Source of the DNA: Palleronia marisminoris
GTDB lineage: Bacteria; Pseudomonadota; Alphaproteobacteria; Rhodobacterales; Rhodobacteraceae
Assembly (NCBI RefSeq): GCF_900172315.1
Contig: NZ_FWFV01000001.1
Span: 248,001 to 312,000 of the forward strand
DNA length: 64,000 bases
Direction of reading: 5' to 3'
Shown: positions 1 to 64,000 of the stretch, piece by piece
How the letters are laid out: each line of letters opens with the position of its first letter
How positions within the stretch are numbered: position 1 is the stretch's first letter
The notes under the pieces: model-generated
What the model saw: only the letters and a program-made list of their open reading frames with translations
The model's database searches: none
What the model was told of the DNA's origin: nothing
Translations under genes and position numbers: made by a program

Positions 1-799
1 GCATTTTGCTCCGCCGGCCTACAAGGATTCCGACCTGTCCGCGTATCAGGCGGCCTATGACGACGACCCCGTCTTCCGCGCCTGGGTGGACACCAACGTC
101 GAGCTGCACAAGCGCGACGACCACGGGATCGTGTCGATCTCGCTGAAGAAGCCGGGCGCGACGCCGGGCGACGCCACGGCGCACCAGATGGAGGTCATGG
201 CAAACCTTGCCGAGACCTACGCCTATGACGAGCTGCGCATCAGCCATGAGCAGAACGTCATCCTGCCCCACGTGAACCGCGCCGACCTGCCCGCGATCCA
301 CGCGGCGCTGAAGGAGGCCGACCTCGCCGCCGCAAATATCGGACTGGTCAGCGACATCATCGCCTGCCCCGGAATGGATTACTGCGCGCTGGCCACGGCC
401 CGCTCGATCCCCGTCGCGCAGGAGATCGCGACCCGCTTCGAAGAGCTGAAGCTCGCCCACGAGATCGGGCCGATGAAGATCAAGATCTCGGGCTGCATCA
501 ACGCCTGCGGCCACCACCATGTGGGCCATATCGGGATTCTCGGCCTCGACCGGGCGGGCGTCGAGAACTACCAGATCACGCTCGGCGGCGACGGCTCCGA
601 GGACGCGGCCATCGGCACGCGCACCGGCCCGGGCTTCGCCTATGACGAGATCGTCCCGGCGATCGAGCGCATCATGCTGAAGTATCTCGACCTGCGCGAA
701 GACGAGGGCGAGACTTTCCTGCAGGCCTATCGCCGGGTCGGCATGGAGCCGTTCAAGGAAGCGCTCTACCCCGAGAAGGCCAAGCAAAATGCGGCGTGA
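1..799 (+). CDS. cysI: Nitrite/sulfite reductase hemoprotein, C-terminal part (5' end outside window)
   Basis: The reading frame is open from the first base, so the N-terminus lies upstream. The visible 265 or so residues carry the siroheme/4Fe-4S cysteine pairs of this family: CPGMDYC (C-x5-C, bases 365-385) and CINAC (C-x3-C, bases 494-508), followed by the HHHVGHIGI stretch. The enzyme reduces sulfite to sulfide (or nitrite to ammonia) with six electrons. The four following genes for APS reduction and electron supply favour sulfite as substrate. The 3' end overlaps cysH by 11 bases, which indicates translational coupling. Nitrite reductase cannot be excluded from this fragment alone. Confidence 0.88.
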   Translation, partial: HFAPPAYKDSDLSAYQAAYDDDPVFRAWVDTNVELHKRDDHGIVSISLKKPGATPGDATAHQMEVMANLAETYAYDELRISHEQNVILPHVNRADLPAIHAALKEADLAAANIGLVSDIIACPGMDYCALATARSIPVAQEIATRFEELKLAHEIGPMKIKISGCINACGHHHVGHIGILGLDRAGVENYQITLGGDGSEDAAIGTRTGPGFAYDEIVPAIERIMLKYLDLREDEGETFLQAYRRVGMEPFKEALYPEKAKQNAA

Positions 800-1541
800 G
801 GCGTTCGACATTCCGGTCGCAAGCCGCGTCGCGGAACTGAACAAACGATACGCGCACCATGCCGCGATCGATGTTCTGCGACACGCGCTGAAGGACCGGG
901 ACGTCGGGAAGGTGGCGATGGTCTCGTCCTTCGGGGCCGAGTCCGTAGCCCTTCTGCACCTCGTGGCGGTCGTGAACCCGAACACGCCGGTCCTGTTCCT
1001 CGACACCGAGATGCTGTTCCGCGAGACGCTGGACTACCAGCACACCGTGGCGAAGAAGCTCGGCCTCACCGATGTGCGCGTCCTGCACCCCGATCTGGAC
1101 GATGTCGCGCGGCTGGACCCCGACGGGCAGCTCAACGTCACCGACCCGGACACCTGCTGCAACTTCCGCAAGACGGTGCCCCTCGCCCGCGCTCTCGGCG
1201 GGTTCGACGCCTGGATCACGGGGCGGAAGAAATACCAAGGCGGTGCGCGCACGGAGCTCGACTTCTTCGAGGAAGAGGCCGGGACCGGCCGCATCAAGAT
1301 CAATCCGCTGGTCCACTGGCAGCGCGACGATACGCGCGACTACATGGACAACAACAAGCTGCCCAAGCACCCGTTGGTCAGCCAGGGATACCCCTCGATC
1401 GGGTGCGCACCTTGCACCTCGAAGGTGAACCCCGGCGAGGACGAGCGCGCCGGCCGGTGGCGCGGGCAGGACAAGGAAGAATGCGGCATCCATTTCGTCG
1501 ACGGCAAGATGGTCCGCATCAAGAAGGAGGACGCGGCATGA
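789..1541 (+). CDS. cysH: Adenylyl-sulfate (APS/PAPS) reductase
   Basis: This 250-residue cytoplasmic enzyme reduces activated sulfate to sulfite. The PP-loop region SSFGAESV lies near residue 46. Cysteines at 123-124 (TCCNF) and at 206 and 209 (CAPC) form the CC...CxxC set that binds a 4Fe-4S cluster, which in known enzymes marks the bacterial APS-type reductase rather than the cluster-free PAPS type. C232 in ECGIH matches the catalytic cysteine that forms the thiosulfonate intermediate. The start overlaps cysI and the stop overlaps the next start (ATGA), so the genes are one operon. Substrate preference for APS is inferred from the cysteines. Confidence 0.93.
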   Translation: MRREAFDIPVASRVAELNKRYAHHAAIDVLRHALKDRDVGKVAMVSSFGAESVALLHLVAVVNPNTPVLFLDTEMLFRETLDYQHTVAKKLGLTDVRVLHPDLDDVARLDPDGQLNVTDPDTCCNFRKTVPLARALGGFDAWITGRKKYQGGARTELDFFEEEAGTGRIKINPLVHWQRDDTRDYMDNNKLPKHPLVSQGYPSIGCAPCTSKVNPGEDERAGRWRGQDKEECGIHFVDGKMVRIKKEDAA

Positions 1542-1957
1542 GCGTCATCGTCACCGACGAAGGTTTCCGCGACGACGACTGGCAGGCGGGCTATACCGCG
1601 CTGCAGGACCACCCCAGCGACGAGGCCGGCCGCGGCCTGGCGCTGGACGTGACGTCCGATACCGACCCGACGCAGCTCGAGGGCAAGCTGGGCGGCGTGG
1701 CGATGATCCGCGTCGATTTCCCCAGCTTCTCGGACGGGCGCGGCTTCACGATCGCCCGTCAGCTGCGCCGCCAGGGCTATGACGGCCGCCTGCGCGCCAA
1801 GGGGCATCTCATCGCCGACCAGTACGCGATGGCCCGCCGGTCGGGGTTCGATGAAGTCGAGATCAGCGAAGACCTCGCCGCCCGCCAGCCCGAAGACCAG
1901 TGGCAGCGCCGCGCCGCATGGCAGGCCCACGACTACCAGAGCCGTCTGCGCGGCTGA
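1538..1957 (+). CDS. DUF934 family protein of the sulfur-assimilation operon
   Basis: A 139-residue soluble protein. The start was placed at the ATG that overlaps the cysH stop (ATGA), because the sequence from MSVIVTDEGF onward matches the DUF934 family while the upstream extension in this frame lies inside cysH. Recognisable family features are the central FPSFSDGRGFTIARQLR block and GHLIADQY. DUF934 genes are regularly found between cysH and a ferredoxin reductase in alphaproteobacteria. No biochemical role is established to my knowledge. A part in assembling or feeding electrons to the sulfite reductase is an inference from position only. Confidence 0.88.
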   Translation: MSVIVTDEGFRDDDWQAGYTALQDHPSDEAGRGLALDVTSDTDPTQLEGKLGGVAMIRVDFPSFSDGRGFTIARQLRRQGYDGRLRAKGHLIADQYAMARRSGFDEVEISEDLAARQPEDQWQRRAAWQAHDYQSRLRG

Positions 1958-2021
1958 ACGCCGCCTTTCGCCGCCAGATATCCCCCTGTAAGAGAGGGCC
2001 GGACCCGTCCGGCAAGAGCAC

Positions 2022-2840
2022 ATGAACGACATGACCACCGCCACCGCCGCCAAACCCAAGGCACTTCCCGATGCGCAGACCGTCCTGTCGGTGAAGCACT
2101 GGACCGACCAGCTGTTTTCGTTCCGCGTCAGCCGTCCCGCATCGCTGCGGTTCCGGTCGGGCGAGTTCGTGATGATCGGGCTGCTGAAAGAGGACGGAAA
2201 GCCGCTCCTGCGCGCCTATTCCATCGCCTCGCCCGCCTGGGACGACGAGCTCGAGTTCTATTCGATCAAGGTCGAGGACGGCCCCCTGACCTCGCGCCTC
2301 CAGCATATCGAGCCGGGCGACCAGATCATCCTGCGCCCCAAGCCCGTCGGCACGCTGGTCCATGACGCGCTGCTGCCCGGCAAACGGCTGTGGTTCTTCT
2401 CGACCGGCACCGGGATCGCCCCCTTCGCGAGCCTGATCCGCGAGCCGCAGACCTACGAGGATTACGACCAGGTCATCCTGACCCACACCTGCCGCGACGT
2501 GGCCGACCTGGAATACGGCCGGCAGCTGGTCGAAGAGGTCAAGTCGGACGAGATGCTGCGAGAGCTGACCGAAGGCGGGGTGGACAAGCTGGTCTACTAT
2601 CCGACCACGACGCGCGAGCAGTCGCCCAAGATGGGCCGGATCACCGACCTGCTGAAGTCCGGAGACCTGTTCGACGATCTTGGCATCGAGGGCATGTCGC
2701 CCGATACCGACCGCGCCATGGTCTGTGGATCGCTGGGTCTGAACAACGACATCAAGGAGATCCTCGAAGGCTACGGCCTGCGAGAGGGCGCCAACAGCGA
2801 GCCTGCGGAATACGTGGTCGAAAAGGCCTTCGTCGGCTGA
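2022..2840 (+). CDS. fpr: Ferredoxin--NADP(+) reductase
   Basis: A 272-residue flavoprotein of the bacterial FNR type. It has an N-terminal FAD domain with RAYSIAS (FAD-binding RxYS motif), a NADP domain starting at STGTGIAPFAS, the CGS motif (VCGSLGLN) and a C-terminal EKAFVG tail typical of bacterial Fpr. It transfers electrons between NADPH and ferredoxin or flavodoxin. As the last gene of the sulfur operon it probably supplies reductant to sulfite reductase. It is separated from DUF934 by 64 bases and followed by a hairpin terminator. Confidence 0.93.
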   Translation: MNDMTTATAAKPKALPDAQTVLSVKHWTDQLFSFRVSRPASLRFRSGEFVMIGLLKEDGKPLLRAYSIASPAWDDELEFYSIKVEDGPLTSRLQHIEPGDQIILRPKPVGTLVHDALLPGKRLWFFSTGTGIAPFASLIREPQTYEDYDQVILTHTCRDVADLEYGRQLVEEVKSDEMLRELTEGGVDKLVYYPTTTREQSPKMGRITDLLKSGDLFDDLGIEGMSPDTDRAMVCGSLGLNNDIKEILEGYGLREGANSEPAEYVVEKAFVG

Positions 2841-2903
2841 AAATGACGCGGGCGGCAGGTTCCCGTATGACCCGCCGCCCGCAACTCATCCCCGTGCGAA
2901 ATG

Positions 2904-2933
2904 GCCGGTCCTCCTTGGGAAGACCGGCATTTT
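2904..2933 (+). terminator. Rho-independent terminator after fpr
   Basis: A 7-bp stem (GCCGGTC at 2904-2910 with GACCGGC at 2922-2928) is followed by ATTTTG. The hairpin lies between two converging genes, fpr and the lipoprotein gene, and could end transcription from both sides. A second GC-rich inverted repeat lies just upstream around 2850-2884. Confidence 0.7.
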
Positions 2934-2937
2934 GCAA

Positions 2938-3681
2938 TCACTCGGTGGTAGCAGCCGGCTGGCCCCCCGCGTCGGCCTGGATGCCGAGCGCGATCTCCAG
3001 GCGGGAGATGAGCGCGTTGACAGCCGCTTCATCCGACGTGTCCACCTGCTCGACCGCCTGGGTCAGCGCTTCGCGGGTGTTGTCGTCGATATCCGCCGTT
3101 TCAAGGTAGGTGACGACCTCATCGGGCTGGAAATTCTCGGTCGTGAGAAGGTCCTCGATGTCCTGGTCGCTGCCGCCCGCGTCGCTGCCGCCCGCGGCGC
3201 CGGCGGTGCTTTCGACCTCGGCCGCGGTCGCTTCGACTTCGGCCGCACTGGCGTCAGAGCTTGCCGTAGCTTCGGCATCGACTTCCGCCGCCTGCGCATC
3301 GACTTCGGCCGCAGTCTCGGCGTCCGGCTGCTCGGGCATGTCAGTCTCGATCGGTGCCGTGGCGTTCTCCTCGACCTCGGCCGCCGTGTCGCCGGTGGCG
3401 CCTTCCGCAGCGGTCTCGCCCTCTTCCACGACGACCGTGTCGGTTTCGGCTTCGACGAGCTCGCTCTCGGCTTCGGAAACCTCGCCTTCGGCCTCGACCG
3501 CCTCGGGCTCGGCTTCGGTCTCCACCACCTCGGTATCGGCCGGCTCCATGTCGACCTCGTTGCCAGCCTCTTCGGTGGTGACCTCTTCCTCGGTCGTGAC
3601 CTCGGCTTCCTCTTCCTGGCAGGCCGCCAGCGTCATGCCAGCTGCGACCAGAGCGGCGAGGGATGTCATGCGCGTGATCAT
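2938..3681 (-). CDS. Acidic, Ala/Glu/Thr-rich lipoprotein of unknown function
   Basis: A 247-residue protein. The start gives a short type II signal peptide ending in the lipobox LAAC (Cys21), so it should be lipid-anchored. The mature part to about residue 165 is low-complexity and strongly acidic, built from short imperfect Glu-Ala-Glu and Val-Glu-Ala units. The last 75 residues or so look like a small helical domain (DIEDLLTTENFQPDEVVTYL and ALTQAVEQVDTSDEAAVNAL). No family is recognised. The low-complexity part resembles the middle of the OmpA-like protein at 6522-8618. Function is unknown. Confidence 0.8.
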   Translation of the reverse strand: MITRMTSLAALVAAGMTLAACQEEEAEVTTEEEVTTEEAGNEVDMEPADTEVVETEAEPEAVEAEGEVSEAESELVEAETDTVVVEEGETAAEGATGDTAAEVEENATAPIETDMPEQPDAETAAEVDAQAAEVDAEATASSDASAAEVEATAAEVESTAGAAGGSDAGGSDQDIEDLLTTENFQPDEVVTYLETADIDDNTREALTQAVEQVDTSDEAAVNALISRLEIALGIQADAGGQPAATTE

Positions 3682-3762
3682 TGAATTCTCCTATATCACT
3701 GCCGCCGCTTCCACGGCTTTCACGCTCCAACGCCCGACAGCGCGGAGGGGTCCGTAAGCGCC

Positions 3763-3791
3763 TTGAAACAAGGGCCGGCCCCCGCTAATTT
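3763..3791 (+). promoter_or_regulatory. Possible sigma-70 promoter of infC
   Basis: TTGAAA (3763-3768) and TAATTT (3786-3791) are separated by 17 bases, 36 bases before the infC start. The -35 element is good and the -10 element is poor. This is the best candidate in the space between the divergent lipoprotein gene and infC. Confidence 0.35.
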
Positions 3792-3827
3792 GTTGCCACA
3801 GCATTTGTCTAGAGAGAGGACACCCCC

Positions 3828-4370
3828 ATCGCCCGCAGACCCCACAATGCGCCCCCCACGCGCGACACCGGCCCACGCGTCAACGGACGGATCCGGTCCA
3901 ACGAGATCCGCCTGATCGGAGCCGACGGCGAGAATGTAGGCGTTGTGACGCCCGAACACGGGATGGAACTGGCCGAGGCCGCCGGGCTGGACCTGGTCGA
4001 GATCTCGCCGAACGCCTCCCCCCCCGTCTGCAAGATCATGGACTTCGGCAAGTTCAAGTACGAACAGCAGAAGCGGGAATCCGAAGCGCGCAAGAAGCAG
4101 AAGACGATCGAGGTGAAGGAGGTGAAGTTCCGCCCCAACACCGATCAGCACGACTACGACGTCAAGATGCGCAACGTCTTCAAGTTTCTCGAGAACGGCG
4201 ACAAGGTGAAGGTCACGCTGCGGTTCCGCGGCCGCGAGATGGCGCACCAGAACCTCGGCCGCGAGTTGCTCGAGCGGGTGGCCGAGGACACCAAGGAAGT
4301 CGGCAAGGTCGAGAACTTCCCGAAGATGGAAGGCCGCCAGATGGTGATGATGATCGGCCCCAGCCGCTAA
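3828..4370 (+). CDS. infC: Translation initiation factor IF-3 (AUC start)
   Basis: IF-3 binds the 30S subunit, keeps it apart from 50S and checks the initiator codon. The protein is 180 residues when begun at ATC 3828-3830. This start gives the conserved N-terminus (M/I)ARRPHNAPP, then [13 protein letters not shown], and sits 7 bases after a purine-rich Shine-Dalgarno (AGAGAGAGGA, 3811-3820). The first ATG in frame (3945) would remove about 39 conserved residues. A rare start codon on infC is a known autoregulatory device, because IF-3 itself rejects non-AUG starts. The C-terminal domain follows the [10 protein letters not shown] linker. The gene is single, with its own terminator. Confidence 0.95.
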
Positions 4371-4397
4371 TTCGGCAAGCCTGTCGATGCGATCCGC

Positions 4398-4426
4398 GCC
4401 CGGTCCCGTTGCGGCCGGGCGTTTTC
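4398..4426 (+). terminator. Rho-independent terminator of infC
   Basis: A GC-rich stem (GCCCGG at 4398-4403 with CCGGGC at 4415-4420) is followed by GTTTTC, 28 bases after the infC stop. Confidence 0.75.
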
Positions 4427-4442
4427 ATTTGGGTCGCCGTCC

Positions 4443-5428
4443 TCAGCCCGCACGTGGATGCGGGCGGGACGGGCTTTCCTTCAGCAATCCGCCCACGCCC
4501 ATTGCCGCGATCTCGTCCCCCGATGGTTCGAGCCCGCAGCAGATCCGCTCGAGCACCCAATCCGCACCATTTAGCGCCGGGGACCGCGCGCAGCCCGGCA
4601 GGCCGATCACGGGGCGCGCACCGATGCTGCCGTAGAACAGCAGGTTCCCCGGATCGACCGGCATCCCGAACCGCACCACCTGCCCGCCTGCCGCAACGAG
4701 ACCCTCGGGCCCCACATCCCCTATGTCGGACGTGGCCGACGCGGTAAGCACCAGCGCAAGATCGCTTTTGACTGCGCGGAGGGCCGCAGCGATCGACGCT
4801 GCATCGTGGGCGACGACCCTCACGTCGGCGAGCCGCATTCCCAGCCTGTCCAGCCGCGTGGCCACCGCCGCTTCGCCCTTGCCCGGACCGCTGCCCATGT
4901 CGGTGACGATCAGCGTCGCATCACGCAGCACCACCGGCGCGACGCTCAGCGCATTGCGGGCGACCCGCGCGCCCTTTTCGACCGAGAGTTCGGGCACCGC
5001 GTATGAGATGATCTTGACCGTCGCCACCATCGTGCCGGCCTCGACCCGCGCAAAGGGCGGCAGGGTCGCGACCGTCACCATCGGGTCGATCAGGTTCAAC
5101 CGGTGGAGCGCCGCCGCATCCATCCGCACCACCCCAGGGCCGGTGGCATAGACGTTCACCCGCCCCGTCGCGGCCTCGGTCAGACGCAGCCCGGCGGCTG
5201 CCGGATCGGGAACCAGCGCCGCGGCAATGCGCGCGGCCGCGGCATCCTCGGTCAGATCCTGTGGACCGGGACGCGCCACCACCACGGCGTGGATGCCCGC
5301 CGCCTCCAGTCGCGCCAATTCGTCGGCGCCGAGCACGTGGCCCTTGCGGATGCGGCCGTCCTTGACCCGGTGGGAATGTGCAAGGATCGCGCCCAAGGCA
5401 TCGCGCACGCGGACTTCGCCGAACTCCA

Positions 5429-5429
<1 letters not shown>
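4443..5429 (-). CDS. Molybdopterin-binding (MoCF-type) protein
   Basis: A 328-residue protein whose second half (about 170-310) is a MogA/MoeA-type molybdopterin-binding fold: LIVTDMGSGPGKGE, VLTASATSDIGD and the VIGLPGCARSPALNG segment, which matches the P-G-x-x-S/N-P loop of that family. The first 160 residues resemble the accessory N-terminus of proteins paired with XdhC. Its start overlaps the stop of the XdhC-like gene by one base (TGATG), so the two are translated together. In related genomes such pairs serve maturation of molybdenum hydroxylases. No hydroxylase gene is in this window, so the client is unknown. Confidence 0.82.
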
Positions 5430-6406
<977 letters not shown>

Positions 6407-6469
6407 GAATGCCTCCAGCTCGGCGTCTCAACCTAGGCCGCGGCCACCGCAGTTGCACCCGGGCAACGA

Positions 6470-6499
6470 GAAAGGCCGGCGCGGTTTACCGCGCCGGCC
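6470..6499 (-). terminator. Terminator of the OmpA-like gene
   Basis: A nearly perfect inverted repeat at 6474-6499 (GGCCGGCGCGG ... CCGCGCCGGCC, 4-base loop) is followed on the minus strand by TTTCTC, 23 bases after the stop of the gene that ends at 6522. Confidence 0.75.
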
Positions 6500-6521
6500 C
6501 CGTGTTCGCGATCCAGACGGA

Positions 6522-8618
6522 TCAGTTCGCGGCGGCAACCTGCAGAAGCGGCGTGATGTTGCGCACGCTGGCCCGCCGGTTCGCGCGTTCGGCGTCCTGC
6601 GTCTGGCGCTTCAGGAAGCGCTCGCCATAGCCCTGCACCACGAGGTTCGACGTCGGCACGTCGAAATATTCGCCGAGCGCCAGGGCGACCGATTCCGCGC
6701 GCCGGTCCGACAGCGCGAGATTGTAGGCAGCATTGCCCACGGCGTCCGTGTGCCCCTCGACCAGGAAGATCGCCCGCGGATTGTCCGCGATCGTCTCGCG
6801 GATGTAGGTTCCCAGTTCACGCAGCGCTTCGGCCTGCTCGGGCCGGATCGCGGCCGAGCCGGTGTCGAAGGTGATCGCCTCGAGATCGACAGCCGGAACC
6901 TGCTGGCGCACCTCGGAGATGTTGCGCACCTGGCTGAGCGAGTAGGCCCGGTCGATATTCCTGTCGACGGCAAGGGCCTGGCGCAGAGCCGCCTCGTCGT
7001 TCAGATCGACCGTGCTCGACTGCAGGGCACTTTGGCGCAACTGGCTGACGTCCACCGGCTGGATGTTCTGGTTCAGGTCGTCGATCAGCGTGATCCGCTG
7101 GCCATCCGGCGTAACCCGGACGCGGCGCACGACGCGAAGATCGGCGTCGCGGATCGTCACGACCTGGCTACCGTCGTCGTAGCTGATCGTGGTGCGGGTC
7201 GAACCGTCGTCGAAGGTTTCGGTCTGCACCTCGGCGCCGGGCTGGCGCAGCAGGGCGTTGTCGTCCTTGATCAGCTGGTAGCCGCCGTCCTGACCCGACA
7301 CGACGACACGGTCGTTCGACGACGCGACGACGCGGCGATTGTTCAGGATCGCGCCCACGGCGAGGGCACCCGCGCCGACCAGCAGCGCCTTCTCGAGGTT
7401 GGAAAGCCCGTCATCGTCGTCATCATCGGCTTCGGACCGATCCGTCTGCGCCTGAGCCTGGGTCTGCTGGCTCGCATCACGCGAGATGGCGGAGTCGAAG
7501 TCCTCGTTGCTCGTCCGGGCCTCTTCTGCGGTCACCGTGTCGCTGGTGCTTTCGACGACCTGAGCATCTTCGGCGGCCGCGGCGGCGACCGGAGCAGTGC
7601 CGGCCAGAGCTTCGGCTTCGGCATCGGTCTGAGCGGTCGCACCGGTTTCGCCCTGGGCCTCAGTCTCGGCGCCGGTCGTTTCGGACCCATCTGCTGGGGC
7701 CTCTGCCGCGGTCGACGTCGCGTCGCCCTCCGTCGTGGCGTCGGCCTCGCCTTCGGTCATTTCGGCGTCGGTCATCGCCTCGGCTTCGTCTGCGGTCGCT
7801 TCGCTGTCGGCGGTCGCCTCGGCTTCGGCTTCGGCGTCAGCTTCGGCTCCTGCATCCACCTCAGCTTCGGCGTCGGCTCCGGCTCCGGCTCCGGCTTCAG
7901 CCGACAGCCCTTGGCGGAGTTCATCCTCGGAGGGAAGATCGCCTGCCGTATCGCCCTCGGACGTTTCGGTGGGGGGCGCAGCATCGGCCTCGGCGTCGGT
8001 CGCGGTTTCAGCTTCTGTCTCTGTCTCGGGCGCGGAACTTGCGCTAGCGTCCGGTGCGTCGTTCGCAAGACCTTCCTGGAGTTCGCTTTCCGAGGGCATC
8101 TCCTCGTCCACAACCGGCTCCGAAGGCAGTTCCTCTTCCACAGCCGATTCCGGAGAATCCTGGGCTTGGGGCGCTTCTGGCTCGGCGTCTGCCGGCATCT
8201 CGGTCACAGGCTCGTCCTCAACCGGAGCGGTGGTCTCGGGCTCGGCCGGAGCTTCGGGCGCTGCGCTCTCATCGGGGGCGTCCATCGCTTCGGACGGCTC
8301 GGACGCGGTCGCCTCCGCTTCGACATCGGTATCAGCAGAGGCCTCAGCCTCGGCAGGCGCCGCCGGAGTCTCAGGTGCAGCCTCGCCCGAGGCTTCTGCT
8401 GCGATACCGGCCTCGATGTCCTCGGGGGTTACGCCCTGACTCGTTGCATCGTCGGTCGCTGCTCGGCACTCGTCCGAGCCCGTATCAAGCGCGCAGGCTT
8501 CCACGGCCCGGTCGAGCGCCTGGCGCCCGTCGGCCTCGGCCTGCGCCAGAGCGGGCAGCGGCACCGCCAAGTTGACGCTGGCGAGCAGCGCCGTCGTGGC
8601 TTTCAAAGTTCGTTTCAT
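6522..8618 (-). CDS. OmpA-family outer-membrane protein with a long acidic low-complexity region
   Basis: A 698-residue exported protein. The start at 8618 gives a clear signal peptide (MKRTLKATTALLASVNL ... ALAQA). The longer open frame upstream would put 37 non-signal residues in front. About residues 80-390 are low-complexity Ala/Glu/Asp/Thr, with blocks such as EAEAEAT and repeated ETETEAE. Then come a short hydrophobic segment (ALLVGAGALAVGAIL), a domain with repeated TTISYDDGSQ-like strands, and a C-terminal OmpA/MotB peptidoglycan-binding domain (ITFDTGSAAI, EGHTDAVGN, LSDRRAESV, VQGYGERF). It probably tethers the envelope to peptidoglycan. The low-complexity part is unstable in length by nature and may vary between strains. 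Confidence 0.87.
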   Translation of the reverse strand: MKRTLKATTALLASVNLAVPLPALAQAEADGRQALDRAVEACALDTGSDECRAATDDATSQGVTPEDIEAGIAAEASGEAAPETPAAPAEAEASADTDVEAEATASEPSEAMDAPDESAAPEAPAEPETTAPVEDEPVTEMPADAEPEAPQAQDSPESAVEEELPSEPVVDEEMPSESELQEGLANDAPDASASSAPETETEAETATDAEADAAPPTETSEGDTAGDLPSEDELRQGLSAEAGAGAGADAEAEVDAGAEADAEAEAEATADSEATADEAEAMTDAEMTEGEADATTEGDATSTAAEAPADGSETTGAETEAQGETGATAQTDAEAEALAGTAPVAAAAAEDAQVVESTSDTVTAEEARTSNEDFDSAISRDASQQTQAQAQTDRSEADDDDDDGLSNLEKALLVGAGALAVGAILNNRRVVASSNDRVVVSGQDGGYQLIKDDNALLRQPGAEVQTETFDDGSTRTTISYDDGSQVVTIRDADLRVVRRVRVTPDGQRITLIDDLNQNIQPVDVSQLRQSALQSSTVDLNDEAALRQALAVDRNIDRAYSLSQVRNISEVRQQVPAVDLEAITFDTGSAAIRPEQAEALRELGTYIRETIADNPRAIFLVEGHTDAVGNAAYNLALSDRRAESVALALGEYFDVPTSNLVVQGYGERFLKRQTQDAERANRRASVRNITPLLQVAAAN

Positions 8619-8765
8619 CCCTGGGTTCCTCCGAAACAATGTGGGTGGAGAACAAGTGGATGCGCCCGGCGTTCCCAACACCCCCCTGTTATCGCATATC
8701 AACGGGCGGAAAGGCGCTAGCAGCCGCATTTGCCACGAGCTCGTGGCATGACCGGCCGCATGCGT

Positions 8766-9731
8766 TCAGGGGGCCAGAAACGTCACTCCGGGCATCGACG
8801 CGATGCGCCCAAGATCCTCTTCGTAGCGACGGGTCAGCGTGTCGATCGCAGCGTCCGAAAGTCCCGAGGGCGTCAGCGGCTCCTCGATCTCGGCCGGCCG
8901 GGCGGTCCGGTCGAGGAAGATCTCGAGCACGCGCGCGGCCTGTCGGTCGTCCCTGGGCGGCATTTGCGCGACGTAGGCATCGAAGGCGGCACACCCTTCG
9001 TCCGTCAAGATCGAGCGAGCGACGTCGAACCGGCCGGTCATCGCGTGATCCGGCGCGACCCCGGCCGCCGCGCGGAGCACATCGCCCCAGACGAGGGGCG
9101 TATCCTCGTTGGCCCAGACGGTGATCGGTACGTCCGGCGTCGCGTCGCGTATCCGGGCGATCATATCGGACCAGCGAAAGCGGGACATGTCGATCCGCTC
9201 CGCGAAGTCATCGAAGCTGCCGCCGTCATCCACCCGCCGGTAAAGGTCGGCCAGGAACGTCACCGGGTTCTTCACGGCGCAGAGGAACTCGATCCTGTTG
9301 TCGGGAAAGAGGTTATGCAAATCCAGCGCCTTGCGCCCCGCCTGCGGATAGAGCGTGCCGTCGGCGCAGATCCGGTCAGGCGCACCGAGGAAGCTGTCGT
9401 AGCTCAGCACCAACCGTTCGACCCGCGTTGTGCCGATCAGGCGGCGGAACAGCTCTTCCTGATCGGCCAGCCCGGCACGCGCGCCCTTCAGGCGCTGGGT
9501 GGTGAACTCGCGCAGGATCGAGGTGAAGAACCGCCGACGCGGCACGGCGATGTTCATCCCTTCAAGCATCCCCTTGTCCCGCCTGAGCGACCAGATCAGC
9601 TTCTCGTCATCCGTGCAGTGCACGCCCAGGTGCAGGACGATCCCGGTGTCGGGGTCACTGTAGCGCCGGGCGCCGACTGCCGCGGGCGGATCTTGGTGGG
9701 CCACGGGGATGCTCCCTTCGCTGGGGTTCAT
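8766..9731 (-). CDS. Hypothetical protein next to a glycan cluster (sulfotransferase-like?)
   Basis: A 321-residue soluble protein. The start at 9731 is chosen because the 26 residues before it are very basic and poorly coding. No catalytic motif is certain. The central part (DLHNLFPDNRIEFLCAVKNPVTFLADLYRR) resembles the second conserved region of sulfotransferase-fold proteins (R-x-P or N-P before a trafficking helix), but no PAPS-binding GxxKxGT loop is seen. It is read divergently from the hydrolase-like gene at 9878. The surroundings suggest a role in surface glycan modification, which is inference. Confidence 0.7.
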   Translation of the reverse strand: MNPSEGSIPVAHQDPPAAVGARRYSDPDTGIVLHLGVHCTDDEKLIWSLRRDKGMLEGMNIAVPRRRFFTSILREFTTQRLKGARAGLADQEELFRRLIGTTRVERLVLSYDSFLGAPDRICADGTLYPQAGRKALDLHNLFPDNRIEFLCAVKNPVTFLADLYRRVDDGGSFDDFAERIDMSRFRWSDMIARIRDATPDVPITVWANEDTPLVWGDVLRAAAGVAPDHAMTGRFDVARSILTDEGCAAFDAYVAQMPPRDDRQAARVLEIFLDRTARPAEIEEPLTPSGLSDAAIDTLTRRYEEDLGRIASMPGVTFLAP

Positions 9732-9877
9732 AGGGTATCCGCGCGCACGGCCCGCAACAACACGACCGGTGAAATTCCGGTGGTCACGGTTAATCCTTCG
9801 CCATGGCATCCCGCTTCCTTAATCTCGACACGGGATCTACGTAGTCACAGCCGAACAGGTGACGGGTGGAGCGCTGG

Positions 9878-10843
9878 ATGAACGAAATGGTCGAGCACGA
9901 TCTCGAGCGGCCAGGGACGGTAGAGGATCTGCACGACGCTCTTGCAGACCTTGCCGGGTCGCGCGGTTCGGTGCGGACGCTCGACTCCGACCATTTCGTC
10001 ACCTTCGTCCCCCGGGGAGCGACGCTTCTGGTCACTTTCGAAGAAACCGGGCGCACGCTCGCGCGCGACAGCGGGGTCCCGATCTCGGCCGATTTCGCCG
10101 ACGACAAGAACTGGTCCATCCTCCACGTCGCGGCCAGGCGCCGCAGCTGGTTCCGCAGCGAAGCGATGTTCTCGTATTTCGACGAACTCGCCGACGATGT
10201 GTTCTTCGACGAATACGACCGGGTGATCTTCTACGGCGCCGGTCCCGGCGGCTTTGCGGCGGCAACCTACTCGGTCACGGCGCCCGGTGCGCGGGTCATT
10301 CTGGTCGAACCGCTGGCCACGGTCGACCGCAGCCGCGCCGGCTGGGACAGCCGGTTCTATCAGCAGCTTCTGTCCCGACCGGGCCCGCGCTACCCCTACG
10401 CCCCAGACATGATCGAAGCCGCCGAAGCCGCGTTCCTGCTCTACGACCCGTCGCGGGCGCTGGACCACGTCCATGCCAGCCTCTTCGCCGGAAGCAACGT
10501 GACCCACCTGCGGGCAAACAACCTCACCACGCCGAAGGACGGCCCGCTCGAGACGACATTGGAAGAAATCGGCGCCTTGCACCCGATGATCGAAGGGTTG
10601 GGCTCGGGGCGCCTGGGGCATGTCGACATCTACCGTTTGCTGCGCGCCCGACGCGATCACATGCCTTTCCTCACGCGCACGCTGCGCCGGTCCGGGCGCC
10701 GCAACTCCGCGTTCCTGACGGCGGTCCTATGCCGATATGTCACCGCGCGCCGCAACTCGCCGCCCTTCCAGAAGCACCTCAAGGCTGCGCTTCGGCAGAT
10801 GGAAGCCGAGGGCGCCCTGCCCGGCACGTTCGGAGCTGTCTGA
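9878..10843 (+). CDS. Alpha/beta-hydrolase-like protein lacking the catalytic Ser and His
   Basis: A 321-residue protein. The ATG at 9878 is preferred over the upstream GTG (9866) because GGTGGAG lies just before it. From about residue 85 to the end it aligns by eye with residues 240-430 of the protein at 10863-12242. FDEYDRVIFYGAGPGGFAAA here corresponds to FDRFSRVIFYGASMGGYGAA there, so the nucleophile Ser is Gly122. The His of LLGHRLGSS is also gone, while the acid in LLYDP is kept. It is therefore probably a non-catalytic binding protein. Related roseobacter proteins are sometimes labelled PAPS reductase, which nothing in this sequence supports. Confidence 0.78.
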   Translation: MNEMVEHDLERPGTVEDLHDALADLAGSRGSVRTLDSDHFVTFVPRGATLLVTFEETGRTLARDSGVPISADFADDKNWSILHVAARRRSWFRSEAMFSYFDELADDVFFDEYDRVIFYGAGPGGFAAATYSVTAPGARVILVEPLATVDRSRAGWDSRFYQQLLSRPGPRYPYAPDMIEAAEAAFLLYDPSRALDHVHASLFAGSNVTHLRANNLTTPKDGPLETTLEEIGALHPMIEGLGSGRLGHVDIYRLLRARRDHMPFLTRTLRRSGRRNSAFLTAVLCRYVTARRNSPPFQKHLKAALRQMEAEGALPGTFGAV

Positions 10844-10862
10844 GCGCTTCAACCGCCGAGCT

Positions 10863-12242
10863 TCAGGCAAGGTTCTTCAGCTGCCGGGCGATCCCGGACA
10901 GCGCCTTGTCCTCGCGCCGCGCGAGCACGTGATTGCAGACCTTCAACGCCAGCTCCGGGTGCCCCCGCTCGACCGCCTGATGCACGAGCTCGCGCTGATA
11001 TCGGGGTAGATCGCGTCGCTTGCGGAGCAGTCGGTAGAAGCTCTGCCGGTCGAGACGCTCTTCGATCGCCGCGACCGTGATCTCCTTGAGCGCGCCCATC
11101 TGGTGCAGCGATGAACCCAGCCGGTGCCCCAGCAGCGGACAAGGCCAGTGTAGGACGTTCCTGCCCGTAAATCGTGCGGCATGTGCAGCATCCGCGGCGA
11201 CATAGGGATCATAGAGAAGATGCACGGCCTTCGCAGTCCGCGACGCGGCGGCTGCATCACCGAACGGGCCGGAAAAATTGCGCCCCCAGGCGGTCTTGTA
11301 GCGCATCTCCCAAGGCACGACTGCCTTGTCGAGCGTCGATTGCGGAGAGGTCACGAACACCGTCGATCCCGGCGCCGCGGCCGAGAATGCCGCCGCGCCG
11401 TAGCCGCCCATGCTGGCACCGTAGAAGATCACGCGGGAGAAACGGTCGAAAAACCGGTCGCGCGACAGGCGCAGGAACGCCTCGTCCACCGCGACGTCGC
11501 GGAACCACGTCCAGCCGTCGGCCATGACACCCAGCATCGACCAGCCCTGCGCCTCGATGAAGGAATAGCCCCAGGGGCGACGCTCGTCGCGTTTCTCCAT
11601 CGCGATGTCGAGGTTGTCGAAGGTCACGACCAACGTTTCGGACCGGTCCTGGAACAGCATCGAGTGCTCGCCCAAATCGTGGAAGAACCCCCGAGCCCCT
11701 GCCAGATCGCGGGCAATCGCGGACCATTGCCCGGAATTGCTGCTGGGCGACGTTGCCGACATGATCGCGCGGCCCGGGCGGTGCTGTGCCGGCTCGATCA
11801 GCGTATGGCAGGTGCCGAACCCGTTGAGGAACGGGTAACTGCCGGAGCCGAGCTTGATGTCGAGGACCAAGCGGCTCTGGCCATGCAGCGCCGCCTGAAG
11901 GAACCCTCGCAGGTGCTTGATCTTCAAAGATGATCCAAATCCACCCAGCGTCACGATCACATCATACGGATGCACCTTCTTGTCGGGGCTGGTCCCGCGG
12001 ATCGCCTCCGGGACGCCACCGCACCCAGCAACCGCGGCACGGTAGGCCGCGAGATCGCCATCGCTCACCGCCTCGCGCTCTCCTTCGGCCCCGATGGCGA
12101 CGAGATCGACCTTGCAGCCGAACCGCTTTTGCAGAGCCGCCGTCAGTTCTGGTGTCGTACCGTTCAGGTCCGCCACCCGGGCGACCTCGTCGCGATCCAG
12201 CGCGCCAAGGATGTCACGGATTTCGTCCTGAGTGAGCCTCAT
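10863..12242 (-). CDS. Degenerate methyltransferase domain fused to an alpha/beta hydrolase
   Basis: A 459-residue protein, last of a three-gene operon (start overlaps the previous stop by 4 bases). Residues 20-150 align with the methyltransferase domain of the upstream gene: ARVADLNGTTP stands where that protein has ARIADIGCGYG, and VDLVAIG where it has VLLIDIE. The SAM loop and the acidic ribose-binding residue are thus lost, while RLVLDIKLGSG and FGTCHTL match its C-terminal part. Residues 200-459 are an alpha/beta hydrolase with an intact nucleophile elbow GASMGGYG (Ser277), Asp345 (LLYDP) and His373 (LLGHR). An esterase or acyl-transfer role on glycans is possible but unproven. Confidence 0.78.
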   Translation of the reverse strand: MRLTQDEIRDILGALDRDEVARVADLNGTTPELTAALQKRFGCKVDLVAIGAEGEREAVSDGDLAAYRAAVAGCGGVPEAIRGTSPDKKVHPYDVIVTLGGFGSSLKIKHLRGFLQAALHGQSRLVLDIKLGSGSYPFLNGFGTCHTLIEPAQHRPGRAIMSATSPSSNSGQWSAIARDLAGARGFFHDLGEHSMLFQDRSETLVVTFDNLDIAMEKRDERRPWGYSFIEAQGWSMLGVMADGWTWFRDVAVDEAFLRLSRDRFFDRFSRVIFYGASMGGYGAAAFSAAAPGSTVFVTSPQSTLDKAVVPWEMRYKTAWGRNFSGPFGDAAAASRTAKAVHLLYDPYVAADAAHAARFTGRNVLHWPCPLLGHRLGSSLHQMGALKEITVAAIEERLDRQSFYRLLRKRRDLPRYQRELVHQAVERGHPELALKVCNHVLARREDKALSGIARQLKNLA

Positions 12243-13810
12243 GCGTTAACCGCCTCTTTCCGCACGAGGATCCCAGCGCTCTTGCCAGTCTTCTCCAACA
12301 TCTGGACCGCACCGAAGCGGCGCATGTAGGCGATCCCACCCGAGCCCTTCCGGATGTCCATCGCGATCCGCCCGCCCGGCCTCACTTGCCGGCCGAAGAA
12401 TGTCTCGTAAGTCTTTGCTGGGTAATGGAATCCGCAGGACAAAAGGGAGACCGCGAGATCTACCGTCCCCGCGTTGTCCAAAGGCACCTTGTTCGGGTTC
12501 AGCGTGATTATGCGCTCCGCCGGTACGCCGTTGGCTTCGAGAAACGCGCGCGCGGTGGACAGGTCGGCGTAGCCCGCCCCGCGATCTGCATAGCCCATAT
12601 GCCGGTCCGCGGCGCTTTCGATGTCGATCAGTAGCACCTCGGCCTCGTAGCGGTGATAGAGCACCAGACTCGCCAAACCGTATCCGCAGCCGATATCGGC
12701 GATCCGCGCCGGCGGATCCTCGTCCACCGCGTCCACGAAGCGCTCGCATTCCGTCCGCAGCCGTTCCAGCGCGATCGACAACACGGTCTCGCGATGCCTT
12801 CGCGCCAGGTCCAGAAGCGGGGCATCGTCCCCCGTGGCCCATGCACGGACGGCGGACCCGGAGTCGATCACCTCCGACCGCTGCAGGATCAGGTTGGCCA
12901 CGTCCTGGTCCGTGAACATCGAGAAGTCGATCGCGTCGGGCAGGTCGGCCCGCCGTTTGGCCTTGCTGGGCGGACGGTAGCGGATCAGGTGGCGCGTGGG
13001 CTCAGGGTCGATCCCGTGCCGCTTCAGTAGACCCGAAAGCCAGGACCCGGACATCGGTTGCCCCCCGAACTTGGCCAGCACGTTTCGGCACCGCCGCCCC
13101 CAGAGATGCACCGACAGCGTCTCTTCCCCGATCCGGGCCGCCACCTCCTCGCGGCGTCTGTCCTTCAGCATGTGGTGCGTGTCGTCGAACGGCACCGGGT
13201 AGAGCACCTGCGGCGCCTTCGCATGAGCGATCTCGCCGGTTTCGCGCAGCATATGCGTCAGCAGATCGGGGCCCAGCACGCCCCAGGGCAGTTCGGAAAC
13301 ATGGACGCCCCGCCCCGCAGCCTTGGCCCTGCTCAGCTCATCCTGCCGCGCCGCGGGCAGCCAAGGCGGGATCGGACAGGGGTCGGCGGCAAACTCGGAC
13401 ATCCGGCGCAACGTCTCGGACCCTTTGGGCAGGCGCAGAACGCCGTTGTTGACCTGCGCCACGTCGCCCGCGATCCAGCCATAGAGCGGAGCGTCAGAGG
13501 CCACCTCCCAAGGGCGCACGCAATAGGCGTCGGCATCGGCCCAGATCAGGTCCGTCCCTTCCATCAGGTGCAGGCGGAAGATGTCGGCGTGATAGGCGGG
13601 CGAGCCGGTCCTGGCGTGCCGCAGGATGTTCTCGGCGGGCAAGATGTCGCTCGCCGGAGCGATCCGCACGCCGTCGGGCACGCCGGCCACGTCCTCGTAG
13701 GTGAATAGTGTCACCGCGTGCCCCGCATCCACGAAGCTTTTGAAGCAGAGCTGTTCGAGCCATGTCAGCTGCGCGCCAACCCAGAGCGAGCCGATTTCAG
13801 GAAGTGTCAT
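12239..13810 (-). CDS. Bifunctional glycosyltransferase (DxD, capsule type) / SAM methyltransferase
   Basis: A 523-residue two-domain protein. Residues 1-260 resemble the DxD sugar transferases of the capsular/OCH1-like type: SLWVGAQLTWLEQLC at the start, AYHADIFRLHLM, then DLIWADADAYCVRPW with D92-x-D94 as the metal/nucleotide-sugar site. Residues 340-520 are a class I methyltransferase with motif I IADIGCGYG (372-378) and acidic LLIDIE. The gene overlaps its upstream neighbour by 4 bases and its downstream neighbour by 4 bases. The fusion suggests that a sugar is transferred and then methylated, probably in capsule or LPS assembly. The substrates are unknown. Confidence 0.84.
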   Translation of the reverse strand: MTLPEIGSLWVGAQLTWLEQLCFKSFVDAGHAVTLFTYEDVAGVPDGVRIAPASDILPAENILRHARTGSPAYHADIFRLHLMEGTDLIWADADAYCVRPWEVASDAPLYGWIAGDVAQVNNGVLRLPKGSETLRRMSEFAADPCPIPPWLPAARQDELSRAKAAGRGVHVSELPWGVLGPDLLTHMLRETGEIAHAKAPQVLYPVPFDDTHHMLKDRRREEVAARIGEETLSVHLWGRRCRNVLAKFGGQPMSGSWLSGLLKRHGIDPEPTRHLIRYRPPSKAKRRADLPDAIDFSMFTDQDVANLILQRSEVIDSGSAVRAWATGDDAPLLDLARRHRETVLSIALERLRTECERFVDAVDEDPPARIADIGCGYGLASLVLYHRYEAEVLLIDIESAADRHMGYADRGAGYADLSTARAFLEANGVPAERIITLNPNKVPLDNAGTVDLAVSLLSCGFHYPAKTYETFFGRQVRPGGRIAMDIRKGSGGIAYMRRFGAVQMLEKTGKSAGILVRKEAVNA

Positions 13811-16098
13811 CGGGCCGCAGCCTCCGACGGCACCTGCGCGTCGGGAATGGTGAAAAAGAAGTCGGGACGGTCGGCGAAGTCCAGTACCTCGTCGGGGATC
13901 ACGTCGGGACCGGCGAGAAAGACGTTCGACCCGAAGTGCTCGAGCATCCGGCTGAGGCGGCGCAGGCGCTCGCCGGTGATCTCGCGGTAGAAGTCGTCGT
14001 ATTTCGCGGTCCGGCGCAGCGCGTCGATCCTGGCGCGGTGTGCGGCGACGCAGGCCCGGTGCTGCGCCGCGATCTCCGGGTCGGCCATGAGGCGGTCGTA
14101 TTCCTCCCGCAGCCGTGGCAGCATCCGCTGGATCGAGCGGTCCTCTTCCGCGTTGAAGTTCATGCGGAACCAGTAGTTCAGCCCCTGGTCGCGATCCACA
14201 TGGTTCACGCGCCCCCTGTCGCGCTTGACGAGAAAGCTCTCGGCCGAGCGCAGCGCATAGTGGTTCAGCGTGACCAGGTCGTAGCCGTACGTCCCGATGG
14301 TCGAGCGCCAGGCATTGCGATACTCGGTCTCGGGCATCGGCTCGCCGGAGCCGTTCACCCAGTTCACATGCCCGACGAGCTGCGGCTTCAGGCCCTTGGG
14401 GCGATGCACGCCCAGCTTCTTGAAGATGCCGGTGTTGCGGGTCAGCGTCTTGAACCCCCAGGCCTGATGCGGCTTTCGCGCGAACTGCGGCGCGCAGGAG
14501 GTGAAGCGCTCGGTGATGAGCTCATCGCGGAATCCGTCGACATCACCGTTGCCGAACAGCCGCCACGTCATCGAGATCATGTTGGCGTCGGGAACCGCGG
14601 CGAAAAGATCCGTCAGACGACCCTCCCCGATGTGGATGTTGATGAACTCGTCGCAATCCATGCAGACCACCCAGTCGAGCGCCTTTATAACGGGCTCGGC
14701 ATCGGCGGCTTGCAGCGCCGCGTGCTGCGGCTTGAGGTCCGTCTTCCGGAACGGGTTCTCGCGGTGCTGGAGGATGCCCTTCGTCTGCAACAGGTCGAGC
14801 ATCCTGTCCGTGCCATCGGTGCAGTCGTTGCTGTAGACGAGGAACGTGTCGACCCCGATCGCCCGGTGATAGGCGATCCATTCCAGGATGAACGGCCCCT
14901 CGTTCTTCATGGTCGTGACGATGCCGGTGACGTTGGTGGAACGCTGCGCCGCCGGCTTGAGCTCTTCGGTCGGCGGGCGCTGCGGGGTGCCGCCGAAGAA
15001 GGCGGGCAGCGTCGCGAGGAGGAGCGCATCCTCGACCAGCGCGGTCTTGGGAACGATCTCGCTGATCCTGGCGGTCGGATGACGCAATCCGGTGCATCGC
15101 CAGTAGAGGCGCGCGCGGTCGCCGGCATCGACGCCTCCGATGCGCACCATGCGCCAGACCGCGCCGTCGGGCAGCTGATCGGGCGCGATGCACCAACGTG
15201 GATTGCCCGGCGCGCCGTCGAACCGTTCGCAGATGTGGTCGGCGAAGCCCAGGCTGGCCGCGTCGTCCACGCCCCAAGGATAGATGCGCCGGCCCGCCAG
15301 CATGACGACGCCCCGCGGACTTGCCTCGGCCATCTCGAACACCGTCGGCTGCCCCGGCGTGACCAGGTCCGACACGTCCACGTTCAGCACGCCCCGCGCC
15401 TCGCCGAGATAGAGCGCGCGGCAGAGCTCGTAGAGGATCATTTCGCCGAAGGGCGCCCGCAGCGGATCGGGCGCGGGCACCTGCATCCGGTCCTTGCCTG
15501 GCGCGTCGGGGGCGTGGAAGGGCAGTCGCTCGTCCCCCTCGCCCGGTCGGCCAAGGGGTTGGTCGGTCGTCAGAATCATCACGCGCGCGATGCCCTCGAC
15601 CGGCTGCGCCGCAAGCCGCGCGACCACCGCCGCCGGGTTGGCGCCGCTGCGATCCACCACGAGCGCGGCCTCGAGCCCATGGTGATGCGCGTGCCAGACG
15701 AGCCAGTCCCGCAACGCCCGATCATCCTCGGCCATCCGCTGTGTCAGCGCCGTCCGCAGGCTGCGGAACAACTGCCGCTCGGGATTGGTCGCAAGACCCG
15801 TCCGACGGTCGCCGACCAAAGGCAGAACGCGACCCTCACCGACTCGGCCCGCGCGGCCGATGACCTGCACGCCGGAACCGATCGAGCGCAACTCTTCCAC
15901 GACGAACCCATCGGTGTTGGTGATCGCCTGCTGGGGAAACCCAGCCGGGAAGAAGCACGACACGCGGTCTCTGTCACCCGGAACGAGCGCCCAGAGTTGG
16001 CCGCGCCCCACATCCTGGGTCGCGAGATGCCGATGTATCACGTCCAAGAGGACGACTCCTCGCGCCGGGGCCGCGTGCTTCGCTCCGGATAACGTCAA
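13807..16098 (-). CDS. Large protein with two glycosyltransferase-like domains (GT2/GT92 type)
   Basis: A 763-residue protein, first gene of the three-gene operon. The C-terminal part (about 385-640) has the pattern of processive-type family members that begin with [17 protein letters not shown], then [10 protein letters not shown] and the metal motif DCD at 481-483 (CMDCDEFIN). The N-terminal part (about 110-250) contains a second, diverged copy: [20 protein letters not shown] parallels [19 protein letters not shown], and NVDVSDLV stands near its DxD position. It is cytoplasmic, with no membrane segments. Its likely role is addition of sugars to a surface polysaccharide. Whether the N-terminal copy is active is uncertain. 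Confidence 0.82.
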
Positions 16099-16205
16099 AC
16101 CTCACGAATGGGGATGGGGATTATAAGAACAATTTGCATCCATCCAGATGGATCGAGCCTGCGCCACGGATGGACGAGCAAGGCGGGACGTCGTATCGGG
16201 GCGCC

Positions 16206-17246
16206 ATGGACACGCTCACCATACGCCGCCCCGACGACTGGCATCTTCACCTGCGCGACGGCGCCATGCTGAAGGCCGTGCTTCCCGAAACTGCGCGCCA
16301 TTTCGCCCGCGCCATCGTGATGCCGAACCTCGTGCCCCCCGTGGTCACCGGGGCCGACGCCGCCGACTACCGCGACAGGATCCTCGCGGCCACGCCCGCC
16401 GAAGCGAAGTTCCAGCCGCTGATGACGCTCTACCTGACCGAGGAGACCGAGGTGCGGGACCTGCGGGCCGTGGCCGAGGAGGGGCTGATCACGGCGGTGA
16501 AGCTCTATCCCGCGGGCGCCACGACGAACTCGGCCTCCGGCGTGCGCGACTTCGCGAAAGTGCGTCCCGTGCTCGAGGCCATGGCGCAGATCGGCCTGCC
16601 CTTGCTCGTCCATGGCGAGGTCGTCGATCCGGACGTGGACATCTTCGACCGCGAGGCAGTGTTCATCGACCGCATCCTCGACCCGATCCGCCGCGACATC
16701 CCCGGTCTTCGCGTGGTGATGGAGCATGTGACGACGCGCGAGGCCGTGGACTACGTCACCGACGGCGGCTCCGACCTTGCCGCCACGATCACGGCGCATC
16801 ACCTCGTCATCAACCGCAACCACATCCTCGCCGGCGGCATCCGCCCACATTATTACTGCCTGCCGGTCGCCAAGCGCGAGACCCACCGTCAGGCGCTGGT
16901 GGATGCGGCGATCACCGGTCATGCCTCGTTCTTCCTGGGCACCGATAGCGCACCGCACCCCGATCACGCCAAGCTGCAGCCCTGCGGTTGTGCTGGGTGC
17001 TTCACCGCGACGAACACCCTGTCGATCCTGGCCGAGGTGTTCGAGATGATGGGGGCGCTGGACCGGCTCGAGGCGTTCACCTCGCTCAATGGCCCGGCCT
17101 TCTACCGCCTGCCCGTGAACGAGGGCACGATCACACTCGAGAAAGGCGAGCCGGTCATCTACCCCGCCGCGATCGAGACCGGGGACGGCCCGGTCACCGT
17201 CTTCGACCCCGGTATGCCCCTGCACTGGCGGGTGCGCGACGCCTAA
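16206..17246 (+). CDS. pyrC: Dihydroorotase
   Basis: A 346-residue zinc enzyme of pyrimidine synthesis that closes carbamoyl-aspartate to dihydroorotate. The start at [19 protein letters not shown] gives the usual class II length. Metal and substrate residues are visible: HLHLRDG, the carbamylated lysine in [24 protein letters not shown] and GTDSAPH. It converges on tgt, and the two stop codons overlap (TAA at 17244-17246 against TAG read from 17245 down to 17243). No shared regulation is implied. Confidence 0.96.
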
Positions 17247-18370
17247 AGCGGCTCGATGTCGCCCTCGGCGCGGGTGGCGTGGAAGTCGGCCTCCCACGCG
17301 GCGAAGCGGCCTTCGGAGATGGCCGCGCGCATCCCGGCCATGATCTCTTGGAAGTAGTGGAGGTTGTGCCAGGTCAGCAGCATCCCGGAGATCATCTCGC
17401 CCGCCCGGAACACGTGGTGCAGATAGGCGCGCGAATAGCTGCGGCAGGCGGGACAAGTGCAATGCTCGTCCAGCGGACGCGGATCGTCGGCGTGGCGGGC
17501 GTTCTTGATGTTCACCTGCCCGCGCCGCGTCCACGCCTGCCCCGTTCGCCCCGAGCGTGAGGGCAGCACGCAATCCATCATGTCGACGCCGCGCTTCACG
17601 GCGCCCACGATGTCATCCGGCTTGCCCACGCCCATGAGGTAGCGCGGCTTGTCCTCGGGCAGCATGCCGGGCGCGTAGTCGAGGCAGCCGAACATCGCCT
17701 CCTGCCCTTCGCCCACGGCGAGGCCGCCGATGGCGTAGCCCTCGAACCCGATCTCGCGCAGGGCCTCGGCAGACTCGGCCCGCAGGTCGCGCTCGAGCCC
17801 ACCCTGCTGGATACCGAACAGCGCGTGGCCAGGACGGTCCCCGAAAGCGGCGCGCGAGCGGGCGGCCCAGCGCATCGACAGGCGCATGGAACTTGCAATG
17901 CGTTCGCGGTCGGCCGGCAGCGCGGGGCATTCGTCGAAGGCCATCACGATGTCCGAGCCCAGAAGCCGCTGGATCTCCATCGACGTCTCGGGGCTCAGCC
18001 GGTGCTTCGAGCCGTCGATATGCGAGCGGAACGTGACGCCGTCCTCGTCGAGCTTACGCAGTTCGGCAAGGCTCATCACCTGGAAGCCGCCGGAATCGGT
18101 CAGGATCGGCCGGTCCCAGTTCATGAAGCGGTGCAGCCCACCCAGGCGCGCGACCCGCTCGGCGCCGGGGCGCAGCATCAGGTGATAGGTGTTGCCCAGC
18201 AGGATGTCGGCGCCGGTCTCGCGGACGCTTTCGGGGAGCATGGCCTTGACCGTGGCGGCGGTGCCGACGGGCATGAAGGCGGGGGTGCGGATCTCGCCGC
18301 GGGGGGTGTCGATGCGGCCCGTGCGGGCGGCACCATCGGTCGCATGGAGCGTGAAGTGGAACTCGGTCAT
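17243..18370 (-). CDS. tgt: tRNA-guanine (queuine) transglycosylase
   Basis: A 375-residue enzyme that exchanges guanine 34 for preQ1 in tRNAs with GUN anticodons. The start at 18370 ([13 protein letters not shown]) gives the family length. The catalytic aspartates lie in [12 protein letters not shown] and in [15 protein letters not shown]. The zinc site is [16 protein letters not shown] near the C-terminus. The gene stands alone between pyrC (convergent) and rimK (divergent). Confidence 0.96.
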
Positions 18371-18549
18371 GGGCGCGGGACTTACGCCGCCGCGGGCTGG
18401 ATGGGAAGCACCCGATCCCGGGCAAGTCGAACCCACGACGCGGTCGCACCGTTGTGATCCAAAATACGTATCTCGGGTTGCGGGGAGCGGCGGCTTCGCG
18501 CAATTGCCCCCGGACCGAATTACTGCGACCGAAGCAGGAGAGCTGACGC

Positions 18550-19947
18550 ATGACCGAACCGCTACGCCTTGGCTGGGAAGAATGGGTCGCCCTGCCCGAT
18601 CTCGGGCTGCCCGCGCTGAAGGCCAAGGTCGATACCGGTGCCAAGACCTCGGCGCTGCATGCGTTCGAGATCGAGCCCTTCGGCCCCGCCTCGAATCCGA
18701 AGGTGCGGTTCCTGATGTACCCGGTCCCGCAGAAGCCGGAGCTGGCGATCGCCTGCTCCGCCCCGGTCGTGGATCGCCGCGAGGTGACCTCGTCCAACGG
18801 CGAGGCCGAACTGCGCTACGTGATCGAGAGCAAGCTCCAACTGGACGGCCGCACCTGGCCGGTCGAGCTGACGCTGACCGACCGCGGATCGATGCAATAC
18901 CGGATGCTGATCGGCCGGCAGGGCATCCCCGAGGATGCCGTCGTCGCCCCGCAGGACAGCTTCTGCCAGCCCGAGCTGACCTACGACGTCTATTCCTCGG
19001 CCAAGGTCCGCGAGGTCGCGCCCGACCGGTCGCTGCGCATCGCCGTCCTCAGCCGCGAGCCGGACACGTATTCGACTCGCCGCCTCGTGGAAGAGGGGGA
19101 AAAGCGCGGCCACACGGTCGAGGTCATCGACACCCTGCGCTGCTACATGACGCTGAACGCAATGGCGCCCGACATCTACTACGACGGCAAGCGCCTGCCC
19201 CGCTACGACGCCGTCATCCCGCGCGTCGGCGCCTCGATCACGCCCTACGGGACGGCCATCGTCCGCCAGTTCGAGACCATCGGGACGTGGTGCCTGAACG
19301 GCTCGGCCGGGATCACCGCCAGCCGCGACAAGCTCCACGCGCACCAGGTGCTCGCCCGCCAGAAGATCGGGATGCCGGTCACCGCATTTGCCTCGTCGCC
19401 GAAGGACACGGCGAACCTGATGAACATCGTCGGCTCCGCGCCCGTGATCGTGAAGCTGCTCGAGTCGACCCAAGGCAAGGGCGTCGTACTGGCCGAAACC
19501 AAGAAAGCCGCCGAAAGCGTCATCTCGGCCTTCCGGGGCCTCAAGGCCAACTTCCTCGTCCAGCAGTTTGTGAAAGAGGCCAATGGCGAGGATATTCGCT
19601 GCATCGTCATGGGTGGCCGGGTCGAGGCTTCCATAAAACGCAGCGCGGCGGCGGGCGAGTTCCGGTCGAACCTGCACATGGGCGGCACCGCCTCTGCCGT
19701 GAAGATCACCAAGGCCGAGCGCGAGACCGCGATCCGCGCCGCCCGCGCCTTCGGGCTGGGGCTGGCGGGCGTGGACCTTCTGCGGTCGGATGACGGTCCG
19801 AAGGTGCTCGAGGTCAACAGCTCTCCGGGTTTCGAGGGGGCCGAGACGGCGAGCGGCAAGAACCTCTGCGGCGCGCTCTACGACATGATCGAGAAACGCG
19901 CCCGCCCCGCGCCCGCGCGCAAACGAGGTAGATCGAGCCAGAGCTAG
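18550..19947 (+). CDS. rimK: RimB-like protease domain fused to RimK-type ATP-grasp ligase
   Basis: A 465-residue fusion. Residues 1-145 are the RimB/ATP-dependent zinc protease domain (PF05618, retropepsin-like fold) with [27 protein letters not shown] read as separate motifs VALPDLG and [12 protein letters not shown]. Residues 155-445 are Rim[16 protein letters not shown], the ATP-grasp core [32 protein letters not shown]. RimK adds glutamates to the C-terminus of ribosomal protein S6. In other bacteria RimB is a separate protein that trims that tail, so the fusion would join writer and eraser. The basic tail RKRGRSSQ is unexplained. The ligase assignment is firm; the target in this organism is inferred. 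Confidence 0.92.
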
Positions 19948-19994
19948 GCGCCCTGCCACGGGACTTTGCGGCGCGGCGCGCCATATCACGCGCC

Positions 19995-21704
19995 ATGACC
20001 ATTCTACGCGCCGCTGCCCTCGCCCTTCTGACCGCCCTGTTCTGCCTGCCCGCCGTGGGACAGCCGCTCGGCGGCGGATCATCGCAATCCGGGGGCGGCT
20101 CCGGCTCCTCGTCATCGGGCGATAGCCCGCCGGGCACCTGGTTCCCGGTCGAGACCCTGAACGATGGGCTGCCCCCGCCGCCGGACTGGGTGGACCGCCG
20201 CACCCCGCAGGGAGCGGTCGAGAGCTTCCTCGACGCCATGAGCTCGAACGCGCCCGAGGTTGCCGCCCACATGCTCGACCTGACCGCCATCCCGCCCGAA
20301 GAACAGCTTGAGCGCGGCGCAACCCTCGCCGCCCATCTCGACGCGGTGCTGGACCGGCGGGCGATCATCTCGTGGCGGCAACTCCTTGGACGGCCCGATG
20401 CGCTGAACGCAGGCCAAGCCTCCTCGGCCGCCATGTCCGGAGAGCCGCGCCGATCCCTTCTCATCGGCGTGCTGGACGACGGCGACCGCGAGGCGGCGAT
20501 CCGCCTGAACCGGGTCAAGCCCGAGGACGGAGACCCTGTCTGGGTGTTCTCGCAGCGTACCGTCTCGCAGATCCCGTCGCTCTACGATCAATATGGCCCC
20601 ACCGAGCTCGAGAAGAGCCTTCCGGGCTGGCTCAAGCGCGAGACCTTCTTCGGTCCGCGGGTGTTCGAGGCGATCGGCCTTCCCCTCGTCCTGATCGCGG
20701 CAGGAATTGCGGGATGGCTCACCTACAAGGTCTTCGCCATGCTGTCGCGCCGGGCCACCGGCTACTGGTCCCGCGTGGCGTTGCGGGCGATCAGGTGGCC
20801 GCTGATCATCATCGTGACGACGACCGTCATCCTCGCCCTGGCGCTGGAGGTGCTGACCGTGTCGGGCAAGGTCGCCTCGGTGCTGACGCCGGCGACCCTG
20901 ATCGCCTATGTGATCGCGGTGCTGATGTTCACGATGTCGCTTCTGGACACCGCGCTGAACCGCATCGTCACGCTCGACGCCGACAGCCTGTCCGACCCCG
21001 AAAATTCGACCGTCCGCAACTACGCGACGGTCATGACGGCGGCCCGGCGGGCCACGATCCTGCTGGGGTGCCTGGTGGGGCTCGGGATCGTGCTGTCCTC
21101 GGCCAACGCGTTCCGCTCGCTCGGGTTCTCGCTTCTGGCCTCGGCCGGCGCCCTCACGCTGATCATCGGTTTCGCCGCGCGGCATGTCCTGGGCAACATC
21201 CTGGCGAGCTTGCAGATCGCCATCAATCGCTCGGCCCGGATCGGAGACCTGATCATCTTCGAGGGCGTCTTCGCCACGGTCGAGCGCATCCACTTCACCT
21301 ATATCCAGCTGCATACCTGGGACGACAACCGCGTCGTCGTGCCGGTCAGCCACTTCATCAGCGACAAGTTCGAGAACTGGTCCATGGAATCGGGCGGCAA
21401 GATCTGCTGGAACAAGATGACCCTGCACCAGCATGCCGATGTCGACGCGATCCGGGAGGCGTTCCTCGACCTCGCCGACGACCATCCCGACGTCACGAGG
21501 GACGACGATTGCAAGGCGCTGGTCCTCGGGCATGACGCCTTCGGGATCACGGTCCGCTTCCAGTACCGGGTCGAGGATGCGAACAAGGTCTGGGCCACGC
21601 AGTGCGACATGGGCGAGCGCATCATGAAGGAGGCTCAGCGGCTCGAATCCGAGACGGACCGCCGGATGCTGCCCGACACCGGGATCGGCGACATGTCGGA
21701 CTGA
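19995..21704 (+). CDS. Mechanosensitive channel (MscS family) with periplasmic N-terminal domain
   Basis: A 569-residue inner-membrane protein. It has a signal sequence (to about residue 22), a Ser/Gly-rich stretch, and a soluble N-terminal domain of about 180 residues likely in the periplasm. Four hydrophobic segments follow (about 222-248, 272-292, 300-322 and 355-376). Then comes the MscS pore helix and beta domain (LLASAGALTLIIGFAARHVLGN, IGDLIIFEG, HTWDDNRVVVPVSHFISDKFENWS). MscS channels open under membrane tension to release solutes. The long N-terminal domain places it with the larger MscS-like proteins. The gene is 47 bases after rimK. Confidence 0.9.
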   Translation: MTILRAAALALLTALFCLPAVGQPLGGGSSQSGGGSGSSSSGDSPPGTWFPVETLNDGLPPPPDWVDRRTPQGAVESFLDAMSSNAPEVAAHMLDLTAIPPEEQLERGATLAAHLDAVLDRRAIISWRQLLGRPDALNAGQASSAAMSGEPRRSLLIGVLDDGDREAAIRLNRVKPEDGDPVWVFSQRTVSQIPSLYDQYGPTELEKSLPGWLKRETFFGPRVFEAIGLPLVLIAAGIAGWLTYKVFAMLSRRATGYWSRVALRAIRWPLIIIVTTTVILALALEVLTVSGKVASVLTPATLIAYVIAVLMFTMSLLDTALNRIVTLDADSLSDPENSTVRNYATVMTAARRATILLGCLVGLGIVLSSANAFRSLGFSLLASAGALTLIIGFAARHVLGNILASLQIAINRSARIGDLIIFEGVFATVERIHFTYIQLHTWDDNRVVVPVSHFISDKFENWSMESGGKICWNKMTLHQHADVDAIREAFLDLADDHPDVTRDDDCKALVLGHDAFGITVRFQYRVEDANKVWATQCDMGERIMKEAQRLESETDRRMLPDTGIGDMSD

Positions 21705-21764
21705 CCCTCTGGACTGTCCGGCCGGCAATTCCTATGTCATTTCGAGCAGACGAAGGGGAAACGC

Positions 21765-22118
21765 ATGTCCGACCAGCTGGAAGGGGCGCCGCTGATCAAG
21801 CCGTCCTCGACCGACCACCCGCTGCACGAGCAGATCGTCGCGGCGTGCCGAACGGTCTACGACCCCGAGATCCCGGTGAACATCTACGATCTCGGCCTCG
21901 TCTACACGATCCTCGTCAACGACGAGAACGAGGTCAACGTGATCATGACCCTCACCGCGCCGGGCTGTCCCGTCGCCGGCGAGATGCCGGGCTGGGTCGC
22001 CGAGGCGATCGAACCCCTGCCCGGGGTCAAGCACGTGGATGTCGAACTGACGTGGGAGCCGCCCTGGGGCATGGACATGATGTCCGATGAAGCGCGGCTT
22101 GAACTGGGCTTCATGTAG
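21765..22118 (+). CDS. sufT: SufT-like Fe-S assembly protein (DUF59/MIP18)
   Basis: A 117-residue protein of the MIP18 family: the core DPEIPVNIYDLGLVY, then TLTAPGCPVAGEMP with the conserved cysteine, and WEPPWGMDMMSDEARLELGF at the end. SufT proteins help deliver or mature Fe-S clusters. In many genomes it sits in the suf operon. Here it stands alone after the MscS-like gene, with no other suf gene in the window. Confidence 0.9.
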   Translation: MSDQLEGAPLIKPSSTDHPLHEQIVAACRTVYDPEIPVNIYDLGLVYTILVNDENEVNVIMTLTAPGCPVAGEMPGWVAEAIEPLPGVKHVDVELTWEPPWGMDMMSDEARLELGFM

Positions 22119-22152
22119 GCGGCTTGCGGCGCTCGCACGCCGCATGCCTGGC

Positions 22153-22974
22153 TCAGGCTTTCAAAAAGTCGATCAGGTCGCGGTTCAGTTGCTCGGCATG
22201 GGTGGCGAGAAGGCCGTGGGGCGCGTGCTCGTATTCCTTCAGCGTGGCGTCCTTGATCGCCTTGGCGGCGGCGCGGCTCGACGTGTCGATCGGCACCACG
22301 GCGTCTCCGGTTCCGTGCACCACCAGCGTGGGCACGTCGATCGCCTTCATGTCCCGGCGCAGGTCGGTGTGGCCGAAGGCGTCGATGCAGTCGAGCGTCG
22401 CCTTGGGCGATGCCATCATCGCCATGGCCCATGCCCAGTGCAGCACCGCTTCCGACACGCCGCCGCCCTTGCTGTCGTTGCCGAAGAAGCCGGGGAAGAA
22501 GTCCTTCATGAAGGCCGCGCGGTCCTTCCTCACCCCGTCCTTCATCTGGGTGAAGACCTCTTCGGCCACGCCCTTCGGGTTGTCGTCGGCCTTCTTCATG
22601 TAGGGCGCGATGGACGAGATCAGCACCGCCTGCCGTAGCTTCGACGTGCCATGGCGCGAGATGTAGCGCACGACCTCGCCGCCCCCCATCGAGAAGCCCG
22701 CAAGCGTAACGTCGCGCAGGTCGAGCGCGTCCATCACGCTTGCCAGGTCGTCGGCCATCGTGTCGTAGTCGTAGCCCTTGAAGGGCTGGCCCGACCGGCC
22801 GAAGCCGCGGCGATCGTACGAGATCACGCGGAAGCCGGCCTCGGTCAGGGCGAGGGCCTGATGCTCCCAGCTGTCCGAGTTCAAGGGCCAGCCGTGGATC
22901 AGGACGACGGGGCGGCCTTCGCCCCAGTCCTTGACGTAAAGCTCTGTCTTGTCTGCGGTTTGCACGATGGGCAT
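22153..22974 (-). CDS. Alpha/beta hydrolase (non-heme chloroperoxidase/esterase type)
   Basis: A 273-residue hydrolase with the complete triad context: oxyanion region LIHGWPLNSDSW, nucleophile elbow GFSMGGGE, acid in VVHGTGDAVVPID and histidine in EHAPHGLLATH. The SYDRRGFGRSGQP motif and length fit the cofactor-free haloperoxidase/perhydrolase group, which act mainly as esterases. It has no signal peptide, so it is cytoplasmic. The physiological substrate cannot be told. Confidence 0.9.
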   Translation of the reverse strand: MPIVQTADKTELYVKDWGEGRPVVLIHGWPLNSDSWEHQALALTEAGFRVISYDRRGFGRSGQPFKGYDYDTMADDLASVMDALDLRDVTLAGFSMGGGEVVRYISRHGTSKLRQAVLISSIAPYMKKADDNPKGVAEEVFTQMKDGVRKDRAAFMKDFFPGFFGNDSKGGGVSEAVLHWAWAMAMMASPKATLDCIDAFGHTDLRRDMKAIDVPTLVVHGTGDAVVPIDTSSRAAAKAIKDATLKEYEHAPHGLLATHAEQLNRDLIDFLKA

Positions 22975-23043
22975 GGCATAGGTCCTCGTTCCTGTTTGTC
23001 AGGTTACCGGACCAACACCATGCCGCGCGTGTCGTTCCGCCTG

Positions 23044-23433
23044 CTACTGGACCTTCACCCAAGTCTGGCTCTTGCAGATCAGGCCCCCGGCGACGCATCC
23101 GGAGAGGGTCATCTGGTTGCCATCGACCGCCGCCTTGCCCGAATAGACCTTCTCGTTGGCGGGCCGGTAGACCTGCCCGGTGTAGCGACCGTCGCCCTGC
23201 GGCACCATCGACCGGACGATCTGCACTCCGTCCGTCGGCGACTGAACGGGTGCGCCGCTGGTGTCGAAGGTGCGGACCTTGGTGCCGCAGAACCCGTCTC
23301 CGCATGGCGTGACCTGGATATGGCCGACGCGCCCCTCGTCGGGCTGGGTCTGCCAAGTCCCCTCGATCGGGTCGGCGCTTGCCATCCCGGCGACCGCGAA
23401 ACCCGCAGCGAGGGCGATGAGCGTGCGTTTCAT
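23044..23433 (-). CDS. DUF2147 exported protein
   Basis: A 129-residue protein beginning with a signal peptide (MKRTLIALAAGFAVAGMASA). The mature part has the DUF2147 features: IEGTWQTQPDEG near the start, CGDGFCGTKV, YSGKAAVDGNQMTLSGC and a final SQTWVKV. The family forms small periplasmic beta-barrel-like domains of unknown function. The start at 23433 is set by the signal peptide; the 19 codons before it are dropped. It is read divergently from hisA. Confidence 0.88.
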   Translation of the reverse strand: MKRTLIALAAGFAVAGMASADPIEGTWQTQPDEGRVGHIQVTPCGDGFCGTKVRTFDTSGAPVQSPTDGVQIVRSMVPQGDGRYTGQVYRPANEKVYSGKAAVDGNQMTLSGCVAGGLICKSQTWVKVQ

Positions 23434-23567
23434 GTCTGTCTCCTCCCATGAGAACCGCGGCGATGCTTGCCCATTCCGCGCGCCCGACAAAGCGTGACGT
23501 TGGGTCGGCTTGGCAAGCAGGCGCCCCGGTGCCAGAAGGCGGGCGACATTGATCCCTGGAGAGCGCC

Positions 23568-24287
23568 ATGATCCTCTACCCCGCCATCGACCTCAAGGAT
23601 GGCCAATGTGTGCGCCTGTTGCGCGGCGACATGGACGCGGCCACCGTGTTCGGCGAGGACCCAGCCGCCCAGGCCGTGACCTTCCAACAGGCGGGCTGCG
23701 AGTGGCTGCACCTCGTGGACCTGAACGGCGCGTTCGAGGGCAAACCGGTGAACGGCGCCGCGGTCGAGGCGATTCTGAAGCGCGTGGACGTCCCCTGCCA
23801 GTTGGGCGGCGGCATCCGCGACATGGAGACGATCGACATGTGGCTCGACAAGGGCCTCGCGCGGGTGATCCTGGGCACGGTGGCGGTCGAAAACCCCGAC
23901 CTCGTGCGCGAAGCTGCCGCCAAACATCCCGGGCAGGTCGCCGTGGGCCTCGATGCGCGGAACGGCCGGGTCGCCACCCGCGGCTGGGCCGAAGAGACGG
24001 ACATGCAGGTCACCGACCTTGCCCGCAGCTTCGAGGATGCCGGCGTGGCGGCGATCATCTACACCGACATCGACCGCGACGGCGCCATGGCGGGCCCGAA
24101 CGTCGCCGCGACCGAGGCACTGGCAAGGGCCGTCTCGATCCCGGTCATCGCGTCGGGCGGCGTTTCCTCGATGGACGACCTCACGGCGCTGCGAGACACC
24201 GGCGTGATCGCGGGCGCGATTTCAGGACGAGCGCTGTATGACGGCGCGATCGACCTGGCCCGGGCGCTTCACGCGTTGCGCGACTGA
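23568..24287 (+). CDS. hisA: Phosphoribosylformimino-5-aminoimidazole carboxamide ribotide isomerase
   Basis: A 239-residue (beta/alpha)8-barrel enzyme for the fourth step of histidine synthesis (ProFAR to PRFAR). The catalytic Asp8 lies in [12 protein letters not shown] and the second Asp in [12 protein letters not shown]. The phosphate loops are LGGGIRD and ASGGVSS. Together with hisF and hisE downstream it forms a his cluster, interrupted by about 410 bases holding an fdhD relic. Confidence 0.95.
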
Positions 24288-24309
24288 CAGGCCCCAAGCG
24301 ATGCGATGC

Positions 24310-24579
24310 GGTGCGGGTGGGTGGGTGAAGACCTCGTACGCTCTGCCGCGCGCCAGGGCCACGAGGGTCATGTCGGCCTCCTCGGCGGCGGCAACGGAGG
24401 CGATGGTCGGGGTCGACACGGCGATCAGCACGGTGCAACCCGCCTTCGCTGTGGGTGACGCCGGAGACGGGATCGAGCGGCGGCTCGGCGCGCTTTCGGT
24501 GATCCGGTTCCAAATTTGCGAGGGCACGGTCGGCTCCGATTATCCCGAGGCCAATGTCCTCATGCCCCTGTCGCTGCAC
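24310..24579 (-). pseudogene. fdhD: Relic of formate dehydrogenase accessory protein FdhD
   Basis: This fills the 412 bases between hisA and hisF. On the minus strand one frame reads AGCTVLIAVSTPTIASVAA, AEEADMTLVALARGR and YEVFTHP, which matches the C-terminal pattern of FdhD (G-x-PVL-x-x-SAPT ... A-E-x-x-x-x-TL-x-G-x-x-RG ... THP). A little upstream another frame reads HEDIGLGIIGADRALANL, similar to the FdhD REDVGRHNALDK region. The two parts are in different frames and about two thirds of the protein is missing. FdhD is a sulfurtransferase needed for formate dehydrogenase. This copy cannot be functional. Confidence 0.62.
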
Positions 24580-24699
24580 GACACGATGTCAAGACGCCGG
24601 GATCCAAGGCTCACCCGGGGCGGTTCGAGCGCCACGCGGCGGGCTGAGCGACCGCTGCGGGCGCTTGTTCCCGGCCTGCGTCGCCGCTACTGAGGGGCC

Positions 24700-25461
24700 A
24701 TGCTGAAGACCCGCATCATCCCCTGCCTCGACGTGGCCGACGGCCGCGTGGTCAAGGGCGTCAACTTCGTCGACCTGCGCGACGCCGGCGATCCCGTGGA
24801 AGCCGCGCGCGCCTACGACGCCGCAGGCGCCGACGAGCTGTGCTTCCTCGACATCCACGCCACGCACGAGAATCGCGGCACGATGTTCGACCTCGCCCGC
24901 CGCACGGCCGAGCAGTGCTTCATGCCGCTGACCATCGGCGGCGGCGTGCGGACGGCGGACGACGTGCGCAACCTTCTGCTGGCTGGGGCGGACAAGGTGT
25001 CCTTCAACTCGGCCGCCGTGGCGAACCCGGATGTCGTGGCCGAGGCCGCCGACCGCTTCGGCGCTCAATGCATCGTCGTCGCCATCGACGCCAAGACGGT
25101 CGAGCCCGGCCGGTGGGAGATCTTCACCCATGGTGGCCGCAAGCCCACCGGCATCGACGCGGTCGAGTTCGCGCAGACGGTCGTGGCCAAGGGCGCCGGA
25201 GAGATCCTGCTGACATCGATGGATCGGGACGGCACGCGGTCGGGCTTCAACCTGCCGCTGACCCGCGCGATCTCTGATGCCGTGTCGGTCCCGGTAATCG
25301 CGAGCGGCGGTGTCGGCACGCTCGACCACCTGGTCGAAGGCGTGACCGAGGGCGGCGCTTCGGCGGTGCTGGCGGCCTCGATCTTTCATTTCGGCGATTA
25401 CACCATCGGCGAGGCCAAGGCCCATATGGCCGCCGCCGGCATTCCCGTGAGGCTGGAATGA
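24700..25461 (+). CDS. hisF: Imidazole glycerol phosphate synthase, cyclase subunit
   Basis: A 253-residue barrel protein that works with HisH to make imidazole glycerol phosphate and AICAR. Catalytic Asp11 lies in [16 protein letters not shown] and Asp130 in [11 protein letters not shown]. The loops TIGGGVRT and ASGGVGT bind phosphate. Its stop overlaps the hisE start (ATGA). HisH is not in the window. Confidence 0.96.
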
Positions 25462-25775
25462 AGGACGACCACGCCATCGCCCGCCTTGCCGCCACGATCG
25501 ACCTGCGCAAGGGAGCGGACCCCGAGGAAAGCTGGACCGCGAAGCTGCTGGCGAAGGGCCCCGAAAAGGCTGCCGAAAAGTTCGGCGAAGAAGCCATCGA
25601 GGCCGTGATTGAAGCGGTAAGGGGCGACCGCGAGCGGCTGACCTACGAGGCGGCAGATGTGCTGTATCACCTGCTGGTCATGTGCGCGGCGCGCGACGTC
25701 TCGCTGGCGGATATCGAGGCGGAGCTTACCCGGCGCGAGCAGCGCTCGGGCCTCGAGGAGAAGGCGGCGCGCTGA
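25458..25775 (+). CDS. hisE: Phosphoribosyl-ATP pyrophosphatase
   Basis: A 105-residue MazG-like all-alpha protein that removes pyrophosphate from PR-ATP in histidine synthesis. The metal-binding acidic residues lie in [13 protein letters not shown] and [12 protein letters not shown]. The start overlaps the hisF stop by 4 bases. It lacks a HisI cyclohydrolase domain, as usual for proteobacteria that carry separate genes. Confidence 0.95.
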
Positions 25776-25837
25776 GCTGTCGCTTCAGCGACGCGGTCGC
25801 CGAAGTTAGAACAGAGCATCCCACGCATCTTCGTGTC

Positions 25838-26443
25838 TCAATCCTGCGGCGGCCAGTCCATGGAAACCGGGCTGCGGTCGTCCAGGACGAAGCTGTGCAG
25901 GACAGCCGGATAAAGCCGGTGCTCCATCGTCAGAACCCGCGCGGCGAGAGTCGCGGGGTCGTCGTCCTGCATGACGGGCACGCGCGCCTGGCCCAGGATC
26001 GGGCCGGCGTCGAGATCGGGGATGACCTCGTGAACGGTACAGCCGGCCTCGGTCTCGCCAGCGTCCAGCGCGCGGGCGTGCGTGTGCAGGCCCCGGTATT
26101 TCGGCAGGAGCGAGGGGTGGATGTTCAGCATCCGGCCCTTCCACTCGGCTATGAAATCGGCGGTCAGGATCCGCATGAAGCCGGCGAGACAGATCACGTC
26201 TGGTCGGGCGGCGCGCAGGGGTTCCGACAGGGCCGCCTCGAACGCGGCGCGGTCCTTGCCGAAGGGACGATGATCCACCGCCGCCGTCTCGATCCCCCAG
26301 TCCCGGGCGCGCTTCAGGCCACCCGCCTCGGGATCGTTCGACAGCACGAGGCAGGGTCGCGCCGGGTGGTCGCCGGTCATGCTGTGGACCAGGCAGGCCA
26401 TGTTCGACCCGCCGCCCGAAAGCAGGATCGCGACGCGTTTCAC
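25838..26443 (-). CDS. purN: Phosphoribosylglycinamide formyltransferase (GTG start)
   Basis: A 201-residue enzyme adding the first formyl group in purine synthesis from 10-formyl-THF. The GTG at 26443 is the start: it overlaps the purM stop (GTGA) and gives the exact family N-terminus (M)[14 protein letters not shown]. The open frame runs on far upstream only because that frame inside purM lacks stops. Catalytic residues lie in [13 protein letters not shown] (Asn, His) and [10 protein letters not shown] (Asp). Confidence 0.96.
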
Positions 26444-27483
26444 AGGGCGCCGACGGTCGCGACGCCCTGCCCTTGCCCGACGCGGCCGATCTGGTGGACC
26501 GCCTGGCCCTCGGCCTCGAAGGCGGCGGTGGCAGCGGCGCTTGCCTCGTCGGGCACCACGACGACGAAGCCGATGCCGCAATTGAAGGTCCGGAGCATCT
26601 CGACCTCGCTCACGCCGCCCTCCTGGCGCAGCCAGGTGAAGACCGGGGGCAGCTCCCATCCGCCGAGGTTGATCTCGGCACCGAGGCCCTCGGGCAGGAC
26701 GCGCGGCAGGTTTTCGAGCAACCCGCCGCCGGTGATGTGGGCGAAGCCGTGCGCGCCGGCTTCCATCGCGCCGAGCGCACCCTTGACGTAAAGGGCCGTC
26801 GGCGACAGCAACGCGGCACCCAGCGTGGTGCTGTCGTCCCACGGGCAGGCGTCGGACCAGCTGATCCCCGCGCGTTCGATGATGCGACGGACGAGCGAGT
26901 AGCCGTTGGAGTGCACGCCGCTGCTTTCGATGCCGAGGATCAAGTCTCCATCCGTCACGCCGGCGGGCAGCGCCCTGCCCCGCTCCATCGCGCCGACGGC
27001 GAAGCCCGCAAGGTCGAAATCGCCGCCCTCGTACATGCCGGGCATCTCGGCCGTTTCGCCACCGATCAAGGCGCAACCTGAGCGCGCGCAGCCCTCGGCA
27101 ATGCCCTCGACCACCTTGGCCGCGCTGTCCGTGTCGAGCTTGCCGGTCGCGAAATAGTCGAGGAAGAACAACGGCTCGGCGCCCTGGCAGACTAGGTCGT
27201 TGACGCACATGGCGACGAGGTCGATGCCGACCTGCCCGACCTCGCCCGTGTCGATGGCAATGCGCAGCTTCGTCCCGACCCCGTCGGTCGCGGCGACCAG
27301 GATCGGGTCGGTGTAGCCGGCGGCCTTCAGGTCGAACAGCGCGCCGAATCCGCCCAGTCCCGACATCGTGCCGGGGCGTGCGGTGCGTGCCGCCGCCGGC
27401 TTGATCCGCTCGACAAGGTCGTTCCCGGCAGAGATGTCCACACCCGCCGCGGAATAGGTCAGTCCGTCGTTCTTGTCGGTCAT
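26440..27483 (-). CDS. purM: Phosphoribosylformylglycinamidine cyclo-ligase (AIR synthetase)
   Basis: A 347-residue ATP-dependent enzyme of purine synthesis that closes FGAM to AIR. The start at 27483 ([17 protein letters not shown]) fits the family; the extra 27 codons upstream are not conserved. Visible motifs are [38 protein letters not shown] and THITGGG-like [14 protein letters not shown]. It forms an operon with purN. Confidence 0.96.
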
Positions 27484-27586
27484 GGCAGCCTCCGGAAGAT
27501 TGTGCCGCGGCGTTAGCGCGGAACGGAAGCTGCCGCAAGCCGGGCGCTTCCCCTGCCCGCGCACCTCTGTTAAGGGCGGGGCGGAC

Positions 27587-27663
27587 GGGCCTGTAGCTCA
27601 ATTGGTTAGAGCAGAGCGCTCATAACGCTTTGGTTGGGGGTTCAAGTCCCTCCGGGCCTACCA
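27587..27663 (+). tRNA. tRNA with CAU anticodon (Ile2 or elongator Met)
   Basis: A complete 77-base cloverleaf. The acceptor GGGCCTG pairs with the 3' strand before A and an encoded CCA. D-arm TAGCTCAATTGGTTAGAGC is present, the anticodon stem AGCG/CGCT encloses CTCATAA with anticodon CAU, and the T-arm loop is TTCAAGT. The TTTGGTTG segment after the anticodon stem recalls the lysidine-modified Ile2 tRNA, but Met cannot be excluded by eye. It is not the initiator, since G1 pairs (wobble) with U72. Its last 25 bases form the left end of an integrated element. Confidence 0.95.
27639..27663 (+). repeat. attL: 3' end of the tRNA gene, 25-bp direct repeat
   Basis: The last 25 bases of the tRNA (from GGTTC in the T-arm to CCA) recur exactly at 34286-34310. 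Tyrosine integrases commonly use the 3' half of tRNA genes as attachment site and restore the gene on insertion, as seen here. The flanking bases differ on both sides. Confidence 0.88.
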
Positions 27664-27695
27664 TTTCCCGCCGAACACCGGTAAGATAAGGCACA

Positions 27696-27708
27696 AAGTG
27701 CCCCACGG
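27696..27708 (+). repeat. Arm-type repeat inside attL
   Basis: AAGTGCCCCACGG lies 33 bases inside the left end and recurs exactly at 34211-34223, inside the right end, in the same orientation. A related GTGTCCCACG is at 27752-27761. Their location next to both att sites fits integrase arm-binding sites. This is inference from position and repetition. Confidence 0.5.
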
Positions 27709-27751
27709 ATTGCGCGCCGGGGGCATATGTCTTCAATGACTTGCAAGCTTT

Positions 27752-27761
27752 GTGTCCCACG
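27752..27761 (+). repeat. Second, imperfect copy of the arm-type repeat
   Basis: GTGTCCCACG differs by one base from the GTGCCCCACG core of the repeats at 27696 and 34211. A 10-base near-match could be chance on its own; it is listed because of its place next to the first copy. Confidence 0.3.
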
Positions 27762-27808
27762 ATTCCCGCTCATCACTACATGCCGCCCAAACGTCACAAG
27801 GACGCACG

Positions 27809-28069
27809 ATGAGTTGTCTCGCCGTCCTGGCCGTTACCGCCGCAATGATCATCGACGGTGACACCGTGTGGGCGCCGGGGGCAAACGTGCGTCTCACTGG
27901 GGAAGGAGGCGGGTCGTTCGATGCGCCTGACACATGGGAAACCGAATGCCGCTCGGAGGCGAAACTGGGTGTCCCGGCGACGGATCAAGTCCGCGCCCTG
28001 TTGCCGGGGACGTTCTGCATCGTTGGCTACGGCGCAGGCAGCCATGGAACGCCAGCGCAAAGCCATTGA
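27809..28069 (+). pseudogene. Truncated thermonuclease (SNase)-like fragment
   Basis: An 86-codon frame. After a hydrophobic start (MSCLAVLAVTAAM) it reads IIDGDTVWAPGANVRLTG, then FDAPDTWETECRSEAKLG and ATDQVRALL. This is the IDGDT ... VRL-x-G-x-DAPE start of SNase-type nucleases, with D-G-D-T as first metal site. The rest of the nuclease (the catalytic Arg/Glu region) is missing, since the frame changes into unrelated sequence and stops. It is probably a remnant left by rearrangement inside the island. The 145 bases between the tRNA and this fragment hold no gene. Confidence 0.6.
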
Positions 28070-28234
28070 GCACGTCTTGCGAACCCTGATAGAAAGGGCC
28101 GTTGAGGAGAACGTGGCTCGCCTTTCGGGTGAGGCAGGTGCAGGCCGGAGCTTATGCATGAGTGAACACTCCTCCGCCTTGGAAGGCGGGCGACGGCAGA
28201 ACCGTCTTGGTATGCATGGGCACATGGCCGGAAG

Positions 28235-30013
28235 ATGACGGATTTTTTCTCCGAGCCGCATGTCGACGCTTATCTGACGCTGGGCGTCCTGCTCATCATG
28301 TTCACGCTTTTCATGCTCGAGACCTACCCTGTCGAGGTTTCGGCAATGCTGGGCGCGGCCGCTGTCGTCATCCTTGGCATCGTCCCCGCCGATGGCGTGC
28401 TCGAGGTATTCGCGAACCCGGCACCCTGGACCATCGCCGCCATGTTCATAGTCTCGGCCGGACTGGTCCGGACGGGCCTGATCGGCAGCTTCGCGTGGTT
28501 CGTGTCGCGGCAGGCGGCCGATCACAAGGTGCTGGTGATCTGTGGTGTCGCAGTCGTCGTGGCGGCCGCCTCGGCCTTCACCAACAATACGCCACTTGTC
28601 GCCGTGATGATCCCCGTGACAGTCCAGCTTGCGCAGGCGATGGGAATGTCGCCCTCCAAGCTCCTCATCCCGCTATCCTACCAGGCCGTGCTCGGCGGGA
28701 TGATCACGATGATCGGCACCTCTACCAACATCCTCGTCGATGGCGTGGCGCGGGCGCAAGGCCTGGCGCCCTTCGGCCTGTTCGAGATCGCGCCACTCGG
28801 CCTCGCGGTCAGCGTCGTCGGATTCGTCGCGATGTGGGTCCTGGTGCCATCGCTGTTGCCGGACCGCCAATCGATCTCGGACCTGCTGGGCGCGCGGAAG
28901 CGCCCCAGGTACTTCACCGAGGTCGTCTTGCCGCAGGGCTCGCCCCTCATCGGAGCGCGCGCGACGGAGGTCACGATCTTCAGGCGCGAGGGGATGCGCC
29001 TCATCGACGTGATCCGCGGCGATCAGAGTCTGCGACGGAGCTTTCCCGACGTCGCTCTGGCCGAAGGCGACCGGGTCGTGCTTCGCACGGAGATGCAGGA
29101 GCTCCTCGGCCTCAAGGACTCCAAACAGGTGACGTTGGTCGACCGCATCGCCTCCACCCGCACGTCGACGGTCGAGACCCTGATCCTTCCCGGCTGCCGC
29201 ATGATCGGCCGCTCGCTCGGGCAGCTCAGGCTCCGGCGACGCTACGGCGTCTATCCGGTGGCGGTCCACCGGCGCAGCCAGAACATCGGCCGCCAGCTCG
29301 ACGACATCGTGGTGCGGGTTGGGGACACACTGTTGCTCGAGGGGGCACCGGATGACATTCGTCGCCTCGCCGCCGACATGAACCTTGCGGATCTCAGCGC
29401 TCCGACCGACCGGCCCTACCGGCGCAAGCATGCGCCGCTCGTTCTGGGCGTGGTGAGCGCAATCGTCATTCTGTCGGCATTCGACCTCGCGCCGATCCAG
29501 ATCCTCGCCATGCTGGGGGTCGCGATCCTGCTTGCCACCAGGACAGTCGAGCCAGAGGAGGCATATTCAGCGGTCAGTGCACCGCTCCTGATCCTGATCC
29601 TGTCGATGCTGATCGTCGGCGACGCGATGGATCGATCGGGGGCCGCACAGCTGATCGTGGACCCGCTCTTGCCCTGGCTGGCGGATCTGCCACCGCTGGC
29701 CGTGCTTTTCACGCTGTATTTCCTGACCCAGATCCTGACCGAGCTTCTGTCGAACAACGCCGTCGCGGTGATCGTTACACCCGTCGCCATCACTCTGGGC
29801 CAGACTCTCGGCCTTGATCCGCGACCGCTGGTGGTCGCGGTGATGTTCGCGGCAACGCTCGCGTTCGCGACACCGATCGGCTACCAGACGAACACGATGG
29901 TCTATGCACCGGGCGGCTACAAATTCACTGACTTCACCCGGATCGGCCTGCCGCTCAACATCGTGACAGGGATCACGGCCTGCCTGTTCATCCCGCTCAT
30001 CTGGCCGTTGTGA
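28235..30013 (+). CDS. SLC13-type (DASS/ArsB-like) permease with two TrkA-C domains
   Basis: A 592-residue inner-membrane protein. About 12 hydrophobic segments flank a central soluble region (about 215-395) with two RCK_C/TrkA-C domains. Family signatures occur twice: AFTNNTPLVAVMIPV with IGTSTNILVDG in the first half, and LLSNNAVAVIVTPVA with IGYQTNTMVYAPGGY in the second. These form the paired helix-loop substrate sites of Na+-coupled anion transporters. Substrates in this subgroup include sulfate and dicarboxylates, and the actual one cannot be deduced. It is the only intact large gene of the island and its likely cargo. Confidence 0.9.
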   Translation: MTDFFSEPHVDAYLTLGVLLIMFTLFMLETYPVEVSAMLGAAAVVILGIVPADGVLEVFANPAPWTIAAMFIVSAGLVRTGLIGSFAWFVSRQAADHKVLVICGVAVVVAAASAFTNNTPLVAVMIPVTVQLAQAMGMSPSKLLIPLSYQAVLGGMITMIGTSTNILVDGVARAQGLAPFGLFEIAPLGLAVSVVGFVAMWVLVPSLLPDRQSISDLLGARKRPRYFTEVVLPQGSPLIGARATEVTIFRREGMRLIDVIRGDQSLRRSFPDVALAEGDRVVLRTEMQELLGLKDSKQVTLVDRIASTRTSTVETLILPGCRMIGRSLGQLRLRRRYGVYPVAVHRRSQNIGRQLDDIVVRVGDTLLLEGAPDDIRRLAADMNLADLSAPTDRPYRRKHAPLVLGVVSAIVILSAFDLAPIQILAMLGVAILLATRTVEPEEAYSAVSAPLLILILSMLIVGDAMDRSGAAQLIVDPLLPWLADLPPLAVLFTLYFLTQILTELLSNNAVAVIVTPVAITLGQTLGLDPRPLVVAVMFAATLAFATPIGYQTNTMVYAPGGYKFTDFTRIGLPLNIVTGITACLFIPLIWPL

Positions 30014-30040
30014 GCGCGTAGGTTCGGAAACTTGAGGGTT

Positions 30041-30403
30041 CTATTGGAAGACAGCAGCCGCTTTCCGAACGAGTTGCAGTAGCTCGTAACTGTCCGCGTC
30101 GAGCGCGACCAGCATACCGTCGATCACGGCGTAGCGGCTCCCGTCTGTCAACGGCGGCAGATTAAGACGTGAGATGTCGTCTATCCAATCCACGTCTTCG
30201 GGATCGACTCGCTCACCGATCCGGTGGCGGTTCAGCCACTCTTGCGTCGTTACACCCTTCTTTGCCTGCCCGGGAGGCACACAAGGTGGGTTCTTCTTTG
30301 CGAGTCCCGGGGGGCAGTTGCCGGGTTGTGCAGCGACAGGCTGCGCTGCAGCAAAGGAAACGGCCGCAAGCGCAATCGCGGCGAGTGTATTCAGATAGGT
30401 CAT
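30041..30403 (-). CDS. Small exported protein, RcnB-like
   Basis: A 120-residue protein with a signal peptide (MTYLNTLAAIALAAVSFAAA, cleaved near AQPVAAQ). The motif GNCPPGLAKKNPPCVPPGQAK is typical of a group of small periplasmic proteins of alphaproteobacteria that resemble RcnB. It is followed by a domain ending LNLPPLTDGSRYAVIDGMLV. The start at 30403 was chosen over the ATG at 30418 because GGAA precedes it at a fitting distance. The role is unknown; metal homeostasis has been proposed only for distant relatives. Confidence 0.72.
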   Translation of the reverse strand: MTYLNTLAAIALAAVSFAAAQPVAAQPGNCPPGLAKKNPPCVPPGQAKKGVTTQEWLNRHRIGERVDPEDVDWIDDISRLNLPPLTDGSRYAVIDGMLVALDADSYELLQLVRKAAAVFQ

Positions 30404-30530
30404 GCGCAGGATTCCCATACCGGTTCGGTGCTGCAGCTTGTTGCCACGAAAGGGTCGCTTCGACGTGGCAACTCTATCGCCCCAGCCCGGTTCCAACCTA
30501 CTGGAAGACGAGCAGAAGACCGCTGATGAG

Positions 30531-31163
30531 CTAAGAAGGTGATCCGACCCGGAGCACACCGTCCCGAAGCGGGCGCTGGAGTTTCTTCGCTTCGCCCCAC
30601 TCCGCGTGGAGCCAGATCTCCCTCTCATCCGGCTCGGTGAGGATCGCCGGCATCGCCTTCGGGTGGATCTCTGCAACCTCCGCGTTCGGCTCCGTCGTCA
30701 GGAAGGCGAACAGGTTGTCCGTGGTCTCGCCGTCCTTCAGCTTACGGAGGCTCGTCCAGCTCTCGACCCAGATGCCTGCGAACATCGGCGTGACATCCTG
30801 TGGGAAACGAAACCACACGTTGCCGCGGCCCCTGCCGAGCGGTTCCGCGAAGGCCGTTAGAGGAACGAGGCAGCGATGCTCCGGGCCGAGCCACCGGCGC
30901 CAATGGGGCGAGGCAGTATTCCGGATGTTCGTCACTCCTCGATCGATACCGCTCTTGCTGTGATACTGCTTCGGACTGGGCATACCCCAGCGGGCACTCT
31001 GCAGAACGATGTCGGCGCCGCTCACGCGCGCGATCGGCGCCCCTTGATCGGGATAGACCTCTTCTCCAGCCCCAAGGTTGCCGAGTCGGTCATCAACGCG
31101 CCGTCCAGCGAACAGCCCTCGCAACTCGTCCTGAGTCCGATTCATTGAATAGAGGTTGCAGAT
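30531..31163 (-). CDS. SRAP (YedK/HMCES-like) abasic-site protein with AUC start
   Basis: SRAP proteins bind abasic sites in single-stranded DNA through a covalent bond to Cys2, exposed after loss of Met1. The first ATG in frame (31145) would omit that cysteine. Six codons upstream the frame reads ATC TGC AAC CTC TAT TCA, that is (M)CNLYS, the canonical N-terminus, with an AAGGAGGAG Shine-Dalgarno 8 bases ahead. I therefore place the start at ATC 31163-31161, giving 210 residues. Other conserved parts are ARWGMPSP, NIRNTASPHWRRWL, CLVPLTAFAEP and EIHPKAMPAIL. Alternatively the start codon has been mutated and the gene is decaying with the island. Confidence 0.82.
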   Translation of the reverse strand: MCNLYSMNRTQDELRGLFAGRRVDDRLGNLGAGEEVYPDQGAPIARVSGADIVLQSARWGMPSPKQYHSKSGIDRGVTNIRNTASPHWRRWLGPEHRCLVPLTAFAEPLGRGRGNVWFRFPQDVTPMFAGIWVESWTSLRKLKDGETTDNLFAFLTTEPNAEVAEIHPKAMPAILTEPDEREIWLHAEWGEAKKLQRPLRDGVLRVGSPS

Positions 31164-31489
31164 GTGGACGGCTCCTCCTTGTCACGATGGTAGCAGATTT
31201 CCGACCAAGTCGATTGCCATCAGATGTCCGGCCTGTTTGCGCGAGAAGAACCCGCTGGCCTAGATGGTGTTCGCTACGCCCGTTCCAAGCACGTTGGCGG
31301 CATTTAGAGTGCCGGTGCAATCTTCGGAATCTCGTGCGTAACGTCCAATTGGTTCTTCCATCTCCTGCGTCCTGCAAGTTTGGTGGCTATCCTCCAGACG
31401 ATCCGCCCTTCAGTGCCAATTGTCGATCATGCCGGCACCCTTTCGGATGGTCGCCAGTAGTTCCCGCCGACACGATCAGGCGCCGGGTG
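31164..31489 (+). other. Stretch without a recognisable gene
   Basis: Between the SRAP gene and the IS3 relic both strands were read in all frames. Only short frames interrupted by stops are seen, for example a 33-codon minus-strand frame beginning MEEPIGRYARDSED. No family, tRNA or hairpin is recognised. Base composition is less GC-rich than the flanks. Confidence 0.5.
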
Positions 31490-32340
31490 GCCTGCCCCCT
31501 GAAAAGTGGTCCTCCCTGAAGTATGGCTTGCGAGCCGATTGGAGGATGCAGGAATGCCCCGGAAGAGACACAAGCCGGAAGAGATCGTCGCGAAGCTTCG
31601 GCAGGTCGACGTGCTGGTACCGCAGGGCCAGGCGGTGGCCGAGCCGGTGCGATCGATCGGCGTGACGCAGTTCACCTGCTACCGGTGGCTTAAGGAGTTC
31701 GTCGGTCTGAAGATCGACCAGGTGAAGCGGCTGAAAGCGCTCGAGAAGGAGAACGAGCGCCTGCGGAAGGCTTCGATCACATCAGGCAGAAATTCCGGGT
31801 GTCGGAACGGATCGCCTGCCGTGTTCTCGGACAGCATCGCCCCGCACAGCGGAAGGTGCCGCGAGGGCGGGCGGACGAGGACGCGCTGACTGAGGACATC
31901 GTCGCGCTCGCCACGCACTACGGCCGCTACGGCTATCGTCGGATTGCAGCGATGCTGCGTGATGCCGGCTGGGTCTTGAACGCCAAGCGTGTGGAACGGA
32001 TCTGGCGGCGGGAGGGGCTGAAGGTTTCCCAGAAGCAGCCCAGGAAGGCTCGGCTCTGGCTGAACGACGGGTCGTGCATCCGTCTGCGGCCGGAGCGGCC
32101 GAACCACGTCCCCCTCTCGGCAGATTGCTCTGCAATCTCCTTCCGGGCAGCGGACGAGCTGCTGGATGGCGGGATCTTCCACTCCCTCGCTGAGGCTCGC
32201 GGCGTGAACGAGGCATGGCGCGTCCGTTACGATACAGCGCGGCCCCACTCGTCCCTGGGCTACCGGCCGCCCGCGCCGGAGGCCATCCATTGGTTGGCCA
32301 GCCCCCATCGGGAGGTCCGGTTTCAGTCTTGGTGCATGAC
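31490..32340 (+). mobile_element. IS3-family element relic (IS407-like)
   Basis: The left end retains the sequence CCTGCCCCCTGAAAAGTGG (about 31491-31509), typical of the terminal repeat of this IS group, followed by the transposase frames. No matching right terminal repeat is found, so the right end is missing. The limit at about 32340 is where transposase similarity stops. Confidence 0.75.
31554..32340 (+). pseudogene. IS3-family transposase orfA/orfB with internal deletions
   Basis: OrfA begins MPRKRHKPEEIVAKLRQ (helix-turn-helix) and reaches the leucine-zipper part KRLKALEKENERLRKA. There it joins, about 30 codons too early, the orfB frame FDHIRQKFRVSERIACRVL, YGRYGYRRIAAMLRDAG, RIWRREGLKV. 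OrfB runs to RLRPERPNHV and then jumps to DELLDGGIFHSLAEA and RPHSSLGYRPPAPEAI. The roughly 110-120 codons between, which hold the first two DDE catalytic residues, are absent. orfB lies in the -1 frame relative to orfA, as usual for IS3. It cannot make an active transposase. Confidence 0.88.
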
Positions 32341-32546
32341 GCATCGATCGCTGATGATCGCATCACAAGAGCCTCGTCTTCCTGTCATTTTCCGCTCGAC
32401 CTGCGAATGTCAGTCGACTCTAGGCTCCCCTACCTGTTGCCCGGCGGATTGCGGTAGACGGTCAGCACCCAATAGGCGCCTCGGTCATCCTCGGAAATCG
32501 CCTCATACCGGGCACGCAGGGCGCGGGTCGAGAAGGGGGTCGCGGC

Positions 32547-32840
32547 GTGAACCCCGAAAAGCAGCAAGAGCCCTACCGGCGCATCACCAAGGAAGAGGCC
32601 AAGCGTATCGTCGCCGTTTACGCAGCCGACAAGAAGCGGTGGCGGCGCATCCTGTGCCGTCTGGGCCTGCATCACTGGCGCGCGAGCTGCTGCGGCCAGA
32701 GCGCGTCGGCCGTCGCTGTGGATGGAGCGTTCCGGAATGACCGACCGTCCGATCCTGTTCTCCGTGCCGATGATCCGCGCGTTGCTCGAGGGGCGAAAGA
32801 CCCAGACGCGGCGGGTGCTGAAAATCCAGCGGAAGTCTAA
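32547..32840 (+). CDS. Small hypothetical protein (GTG start), doubtful
   Basis: A 97-codon frame beginning at GTG after AAGGGGG. The first 50 residues (MNPEKQQEPYRRITKEEAKR, then WRRILCRLGLHHW) look like a real small phage- or plasmid-type protein, rich in Lys/Arg. The later part overlaps the next frame at 32737 and is rich in Asp/Arg/Ala, as expected of a shadow. The true stop may have been lost by rearrangement. No family is recognised. Confidence 0.35.
   Translation: MNPEKQQEPYRRITKEEAKRIVAVYAADKKRWRRILCRLGLHHWRASCCGQSASAVAVDGAFRNDRPSDPVLRADDPRVARGAKDPDAAGAENPAEV
32737..32830 (+). pseudogene. Truncated phage-like protein start
   Basis: From the ATG at 32737 (GGAG 8 bases ahead) the frame reads MTDRPILFSVPMIRALLEG and RKTQTRRVLK, a well-known N-terminus of phage-associated proteins of about 150-200 residues. 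After about 30 codons similarity stops and the opposite-strand membrane-protein gene begins. It supports a phage origin for this part of the island. Confidence 0.55.
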
Positions 32841-32995
32841 TATGAGAAAAAAGACGCGACCGATATCCCAAAGAACACCACCGACACGATCAGGCTGCCC
32901 CAGGTCGCCAGCCAGAGCGGAAGCCAATCGCGCCACCCCTCCTCAGGATCATCCGGTTGGAATATCTCATCCTCTTTCTGCACGTGGCGCTTCAT
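32837..32995 (-). CDS. 52-residue single-span membrane protein
   Basis: The frame starts at ATG 32995, 7 to 8 bases after a strong GGGGGAGGA Shine-Dalgarno. It encodes an acidic N-terminal part (MKRHVQKEDEIFQPDDPEEG), then WRDWLPLWLATWG and one hydrophobic helix (SLIVSVVFFGISVASFF). The topology suggests an N-in or N-out anchor with a soluble head of about 25 residues. It has no known family. It sits among phage-like scraps and could be a holin-like or accessory membrane peptide, which is speculation. Confidence 0.6.
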   Translation of the reverse strand: MKRHVQKEDEIFQPDDPEEGWRDWLPLWLATWGSLIVSVVFFGISVASFFSY

Positions 32996-33279
32996 TATGG
33001 ATCCTCCCCCGCCATGCGGAGAACCACTGGCCCCGCATCTCTGGCTTCTTGATGAAGCCACGCAGGAGATCGTCTGTAATCGGACCAAAGGCGGAGAGAT
33101 TTAGCGAGCTGGAGCGCGGGTATTCCCCCCAAGGATATCGCGCGCCGGAACGTTGCCCTTGTTGCGGAGAGGAGGACTGACACCATGGGAGCACCGCACC
33201 TGGAATTCGTCCCCCACCTACTGCCCGACCCTGCGCGGCCTGCCGATCCTCCGGCGCGTTCTCGGCGGCAAGCGACTCT

Positions 33280-34155
33280 ATGACCGATACGCGCTTGACG
33301 CCTAGGCCGATGACCTCGCATCTGATGGGGAGGACGAGACGGGTGGATGGTGACGCGCGGGTCGATTTTTCGGGGCTGATGATCGAGCGCCTGCCATCAG
33401 GCAACACCCGGTGCCGCGTCCGGATGAAAGGCGACAAGGCCCGCAAGATCACCCTACCCGTCAATCCGGATCACCCCGACTTCGCAGATCACTACCGCGC
33501 CGCCCGCGCCGGGGAGAGGCTGTCCGTGACTGGGGTGCATGGGCCAGACCGGGGCACGCTCGGCTGGCTGGTGGCCCTCAACCTGGAGCGCCTTTCAGCG
33601 ACGGTCGCCGCCGGTCAAGCCTCGCCGCTCACTTAAAGGAACGCCGCAGTCTCGCCAGTTTCGTTCTGGCCCAGATCAGCGAGCAGAAGCGCTCGGCTGG
33701 CAAGGACCAATGCGGACTGCCTGCGGCCGAGCACAACGCCTTCAAGGATCGAATGGCGGCGACCCCCGGCAAGGCCCTGAACGTGTGGAAGTTCCTGCGC
33801 GCGGTCTACAATTTCGGATTGGAACGCGGCCATGTTGGCGTGAGTCCGGCGCGCGGCCGTCGCGGCTCCGGTCTACCGCAGCCAATGCGGCGCAACACCG
33901 TGGACGGTGGACGATTTAAACCGCTACCGCGACCCGCATCCGCGCGGAACAATGGCGCGCCTTGCTCTGAGCCCATTCATGTTCACCGCTTGCCAGATCG
34001 GGGATGTATACCGGCTCGGGCGCGCCAATGGCGGCGTCGTGTGGCTCGATTGGCAGCCCGGCAAGAACGGCTCGCGCCCCGTGTCTATGCCGGTCCTACC
34101 GCCGCTTGCCGCTATCAAGATGCTGTCACCTCGGAGGTCTGTACCCGGCACGTAG
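33280..34155 (+). pseudogene. Decayed tyrosine integrase of the island
   Basis: Three frames must be joined. The first (33280-33636) has the N-terminal beta domain (IERLPSGNTRCRVRMKGDKA, YRAARAGERL). The second (about 33634-33905) has the core-binding helices (FKDRMAATPGKALNVWKFLR, AVYNFGLERGHVGVSPARG). The third (33907-34155) starts the catalytic domain (FTACQIGDVYRLGRANGG, PVSMPVLPPLAAI). Where the usual G-x-R-R-S-D holds the first catalytic Arg, the sequence is CQIGD. The His-x-x-Arg and Tyr boxes are missing, and only 130 bases remain before the right att site. The integrase is dead by frameshift and C-terminal loss. Confidence 0.82.
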
Positions 34156-34210
34156 AGCGGCGGCGTCTCGGGCAGATGGCGGTGTCGAAACTGGCCGGCC
34201 AGGACTGGTG

Positions 34211-34223
34211 AAGTGCCCCACGG
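34211..34223 (+). repeat. Arm-type repeat inside attR
   Basis: An exact copy of AAGTGCCCCACGG at 27696-27708, 62 bases inside the right att site and in the same orientation. See the left copy for interpretation. Confidence 0.5.
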
Positions 34224-34285
34224 TATATTCTGCATGGAGTACACGCCACGCCATAGGTCGAATAAACAAGGCCGGAGCGGATCGC

Positions 34286-34310
34286 GGTTCAAGTCCCTCC
34301 GGGCCTACCA
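34286..34310 (+). repeat. attR: 25-bp copy of the tRNA 3' end
   Basis: Identical to 27639-27663, the T-arm and acceptor 3' strand plus CCA of the CAU tRNA gene. No D-arm or anticodon arm precedes it, so it is a site and not a tRNA gene. It marks the right boundary of the integrated element. Confidence 0.88.
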
Positions 34311-34322
34311 AACCCCGTCGCT

Positions 34323-34523
34323 TCACTGGATCGGATTGCCCCCGTCGTCCCGCCGAAGGGGACCGAAGATCGGCACCGCCTCGAGCGCGCATTCGCGTGC
34401 TTCGGCATAGGTCGCGCCCTCGTGGAACAGGATCCTGTGCCCCATCGGCGAGATCAGCCACACGAGGAACGAGGAGTCGCCACCGTCGCGGTCGCGTCGC
34501 TCGATCTCGATCCCTCCGCTCAT
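34323..34523 (-). CDS. 66-residue hypothetical protein
   Basis: The frame begins MSGGIEIERRDRDGGDSSF and continues LVWLISPMGHRILFHEGATY, then AEARECALEAVPIFGPL. It shows regular codon use with G/C third positions and a plausible mixed alpha/beta fold. Its ATG overlaps the stop of a 37-codon frame (ATGA), suggesting a coupled pair. No family is recognised. It is the first gene outside the right end of the island. Confidence 0.5.
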   Translation of the reverse strand: MSGGIEIERRDRDGGDSSFLVWLISPMGHRILFHEGATYAEARECALEAVPIFGPLRRDDGGNPIQ

Positions 34524-34633
34524 GTGACGGACGGAGGGACGCCGGCAGGCGCGCGCCGCGAACCCGTGGTGCCAGCACGGATCAAGGGCCGGTAACGGCC
34601 AGGATCGAACGACCACTCCATCCGCTTGGACAT
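34520..34633 (-). CDS. 37-residue hypothetical peptide upstream of the 66-residue gene
   Basis: The frame starts MSKRMEWSFDPGRYRPLIRA at ATG 34633, 5 bases after AGAGAGG, and ends in the ATGA overlap with the next gene. The good ribosome site and coupling are the only support. It could be a leader peptide for the downstream gene or not a gene at all. Confidence 0.35.
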   Translation of the reverse strand: MSKRMEWSFDPGRYRPLIRAGTTGSRRAPAGVPPSVT

Positions 34634-34680
34634 AGCGCCTCTCTTTCCACAGCAAGGGGCCTCTGGCATGCTCCGCCGCG

Positions 34681-34821
34681 ATGACGAACCGGACATCCCT
34701 CCTTGTCGCGTTGCTGGTCCTCGGGGCAATCTGGGCTGACATGCGGTTCGACTGGGGCGGGTCGCTGTTCCTGATGCGCAAGATCGACGGGCTGATCGGC
34801 TGGCTGGCCTTCTGGCGCTGA
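34681..34821 (+). CDS. 46-residue membrane peptide upstream of gap
   Basis: The frame reads MTNRTSLLVALLVLGAIWAD, then MRFDWGGSLFLMRKIDGLI and ends GWLAFWR. It has one clear hydrophobic helix and a second amphipathic stretch. Small proteins with this same pattern (hydrophobic N-terminus, a W/F-rich GLxxWLAFWR end) occur before gap in other Rhodobacteraceae, which supports it as a real gene. Function is unknown. It is too short for usual length cut-offs. Confidence 0.7.
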   Translation: MTNRTSLLVALLVLGAIWADMRFDWGGSLFLMRKIDGLIGWLAFWR

Positions 34822-34930
34822 GCGTGGCCGCCTTGATAGCGTCGAACGGTTGACCCGGATCGGCAATTGGCTTTCAACAACGGCAAAACCTGCGCCGGCC
34901 GAGGGGGCCGGCCGTTTCCAGGAGGATACC

Positions 34931-35941
34931 ATGGCAGTCAAGGTCGCCATCAACGGGTTCGGTCGCATCGGACGGAACGTGCTGCGCGGAATCATCGAGT
35001 CGGGCCGCACCGATATCGAGGTCGTCGCCATCAACGATCTCGGCCCCGTCGAGACGAACGCCCACCTGCTGCGCTACGACAGCGTCCACGGCCGCTTCCC
35101 CGGCGAGGTGACCACCGGCGACGATTGGATCGACGCCGGCCGCGGCAAGATCCGGGTGACGTCGCTGCGCGATCCGAAGGAACTGCCGTGGCAGGATGTC
35201 GACGTCGCGATGGAATGCACCGGCATCTTCACGAAAGCCGACCAGGCCGCGCTGCACCTCGAGAACGGGTCGAAGCGAGTTTTGGTCTCGGCCCCGGTGT
35301 CCGGCGATAGCCAGCCGCAGGTCAAGACGATCGTCTACGGCGTCAACCACGAGAGCCTCAGCGCCGAGGACAAGGTGGTGTCGAACGCGTCCTGCACGAC
35401 GAATTGCCTGTCCCCCGTCGCCAAGGTCCTGAACGACGCGATCGGGATCGAGCGCGGCTTCATGACGACGATCCACAGCTATACCGGCGACCAGCCGACG
35501 CTCGACACGGTGCACAAGGATCTCTACCGCGCGCGGGCTGCCGGGCTGAACATGATCCCGACCTCGACCGGTGCCGCGAAGGCCGTGGGCCTCGCCCTGC
35601 CCGAGCTTCAGGGCAAGCTCGACGGTGTCGCGATCCGGGTGCCGACGCCCAACGTCTCGGTCGTGGACCTGACCTTCACCGCCTCGCGCGAGACCACGGT
35701 CGAAGAGATCAACCAAGCGATCAAGTCGGCGGCGAACGGCAAGCTGAAGGGCGTGCTGGGTTATACCGAGGACAAGCTGGTCTCGTCCGACTTCAACCAC
35801 GATCCGCACTCGTCGATCTTCCACATGGACCAGACGAAGGTGCTGGACGGCACGATGTGCCGCATCCTGACGTGGTATGACAACGAGTGGGGCTTCTCGA
35901 ACCGCATGGCCGACACCGCTGTCGTCATGGGCAAGCTCTGA
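34931..35941 (+). CDS. gap: Glyceraldehyde-3-phosphate dehydrogenase
   Basis: A 336-residue tetrameric enzyme of glycolysis/gluconeogenesis. The start at 34931 lies 5 bases after CAGGAGG and gives the standard N-terminus MAVKVAINGFGRIGRN (NAD-binding loop). The catalytic Cys is in SNASCTTNCLSP and His in HSYTGDQPTLD. Further motifs are STGAAKAVGLALPEL and the final WYDNEWGFSNR. It has its own terminator. Confidence 0.97.
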   Translation: MAVKVAINGFGRIGRNVLRGIIESGRTDIEVVAINDLGPVETNAHLLRYDSVHGRFPGEVTTGDDWIDAGRGKIRVTSLRDPKELPWQDVDVAMECTGIFTKADQAALHLENGSKRVLVSAPVSGDSQPQVKTIVYGVNHESLSAEDKVVSNASCTTNCLSPVAKVLNDAIGIERGFMTTIHSYTGDQPTLDTVHKDLYRARAAGLNMIPTSTGAAKAVGLALPELQGKLDGVAIRVPTPNVSVVDLTFTASRETTVEEINQAIKSAANGKLKGVLGYTEDKLVSSDFNHDPHSSIFHMDQTKVLDGTMCRILTWYDNEWGFSNRMADTAVVMGKL

Positions 35942-35949
35942 GCCACCTC

Positions 35950-35983
35950 GTGCGCCGCCCCGCGAAGGGCGGCGCACTTCTTC
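35950..35983 (+). terminator. Terminator of gap
   Basis: An 11-bp stem (GTGCGCCGCCC at 35950-35960 with GGGCGGCGCAC at 35967-35977) is followed by TTCTTC. The opposite gene ends at 35982, so it may serve both sides. Confidence 0.75.
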
Positions 35984-36941
35984 ACAGGGCGGTCGCTGCG
36001 AGCCAGCCGATATAGGCGGCGTAGAGCGCGACCAAGCCGGCCCCCTCGCCCCGCGTGACCTTCCAGCCGGTTATGGCGACCGCCGCGAGGATCAGCGTGG
36101 CGGCCCCCATCACCCAGATGTCGAAATTCGCGATCTCGGCCGGCACCTCGAGCGGTCGGGCCAGCGCCGTCACGCCGAGGATCCCGAGGACGTTGTAGAT
36201 GTTCGAGCCCAACACGTTGCCGAACGCGATGTCGCCCTGCTTGCGGATCGCCGCCATGACGGCCGTGACCAGTTCGGGCAGCGAGGTGCCGACCGCGACG
36301 ATGGTCAGCCCCACCAGCGTATCGGACACGCCCGCGGCCGTCGCTATCTCGGTCGCCGAGGACACGAGGAACCGCGCGCCGAGGATCGTCAGCGCGATGC
36401 CCCCGACCGCATAGAGCGACGCGCGCCAGAGCGGCATCTCGATCGTCAATTCGTCCTGCGGCGGCGTGGGAGTCTTCCGGTCCATCCGGTAGGCCACCAC
36501 GATGTAGGCGATCAAGCCGCCCAACAGCACCGCGCCGCCGACCCGGCCGAGCACGCCGGTCACCACGATGACCGTCGTCGCGACCGTGGCGAGGATCAAC
36601 GCGCCGCCATCGCGGCGGAACGCGTCGCGCGACACGGCCACCGGGCTGAGCATGGCGGCAACGCCGAGGATCAGCAGGATGTTGGCGATGTTCGAGCCCA
36701 CGATATTGCCGACCGCAAGGCCCGGCGCGCCCGCGAAGGCCGCCTGAAGCGAGGTGACGAGCTCGGGCGTCGAGGTGCCGAAGCCCACGACCGTAAGACC
36801 GATGAGAAGCGGAGAGACGCCAAGCCGGTTGGCAAGGGCCACGGCCCCGCGGACCAGGGCCTCTCCTCCGGCCACGAGCAGGACCAGACCGAGAATGAGT
36901 GTGAGGACAAGCAAGAGATATATCCCGTCAGCCGGCCGCAT
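35982..36941 (-). CDS. Calcium/sodium antiporter (YrbG/CaxA type)
   Basis: A 319-residue inner-membrane exchanger with two inverted repeats of five helices. Each has the alpha-repeat signature: GFGTSTPELVTSLQAA with GNIVGSNIANILLILG, and AVGTSLPELVTAVMAA with GNVLGSNIYNVLGILG. The glutamates in these motifs bind the cation. A hydrophilic loop with RMDRKTPTPPQDELT separates the halves. Such proteins export Ca2+ in exchange for Na+ (or H+). Ion choice is inferred from family. Confidence 0.92.
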   Translation of the reverse strand: MRPADGIYLLLVLTLILGLVLLVAGGEALVRGAVALANRLGVSPLLIGLTVVGFGTSTPELVTSLQAAFAGAPGLAVGNIVGSNIANILLILGVAAMLSPVAVSRDAFRRDGGALILATVATTVIVVTGVLGRVGGAVLLGGLIAYIVVAYRMDRKTPTPPQDELTIEMPLWRASLYAVGGIALTILGARFLVSSATEIATAAGVSDTLVGLTIVAVGTSLPELVTAVMAAIRKQGDIAFGNVLGSNIYNVLGILGVTALARPLEVPAEIANFDIWVMGAATLILAAVAITGWKVTRGEGAGLVALYAAYIGWLAATAL

Positions 36942-37100
36942 GGGACAGGTATGGCTCCGACATCACGCGAGGCCGGCAGGCGCGCCAGAGGGGCCCGGAG
37001 CAGCCGAACACATGGCGCAGGGTCCGCCCGGCATCAAGGCGCGAAACGCACGGGGCGAAGATTCGCGCCCTGCCGTCGTCGTTTCGCAAGGCCGACCGCT

Positions 37101-37520
37101 CTACCGATCCGGCCGCGAATACCGGCTTGTTGCCACGTAGTCCTTCCGCGGGCCCGTCACGGTCCATTCCGCGGTCCAGGCAGGCCAAGCCGTGAAGTCG
37201 TAGCGCACGAGGTAGAGGTCGGGCGCGCAGTCATGGCGCGCCTCGGGCTGCAGGACAGAGGCGTCGAAGCTGTGGAACGGCCGCCCATCTGCGAAGCAGA
37301 CGCGGAACCGGTTGCCGTCCATCCGCCACAGATGCGACTGCTCGGCCTCGAGCACCGTCTCGCCCATCTCGAGCCGCCCCGTCTCGACATAGCGCAGCAC
37401 GGGGCCGTCGGGCGTGAACCGGGCGCTGCCGGTGAAATTCGCGTCGGGCGTGTCACGGCGATCCGCGACGATGCGCGTGAGCCGCCACGCGCCCTCGAAA
37501 TCTTCCAGTTGCGGCGTCAT
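37101..37520 (-). CDS. DUF6314 family protein
   Basis: A 139-residue soluble protein beginning MTPQLEDFEGAWRLTRIVAD. It shows the DUF6314 pattern of a small beta-barrel: GSARFTPDGPVLRYVETGRL, then SHLWRMDGNRFRVCFADGRPFHSF and CAPDLYLVRYDF. The fold resembles lipocalin-like domains. No function is established. It is read divergently from purB with an 78-base gap. Confidence 0.83.
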   Translation of the reverse strand: MTPQLEDFEGAWRLTRIVADRRDTPDANFTGSARFTPDGPVLRYVETGRLEMGETVLEAEQSHLWRMDGNRFRVCFADGRPFHSFDASVLQPEARHDCAPDLYLVRYDFTAWPAWTAEWTVTGPRKDYVATSRYSRPDR

Positions 37521-37598
37521 CGCCTCGCCCTTGTGGCCTCATCCAGCGCGGTCTAAGCCACAGCCGTCCCGGCACGCCAGCAGAAAGGCACAATCCCC

Positions 37599-38909
<1,311 letters not shown>

Positions 38910-38987
38910 CACCCCTAACCGCAATAGTTTCCCCAAGGTCAGCTTTACGTGGTAAACTGCCCCATCGTGACCTTAGAGGAGACGACC

Positions 38988-39134
38988 ATGAGGATTCTTC
39001 TGACCGCGCTCGCGCTGTTCGCCGCACCCACATTCGCCATGGCCGAGTGCGCAAGCGATAAGCAGGCCATGACCTGTGCCGAAGGCAGCGCCTATGACTC
39101 TGCGAGCAGAACCTGCGTGCCCGTTAGCAGTTGA
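38988..39134 (+). CDS. 48-residue exported cysteine-containing peptide
   Basis: The frame starts at ATG 38988, 6 bases after AGAGGAG. A signal peptide (MRILLTALALFAAPTFAMA) is followed by a mature peptide of about 29 residues with three cysteines (ECASDKQAMTCAEGS, RTCVPVSS). The spacing resembles a fragment of chitin-binding or kringle-like small domains found after purB in related genomes. Function is unknown. It ends 11 bases before the CtrA-like box of fliG. Confidence 0.7.
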   Translation: MRILLTALALFAAPTFAMAECASDKQAMTCAEGSAYDSASRTCVPVSS

Positions 39135-39144
39135 ACCGCGCACG

Positions 39145-39159
39145 GTAACACGCCGTTAA
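39145..39159 (+). promoter_or_regulatory. CtrA-like box upstream of fliG
   Basis: GTAA-N7-TTAA (GTAACACGCCGTTAA) differs by one base from the CtrA consensus TTAA-N7-TTAA and lies 44 bases before the fliG start. CtrA controls motility genes in alphaproteobacteria. Binding is inferred. Confidence 0.5.
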
Positions 39160-39203
39160 CTCCGCTCAGCCTACCTTCCGGGCGAAAGACCCTGGAGGGC
39201 GGG

Positions 39204-40268
39204 ATGATCACGGCACTGGCCACGCAGGAAGAAGATTTCGCGCCGCAGTTGGGCGGAAGCGGCGCACCGCGCAGCCTGTCGCGCCGCGAAAAGGCGGCGG
39301 TCGTCGTGCGGCTTCTTCTGGCCGAGGGCGTCAAGTTGCCGTTGATGTCCCTCCCCCCCGCGCTCCAGGCCGAGCTCATCTCGCAGATGAGCCGGATGCG
39401 TTTCATAGACCGCCAGACCCTGCGCGAGGTGGCCGAGGAATTCGCCACCGAACTCGACGGGATCGGCCTGGCGTTCCCGGGTGGAGTGGACGGTGCGCTG
39501 AAGGCGCTCGAAGGCGCCATTTCGGCGGATGTCATCGCGAAGATGCGCGCGCAGTCTGGCGCGTTCTGGGGCGAAGACCCGTGGGAGACGATCTCGCGGT
39601 TCGACGTCCCGAAGCTGGTCGAGCTCATGCAGCGCGAAAGCCCCGAGATCGGCGCGGTGATCCTGTCGAAGCTCAATGTCAGCACGGCGGCCGAAGTTCT
39701 GGGAAAGCTGACCGGGCCCGAGGCGCGTCGGCTGACCATCGCCGTCAGCGACACCGCCGACGTGATGCCCGACACGGTCCGTTGCATCGGAGCAGCCCTC
39801 GCGGCACAGCTTCAGGCCGAGCCGCCCCGCGCCTTCACCGCCGCCTCGGTCGAACGGATCGGCGCGATCCTCGACGTCTCCCCCGCTCCGACGCGCGAAG
39901 ATGTGCTTGCAGGGCTCGATGAAGAGGATCGCGAGTTCGCCGATCAGGTGCGTGCGGCGATCTTCACTTTCGTGGACATCCCCGAGAGGGTCGATCCCAA
40001 GGATGTGGCCGCGATCGCCAAGGCCGTCGAGCAGGCGAGCCTCGTCGCGGCGCTTGCCGGAGCGGCGGGCGATCCGAAAATGGCCGTCGCATCCGATTTC
40101 ATCCTGTCGAAACTGCCGGGCCGCCTGGCCGACACGATCCGCGCCGAAGTAGCCGAGTTCGGACCGATCACCGACGCCGACAGTGAAACGGCACAAATCG
40201 CCGTGGTTCGTGCCATTCGCACGCTGGCCGATTCCGGCGGGATCAAGCTGGCCACCGCAGCAGAGTGA
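39204..40268 (+). CDS. fliG: Flagellar motor switch protein FliG
   Basis: A 354-residue cytoplasmic rotor protein. It has three helical parts: N-terminal (SLSRREKAAVVVRLLLAEG), middle with the EIGAVILSKL pattern in place of EHPQ-x-IA-x-IL, and C-terminal torque domain (FTFVDIPERVDPKDVAAIAK, LVAALAGA). Compared with the usual FliG C-domain, the acidic pair of the D-D-R region is partly replaced (VDPKDV) and the following R is K. No other flagellar gene is adjacent, so this is an isolated fliG. A true motor role is likely but a paralogue is possible. A GCCGCC/GGCGGC hairpin follows the stop. Confidence 0.85.
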   Translation: MITALATQEEDFAPQLGGSGAPRSLSRREKAAVVVRLLLAEGVKLPLMSLPPALQAELISQMSRMRFIDRQTLREVAEEFATELDGIGLAFPGGVDGALKALEGAISADVIAKMRAQSGAFWGEDPWETISRFDVPKLVELMQRESPEIGAVILSKLNVSTAAEVLGKLTGPEARRLTIAVSDTADVMPDTVRCIGAALAAQLQAEPPRAFTAASVERIGAILDVSPAPTREDVLAGLDEEDREFADQVRAAIFTFVDIPERVDPKDVAAIAKAVEQASLVAALAGAAGDPKMAVASDFILSKLPGRLADTIRAEVAEFGPITDADSETAQIAVVRAIRTLADSGGIKLATAAE

Positions 40269-40347
40269 GCCGCCTTCGGCGGCCAGGTTGTGCCCTCCGG
40301 CGCTGCCGGGTAACCCTCGCGCTACCAGACGCTGCGAGGTGTTACGC

Positions 40348-41241
40348 TTGGCCCGCCAGAACCGATCCGAAGTCGTCGATGCGACGCAGAACGTCCTGAT
40401 CCGCAGTCTGCTGGGCGCCGTGCTCGCGCTGCCCTACGCCACGCGCGTGCGGCTGATGGGCCGGCTCGCCACCACCGTCATCGCTCCGGCAGCAGGCTGG
40501 CGCCGGCGCATCCGCGAGAATCTTGCGCATGCCTGCCCGGACCTTTCCGCAAGCGAGGTCGAGCGGTTGGTGCGCGCGGTGCCGGACAATGTCGGCCGCA
40601 CGCTGATCGAGATCTACTCGGGCGGGGAGTTCAAGCGCCACGTGGCTGGCACTCCGCTGGAGGGCCCCGGCGTCGAGACCCTGCACACCGCGAGGGCCGA
40701 AGGTCGCCCCGTCGCGCTCGTCACGGCGCATATGGGCAATTTCGATGCCCTCCGCGCAATCCTCTTCTCCGAGGGGTACGAAGTGGCCGGGCTCTACCGC
40801 GAGATGAACAACCCCCGTTTCAACGACCACTACGTCAAGGCCTTGAGCGAGATCGGTACGCCGTTGTTCCCGACGAAGCGCGAAGGCGTCGCGCAGTTCG
40901 TTCGCCACCTCGCGAGGGGGGGCATCATCGGCATCCTGACCGATGTATATAACCGCAAGGGCGCCGAGACGACCTTCTTCGGCAAGAGTGCCCCGACATC
41001 CACTGCCGCCTGCCACTGGGCGGTCAAACACGGCGCCGTGGTGATCCCGTGCTATGGACTGCGTCAGCCAGACGGGCTGTCCTTCCGCCTGGTCATGGAA
41101 GATCCCGTGCCCCACGGCGACCCGGTCGAGATGACGCAAGAGATAAACGACCGACTCGAGGCCGTGGTGCGCGAGAACATGGACCAGTGGTTCTGGATTC
41201 ACCGCCGCTGGAAACCCGAACGCAAGCGCAAGCGTCGCTGA
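40348..41241 (+). CDS. Lysophospholipid acyltransferase of the LpxL/HtrB family (TTG start)
   Basis: A 297-residue membrane-associated acyltransferase. The motif TAHMGNFD fits H-x4-D of the family, followed by YREMNNPRFNDHYVK, then GGIIGILTDVYNRKG and the FFGKSAPTSTAACHWA block of LpxL proteins. These enzymes add secondary acyl chains to lipid A. The TTG at 40348 is preferred because GAGGTG precedes it by 6 bases. A GTG at 40339 and longer upstream frames are also open. The basic C-terminus (RKRKRR) is notable. The exact acyl acceptor is inferred. Confidence 0.85.
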   Translation: MARQNRSEVVDATQNVLIRSLLGAVLALPYATRVRLMGRLATTVIAPAAGWRRRIRENLAHACPDLSASEVERLVRAVPDNVGRTLIEIYSGGEFKRHVAGTPLEGPGVETLHTARAEGRPVALVTAHMGNFDALRAILFSEGYEVAGLYREMNNPRFNDHYVKALSEIGTPLFPTKREGVAQFVRHLARGGIIGILTDVYNRKGAETTFFGKSAPTSTAACHWAVKHGAVVIPCYGLRQPDGLSFRLVMEDPVPHGDPVEMTQEINDRLEAVVRENMDQWFWIHRRWKPERKRKRR

Positions 41242-41250
41242 GAGCGGCCG

Positions 41251-43737
41251 TCAGTAGAGCCCGCCCGAGCTCATCGATCCGTGGGATGCCTTCCTGGTCG
41301 GGATCGTGACCGTCTGACCGCTGGCATTCTGCACCTGCTGGCCCGCCGAGACGCCGGCCCCGCGGGCCTCGTCCACCAGCGGCAGATTCGCCCCCATGGC
41401 AAAGCCCCCGTCGAACGAGACGCCGAACATCGGCTCTTCGCCAAGGCGGAAGTACTCGGCCACGACGTCCGGGCCGCTGGCCGAGTCGGGCAGACGCGCG
41501 CCGGTGTAGCGGTTGATCTTTATGAAATGGCCGCCGGGAGGCACCTCGAACGGACCACCACCGTATTTCTTGGTCGCAGCCTGCATCACCTTGTTGAAGA
41601 CGGGCGCGCACATGCCGCCGCCCGAGGCGTTGGACCCCAGCGAGCGTGGCTGGTCGTAGCCGATGTAGCAGCCCGCCGCGATGTTCGAGGTGAAGCCCAC
41701 GAACCAGACGTCCTTGGCGTCATTCGTGGTGCCGGTCTTGCCGGCCACCGGAACGCCCAGGTCGACCTTGCCTCGCGCGGTGCCGTTCTCGACCACGCCC
41801 TTCATCATCGAGGTCAGCTGATACGCCGTGATCGCGTTCATCACCCGCTCGCGATCAGACACGATCTGCGGCGCAAACCCGTCTTCCAGCAGCGCGACGT
41901 CGCAATCGACGCATTGGCGGCGGTCATGCTTGTAGACCGTCCGGCCCCAGCGATCCTGCACGCGATCCACCAATGTCGGCTCGACCCGCTCGCCGCCGTT
42001 GGCGAACATCGAATAGGCCGCGACCATCTTGTAGAGCGTCGTCTCTTCGGCGCCGAGCGAGTTGGCCAGGAAGCGGCCCATGTTGTCATAGACTCCGAAA
42101 CGCTCGGCGTAGCTCGCGACAGTGTCCATTCCGACCTCTTGCGCGAGGCGGACGGTCATCAGGTTCCGCGACTGCTCGATCCCCGTTCGCAACGGCGTCG
42201 GCCCGTAGAACTTGTTCGAGTAGTTCTTGGGCCGCCACATGCCCTGGGGCGTGTTGATCTCGATCGGCGCGTCCACGACGATCGCGGCCGGGCTGAAGCC
42301 GCTGTCCAGTGCGGCGGCATAGACGAAGGGCTTGAAGGACGAGCCTGGCTGCCGGGTTGCCTGCGTGGCGCGGTTGAAGACCGAGTGCTGGTAGGAAAAG
42401 CCGCCCTGCATCGCGAGGACGCGGCCGGTGTCCACGTCCATCGCCATGAACGCGCCCTCGACCTCGGGTGCCTGTCGCAGAGTCCAACCCGCGTCCCCGG
42501 CTCGGCGGACATGGACGACGTCCCCGACCTCGAACTCGTCGTGGAAACTGCCGGGAAGCCAGCTGATGTCGTCGCGGGGGACAGACTGCTCGCCCTCGCC
42601 CTCCACCCCGACGCGCATGGATTGGTCGCCGATCTCAAGTACCACGGCGGGGTACCATTGACCTCCGACCTCGATGTCGCGAGCGACATCGATGGTCTCG
42701 AGCGCGCTCTGCCAATCCGACAGCTCGTCTGCCGGGATGCTTTTCCCCGTACCGCGCCACTGCCCGCGGCTGCGGTCGTAGTCTTCCAGCGCCTCTTGCA
42801 GGGCGACGGCAGCGACCTTCTGCAGCTCCGGATCGATGGTCGCGCGCACCGAGAGGCCGCCCGAGAAGAACTCGCCCTCGCCGTAGTCGCGGCTCAGCTG
42901 GCGGCGGATCTCGTCGGTGAAATAGTCGCGGGGGGGGATTTCGTCGCGAAAGCTCTCGAAGTCGCCGCCCTGCACTGACAGAAGCGGTGCGACGCGGGCT
43001 TCGCGATACTCGTCCTCGGTCAGGTAGTCGTTGTCGAACATCTCGCGCAGGACGTAGTTGCGCCGCGTGATGGCGCGTTCGCGCGCGCGTACCGGATGGT
43101 AGGTCGAGGGCGCCTTGGGCAGCGCGGCGAGATAGGCGGCCTCTTGCGGTTCGAGTTCGGAGAGCGACTTGTTGAAGTAGCTCTGCGCGGCGGCGGTGAC
43201 GCCATAGCTGTTCTGTCCCAGGAAAATCTCGTTGAGATAGAGTTCTAGGATCTTGTCCTTGCTCAGCGTCTCTTCGATGCGGGCGGCGAGGATCAGCTCC
43301 TTGACCTTCCGCTCGGCCGAGCGCTCGCCACCCAGCAGGAAGTTCTTCATGACCTGCTGCGTGATGGTCGAAGCGCCCCGCACCCCGTTGCCGGCAGCCG
43401 CATCTATGGCGGCGGCAACCATACCGCGCGGATCGTAGCCCTGGTGGGTGTAGAAGTTCTTGTCCTCGGCCGAGATGAAGGCGTGCTTCACCATCGCGGG
43501 GATCTCGTCCGCCGGGGTGAAGAGGCGCCGCTCCTTGGCGAACTCGTCGATGATGTTCCCCTCGCCCGAGTAGATCCGGCTGATCGTCGGCGGTGTATAT
43601 TGCGCCAGCTGATCGGTGTCGGGCAGATCGCGGGAATAGATCCAGAAGACCGCACCGATCGACAGTGCAATCGCGAGCGCCCCCATGGTCACGAGCGTGA
43701 AGAGACTGCCGATAAGGGACAGGAAGGCACGGATCAC
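41251..43737 (-). CDS. mrcA: Penicillin-binding protein 1A (transglycosylase/transpeptidase)
   Basis: An 828-residue bifunctional peptidoglycan synthase. It has an N-terminal membrane anchor (ALAIALSIGAVFWIY), the GT51 domain with the catalytic EDKNFYTHQGYD and GASTITQQVMKNFLL, an OB-like insert (about 330-420), and a transpeptidase domain with SSFK (QPGSSFKPF), SRN (EQSRNLMT) and KTGT (AGKTGTTND). The C-terminus is a short flexible tail. It is read in the same direction as the amidase gene upstream, 112 bases apart. Its 3' end faces the acyltransferase gene. Confidence 0.96.
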   Translation of the reverse strand: MIRAFLSLIGSLFTLVTMGALAIALSIGAVFWIYSRDLPDTDQLAQYTPPTISRIYSGEGNIIDEFAKERRLFTPADEIPAMVKHAFISAEDKNFYTHQGYDPRGMVAAAIDAAAGNGVRGASTITQQVMKNFLLGGERSAERKVKELILAARIEETLSKDKILELYLNEIFLGQNSYGVTAAAQSYFNKSLSELEPQEAAYLAALPKAPSTYHPVRARERAITRRNYVLREMFDNDYLTEDEYREARVAPLLSVQGGDFESFRDEIPPRDYFTDEIRRQLSRDYGEGEFFSGGLSVRATIDPELQKVAAVALQEALEDYDRSRGQWRGTGKSIPADELSDWQSALETIDVARDIEVGGQWYPAVVLEIGDQSMRVGVEGEGEQSVPRDDISWLPGSFHDEFEVGDVVHVRRAGDAGWTLRQAPEVEGAFMAMDVDTGRVLAMQGGFSYQHSVFNRATQATRQPGSSFKPFVYAAALDSGFSPAAIVVDAPIEINTPQGMWRPKNYSNKFYGPTPLRTGIEQSRNLMTVRLAQEVGMDTVASYAERFGVYDNMGRFLANSLGAEETTLYKMVAAYSMFANGGERVEPTLVDRVQDRWGRTVYKHDRRQCVDCDVALLEDGFAPQIVSDRERVMNAITAYQLTSMMKGVVENGTARGKVDLGVPVAGKTGTTNDAKDVWFVGFTSNIAAGCYIGYDQPRSLGSNASGGGMCAPVFNKVMQAATKKYGGGPFEVPPGGHFIKINRYTGARLPDSASGPDVVAEYFRLGEEPMFGVSFDGGFAMGANLPLVDEARGAGVSAGQQVQNASGQTVTIPTRKASHGSMSSGGLY

Positions 43738-43849
43738 AGGTGCGATCTCCGAAAGCTGGGAGGGGGTGTCGCGCCTTACTAGCGTGAACGCCCCGTGAAA
43801 TCAAAACTGCATCGGCGGAAAACTACCGCGCCACACGGTTCCGTGAGAG

Positions 43850-45139
43850 CTACTGCATCAGCCGCTGCGCTTCGAGCGCGTCGCGACGTGCCCAGGTCTG
43901 AAGGCCGACCCTTATTCCGTCGGCGGCACGGGTGCGCCATACAGGGTCGGTCAGCCGCGCGCGATCGCTAGAGCTCGACATGAAGCCGAGTTCGATCAGC
44001 ACCGACGGGATGTCCGCGGCGCGCAGGACCGAGAAATCCGCCTTCAGACGTGGGCGCTTGTGCAGGTCGCCGGTCGCCTGCGCCAAGCCTGCGACGATCT
44101 CGTCCCCCAGTGCCTCGGAGCGTGGCCCGGTTTCCCGCCGAACCATGTCCAGGAGGACGCTCGCGACGGCGTCATCTGCCACCCCGGTTTCCACTCCGAT
44201 CAGCAGGTCGCCGTGGTCCATGCGCTCGGCCAGCATGCGCGAGGCGTCGTCGGAGGCATCCTCGGACAGGGTGTAGACCGTCGCGCCCGAGGCAAGACCG
44301 TCTTCCAGTGCATCGGCGTGAAGCGACAGGAACACATCGGCCTCGGCCCGACGCGCCAGGCTGACGCGGCGCGGCAGCGGCACGAAGCGGTCATCCTCAC
44401 GGGTCAGCGAAACCTTCATCCCGTGCCCCTCGAGGACCTCCGACAGTTCCTTTGCGAAGGTCAGCACCAGGTCCGCTTCCTTGATCCCGTCGGCCTCGGC
44501 GCCCGGGTCGAACCCGCCATGTCCGGGATCGAGCGTGACGCGCAACGGTCGGTCTCCGCTCTGGCGCAGGGAAGGCACCGGGACGTTTTCCGGAGAGGGC
44601 AACGCGAAGGCCGCCCCCTCGGGAACGCCTGCCTCGGCGGAAAAGCGTTCAGCGGTGGTCGGCGCGAGCTGCAGTTTCAAGACGGCGCCTTCGACGCCGG
44701 TCGTGACGAGGCCAGCGGTTTCGATACGAAGCGGGTTGGCAAGCTCGACCACGAGGCGCGACCACCCCTCGCGGAAGCGCCCGCGATAGAGGCCCTGCAC
44801 GTGATCCGATGCATGAAGGTTCGCCAGTTCCGCGCCGGTGAAATCGACCTCCGAGAAGTCGATGACCAGCCGCCGCGGCGCATCGAGCGTGAAGACCCGC
44901 CACGGCACCGGCTGGCTCAGCGCGAGTTCCACATGCAGGTTGGCTCCGAAATCCTCGATCCGGCTTTGATCCGTGTCGATCCGGGCGAGAGCCGTCAGCC
45001 CGCTCGACGGCGCCGGCACATCGCTCGGCGGCGCGGGGGCGCCCCCGTTCCAGTCATCGGCAGTGAAGTCCTGCGTTACCGCGGGCGCCCCAAGGCACGC
45101 CGCGACAATCAGGCCGATAGCCAATCGTCGGAATTCCAT
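43850..45139 (-). CDS. amiC: N-acetylmuramoyl-L-alanine amidase with AMIN domain
   Basis: A 429-residue periplasmic zinc hydrolase that cuts the stem peptide from peptidoglycan at septa. The start at 45139 gives a signal peptide (MEFRRLAIGLIVAACLG). Residues 60-170 are the AMIN targeting domain (VFTLDAPRRLVIDFSEVDF), and residues 200-425 are Amidase_3 with LDPGHGGFDPGAE, SLHAD and LIELGFMSSS holding the zinc and catalytic residues. It neighbours PBP1A, which fits a role in wall turnover and division. Confidence 0.94.
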   Translation of the reverse strand: MEFRRLAIGLIVAACLGAPAVTQDFTADDWNGGAPAPPSDVPAPSSGLTALARIDTDQSRIEDFGANLHVELALSQPVPWRVFTLDAPRRLVIDFSEVDFTGAELANLHASDHVQGLYRGRFREGWSRLVVELANPLRIETAGLVTTGVEGAVLKLQLAPTTAERFSAEAGVPEGAAFALPSPENVPVPSLRQSGDRPLRVTLDPGHGGFDPGAEADGIKEADLVLTFAKELSEVLEGHGMKVSLTREDDRFVPLPRRVSLARRAEADVFLSLHADALEDGLASGATVYTLSEDASDDASRMLAERMDHGDLLIGVETGVADDAVASVLLDMVRRETGPRSEALGDEIVAGLAQATGDLHKRPRLKADFSVLRAADIPSVLIELGFMSSSSDRARLTDPVWRTRAADGIRVGLQTWARRDALEAQRLMQ

Positions 45140-45237
45140 CCGCTCGTGCCTCGTCTTGTCTGCCTCGGTCGGGGTCTTTGCGTGCCCCGTCTTGTGGCAG
45201 AAAGGATAGCATCGGCGGAAAAATTCCGAAAGAAAAA

Positions 45238-46386
45238 TCAGGCCCGCTCGGCCCATTCCTTCAGGCGCCCGAGTCCCTCCACGATATCGGCGGTGGAACG
45301 GGCGTAGGAGAATCGCAGCATCCCCCGTCCCCGCACCGGGTCGAAATCGAGGCCGGGCGTGACCGCGACGCCCGCCTCGTCGAGGATCCGTCCCGACAGG
45401 GCGAGCGCGTCGTCCGACAGGTGGCGCGAGTCGGCGTAGACGTAGAACGCGCCATCGGGCGGCGCGAAACTGGGGAACCCCGCCGCCGCCAACCCGTCGA
45501 TCATCAGCTGCCGGTTCGCAGCATAGACAGAGCGGTTCGCGTCGAGCTCTTCGTGGCAGTCGAACGCGGCGAGCGCCGCTACCTGGCTGGCGTGGCTGGG
45601 ACAGATGAAGAGGTTCTGCGCGAGCCGCTCGACCTGGCGGACGTGGCTTTGCGGCACGACCATCCAGCCGATCCGCCATCCCGTCATGGAGAAATACTTC
45701 GAGAAGGAATTGATGATGAAGGCGTCACCCGTCAGTTCCAGCGCCGAGACGGCCGGACGGTCGTAGTGCAGCCCGTGGTAGATCTCGTCCGAGATCAGCG
45801 TCACGTCCATCTCGCGACATTGCGCGATCAGCGCGGCGAGGCTGTCGCGCGACAGCATGGTGCCTGCCGGATTCCCCGGCGAGGCAACGATCAGCCCCGA
45901 GAGATCGGCCGTGATCTGGTCCGGGCGCGGCTGGAAGCGGTCCTCCATCGCCGTCTCGATCCCCACCGGGTCGAGCGACAGCGCCTTCAGGATGTGGCGA
46001 TAGGAGGGGTAACCCGGCAGCCCCAGCCCGACCCGCTCGCCCGCGTCGAAAAGCGCGGTGAAGGCCAGGACGAACCCCGCCGAGGCGCCGGCCGTCACGA
46101 CGACGCGCGCCGGGTCCAGATCGACGCCGTGCCACTCGGCGTAGTGTTGTGCGATCCGCGCGCGCAAGGCCGGCAGGCCAAGTGCCACCGTATAGCCCAG
46201 CGGTCCCGTCTCCATCGCGGCGGCAAGTGCGCGTCGCGCGCCGGCGGGCGCGGGCGTGCTCGGCTGGCCAACCTCCATGTGAATGATGTGCCGTCCCGCG
46301 GCTTCGGCGGCGCGCGCCTTTTCCATCACGTCCATGACGATGAACGGATCAACGTCCCCGCGTCTCGATTGCCGCATCTTTCGCAC
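45238..46386 (-). CDS. PLP-dependent aminotransferase, class I/II
   Basis: A 382-residue fold type I aminotransferase. The N-terminal IHMEVGQPSTPAP, ASPGNPAGTMLS (cofactor Asn), SDEIYHGLHY (Asp/Tyr) and the PLP lysine in INSFSKYFSMTGWRIGW are all present. Related proteins act on aspartate or aromatic amino acids, and the substrate cannot be chosen here. It is monocistronic and divergent from the DsbA-like gene. Confidence 0.9.
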   Translation of the reverse strand: MRKMRQSRRGDVDPFIVMDVMEKARAAEAAGRHIIHMEVGQPSTPAPAGARRALAAAMETGPLGYTVALGLPALRARIAQHYAEWHGVDLDPARVVVTAGASAGFVLAFTALFDAGERVGLGLPGYPSYRHILKALSLDPVGIETAMEDRFQPRPDQITADLSGLIVASPGNPAGTMLSRDSLAALIAQCREMDVTLISDEIYHGLHYDRPAVSALELTGDAFIINSFSKYFSMTGWRIGWMVVPQSHVRQVERLAQNLFICPSHASQVAALAAFDCHEELDANRSVYAANRQLMIDGLAAAGFPSFAPPDGAFYVYADSRHLSDDALALSGRILDEAGVAVTPGLDFDPVRGRGMLRFSYARSTADIVEGLGRLKEWAERA

Positions 46387-46503
46387 CTCCGGTCGCCTGC
46401 CTGCCGCGCCTCGTGCCGGGCGTCAATCACGTTGCCGCAAGTGCCCTTGCCACGCGGGGGCGGATCGCCCACGCTTTCGTCCGACACTTCAAGGAGCCCG
46501 CCG

Positions 46504-47244
46504 ATGAAGACTCCCCTCGCCGCCCTACTCTGTCTCGCGCTCGCCGGCCCGGCCGCGGCCACCGAGATCGGGGACATGACAGATGCCGAACGCGCCGCCT
46601 TCCGCGACGAGGTCCGCGCCTACCTGCTGGACAATCCGGACGTCCTGATGGAGGCGATCTCGGTCCTCGAGAGCCGCGAGCAGCAGGCCCAGGCGACCTC
46701 CGACGCCGAGCTGATTGCCGAAAATGCCGAGGCACTTTTCGACAGCGGGGACAGCTGGGTCGGAGGCAATCCCGAGGGCGACGTCACGGTGGTCGAGTTC
46801 CTGGACTACCGGTGCGGCTACTGCCGCCGTGCCTTTCCCGAGGTCGAAGAGTTGATCGAAAGCGATGGCAACATCCGCTTCATCGTCAAGGAGTTTCCCA
46901 TCCTCGGCGAGCAGTCCGTCCTCGCCAGCCGCTTCGCGATCGCCACCCAGCGGGTTGCCGGCGACGCAGCCTACGAGACGGTTCACGACGAACTGATGAC
47001 CATGCGCGGCGAGGTGAGCGAGGCGAGCCTTCAGGGGATTGCCGAGGACAACGATCTCGACTGGGACGCCATCGCCGTCGAGATGGAGGCGCCGGCCGTG
47101 GACGAGCGGATCGAAGCGGGGCTGGCGCTTGGGCAGCGGATGGGCGTCAATGGCACGCCCTCCTTCGTCTTCGGCGACCAGATGGTCCGCGGCTATGTGC
47201 CGCTCGACGTGATGCGCGAGATTGTGGCCGACGAACGCGGCTGA
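46504..47244 (+). CDS. DsbA-family thiol-disulfide oxidoreductase
   Basis: A 246-residue exported protein. A signal peptide (MKTPLAALLCLALAGPAAA) is followed by a helical segment (residues 25-80) and a thioredoxin domain with FLDYRCGYCRRAFPEVE, where CGYC is the active site. The cis-proline loop is NGTPSFVFGD. The helical N-terminal extension is the pattern of the ScsC/BdbD-like branch, which may oligomerise. It probably oxidises or isomerises periplasmic thiols. The partner reductase is not in the window. Confidence 0.9.
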   Translation: MKTPLAALLCLALAGPAAATEIGDMTDAERAAFRDEVRAYLLDNPDVLMEAISVLESREQQAQATSDAELIAENAEALFDSGDSWVGGNPEGDVTVVEFLDYRCGYCRRAFPEVEELIESDGNIRFIVKEFPILGEQSVLASRFAIATQRVAGDAAYETVHDELMTMRGEVSEASLQGIAEDNDLDWDAIAVEMEAPAVDERIEAGLALGQRMGVNGTPSFVFGDQMVRGYVPLDVMREIVADERG

Positions 47245-47272
47245 CGGGCTGCAACGCAGAGCGCTAGAGTGC

Positions 47273-47310
47273 GACCGGGGGTGAATGGCACCCCGGTCCG
47301 CCTTGTCATT
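47273..47310 (+). terminator. Terminator after the DsbA-like gene
   Basis: GACCGGGG (47273-47280) pairs with CCCCGGTC (47291-47298), followed by a moderately T-rich stretch (CCTTGTCATTT). It separates this gene from the chemotaxis operon. Confidence 0.55.
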
Positions 47311-47375
47311 TCCGGAGCATTCTAGACGAATGCACGGCGTATGGATTGGCGTTCACCTGAACGCCGCAGCGCCGA

Positions 47376-47390
47376 TTAAATGCTTATTAA
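47376..47390 (+). promoter_or_regulatory. Perfect CtrA-type box upstream of the chemotaxis operon
   Basis: TTAA-ATGCTTA-TTAA is an exact TTAA-N7-TTAA match, 50 bases before the first gene of the operon. In Rhodobacteraceae CtrA activates motility and chemotaxis genes. In a GC-rich genome this AT-rich match is unlikely to be casual, but binding is inferred. Confidence 0.65.
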
Positions 47391-47440
47391 ATCCCCGTAC
47401 GTAGGGTCTGGCAGACGGTACATTGCCACGGGACCCTGCC

Positions 47441-48004
47441 ATGACGTTCAAGCCGCTTCTGACATGTCTGGGACTGTTGTGCGCGCAAGCCGCACATGCC
47501 GATACCGACGCCATATCACAGCTCTCGCATGACCTTGCACAGGATCTCATGGCCGATGCGGGCGTGCGCATTGCCATCGAAGCAGGCAACGCGGCCCATG
47601 GTGAATTGTCCGAGTACGAGCTGATCGCCCTCGATCGGATGTGGCGCCGCGAGGTCGGCGAAGACGACCAACCGACCATCGAAGCGGTCATCTCCGGCCC
47701 CGGGACGGAGCGCCTGCGAGCGATGATGGAACGCGGCGGGGGCGCCCTCACGGAAATCATCGTCATGGACAAGCGCGGGATGAACGCCGCCGTCAGCAGC
47801 GTGACGTCGGATTTCTGGCAAGGCGACGAGGACAAGTTCCTTCGAACCTTCAGCCAGAGCCCCGACGCGCTCCACATCGAGGATCTGGAGCTCGACGAAT
47901 CCACGGGCCGCTTCCAGATCCAGGTGTCGCGAACGCTGGTCGATCCCGTCACCGGCACCTCCGTGGGCGCCGTCACCTTCGGCTTCGACGCAGCCGTTCT
48001 TTGA
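47441..48004 (+). CDS. Periplasmic Cache-like sensor protein
   Basis: A 187-residue exported protein with signal peptide ([20 protein letters not shown]) and no further membrane segment. The body has the pattern of a PDC/Cache sensor subdomain: [20 protein letters not shown], a WQGDEDKF element, then [20 protein letters not shown]. Such domains are normally the extracellular part of a chemoreceptor; here the domain is a separate secreted protein encoded directly before an MCP. It may bind a ligand and dock to that receptor. The start at 47441 is preferred over an upstream TTG (47423). Confidence 0.72.
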
Positions 48005-48029
48005 ATTCGCCAAGATGAGGCACCGCGAC

Positions 48030-50543
48030 ATGATTTCCCAGAAACAGACCCCGTTCTATCGTTCAGCAGGCTTCAAGATCAGCGCCTGCGTCGTCTGCGC
48101 CATTGCCTTGCTTGGTATCGCTCTCGACCTGGTATTCGACGACGGCCTCGAGCGCATCACCACGCGCCTCGTGGCCGCTCAGGTAGATGCCGAAGTTGAA
48201 TTCGTCGGGACGCTGCTCGGCGCACAGGTCGCCTTCGAACAGCAGGGAAGCACCGAGAGCACCCTTGAGCGTCTTGTCGAAAACTCGGACGGCGCGATCG
48301 CACGCGTCGCAATTACCAATGCCGAGGGCGAACCTTTTGCGGCAACAGGTCAAGGCAACCTGCAGGCATTGTATGCGCTGGCCTCCACTGGAATCGCACC
48401 TGCTTCCAACGCAGAGCGGATCTCGTTGGCGCAATTGACGCTTCCAAACGGTTCCGAAGCGGGCACCATCGCCGTTGAATGGACGACGGAGCATATCGCC
48501 GCAGTGCGCCATGCCATCCAGCGGCAAGTTCTTCTGGCCACGATCGTCGTCGGGATCATCGCCACGGCAATCGTCTTGATAGCGTTCCGGTTCATCGTCT
48601 CAAAGCCGATGTCTCGCCTGGCTTCTGCGGTCGAACGTCTGCGCCACCGCGATTACGATTTCGAGGTCGCTGATGCCCACCGGCGGGACGAGTTCGGCGT
48701 TCTCAGTCGCTCCGTCGACTCGTTCCGCAGCGACCTGAGCGCCGCCGCCGAGCTCGAGGCCCGCGCTCGAGAAACCAATGCTGCCTTCGACGCGACCAGC
48801 GCGCCTCTGATGGTGGCTGACGCAAAAGGGCAGATCACCGCGATCAACCCCGCTGCACAAAAGCTGATGAAGACGTACCGCGATGCGATCATGAAGATGA
48901 TCCCGGGCTTCGATCCCACCGACATCGTCGGGCAGCCCCTGCAGCGTTTTCACCCCAACGACCACGGCCGCATTCTGGACCGGATCGGAGCGTCGGCTGT
49001 CAGCACCCGCCTGAAGTTCGGCGAGGGTCGGATGAAACTGCAGATTCAACCCATTCATGCTGCCGATGGAAGCCAAGCCGGCTACGTTCTCGAATGGCAG
49101 GATATGACCGACGAATTTCGCGACCGCTCGCGTATCGACGCGATCGAACGCACCCAACTTTGCGCGGAATTTGGTGCTGACGGCAAACTCAAGACCTGCA
49201 ATGACACATTCCGCAGCGCAGTTGGAACCGAATCCGCCCGGCTTGCCGAATTGATCCGCAGCGTCGTGCCGAACGGTCCCACCGGCCAGCACATCGTCAA
49301 TCAGGTCCTGCGCGGCGAGAACATCGACGGACTGTTCCAGATCACCTCGAGTTCCGGGAAGCCGGTCTTCGTCGAGTGCAACATCAACGCGATGCGGGAC
49401 ATCGACGACACCATCCACCGCCTGTTCTTCGTCGCTCGCGATGTGAGCGAGGCGCAGATCGACCTCGAACAGGCTCGTACAGAACGTGAGCAGTCCGAGA
49501 GGGAGCGCACCCAGGTCGTCGATGCCTTGCGAGACGGCATGAGCAAGCTGTCGGGCGGCGATCTGGATGCCGAGATCGAGGGGCGGTTCGCCGACCGCTT
49601 CGAAGAACTGCGCAGCGACTACAACGCGACGGTTCAGATGCTTCAGTCCGCGATGACGGAGATTGCCGAGCGCGCCGGCAAGATTTGCAACGAAACGAGG
49701 GAGATCAGCACTACGGCCGAGATCCTCTCGCAACGCAGCGAAAGCACGGCGGCCACGCTCGAACAAACGGCCGCGGCGTTGGATCAACTCACTGGTGGCG
49801 TAAAGAACGCGGCGGAAAGTGCGCGCGAGGCAAGTTCCATCGTCGCTGATGCTCGCGCAGGTGCCGAGCAAAGCGGTGAGGTTGTTGTGCGCACCGTCAG
49901 GGCGATGGACGAAATCGCGGCATCGTCGCAAAAAGTCGCTTCGATCATTAAAGTCATTGACGACATCGCGTTCCAGACGAACTTGCTTGCCCTCAATGCC
50001 GGCGTCGAGGCGGCACGGGCGGGCGATGCAGGAAGAGGTTTCGCCGTTGTCGCTTCGGAAGTGCGCGCCCTCGCGCAACGGTCGTCCGACGCCGCACGCG
50101 AGATCAACACCCTTATCGGTCAGAGCAGCGCGCAGGTGAAATCCGGCGTGGCCCTCGTGGGCGAAACCGGCGAGGCGCTTCAACGGATCGTAGGCTTGGT
50201 CACGAACATCTCCGAGCGAGTGGTACAGATCGCCGATGCGGCCAAGGACCAGTCTTCATCGCTCGAAGACATCAACGGTGCCGTCAACCAACTTGACGGG
50301 GCCACGCAGCAGAACGCGGCTCGCCTGGAAGAAACCACCGCAGCGAGCGAGACCCTGCGCAACGATGCTTCTACCCTGGTTGAAGCTATCGCCCGGTTCC
50401 GTGTGCCCGGCTCCAAAGACACGCGATCGCAGACCAGACCGACGCCTCCCGCTCGCGCGCCCAAAATCGCCGTAGCGAAAGCCGGACCATTTGCATCTGC
50501 ATCAGCGGCGGCAACGGCCACCGAGACATGGACGGACTTCTGA
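48030..50543 (+). CDS. Methyl-accepting chemotaxis protein
   Basis: An 837-residue receptor with two membrane helices (about 12-32 and 167-189) enclosing a periplasmic domain of about 135 residues. A HAMP domain ([19 protein letters not shown]) and two PAS-like domains (about 245-360 and 365-470) follow. The signalling domain has the hairpin tip [20 protein letters not shown] and [17 protein letters not shown]. The last residues are ETWTDF: TWTDF fits the x-W-x-x-F pentapeptide that tethers CheR in other receptors. The start at 48030 follows GAGG; an ATG at 48015 is an alternative. It overlaps cheD. Confidence 0.92.
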
Positions 50544-51103
50544 TGGGAACTCCGCCGCTTCAAGACACGCAGCATCCAGTTCGGTCGCCAAAGTCGATCA
50601 CCCTTCTGCAGGGAGAATGCCAAGTCACCGACGATCCAAACCTGGAGCTGACGACGCTCCTCGGGTCTTGCATCGCAACCTGCATGTTCGACGAGACCGC
50701 CGGAGTCGGAGGGATGAACCACTTCCTCTTGCCATTTGGCGCGGGTGGCAGTCATTCGACCGAACGCTACGGCCTCTACGCCATGGAGATCTTGATCAAC
50801 GGCCTACTCAAGCACGGCGCTCGCCGCAGCCGAATTTCCGCAAAAGTGTTTGGTGGGGCTCGGATGGGTGAACTGCTCAACAGTATTGGCGACCGCAACG
50901 CCGCCTTCGCATTCGAGTTTCTCGAACTCGAGAAAATTCCCTGCGTCGCCCGATCTACTGGAGGGACCATGGCAAGGCGCATCAAGTTCTGCCCTTCCAC
51001 GGGTCGAGCTTCGCAGCTCTTCGTACGCGAGATGGTCGCGGACGAACCTCAAAACACGCCGCAAGGCGACGACGTCATGTTCTTCGATGGAGATCAGTCT
51101 TGA
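50543..51103 (+). CDS. cheD: Chemoreceptor glutamine deamidase CheD
   Basis: A 186-residue enzyme that deamidates receptor glutamines and often binds phosphorylated CheY. The start at 50543 shares a base with the receptor stop (TGATG). The catalytic Cys43 lies in TTLLGSCIATCMFD and His60 in GGMNHFLLP. Further family motifs are ERYGLYAMEILIN and KVFGGARM. Next to cheR but without cheB, it is the only modification partner seen in the operon. Confidence 0.94.
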   Translation: MGTPPLQDTQHPVRSPKSITLLQGECQVTDDPNLELTTLLGSCIATCMFDETAGVGGMNHFLLPFGAGGSHSTERYGLYAMEILINGLLKHGARRSRISAKVFGGARMGELLNSIGDRNAAFAFEFLELEKIPCVARSTGGTMARRIKFCPSTGRASQLFVREMVADEPQNTPQGDDVMFFDGDQS

Positions 51104-51372
51104 GCAATCAAATCACGCTGGAAGGACGGCTAGCCTCGGATCAAGCCGATGCCCTCCGCGATGAGCTTTCCGCCGCTTCTGCAGACCTGACAATCGACGG
51201 AAGCGGAGTTCGCGGAATCGGAGCGCTTTGCGCTCATGAACTCCATCGAGCGCGAACGATGCGCTCCGGGTCAGGTGGTGCTTGGCACATCAATGCTTCA
51301 AGCGAGATGCACGCCGACCTCGAACTGCTGGGTCTGTCGACGACCCTCGAAAATCTGGGAGACAAAAAATGA
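51100..51372 (+). CDS. STAS-domain protein of the chemotaxis operon (TTG start)
   Basis: A 90-residue single-domain protein beginning at TTG, which overlaps the cheD stop (TTGA). The sequence ITLEGRLASDQADALRDEL, then LTIDGSGVRGIGALCAHEL is the STAS pattern of anti-sigma-factor antagonists, with a possible phosphorylatable Ser in the DGSGV loop. STAS proteins are found in some che operons, where their role is not settled. It overlaps cheY by 4 bases. Confidence 0.8.
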   Translation: MSNQITLEGRLASDQADALRDELSAASADLTIDGSGVRGIGALCAHELHRARTMRSGSGGAWHINASSEMHADLELLGLSTTLENLGDKK

Positions 51373-51740
51373 GCGGTCTGAAGGTACTGGCGATCGACGA
51401 CTCGCGCACAATGCGCGATCTACTTCGCGCTACGCTCGAAGAGGCGGGCTTCGAAGTGTTTACGGCCGAGGATGGCGAAGTTGGAGTGCAGACTGCCTCG
51501 ACCGTGTCCCCCGACGTTATCATCACAGACATCAATATGCCGAGACTCGACGGGTTCGGTGTCATTGAGACGGTCAGAAAGCGGGAAGGAAGCCGACGAA
51601 CACCTATCCTCGTTCTCTCGACAGAGAGCGCAGGAGAACTGAAAGCTCGGGCTCGGGACGGCGGTGCGACCGGTTGGATCGTCAAACCATTTGACGACGC
51701 CAAGCTTCTAGCGGCGATACGCCGCGTCGCGGGAGCTTGA
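51369..51740 (+). CDS. cheY: Chemotaxis response regulator CheY
   Basis: A 123-residue receiver domain. It has the acidic pair in LAIDDSRTMR (Asp10-Asp11), the phosphorylation site Asp54 in VIITDINMPRLDG, a Thr/Ser switch in LVLSTES and Lys in WIVKPFDD. It lacks an output domain, so it acts at the flagellar switch or as a phosphate sink. It lies directly before cheA, overlapping the STAS gene (ATGA). Confidence 0.93.
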   Translation: MSGLKVLAIDDSRTMRDLLRATLEEAGFEVFTAEDGEVGVQTASTVSPDVIITDINMPRLDGFGVIETVRKREGSRRTPILVLSTESAGELKARARDGGATGWIVKPFDDAKLLAAIRRVAGA

Positions 51741-51744
51741 ATCG

Positions 51745-53817
51745 ATGGCAACTTTGGACGAAATCCGACAGGTATTCTTCGTCGAATGCGACGAACAACT
51801 CGAGACACTGACGGACGGTCTCGGTGAACTGCATCCCGAGGCAGACGCAGGTGAGGTGTCCGAGACGATCAACGCGATGTTTCGGGCAGTGCACTCAATC
51901 AAGGGAGGAGCCGCGTCATTCGGCCTCGACGCGCTCACAAGCTTTGCCCATGCGTTCGAATCCGTTCTCGACGATCTCCGCCTCGGCCACATCAGCGTGT
52001 CGAGCGAACTCGTTCGTGAATTCTACCGCGCTTCGGATCACTTGGCCGACCTTGTTACTGGAGGTGGCACGGGCGCTGAGACTGATGAGGCGATCCTCAA
52101 CCAGATGATCTCGTCGATCCTCGCGATGGGAATTGACAAATCCAATGAGCCAGATTCGAGCGAGATGTCTCCCGAAAGTTTCGGCTTCCAACCAATCATG
52201 TTGGATTTTCCGGGGGTCGAACCATCTGAAGAAGCGTACCAGATTAAGTTCTCGCCAACCAGAGCACTCTACGACCTCGGCCACGAACCCGTTCACCTTT
52301 TTCGTGAGCTCGCGTCCATGGGAGATCTTGAGACGGAGGCTATCCTTCCTGAATTGCAGGAAAACGACGGTCTCATGTCATGGCGGCTCAGGCTGGTTAC
52401 GACCGCGGCGCCCCAGGAACTCTGGGACGTCTTCGACTTCGTCGGCGAACTAGCAGCCATTTCTGTTGATGTGGAAGATGCGAACAGAAGTGATCCAGAA
52501 CCGGATCCCGATGGCCCTCCCGATTCTACAAGCGTCGACGACAATAGTGTCGACAAGGATGAAAAGCCGAGCACGCCGGAAGTCTCCCGGAAAGCTCCAC
52601 CCCAGAAAACAACTTTGCGCGTAGACCTCGACCTTGTGGATTCGCTGATCAACCTCGTCGGAGAACTTGTCATCAATCAATCGGTTCTCGCACAGTCTGT
52701 GGCAGAGACGCAGTTCAGCGAAGCCACGCGAATTGATCAGGCCTTGGAGGAGCTAAAGACCCTATCCCGTCAGATCCAAGAAGGAGTGATGAACCTTCGG
52801 GCCCAATCAGTTAAGCCTCTATTTCAGAGAATGGCGCGAATTGTGCGGGAAACCGCCGATATCGCAGGAAAGAACGTAATACTAACAACAGAAGGTGAAT
52901 CAACAGAAGTCGACCGCACGGTCGTCGAGCATTTGGTCGATCCTCTCACCCACATCCTGCGCAACTCGATCGATCATGGCATCGAGGATGCGCAAACGCG
53001 AAAAGGCCGAGGAAAGCCGCTCGAGGGACACCTCCGGCTATCCGCCGTCCACCGTTCGGGCCGGGTCTTTATCGACATATCGGACGATGGGGGCGGGGTA
53101 AACAGGGAAAGAGTTCTCTCAAAGGCGGTCGAAAAAGGACTTGTCTCCCCGGATGCTACCCTATCTCCGGCTGACATCGACCGACTCCTATTCACGCCCG
53201 GTTTTTCGACGGCAGAAGCGGTGACAAATCTATCGGGGCGCGGCGTCGGAATGGATGTGGTCAACCGTGAGATACAGAAACTCGGTGGACGCATTTCGAT
53301 AACATCTGAACCAGGTGCCGGAACCACAATTTCAATCAGCCTACCGCTGACCCTTGCTGTCCTTGACGGCATGGTTGTTGACGTTGCGGGTCAAACGCTG
53401 GTCATTCCGATTTCTGCGATCGTCGAAACTATCCGGCCGGAAGAGGCGAAGCTCAGCCACGTTGGTCCACGCTCGAAGATGGTGAACGTGCGAGACGTAC
53501 TCATCCCGATCATTGAGCTATCGGACGTATTCTCTTTTGGAAATTCCAATCGCCCACCGACCGAACGAGTGCTTCTTCTTGTTGAAACAGAAAATCAGGC
53601 TTTGACCGCGTTCGCCGTGGACCGAATATATGATCAACGTCAAGTTGTTATCAAAAGCCTAGAAAACAACTACGGGCGCGTCCCTGGCATCGCGGCGGCC
53701 ACAATTTTAGGGGACGGAAAGATAGCACTTATCGTCGACCCGGACGAGATAACCAGCAATCCCGCGAACTCCCACGACACGAGTTCGGTTGGAGTCAAAA
53801 AGAAGGCACTATCATGA
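51745..53817 (+). CDS. cheA: Chemotaxis histidine kinase CheA
   Basis: A 690-residue cytoplasmic kinase. It has an N-terminal HPt domain with phospho-His50 (AVHSIKGGAASFGL), a P2-like middle region (about 150-245), an acidic linker, the dimerisation helices (LVGELVINQSVLAQSVAET), the ATPase domain with N-box HILRNSIDHGIED, G1 DDGGGVNRERVL and FTPGFSTAEAVTNLSGRG, and a C-terminal CheW-like domain. It phosphorylates the two receivers encoded in the operon. GC content is visibly lower than in flanking operons: the 60 bases from 53521 have 29 G/C, against 43 in the 60 bases from 62641. Confidence 0.96.
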   Translation: MATLDEIRQVFFVECDEQLETLTDGLGELHPEADAGEVSETINAMFRAVHSIKGGAASFGLDALTSFAHAFESVLDDLRLGHISVSSELVREFYRASDHLADLVTGGGTGAETDEAILNQMISSILAMGIDKSNEPDSSEMSPESFGFQPIMLDFPGVEPSEEAYQIKFSPTRALYDLGHEPVHLFRELASMGDLETEAILPELQENDGLMSWRLRLVTTAAPQELWDVFDFVGELAAISVDVEDANRSDPEPDPDGPPDSTSVDDNSVDKDEKPSTPEVSRKAPPQKTTLRVDLDLVDSLINLVGELVINQSVLAQSVAETQFSEATRIDQALEELKTLSRQIQEGVMNLRAQSVKPLFQRMARIVRETADIAGKNVILTTEGESTEVDRTVVEHLVDPLTHILRNSIDHGIEDAQTRKGRGKPLEGHLRLSAVHRSGRVFIDISDDGGGVNRERVLSKAVEKGLVSPDATLSPADIDRLLFTPGFSTAEAVTNLSGRGVGMDVVNREIQKLGGRISITSEPGAGTTISISLPLTLAVLDGMVVDVAGQTLVIPISAIVETIRPEEAKLSHVGPRSKMVNVRDVLIPIIELSDVFSFGNSNRPPTERVLLLVETENQALTAFAVDRIYDQRQVVIKSLENNYGRVPGIAAATILGDGKIALIVDPDEITSNPANSHDTSSVGVKKKALS

Positions 53818-54284
53818 ACGACTCGACCGATGCTCGACACGAGCATAAGCGCGAACTGATTATCTTCACCGTGGCGGAGCAGAGCTTCTGCATGGACATA
53901 ATGCAGGTTAGGGAGATACGCGGCTGGACTACCGTCACCGTTCTACCACATGCTCCAGGCTATGTTCTCGGGGTCGTCAATCTCCGCGGAGCCGTCGTTC
54001 CGATAGTCGATCTGGCCGCAAGGTTGGGATTGCCTCCGCTAAAGCCTGAAGCGCGCCACGTGATCCTTGTCACGCAGATCGCGGACCAAGTGGTAGGTTT
54101 CTTCGTCACCGCAGTTTCGGATATCTTGAGTGTCCCCCCTTCATCAATCCAGCCGATGCCCGACATGTCTGGTGCCGAGACCAGTGAATATATCGAGGGG
54201 TTGATAGTTGTAGAAGACACCACGATTAGCATTCTGAATGCCGCAGCAGCGGCGCCTGCGATTGCGCTGAGCGGAACTGCCTGA
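53814..54284 (+). CDS. cheW: Chemotaxis coupling protein CheW
   Basis: A 156-residue SH3-like adaptor linking receptors and CheA. The motif order is IIFTVAEQSFCMDIMQVREI, then VLGVVNLRGAVVPIVDLAAR and VGFFVTAVSDILSV. The start overlaps the cheA stop by 4 bases. Confidence 0.95.
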   Translation: MNDSTDARHEHKRELIIFTVAEQSFCMDIMQVREIRGWTTVTVLPHAPGYVLGVVNLRGAVVPIVDLAARLGLPPLKPEARHVILVTQIADQVVGFFVTAVSDILSVPPSSIQPMPDMSGAETSEYIEGLIVVEDTTISILNAAAAAPAIALSGTA

Positions 54285-55187
54285 ATGAAACTCGAGCCAA
54301 CGGTCGCCGCTGAACCGGGCGAGGAGCTAAGCGATAGCGCTTTTCTGAAGATTGCAGCCTTCATGCGTGAGCGCACCGGAATCAGCTTGGATAGAGGGTC
54401 TCGACGCATTGTGCACTCTCGACTGCAGCGCCATGTGAAACGGAGCGGAGTGGGAGACTTCGACAAATACATTGATCTCGTCACGTCGGGCACGTCTGCT
54501 GACGAGGTTCAGCACGCGATCGGTGCATTGACTACGAACACCACTAAATTCTGTCGTGAGGCCGAACACTTCACGATATTTGAGAACGAGGTGGTGCCAG
54601 CCATTGTGCAGGCACTGCGGGATGGGCAGCGGGTTCGGCTATGGTCTGCCGCATGCTCATCTGGAGAAGAACCCTATACTCTCGCTGCGTCCTTGGTTCG
54701 AGCCTTTCCCGAGGCACCACGACATGACATTCGCATACTCGCCACAGACATCGACCAAACCGTGCTGCAGCGGGCTAGAACTGCCGAGTACGCGCGCCCG
54801 CCAAGCTCTCTCGTCAGCGACGAACTGGCGAGGATAATGTTCGAAGACGTTCCAGGATCGGAGGATCGGGTTCGCGTGCGAGAGCCGCTTAGGGACCTCG
54901 TTACGGTTCGGTACCTGAACTTTTTCGACCCTTGGCCCGTCAGCGGACCGTTCCACACGATCTTTTGCCGGAACGCTGCAATCTACATGGATAGTACAGC
55001 TCAGGCTGTTCTATGGGCAGGGCTCGCGCGCGTGCTTCATCCAGAAGGGATGCTCTTCATCGGGCATTCTGAACGACTGACCCCGGAACTCAACGCAACC
55101 TTTGCCCAGGTTGGGCGCAACGCTTACCGCCCCAAGTCGGCTGGACCGGCACCGCGGGCAGCAAAACACAATGATCGGAGCGTATGA
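54285..55187 (+). CDS. cheR: Chemotaxis protein methyltransferase CheR
   Basis: A 300-residue SAM-dependent enzyme that methylates receptor glutamates. It has the N-terminal helical domain (FMRERTGISLDRGSRRIVHS), NTTKFCREAEHF near the T-x-F-F-R-E motif (second F is C), the SAM region LWSAACSSGEEPYTLA, and IFCRNAAIYMD in place of I-x-C-R-N-V-L-I-Y-F. The start directly abuts the cheW stop. No cheB follows, though cheR-cheB is a common order. Confidence 0.94.
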   Translation: MKLEPTVAAEPGEELSDSAFLKIAAFMRERTGISLDRGSRRIVHSRLQRHVKRSGVGDFDKYIDLVTSGTSADEVQHAIGALTTNTTKFCREAEHFTIFENEVVPAIVQALRDGQRVRLWSAACSSGEEPYTLAASLVRAFPEAPRHDIRILATDIDQTVLQRARTAEYARPPSSLVSDELARIMFEDVPGSEDRVRVREPLRDLVTVRYLNFFDPWPVSGPFHTIFCRNAAIYMDSTAQAVLWAGLARVLHPEGMLFIGHSERLTPELNATFAQVGRNAYRPKSAGPAPRAAKHNDRSV

Positions 55188-55574
55188 ATGTCTGTCAAGG
55201 ATACGATCTCTATTCTCGTCGTAGACGACACGAGCGTCAGTCGCGGTCTAATTACGTCCTCCCTCGAGGAGATTGGCTTCAAGAAGATCGACTTCGCGAA
55301 AGACGGTGAATCGGCATTGGACCATGCCCTGCGCAAGGGGTGCCATTTGGTGATTTCTGACCAGAATATGCCCGGGATGAGCGGCCTGGAACTGCTGGCA
55401 AAGCTCCGGGGTCATAAGACAACCGCCAAAGTGGGGTTCATTCTCGTCAGCGGCAAGCTGGACCAAAATCTTATCGACGACGCCAGACGTCACGGGGCCA
55501 ATAACGTTCTCGCCAAGCCCTTCGATACGCCCAAATTGCGGGCCTGTCTCAAGCCCATGCTCGGGGCAGTATGA
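55188..55574 (+). CDS. Second single-domain response regulator (CheY-like)
   Basis: A 128-residue receiver: VVDDTSVSRG (acidic pair 13-14), phosphorylation site Asp58 in LVISDQNMPGMSG, Ser in ILVSGKLD and Lys in VLAKPFDTP. The DQNMPGMSG motif differs from the DINMPRLDG of the first CheY, so the two are not recent duplicates. Systems with two CheY proteins often use one as phosphate sink. It abuts cheR and overlaps the last gene (ATGA). Confidence 0.9.
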   Translation: MSVKDTISILVVDDTSVSRGLITSSLEEIGFKKIDFAKDGESALDHALRKGCHLVISDQNMPGMSGLELLAKLRGHKTTAKVGFILVSGKLDQNLIDDARRHGANNVLAKPFDTPKLRACLKPMLGAV

Positions 55575-55915
55575 CGGGAGATCGCGTAGACCTGGGAATT
55601 GGCGAGATCCTACGTTTTGTGGGAACTCAGCTCGACGAACTTGAAGAGGATTTGCGCCGCATCGAAAGCGGGATCCTCGCCGCAGCGATGGCAAATCCGT
55701 CGAGCAGGCGCGTCATGCAGAACCTGGATCGTAGCCTTCAAGTTTTGCACGACCTGTCGAGGTTGTGCGTGGGCGTGTCCGATTCGGTCGAATGTGAGAG
55801 GCTCGCGGCGCATCATGTATCGACGCATCTACGTTTGGACCACTTGAGGGCTCGTCTCATATGTCCAGAAATGATCGAGGTTGATCAGCCGAGTGAGCCG
55901 GACTTCTTCGATTGA
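55571..55915 (+). CDS. Helical orphan protein at the end of the chemotaxis operon
   Basis: A 114-residue protein beginning at the ATG that overlaps the receiver stop. It is predicted all-helical by eye: ILRFVGTQLDELEEDLRRIE, then RRVMQNLDRSLQVLHDLSRL and HLRLDHLRARLICPE. No family is recognised. Position after a receiver gene at the end of a che operon recalls small helical CheT/CheZ-type proteins of other alphaproteobacteria, but the CheZ phosphatase glutamine motif is not seen. The role is unknown. Confidence 0.7.
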   Translation: MTGDRVDLGIGEILRFVGTQLDELEEDLRRIESGILAAAMANPSSRRVMQNLDRSLQVLHDLSRLCVGVSDSVECERLAAHHVSTHLRLDHLRARLICPEMIEVDQPSEPDFFD

Positions 55916-55992
55916 TCGCGCCCGGCCATCGGTAAGCGCGTGGCCGGGTATCAGGTCGAAGGACCTTTCAGCATGGCGCCTTTGATCGCATC

Positions 55993-55998
55993 TCTAGC
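55993..55998 (+). repeat. Target-site duplication, left copy (TCTAGC)
   Basis: TCTAGC at 55993-55998 is repeated at 57053-57058, immediately outside both ends of the IS481-like element. It supports the limits of the insertion. Confidence 0.6.
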
Positions 55999-56980
55999 TG
56001 TCGCAACCCTTGTAATTATAAGGTGGGTTCTTAAAGATTTCCGCTTTCCGGCGCTGCCAATCCTTGAGAGCGTGGATGGGCATTTTGCCGTTGAGCACTG
56101 ATTGCGGGAGCTGGCCGTTGAAGAGCCGGACGTAGCGCAGTATAGTCTGTTCGACGTTCTCGCCGCTGCGGAAGTGGTCGCTTTGCAGAACGCCCTCGAT
56201 CCGACCGTCGAAGCGCTCGACCATGCCGTTGGTCTGAGGGTGCATGGGCGGGGCCAGACGGTGCTTGATGCGGAGCTCGGTGCAGGGCCGGTCGAAGTCG
56301 TGGTTGCCGGTGGCGGCACGCTTGCGCGGGCCGAAAAGACGATCTGTGAACTCTCTGCTGTTGTCCGTAAGCATCGGGTGATCCGCATCGGCGCAGCGCG
56401 CTCCAGATCGCGCAGAATGCGCCGCGCGCTGGCGGCGGTGTTCGCAGGATAGATGCGCACGAAGACCCAGCGGGCGGCTCGGTCGATTGCGACGAACAGA
56501 TACAGGCGGCGGTCCTCGTCCGCCATCTGCGGCAGGTATTTCACGTCGACATGCACATGGCCTGGCTCATGGCCTCGAAAGGCTGTGCGTGGGCCGTGGC
56601 GCGGCAGGCTTCAGGTCTCGCAGGTTGCCTGCTCCATGCCGACGCAGGCAGCGGTCGAGCCCGGAGCGAAAGACGTTAGGGTTCAGAAACTCCCGCACCA
56701 CGCAGAGAAGGTCGTTGAGCGGCAAAAGCAGCGTCTTGCGCAACGACACCGCCACCGCCTCTTGCGCTGGCGTGAGTGTCGTCTGGAGCCTGTGCGGGGT
56801 GTGGCTCCGGTCATGGACACTGTCCCGCTTCCGCCATTTCCAGACCGTCTGCTGCGAGATCCCGTGGCGTTCCGCCACCATCCATGCCGGGTCCGTGCTT
56901 GCCTGGATCGCAAACCTGAGCTTCGGCGTTGTCGCCGCCTGCTTGTGAAGAGAAATCAGCCTGCTCGCCCCGCGTCGCAA
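55994..56980 (-). pseudogene. IS481 transposase broken by two frameshifts
   Basis: Reading from 56980 down, the N-terminal part has the helix-turn-helix (ERHGISQQTVWKWRKRDSVH) and SLRKTLLLPLNDLL. Similarity then passes to another frame (HVDVKYLPQMADEDRRLYLF, VAIDRAARWVFVRIYP) and returns to the first frame (LTDNSREFTDRLFG, PQTNGMVERFDGRIEGVL). The catalytic D, D and E are thus spread over frames. The stop TAG lies in the flanking repeat, so it appears to be completed by the insertion site. It is inactive unless both shifts are recoded, which is unlikely. Confidence 0.85.
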
Positions 56981-57052
56981 ATCTCGCGCAAGATCGATCG
57001 TGCATGAAAAGCGCGGACCGGCGAGGGCCTATCTGATCATCCGGACAGGACA
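55999..57052 (-). mobile_element. IS481-family insertion sequence, 1054 bp
   Basis: The element is bounded by the 6-bp direct repeat TCTAGC. Its ends read TGTCGCAACC on the plus strand and TGTCCTGTCC on the minus strand, a weak inverted repeat starting TGTC as in IS481. The length fits this family. It was inserted 83 bases after the last chemotaxis gene. Confidence 0.72.
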
Positions 57053-57058
57053 TCTAGC
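57053..57058 (+). repeat. Target-site duplication, right copy (TCTAGC)
   Basis: Second copy of the 6-bp repeat flanking the IS481-like element. Confidence 0.6.
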
Positions 57059-57143
57059 AGCGCTCGATTGGCACGAACGCAGCGCCGCCCCAACCTTGTA
57101 GGCGCGTTGCTGAGATGCCACTCGGCCGGCCGCGCCCGGTGAA

Positions 57144-57959
57144 CTACTGTTGCGCTTGGACCACTTCGACTTCGACGTGCATGTCCTCCGTGCCCGCACC
57201 TAACGCGCGCCCTCGGATCGGCGCTGCGCTCCGAGCGTCCAGCCCGCAGCCGAGACGAATGTAGCGATCATCGGGGCAGCAACCATTGGCCGCGTCGAAT
57301 CCGACCCAGCCAAGTCCCTCGACCCAGATCTCGGCCCAGGCGTGGCTGGCCTGATGCACCGTCGCGTCCTCGGTCGAGTGAAGGTAGCCGATAGTGTAGC
57401 GACCCGGCATTCCGACGGCGCGGGCGGCTGCAATGATGGCATGAGTCTGGTCCTGACACACGCCTTGGCCCAGCTTCAGCGCCTCGGCAGCCGTCGTCTC
57501 ACTTTCGGTTGCACCGGTGGTGTAGACGATCGCGGACCGGATCGCGTGCGAGATCGCATGAGCCTTGTCCAGCTGGCTGTCCGCGCCCCTTACGGCGTCG
57601 GCTGCTAGTTCTCGCAAAGCAGCATCCAGCCGCGTCATCGGCGTCGCACGCAGATAGGCCACCGGGGTCACCTTTTCGCGCAAGCCACGCACGACTCCGG
57701 TCAGGTCACGCGTCTCGATCTCGCCCTCCACCATGATCGTCGCCGCGCTGACGTCGCGCATCGAGACGGTCTCGACCCAATCTCCTGCACCGTCGCGAAA
57801 CGCCGCCCCGCGCTCGGCCTCGTGTCCCTCGATCCGGACCGACCAATTCTTCACGTCCTGCCCCTCGAACTCTGTCGGCCAGAGGCGCAGCGACTGGATG
57901 ACCGAGCGCATCGGCGCGTCGTACACATATTCCGTGCGGTGTCGGACGCTCAGTTTCAT
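57144..57959 (-). CDS. Transglutaminase-like cysteine peptidase family protein
   Basis: A 271-residue protein: an N-terminal beta domain (MKLSVRHRTEYVYDAPMRSV), then the transglutaminase core with the catalytic Cys in KLGQGVCQDQTHA, His in SHAWAEIWVEGLGWVGFD (His of SHAW) and Asp in GFDAANG. In this operon type it is predicted to cleave or transfer on peptide bonds or glutamyl side chains. Its start overlaps the alpha-E stop (ATGA). Last gene of the operon. Confidence 0.9.
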   Translation of the reverse strand: MKLSVRHRTEYVYDAPMRSVIQSLRLWPTEFEGQDVKNWSVRIEGHEAERGAAFRDGAGDWVETVSMRDVSAATIMVEGEIETRDLTGVVRGLREKVTPVAYLRATPMTRLDAALRELAADAVRGADSQLDKAHAISHAIRSAIVYTTGATESETTAAEALKLGQGVCQDQTHAIIAAARAVGMPGRYTIGYLHSTEDATVHQASHAWAEIWVEGLGWVGFDAANGCCPDDRYIRLGCGLDARSAAPIRGRALGAGTEDMHVEVEVVQAQQ

Positions 57960-58918
57960 CGCGCTTCTCCGTTCAGGTAGCTTGCGTTGATCTCGGCCCC
58001 GAGGTTCAGGACCTCGCCCAGCACGCGCTGCAGGAATTCATGCAGCCCCTCTTCCAGGATATCCTCGACGGTAATCTCGTTCAGCTGTGCCACCAGCATC
58101 CGCCCCCTGGAGGTCGCGGTGGTTCCTCGACCGTAAAGGCGGGCGAGGCGTTCGAGATGCTCGAGCACCCCCTCGGCCGAGGAAATCAGCGACCGCGGCG
58201 CCTGACGGTTCAGCACCAGGAAATCGACGATCTTGCGGGCCGTGACCTCGCCGCCATAGACCCAGGCGAAGGCGCGCTGTGCGTTCATCGCGTGCAACAC
58301 GGTGCGCCACTGGTAATTATCGAGCCCCGATCCCACCATCGAGACGTTGGGCAGCAGCACGTAGTACTTAACGTCGAGGATTCGCGCCGTGGAATCGGCG
58401 CGCTCCAGGTAGTAGCCCATGTTCATGAAATCGAACCCGTCATTCCGGAGCTGGGTCGAGACCAACGCCCCGCGCACATGCGCCATGTGCTTGAGCGCAA
58501 AGTCCTTCATGTCCGATGTCGAGATCCGCGAGCGCTCCAACCGGGTAAGCTGCGTCATCTCGGCATTGGCCTCGTTGACGGCTTCCCAGACCTGCGTGGT
58601 AAGGGCGGTGCGGACGATCCGCGCGTTTTCACGCGCGGCATGAAGGCAGGACGCGACCGAAGAGGGATTGTCGCGGTCGAAGAACATGTGCGTCTCGACG
58701 TTCCGCGCCACGGCCTCGTCGCCGAATTTCGCCCGGTACGCGTCCCGGGTGCCCGAGGCTTGCAGGACAGAGTCCCATTCGTTGCGGTTTCCGCCGTGAA
58801 CATCGGGCAGCAGCGCATTGCGCGACGCGACCTCCAGCAGGCGGGCATTCGTCTCGGCGCGCTCCATGAAGCGGGCCATCCAATACAGGTTGTTTGCGGT
58901 GCGGCTCAGCATTGTCAT
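57956..58918 (-). CDS. Alpha-E domain protein
   Basis: A 320-residue all-helical protein of the alpha-E family: MLSRTANNLYWMARFMERAE at the start, GTRDAYRAKFG, then MNMGYYLERADSTARILDVK and FLVLNRQAPRSLISS. Start and stop both overlap neighbours by 4 bases. Alpha-E proteins occur almost only beside circularly permuted ATP-grasp enzymes and are thought to work with them. The mechanism is unknown. Confidence 0.9.
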   Translation of the reverse strand: MTMLSRTANNLYWMARFMERAETNARLLEVASRNALLPDVHGGNRNEWDSVLQASGTRDAYRAKFGDEAVARNVETHMFFDRDNPSSVASCLHAARENARIVRTALTTQVWEAVNEANAEMTQLTRLERSRISTSDMKDFALKHMAHVRGALVSTQLRNDGFDFMNMGYYLERADSTARILDVKYYVLLPNVSMVGSGLDNYQWRTVLHAMNAQRAFAWVYGGEVTARKIVDFLVLNRQAPRSLISSAEGVLEHLERLARLYGRGTTATSRGRMLVAQLNEITVEDILEEGLHEFLQRVLGEVLNLGAEINASYLNGEAR

Positions 58919-60330
58919 ACTCCCGCGATGACCCACGTATCCTTGACCCCGCCGCCCTGGCTGGAGTTCACGACGAGCGATCCTTCCGTCAGCGCCACCC
59001 GCGTCAGGCCGCCTGGCACTAGTGTCACATCCTGCCCCACGAGGCAGTATGGCCGCAGATCGACATGGCGCGGGGCGACCCCCTGCTCGACGAAGGTCGG
59101 GCAGGTCGACAGGGCCAGCGTCGGCTGGGCGATGTAGCCTTCGGGGTTCTCTTCGATCTTGGCGCGGAACAGCTCGATCTCGTCCTTCGTCGATTTTGGA
59201 CCGACGAGCATGCCATAGCCGCCCGAACCGTGCACCTCCTTGACCACCAGCTCGTGCAGGTTCTCGAGCACGTATCCGCAGTCGTCCTTCTTGGCGCATT
59301 GCCAAGTCGGTACGTTCTGCAGGATCGGCTCTTCGCCGAGGTAGAAGCGCACCATCTCGGGCACGTAGGTATAGATCGCCTTGTCGTCGGCCACGCCGGC
59401 ACCCGGCGCCGAGCAGATCGTCACCCCGCCCGAACGGTAGACGTTCATCAGCCCGGGCACGCCCAGCATCGAGTCCGGCCGGAAACACAGCGGGTCGAGG
59501 AACGGGTCGTCGAGCCGGCGATAGATCACGTCGACCTTCCTGGGCCCCTCGGTGGTGCGCATCCAGCAGAACTCGCCCTCGACGAACAGGTCCGAGCCTT
59601 CGACAAGCTCGACGCCCATCATGTCGGCAAGGAACGAGTGCTCGTAATAGGCCGAGTTGAAATGCCCGGGCGTCAGCACCACCACACAGGGCTCGCCGTC
59701 GCACTTCTTGGGCGCTACGGAATCGAACGTCCGCTTGAGCTGGCGGGGATAGGTCTCGACCGGCGCGATGCGGTTGCCCTGGAACAGCTGGGGGAACATC
59801 CGCATCATGATCTCGCGGTTCTCCAGCATGTAGGACACGCCCGACGGGGTGCGGCAATTGTCCTCGAGGACGTAGAATTCGTCCGGACCGGTACGTACGA
59901 GGTCGATGCCGACGATATGGCTGAAGATGCCCTGAGGCGGGGTGAACCCGGCAACGGCGATCTCGTAGGCGTCGTTCTGGTAGACGAGGTGCGCCGGGAT
60001 GCGGCCCGCGCGGACGATCTCGCCGCGGTCGTAGACATCGGCGAGGAACGCGTTCAGCGCCCGGGCCCGCTGCTTGATCCCCCGTTCGAGCCTCCCCCAC
60101 TCATCGGCCGAGAAGACCCGTGGGAACATGTCGAACGGGATCAGCCGGTCGGGCGAGCCGCCCTCGCCATAAACTGCGAAGGTGATGCCGATGCGGCGGA
60201 ACAGGTTCTCGGCCTCGGACTGCTTCAAGCCCCGCAGGTCGACCGGCATGTCCTTTGCCCAGCCCTCGATCCCGGCATAAGGTCCCCGGACCTTGCCGTT
60301 CTCGTACATCTCGTTGAAATATTCCGGCAT
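58915..60330 (-). CDS. Circularly permuted ATP-grasp protein
   Basis: A 471-residue enzyme of the DUF404/DUF407 type. The start at 60330 gives MPEYFNEMYENGKVRGPYAG. Conserved segments are IPFDMFPRVFSADEW, VYQNDAYEIAVAGF, FYVLEDNCRTPSGVSYMLEN, VVVLTPGHFNSAYYEH and VKEVHGSGGYGM. ATP-grasp enzymes join a carboxylate to an amine. With alpha-E and transglutaminase it is predicted to make or edit a short peptide or peptide tag. A proteasome-like Anbu protease, often in the same locus, is absent here. It is the first gene of the operon. Confidence 0.9.
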   Translation of the reverse strand: MPEYFNEMYENGKVRGPYAGIEGWAKDMPVDLRGLKQSEAENLFRRIGITFAVYGEGGSPDRLIPFDMFPRVFSADEWGRLERGIKQRARALNAFLADVYDRGEIVRAGRIPAHLVYQNDAYEIAVAGFTPPQGIFSHIVGIDLVRTGPDEFYVLEDNCRTPSGVSYMLENREIMMRMFPQLFQGNRIAPVETYPRQLKRTFDSVAPKKCDGEPCVVVLTPGHFNSAYYEHSFLADMMGVELVEGSDLFVEGEFCWMRTTEGPRKVDVIYRRLDDPFLDPLCFRPDSMLGVPGLMNVYRSGGVTICSAPGAGVADDKAIYTYVPEMVRFYLGEEPILQNVPTWQCAKKDDCGYVLENLHELVVKEVHGSGGYGMLVGPKSTKDEIELFRAKIEENPEGYIAQPTLALSTCPTFVEQGVAPRHVDLRPYCLVGQDVTLVPGGLTRVALTEGSLVVNSSQGGGVKDTWVIAGV

Positions 60331-60485
60331 GTGTCGCGGCCCGTCCCTCTGGTGTGCCTTTGACCTTAGGCGGCGAGCGGTCGAGATCAACCGGCTGCCG
60401 TCGCGCGTTCACCCGGTCTTAATTTTTGCTCCCGATATTGATGTGCGCGCCTCGTGTTTCATCAGCGGCGGGATAGGCAGGTCGG

Positions 60486-60908
60486 ATGCTTCGTCAGATT
60501 TTCTATTGCAGCGTGGCCGAGCCACCGGACGGTGAACCGGACGTCGCCGGCATTCTGGAGCATTCGCGGCGCAACAACCCTGCGCTTGGGCTGACCGGGA
60601 TGCTGACCTATGCCGACGGCGTGTTCGCCCAGATCCTCGAGGGCGATACGACCTCGCTCGACATCGTGCTGGAGGTGATCCGCGCCGACCCGCGCCATTC
60701 GGATGTCCGGATCCTGTCCGACCGCATGGCGACGCGCCGCCTGTTCAGCGACTGGTCCATGCTTCATGTCGACCTCGACGCCGCAGAAGACCGACCCCTG
60801 ACCGACATGACGGTCGCGGTGTCCCGCTCGCCCACGCCTGACGGGATCGACCGCCTGATCCGCGCGCTGGCCTACCGCGCTGTGAACGAGGTGATCGACA
60901 CCGCCTGA
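60486..60908 (+). CDS. BLUF-domain blue-light sensor
   Basis: A 140-residue FAD-binding photoreceptor. Key BLUF residues are present: Tyr7 (IFYCS), Asn31 (SRRNN), Gln49 (FAQILEG), Trp90 and Met92 (DWSM). The Tyr-Gln pair makes the light-driven hydrogen-bond switch. No output domain is attached, so it must act through a partner, as short BLUF proteins do. It is divergent from the ATP-grasp operon, with a 155-base shared upstream region, but no link between the two is shown. Confidence 0.93.
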   Translation: MLRQIFYCSVAEPPDGEPDVAGILEHSRRNNPALGLTGMLTYADGVFAQILEGDTTSLDIVLEVIRADPRHSDVRILSDRMATRRLFSDWSMLHVDLDAAEDRPLTDMTVAVSRSPTPDGIDRLIRALAYRAVNEVIDTA

Positions 60909-60950
60909 GCCCGCTCGACCCGGCCGGGCGGCGCGCTAACTTCGGACAGC

Positions 60951-61967
60951 ATGGCCGACCCCGTGCTGACCTTCACCGACCGCGGCATCTACTGCCCCGC
61001 TGCAGACGTCTTCATCGACCCGTGGAAGCCGGTCGACCGGGCGCTCATCACCCACGGACACGCCGATCACGCCCGCCCCGGCATGGGCCGCTACCTCGCC
61101 ACCGACGGCGCGGCCCCCGTCATGCGCCACCGCCTCGGCGACATCGCGATCGAGACGGTGGCCTACGGCGAAACCCGCCGCATCGGGGGTGCCGCGATCA
61201 GCTTCCATCCCGCCGGGCATGTCCCCGGCTCGGCGCAGATCCGGGTAGAGGTCGGCGGCGAGGTCTGGGTCGTCTCGGGTGACTACAAGGTCGCGCCCGA
61301 TGGCCTCTCGGAGCCGTTCGAGCCGATCCGCTGCCACACCTTCATCACCGAATGCACCTTCGGGTTGCCGGTGTTTCGCTGGGACAGCCAGAACGCCGTC
61401 GCCGCGCAGATCAACGACTGGTGGCGCGCCAACGCGGCCGAGGGGCGCGCGACGATCCTCGGAGCCTACGCCCTCGGCAAGGCGCAACGCCTGCTGTCGG
61501 CCATCGACGCCTCGATCGGGCCGATCCTGACCCATGGCGCGGTCGAGAACACGAACGAGGTGCTCCGCGCGCAAGGGCTACCCCTGCCCGACACGATCCG
61601 CGTCACGCCCGAGATAAACCCCAAGGACCACCCCGGCGCACTGGTTCTCGCCACGCCCTCGGCGCTCGGAACGGCGTGGGCGCGGAAGTTCGGACCCGCC
61701 TCGACCGGCTTCGCCAGCGGCTGGATGGCCCTGCGCGGGGTGCGCCGTCGCCGCGCGGCCGATCGCGGCTTCGTCCTAAGCGATCACGCCGACTGGGAGG
61801 GGCTGAACACCGCCATCGCCGAGACGGGGGCCGAGCGCATCTTCGCTACCCACGGCTACACCCAGATCTTCCGCCGCTGGCTGGAAAGCCAGGGCTACGA
61901 CGCCGCCATCGTCGAAACCCAGTACGAGGGCGAGACCCTCGATCCCGACCCGGTCGAGGCGCCATGA
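60951..61967 (+). CDS. Ligase-associated DNA exonuclease (metallo-beta-lactamase fold)
   Basis: A 338-residue enzyme with the MBL/beta-CASP-like metal motif ITHGHADHARPGMG (H-x-H-x-D-H), then FHPAGHVPGSAQ, SGDYKVAPDGLSEPFEP and ITECTFGLP. It belongs to the group encoded beside ATP-dependent DNA ligases, thought to process DNA 3' ends in repair. The stop overlaps the ligase start (ATGA). Confidence 0.93.
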   Translation: MADPVLTFTDRGIYCPAADVFIDPWKPVDRALITHGHADHARPGMGRYLATDGAAPVMRHRLGDIAIETVAYGETRRIGGAAISFHPAGHVPGSAQIRVEVGGEVWVVSGDYKVAPDGLSEPFEPIRCHTFITECTFGLPVFRWDSQNAVAAQINDWWRANAAEGRATILGAYALGKAQRLLSAIDASIGPILTHGAVENTNEVLRAQGLPLPDTIRVTPEINPKDHPGALVLATPSALGTAWARKFGPASTGFASGWMALRGVRRRRAADRGFVLSDHADWEGLNTAIAETGAERIFATHGYTQIFRRWLESQGYDAAIVETQYEGETLDPDPVEAP

Positions 61968-63556
61968 AGCGTTTCACCGCCCTGTTCACCGCGCTCGACC
62001 AGACGACGAAGACCAACGCCAAGGTCGACGCCCTCGCCGCCTATTTCGCCGAGGCGCCCGAGCCCGACCGCCTCTGGACCATCGCGCTGCTGTCCGGTCG
62101 GCGCCCCAAGCGCACGATCACGACGACCCACCTGCGCGAATGGGCGGCCGAGCGCGCCGGCATCCCCCTGTGGCTGTTCGAGGAAAGCTACCCCATCGTT
62201 GGCGACCTGGCCGAGACCATCGCCCTCGTCCTGCCGGACCCCGGCAGCACATCCGACCGGTCGCTTACCCACTGGATCGGCATGCTCCGCGACCTGTCGA
62301 AACTCGACGAGGCCGCCCGCAAACAGGGCATCCTCGACGCCTGGGATCAACTCACGGCCCGTGAACGGCTCGTGTTCAACAAGCTTCTGACCGGCGGCTT
62401 CCGCATGGGCGTCAGCCAGAAGCTGATGACCCGCGCCCTGTCGCGCGCCACCGGCATCGACGAATCCGACCTCGCGCACCGTCTGATGGGTGACTGGAGC
62501 CCCGAAACGACCAGCTTTGACGCCCTCATCCGCGCCCCCGACCCCGAGACCGACCTCTCCAAGCCCTACCCGTTCTACCTCGCCTACCAGTTGGACGGCG
62601 GCCCCGAGGCGCTCGACGATCCCGCGAACTGGGCGGCCGAGCGCAAGTGGGACGGCATCCGCGGCCAGCTTGTCCTGCGCGGCGGCCAGCACTTCCTGTG
62701 GTCCCGCGGCGAAGAGCTGATGACCGACCGTTTCCCCGAATTCGCCCGGCTGATCGATTTCGTCCCCCCCGGCACCGTTCTGGACGGAGAGGTCCTCGCC
62801 TGGACCGACGACGCGCCCCTGCCCTTCAACGCCCTGCAAAAGCGGATCGGCCGCAAGACCGTGCCGAAAAAGCTGCTGACCGAGGCGCCGGTGATCCTCT
62901 ACGCCTACGACCTGCTCGAACACGAGGGCCGCGACATCCGCGCCCTGCCCTTCGCCGAGCGCCGCGCGCGCCTCGACGCCCTGACGGCCGACCTGCCGCC
63001 CGAAGCCCCGCTTCGTGCCTCGCCGCTTCTGTCCTTCGCCAGCTGGGACGACCTGGCCGCGATCCGCTCCCAGAGCCGCGAGCATCAGGCCGAAGGGCTC
63101 ATGCTAAAGCGCAAGGACGCCCCCTATCGCGACGGCCGCCGCAAGGGCGACTGGTGGAAGTGGAAGGTCGATCCGCTGACCATCGACGCGGTGATGATCT
63201 ACGCCCAGCAGGGCCATGGCCGCCGCGCAAACCTCTTCACCGACTTCACTTTCGCGGTCTGGAACGGCGACGATCTGGTCCCCTTCACGAAGGCCTATTC
63301 CGGCCTGACAGACGAGGAATTCGGGCGGATCACCGCCTGGGTCCGCCGCAACACGCTCGAGCGCTACGGCCCCGTCCGGCAGGTAAAACCGGAACATGTG
63401 TTCGAGATCGCGTTTGAGGGGATACAGGCAAGCCCGCGCCACAAGTCCGGCGTGGCCCTGCGCTTCCCGCGCATGGCCCGCTGGCGCCACGACAAGCCGA
63501 CCGCCGAGGCCAATACACTGACCGACCTGCAGGAGATGCTGACCGCCTATGGTTGA
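61964..63556 (+). CDS. ATP-dependent DNA ligase
   Basis: A 530-residue ligase. Helical N-terminal domain (1-200), adenylation domain with nucleophile Lys228 in ERKWDGIRGQL, then DGEVLAW, YDLLEHEGRD, EGLMLKRKDAPY and WKWKVDP, and a C-terminal OB domain. The paired exonuclease suggests a repair role distinct from the NAD-dependent LigA. A ligase-associated helicase, common in such loci, is not in the window. Its last 8 bases overlap the amidohydrolase gene. Confidence 0.95.
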   Translation: MKRFTALFTALDQTTKTNAKVDALAAYFAEAPEPDRLWTIALLSGRRPKRTITTTHLREWAAERAGIPLWLFEESYPIVGDLAETIALVLPDPGSTSDRSLTHWIGMLRDLSKLDEAARKQGILDAWDQLTARERLVFNKLLTGGFRMGVSQKLMTRALSRATGIDESDLAHRLMGDWSPETTSFDALIRAPDPETDLSKPYPFYLAYQLDGGPEALDDPANWAAERKWDGIRGQLVLRGGQHFLWSRGEELMTDRFPEFARLIDFVPPGTVLDGEVLAWTDDAPLPFNALQKRIGRKTVPKKLLTEAPVILYAYDLLEHEGRDIRALPFAERRARLDALTADLPPEAPLRASPLLSFASWDDLAAIRSQSREHQAEGLMLKRKDAPYRDGRRKGDWWKWKVDPLTIDAVMIYAQQGHGRRANLFTDFTFAVWNGDDLVPFTKAYSGLTDEEFGRITAWVRRNTLERYGPVRQVKPEHVFEIAFEGIQASPRHKSGVALRFPRMARWRHDKPTAEANTLTDLQEMLTAYG

Positions 63557-64000
63557 AGATGATCGCCAACTTCCCGACGCCACCCCGGACCGCGACTACG
63601 ACACCGTCTCGGAACTTCCCGTTGGCCTGTCGCCCGCCGACCGGCCCAAGGTGCCGTCGACCCTGCCGCCGCAGGGTGCGTGCGACGCGCATCTGCACCT
63701 CGTCGGTGGCAAGAACGACTTCCCGCTCTGGGACCACCGGATCGAGGATCCCGTGCCCGGTCGTGGCTTCGAGGACTGGTTGCAGCTTCTCCAGACCCAC
63801 ATGACGACCCTTGAAATGTCGCGCGGGGTGATCGTCCACTCGGCGCTCTATGGCGAGGACAACACCGTCACCATCGAAGCTCTGCGCAGGCTCGGCGAAA
63901 GCTATGTCGGCGTCGGCCTCGTGCGCGGTGACGTGACGGACGAGGCGCTCGACAAGCTCGCCGACACCCGCATCCGTGGCATTCGCGTGAACGAGGTCTT
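63549..64000 (+). CDS. Amidohydrolase family protein, N-terminal part (runs off the window)
   Basis: 150 codons are visible. After about 35 polar residues the sequence CDAHLHLVGGKNDFPLWD shows the metal H-x-H of amidohydrolase-2 (TIM-barrel dicarboxylate lactonase/decarboxylase) proteins. Then SRGVIVHSALYGEDN and YVGVGLVRGDV follow. It begins inside the ligase frame (ATG 63549), so it is probably co-transcribed, though the functions seem unrelated. The substrate is unknown. Confidence 0.85.
   Translation, partial: MVEDDRQLPDATPDRDYDTVSELPVGLSPADRPKVPSTLPPQGACDAHLHLVGGKNDFPLWDHRIEDPVPGRGFEDWLQLLQTHMTTLEMSRGVIVHSALYGEDNTVTIEALRRLGESYVGVGLVRGDVTDEALDKLADTRIRGIRVNEV

Follow-up and report, generated by a model that had tools for sequence, protein, structure and literature searches.

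A degenerate methyltransferase domain fused to an intact-triad alpha/beta-hydrolase is encoded beside an active-type methyltransferase in Palleronia marisminoris

Two overlapping genes of the marine bacterium Palleronia marisminoris encode a glycosyltransferase joined to a methyltransferase domain with an intact SAM motif (aMT; P0002, 12239–13810, minus strand) and a degenerate methyltransferase domain (pMT) fused to an alpha/beta-hydrolase domain (ABH) with an intact catalytic triad (P0001, 10863–12242, minus strand). Positions are those of the window, the whole 64,000-nucleotide stretch of DNA analysed. The most familiar inactive methyltransferases belong to RNA-modifying complexes, and few are known to us in the enzymes of bacterial glycan assembly. 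The loss of the cofactor site can be traced here across 60 proteins, and there are natural variants with and without the active partner, in fused and in split form; the role of the retired methyltransferase is therefore testable. P0001 probably decorates the same surface sugar chain as P0002.

The reading frames of P0001 and P0002 were as described in the initial annotation. The P0002 stop codon (12239–12241) and the P0001 ATG (12240–12242) share an ATGA overlap (12239–12242, minus strand). Upstream of P0002 lies the GT2a gene (13807–16098, minus strand), a 763-residue frame of uncertain true start with a Glyco_tranf_2_4/GT92-like domain, which is conserved in related loci and whose end at 13807 overlaps the P0002 start by four bases. 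Because of these two overlaps, translational coupling of all three genes is plausible. Neighbouring genes in relatives included GT2 genes, sugar-nucleotide enzymes, and FkbM methyltransferases. P0005 (16095–17573, minus strand) was dropped as a gene, an amidohydrolase being encoded on the opposite strand. A P-loop look-alike suggested that c3 (8766–9809, minus strand) may be a degenerate sulfotransferase; Pfam gave no useful match, and when c3 was compared with three sulfotransferases from this genome, a weak test, the probability was 0.1.

The pMT (P0001 residues 1–166; 11745–12242, minus strand) was analysed using an AlphaFold model, fold matches, motif counts, and profile comparison. The P0001 query retrieved the P0002 domain in its own genome (E = 6.5e-4), and comparing the pMT family with the aMT family, profile against profile, gave a probability of 99.6 (E = 2.3e-24, 155 columns), whereas seven control pairs reached at most 2.3. 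Chance resemblance was thus ruled out, and these comparisons indicate that the two domains are homologous, as had been proposed. In the P0001 model from AlphaFold (mean pLDDT 89.7) the methyltransferase core was whole, and fold comparison placed residues 1–166 of the model among class I SAM methyltransferases (best match TleD, Z = 13.1, rmsd 3.5, 153 aligned residues), not in the non-Rossmann fold that would have spoken against the proposal.

Motif I of the P0001 pMT reads ADLNGTTP (residues 24–31; 12150–12173, minus strand), with NGT (Asn27, Thr29) at the GxG of class I SAM methyltransferases, and Ala49 occupies the column of aMT D396, the acid at the end of beta-2. Among 60 pMT domains, a count without L021, which is cut by a contig end, GxG was missing from 55; it was present in 25/25 glycosyltransferase-linked aMT and in 26/27 other active sequences. 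None of the five GxG-bearing pMT domains had an aMT in the surrounding sequence examined, and no close homologue with an intact SAM loop was found. The beta-2 acid persisted in 26/60 pMT domains. The reported loss of motif I and the acid therefore holds for P0001 and its subclade, but the loss of the acid does not extend to the whole family. The GSG after beta-5 was kept in 59, 57 and 60 of the 60 pMT domains (Ser133 in 57/60, Gly134 in 60/60), in 24, 24 and 23 of 25 glycosyltransferase-linked aMT, and in 5, 4 and 3 of 27 solo methyltransferases. Since GxG is scarce and GSG near-universal in pMT, one reading of the alignment is that the cofactor side decayed and the loop that pMT has in common with the aMT of the locus was retained. 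Compared with the Palleronia abyssalis orthologues, pMT was 64.5%, aMT 60.8%, and ABH 81.7% identical, in line with the claim that the degenerate domain is kept in frame under constraint.

The state of the SAM site varied with the presence of a nearby aMT. The beta-2 acid was kept in 2/29 pMT domains with a nearby aMT versus 24/31 without, and the first Gly of motif I (Gly27) in 1/29 versus 22/31. Correlated loss on the tree gave p values of 0.029 for the acid and 0.007 for the first Gly, in a test picked after the pattern was noticed and run on a midpoint-rooted FastTree tree. Nine sequences contradict the acid pattern, and aMT was undetected in four of their genomes. SAM-site residues are thus lost mainly where an aMT is nearby, as though the methylation step had passed to it. 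Because Gly27 and the acid are often kept where no aMT is nearby, some of those pMT domains may still bind SAM.

In the phylogenetic tree, which left out the short L141 and the near-identical loci L017, L018, L019, and L023, 56 pMT sequences formed one group (100/100) apart from 47 active relatives. This ruled out a recent local duplication of the neighbour's aMT, and the "dead copy" of the initial annotation proved to be a separate lineage. A recent mutation in the Palleronia marisminoris strain was likewise ruled out, as loss of both Gly27 and the beta-2 acid is common to the P0001 subclade.

In P0002, the GT-A glycosyltransferase domain (residues 1–275, here called GT32-like; 12986–13810, minus strand) matched the YeGT fold over residues 3–242 (Z = 14.1) and, weakly, Pfam Gb3_synth (E = 0.046); its residues D92, D94, N121, N122, and G123 were invariant in 20 sequences. 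The aMT (residues 331–523; 12242–12820, minus strand) matched SAM methyltransferase folds and Methyltransf_25 (E = 0.0018, below the gathering score). Its motif I, ADIGCGYG (residues 371–378; 12677–12700, minus strand), and its beta-2 acid, D396 in LLIDIE, agree with the intact SAM motif first noted, and GxGx[GA] (GCGYG in P0002) with the acid was present in 25/25 glycosyltransferase-linked aMT.

The ABH-fold domain of P0001 (residues 167–396; 11055–11744, minus strand) is followed by C-terminal helices (residues 397–459; 10866–11054, minus strand, from the secondary structure of the AlphaFold model). GASMG forms the GXSXG elbow, and the residues follow the Ser-Asp-His order. The earlier finding of an intact Ser277-Asp345-His373 triad fused to the pMT was upheld, with all three residues invariant in 57 aligned proteins and present, together with Gln301, in 62/62 pMT-linked ABH domains. 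The best fold matches were Gap2 (6oyc chain B, which we take to be an Asp2 homologue; Z = 14.7) and CsaC (6yuo; Z = 14.4), both glycan O-acetyltransferases. The best Gap2 and CsaC entries led esterases by 1.3–1.6 Z; other CsaC entries (13.2–13.3) were level with MPT51 (13.1) and an acetyl xylan esterase-type entry (13.0), and in Foldseek the E-values were almost tied, an esterase ranking third. Searching solved structures by sequence gave no meaningful match, either with P0001 alone or with profile A1, and the Asp2 family was absent from the Pfam matches of P0001 at E 0.1. The "hydrolase" of the initial annotation may instead be a glycan O-acyltransferase. Several records of this unannotated family, which is common in the searched family of bacteria and possibly consists of glycan O-acyltransferases, are listed as hypothetical protein.

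CsaC O-acetylates the capsule in Neisseria meningitidis serogroup A; a Gln at Ser+24 (Q138) is important for its activity and a helper His lies at Asp+3 (H201) (PMC7501274). It shares with the P0001 ABH the fold, the Ser-Asp-His order, and the Gln at Ser+24, and its work on a cell-surface polysaccharide was counted as a further likeness. Unlike P0001, CsaC is stand-alone, has no methyltransferase-like domain, carries the helper His, and gave no sequence match; P0001 has Val348 at Asp+3 and an invariant His354 at Asp+9. Gln301, placed at Ser+24 by sequence spacing in all pMT-linked ABH domains, was also kept in 17/28 dead ABH domains and may therefore be structural. Asp2, encoded in accessory Sec loci within the SRR-adhesin/SecA2-SecY2 operon, works in the cytoplasm, where it adds O-acetyl groups to a glycan bound to protein (PMC5578698). 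Gap2/Asp2 resembles P0001 in its ABH fold with Ser-Asp-His and differs in belonging to a Gram-positive export complex and in giving no sequence match.

From the observed homology, fold, fusion, SAM-site loss, and intact triad we infer a scheme that covers substrate, acyl transfer, docking role, and order of events and has close to an even chance of being right: P0001 and P0002 would form a cytoplasmic glycan-finishing machine. The P0002 glycosyltransferase domain would add a sugar, its methyltransferase domain would methylate the resulting product, and the P0001 ABH would modify the same glycan, more likely as an acyl-enzyme O-acyltransferase of the CsaC or Asp2 kind than as a plain esterase. 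In the P0001 lineage the pMT would no longer bind SAM and would survive as a module for docking or acceptor recognition, keeping either the glycan or the glycosyltransferase next to the ABH; the aMT, of a separate family, would have been taken up where the pMT had lost its SAM site.

As regards acyl transfer, it is quite possible that the ABH is instead an esterase or deacetylase removing acyl groups from the glycan. The closeness in fold of esterases and acetyl xylan esterases and a weak Pfam Esterase match (E = 0.096) point that way, but O-acetyltransferases take the first two places among the fold matches, and the Gln at Ser+24 is as in CsaC. Moreover, no obvious secretion signal was read from the P0001 sequence and fusion to a nucleotide-sugar-type glycosyltransferase occurs in the family, so the ABH would act where acetyl-CoA is. 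For the pMT itself, it is unlikely that a divergent loop still binds SAM, SAH, or some other nucleotide and that the domain is a sensor or an atypical methyltransferase with activity: the fold is intact, and the family-wide counts of GxG, Gly27, and the acid, above all without a nearby aMT, are consistent with binding, but P0001 carries Asn27, Thr29, and Ala49, and both features are gone from its subclade. It is very improbable that the pMT is an inert linker whose sole use is to let the protein fold; this would fit the faster divergence of pMT than of ABH and a fused sequence (L087) that retains only part of the usual pMT motifs, but not the conserved Ser133 and Gly134, the whole core in the model, or the solo ABH domains that exist without a pMT.

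The initial annotation had also supposed that the pMT pairs with the active copy. Such a heterodimer, on which methylation or the placement of the hydrolase would depend, would recall METTL3–METTL14 and similar active/inactive methyltransferase pairs. In P0002/P0001, too, two methyltransferases of the same family, one active and one without cofactor, are encoded together; unlike in those pairs, the pMT also occurs without aMT, is fused to ABH and glycosyltransferase, and acts in a glycan setting. The overlapping genes, the SAM-site loss that follows aMT presence, and the GSG loop common only to pMT and glycosyltransferase-linked aMT argue for pairing, as does the presence of aMT in 25/40 pMT-ABH genomes versus 43/394 overall (hypergeometric 5e-18, kinship ignored; 47/394 before G034, G272, G409, and G424, whose sole aMT-search match was the pMT domain, were removed by hand). 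However, 31/60 pMT sequences had no aMT in the surrounding sequence examined, and none was detected in 15/40 pMT-ABH genomes when the best candidates, up to eight per genome, were scored; 11 of these 15 are listed at 95% completeness or above. Obligate pairing is thus not supported. In addition, L016 and L024, inside the aMT-bearing group, lost aMT from the locus, though a solo relative lies elsewhere in their genomes, and in L010, L011, and L015 an FkbM gene lies between the two. We consider a heterodimer improbable and prefer the docking or acceptor-recognition role.

The tie between P0001 and a glycosyltransferase is supported by glycosyltransferase, pMT, and ABH being one polypeptide in 24/58 long loci; nine of the 58 are Leisingera, and the loci are therefore not independent. 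L028 was counted as solo because its locus was cut; in L174, a longer locus, it is joined to the glycosyltransferase. At E 1e-20, profile A1 matched 5/385 genomes of the class, all in the window's family and four over the ABH only, and 24 genomes of other families gave no match. Judged from these searches, the glycosyltransferase–pMT–ABH system is widespread in one Rhodobacterales family and seen so far only there. A phage-borne or widely mobile unit was rejected, as phages gave no match and, among 18 matching plasmid records, one covered 80% or more of the query. In WbdD- and WsaE-type multi-domain glycan enzymes a methyltransferase domain is joined to other glycan-assembly activities; we know of no pseudo-methyltransferase or ABH in them. 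Among the papers listed in a literature search, judged by titles and the starts of abstracts, none described the pMT–ABH architecture.

Beside the locus, P0003 (9866–10843, plus strand) is a dead paralogue of the ABH, with Ser277 replaced by Gly, Gln301 by Leu, His373 lost, and Asp345 kept. Neither P0003 nor the one-polypeptide form in relatives figured in the initial annotation. P0003 is a second retired enzyme, from an old dead ABH lineage. A tentative and rather doubtful extension would see two active/retired pairs: methylation by an ancestral glycosyltransferase–methyltransferase–acyltransferase protein would have been taken over by a recruited methyltransferase, the old domain would have become a module that recognises the glycan or a partner and places the acyltransferase, and the old dead-ABH lineage would bind or regulate beside the active ABH.

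Both reading frames confirmed the gene layout proposed in the initial annotation. P0002 (12239–13810, minus strand) begins with a GT-A glycosyltransferase (GT32-like; fold match YeGT, Z 14.1, residues 3–242; weak Gb3_synth match), followed by a methyltransferase domain (aMT) with the motifs ADIGCGYG and LLIDIE. P0001 (10863–12242, minus strand) comprises a degenerate methyltransferase domain (pMT) with motif I ADLNGTTP, then an alpha/beta-hydrolase domain (ABH) and finally short helices. Coupling of these two genes with the upstream GT2a gene (13807–16098, minus strand) is plausible in the window because each junction, GT2a/P0002 and P0002/P0001, has a 4-base overlap; it is not universal, since in loci L010, L011, and L015 the P0002- and P0001-type genes are kept apart by a gene for an FkbM methyltransferase.

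The pMT is a conserved pseudo-methyltransferase within a glycan-modifying enzyme, and this part of the initial annotation stood. In profile–profile comparison, the pMT family (60 rows) matched the active family over 155 columns (probability 99.6%, E = 2.3e-24), and seven control pairs reached at most 2.3%. The AlphaFold model of P0001, with 57 sequences as input, had a mean pLDDT of 89.7, and its residues 1–166 resemble SAM methyltransferases of known structure (TleD, Z 13.1, rmsd 3.5, 153 aligned); the methyltransferase part of the P0002 model (pLDDT 84.4) has the same element order. A joint alignment showed that GxG was kept in 5/60 pMTs, 25/25 glycosyltransferase-linked aMTs, and 26/27 solo methyltransferases, and the beta-2 acid in 26/60, 25/25, and 27/27, respectively; P0001 has neither. 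Judged from this alignment, SAM-site loss is a graded trait of the pMT family. The residues of a GSG after beta-5 were present in 59, 57, and 60 of 60 pMTs, in 24, 24, and 23 of 25 glycosyltransferase-linked aMTs, and in 5, 4, and 3 of 27 solo rows. In the methyltransferase fold, the loop after beta-5 lies at the C-terminal strand ends, close to the active site; therefore, we read the GSG loop of the pMT as a putative acceptor- or partner-binding element.

The initial annotation had further taken the pMT for a dead copy of the neighbouring aMT and suggested that it may be a scaffold that pairs with the aMT and directs the hydrolase to the same glycan. A tree of 103 domains did not support the duplicate origin: 56 pMT rows were separated from the active rows by a branch with 100/100 support, and aMTs of the P0002 type grouped with the solo methyltransferases. 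The tree is unrooted and gives no order of age between pMT and active forms. Compulsory pairing also failed to find support. Among 394 genomes of the Rhodobacteraceae, 40 have pMT-ABH (E 1e-100) and 43 have aMT (E 1e-8; four pMT self-hits taken out). Both occur in 25, a strong co-occurrence (hypergeometric 5e-18, kinship ignored), but no aMT was detected in 15 of the 40 pMT-ABH genomes among up to 8 candidates scored per genome, a search that may miss an aMT in single cases. Listed completeness is at least 95% in 11 of these 15.

SAM-site loss showed a suggestive link to a nearby aMT. With an aMT in the surrounding sequence examined, pMT rows kept the acid in 2/29 cases and the first glycine in 1/29; without one, the counts were 24/31 and 22/31 (Fisher, 2e-8 and 3e-8, kinship ignored). 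Dependent rather than independent evolution on a midpoint-rooted FastTree tree gave p = 0.029 (acid) and 0.007 (first glycine), values taken as suggestive because this test was picked after the pattern was seen. Nine rows break the acid pattern: L088 and L104 keep the acid beside an aMT, and L058, L059, L077, L091, L095, L103, and L116 have lost it with none nearby. The genomes of three of these seven (G060, G061, and G222) have an aMT relative elsewhere, and none was detected in the other four (G023, G252, G321, and G409) among up to 8 candidates scored per genome.

Among 58 long pMT-ABH loci, a GT32-aMT gene adjoins pMT-ABH in 25, one open frame encodes glycosyltransferase-pMT-ABH in 24, and the glycosyltransferase is separate in 8 (including L173, which also has a separate aMT gene); the remaining locus, L021, is cut by a contig end. 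The fusion in one frame says that the glycosyltransferase, pMT, and ABH activities belong together, and an aMT gene lies in the stretch of 3/24 fused loci (L158, L163, and L165). L169 has tandem frames, glycosyltransferase-pMT without ABH (6957–8420) and then glycosyltransferase-pMT-ABH (8234–10660), and the fused frame of L157 (6948–10217, genome G162) is broken by a stop within its glycosyltransferase part. In a same-genus genome, L117 (G001:C149:88000-104000) has three ABH frames, two with a full active site, around a GT32 gene and lacks pMT; this may be a simpler version of the machinery.

The hydrolase triad reported in the initial annotation (Ser277, Asp345, and His373) is intact in 62/62 pMT-linked ABHs, as is Gln301. 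Gap2 (Z 14.7, rmsd 3.2 over 201 aligned residues) gave the best fold match and CsaC (Z 14.4, rmsd 3.8 over 198) the second best; both are glycan O-acetyltransferases. The remaining CsaC entries (Z 13.2–13.3) scored on a par with MPT51 (13.1) and an Axe1 entry from Bacteroides (13.0), and Foldseek ranked CsaC first and Gap2 second, with an esterase close behind. In CsaC, Gln at Ser+24 adjoins the nucleophile and its replacement lowers activity by ~97% (PMC7501274). P0001 shares this Gln. Two points count against it as an acyltransferase sign: P0001, unlike CsaC, lacks the helper His at Asp+3, and 17/28 dead ABHs (without the full active-site set) keep the Gln. GlcNAc acetylation by Asp2 uses a Ser-Asp-His triad (PMC5578698). 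We favour, with moderate confidence, a predicted O-acyltransferase for the P0001 ABH, which is not assigned to the CsaC or Asp2/Gap2 family; both this reaction and the pMT role are what we infer.

P0003 (9866–10843, plus strand) is an ABH paralogue without the nucleophile and His. The full S/Q/D/H set was present in 9/37 solo ABHs. When the alignment columns for Ser277, Gln301, and His373 were left out, a FastTree tree placed 27/28 dead ABHs in one group (local support 0.997), indicating that they are an old lineage. Solo ABHs occur in 18/58 long loci, and all 17 that could be classified are dead. Methyltransferases and ABHs are thus each represented in the region by one active and one retired protein or domain.

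Nearby genes include GT2/GT92-like transferases, and neighbours in relatives encode a UDP-glucose/GDP-mannose dehydrogenase (L005), a sugar-nucleotide epimerase (L016), and FkbM methyltransferases. These glycosyltransferase, sugar-nucleotide, and FkbM genes are in keeping with a surface polysaccharide that is methylated and perhaps also acylated. The conserved neighbour c3 (8766–9809, minus strand), to which Pfam gave no family, is present in 26/58 pMT-ABH loci, and its profile matched 25/60 relatives' genomes. Its start, HLGxxCTDxx, is reminiscent of a decayed sulfotransferase P-loop, but a profile comparison, itself a weak test, did not favour a degenerate sulfotransferase. Across the genomes searched, the pMT-ABH pair was found solely in the Rhodobacteraceae, bar one record titled Nocardioides marinus (L008, JAHVJD010000004.1), a Leisingera-like locus whose title looks wrong. 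Plasmid pP78_c of Phaeobacter inhibens carries a solo ABH relative, a hypothetical protein by annotation, whose neighbours include a GT2 gene as well as glycosyltransferase and FkbM methyltransferase genes. Another ABH relative, on a Thioclava plasmid (L214, 12019–12951), bears the annotation phosphoadenosine phosphosulfate reductase, a label that the match to ABH does not back up.
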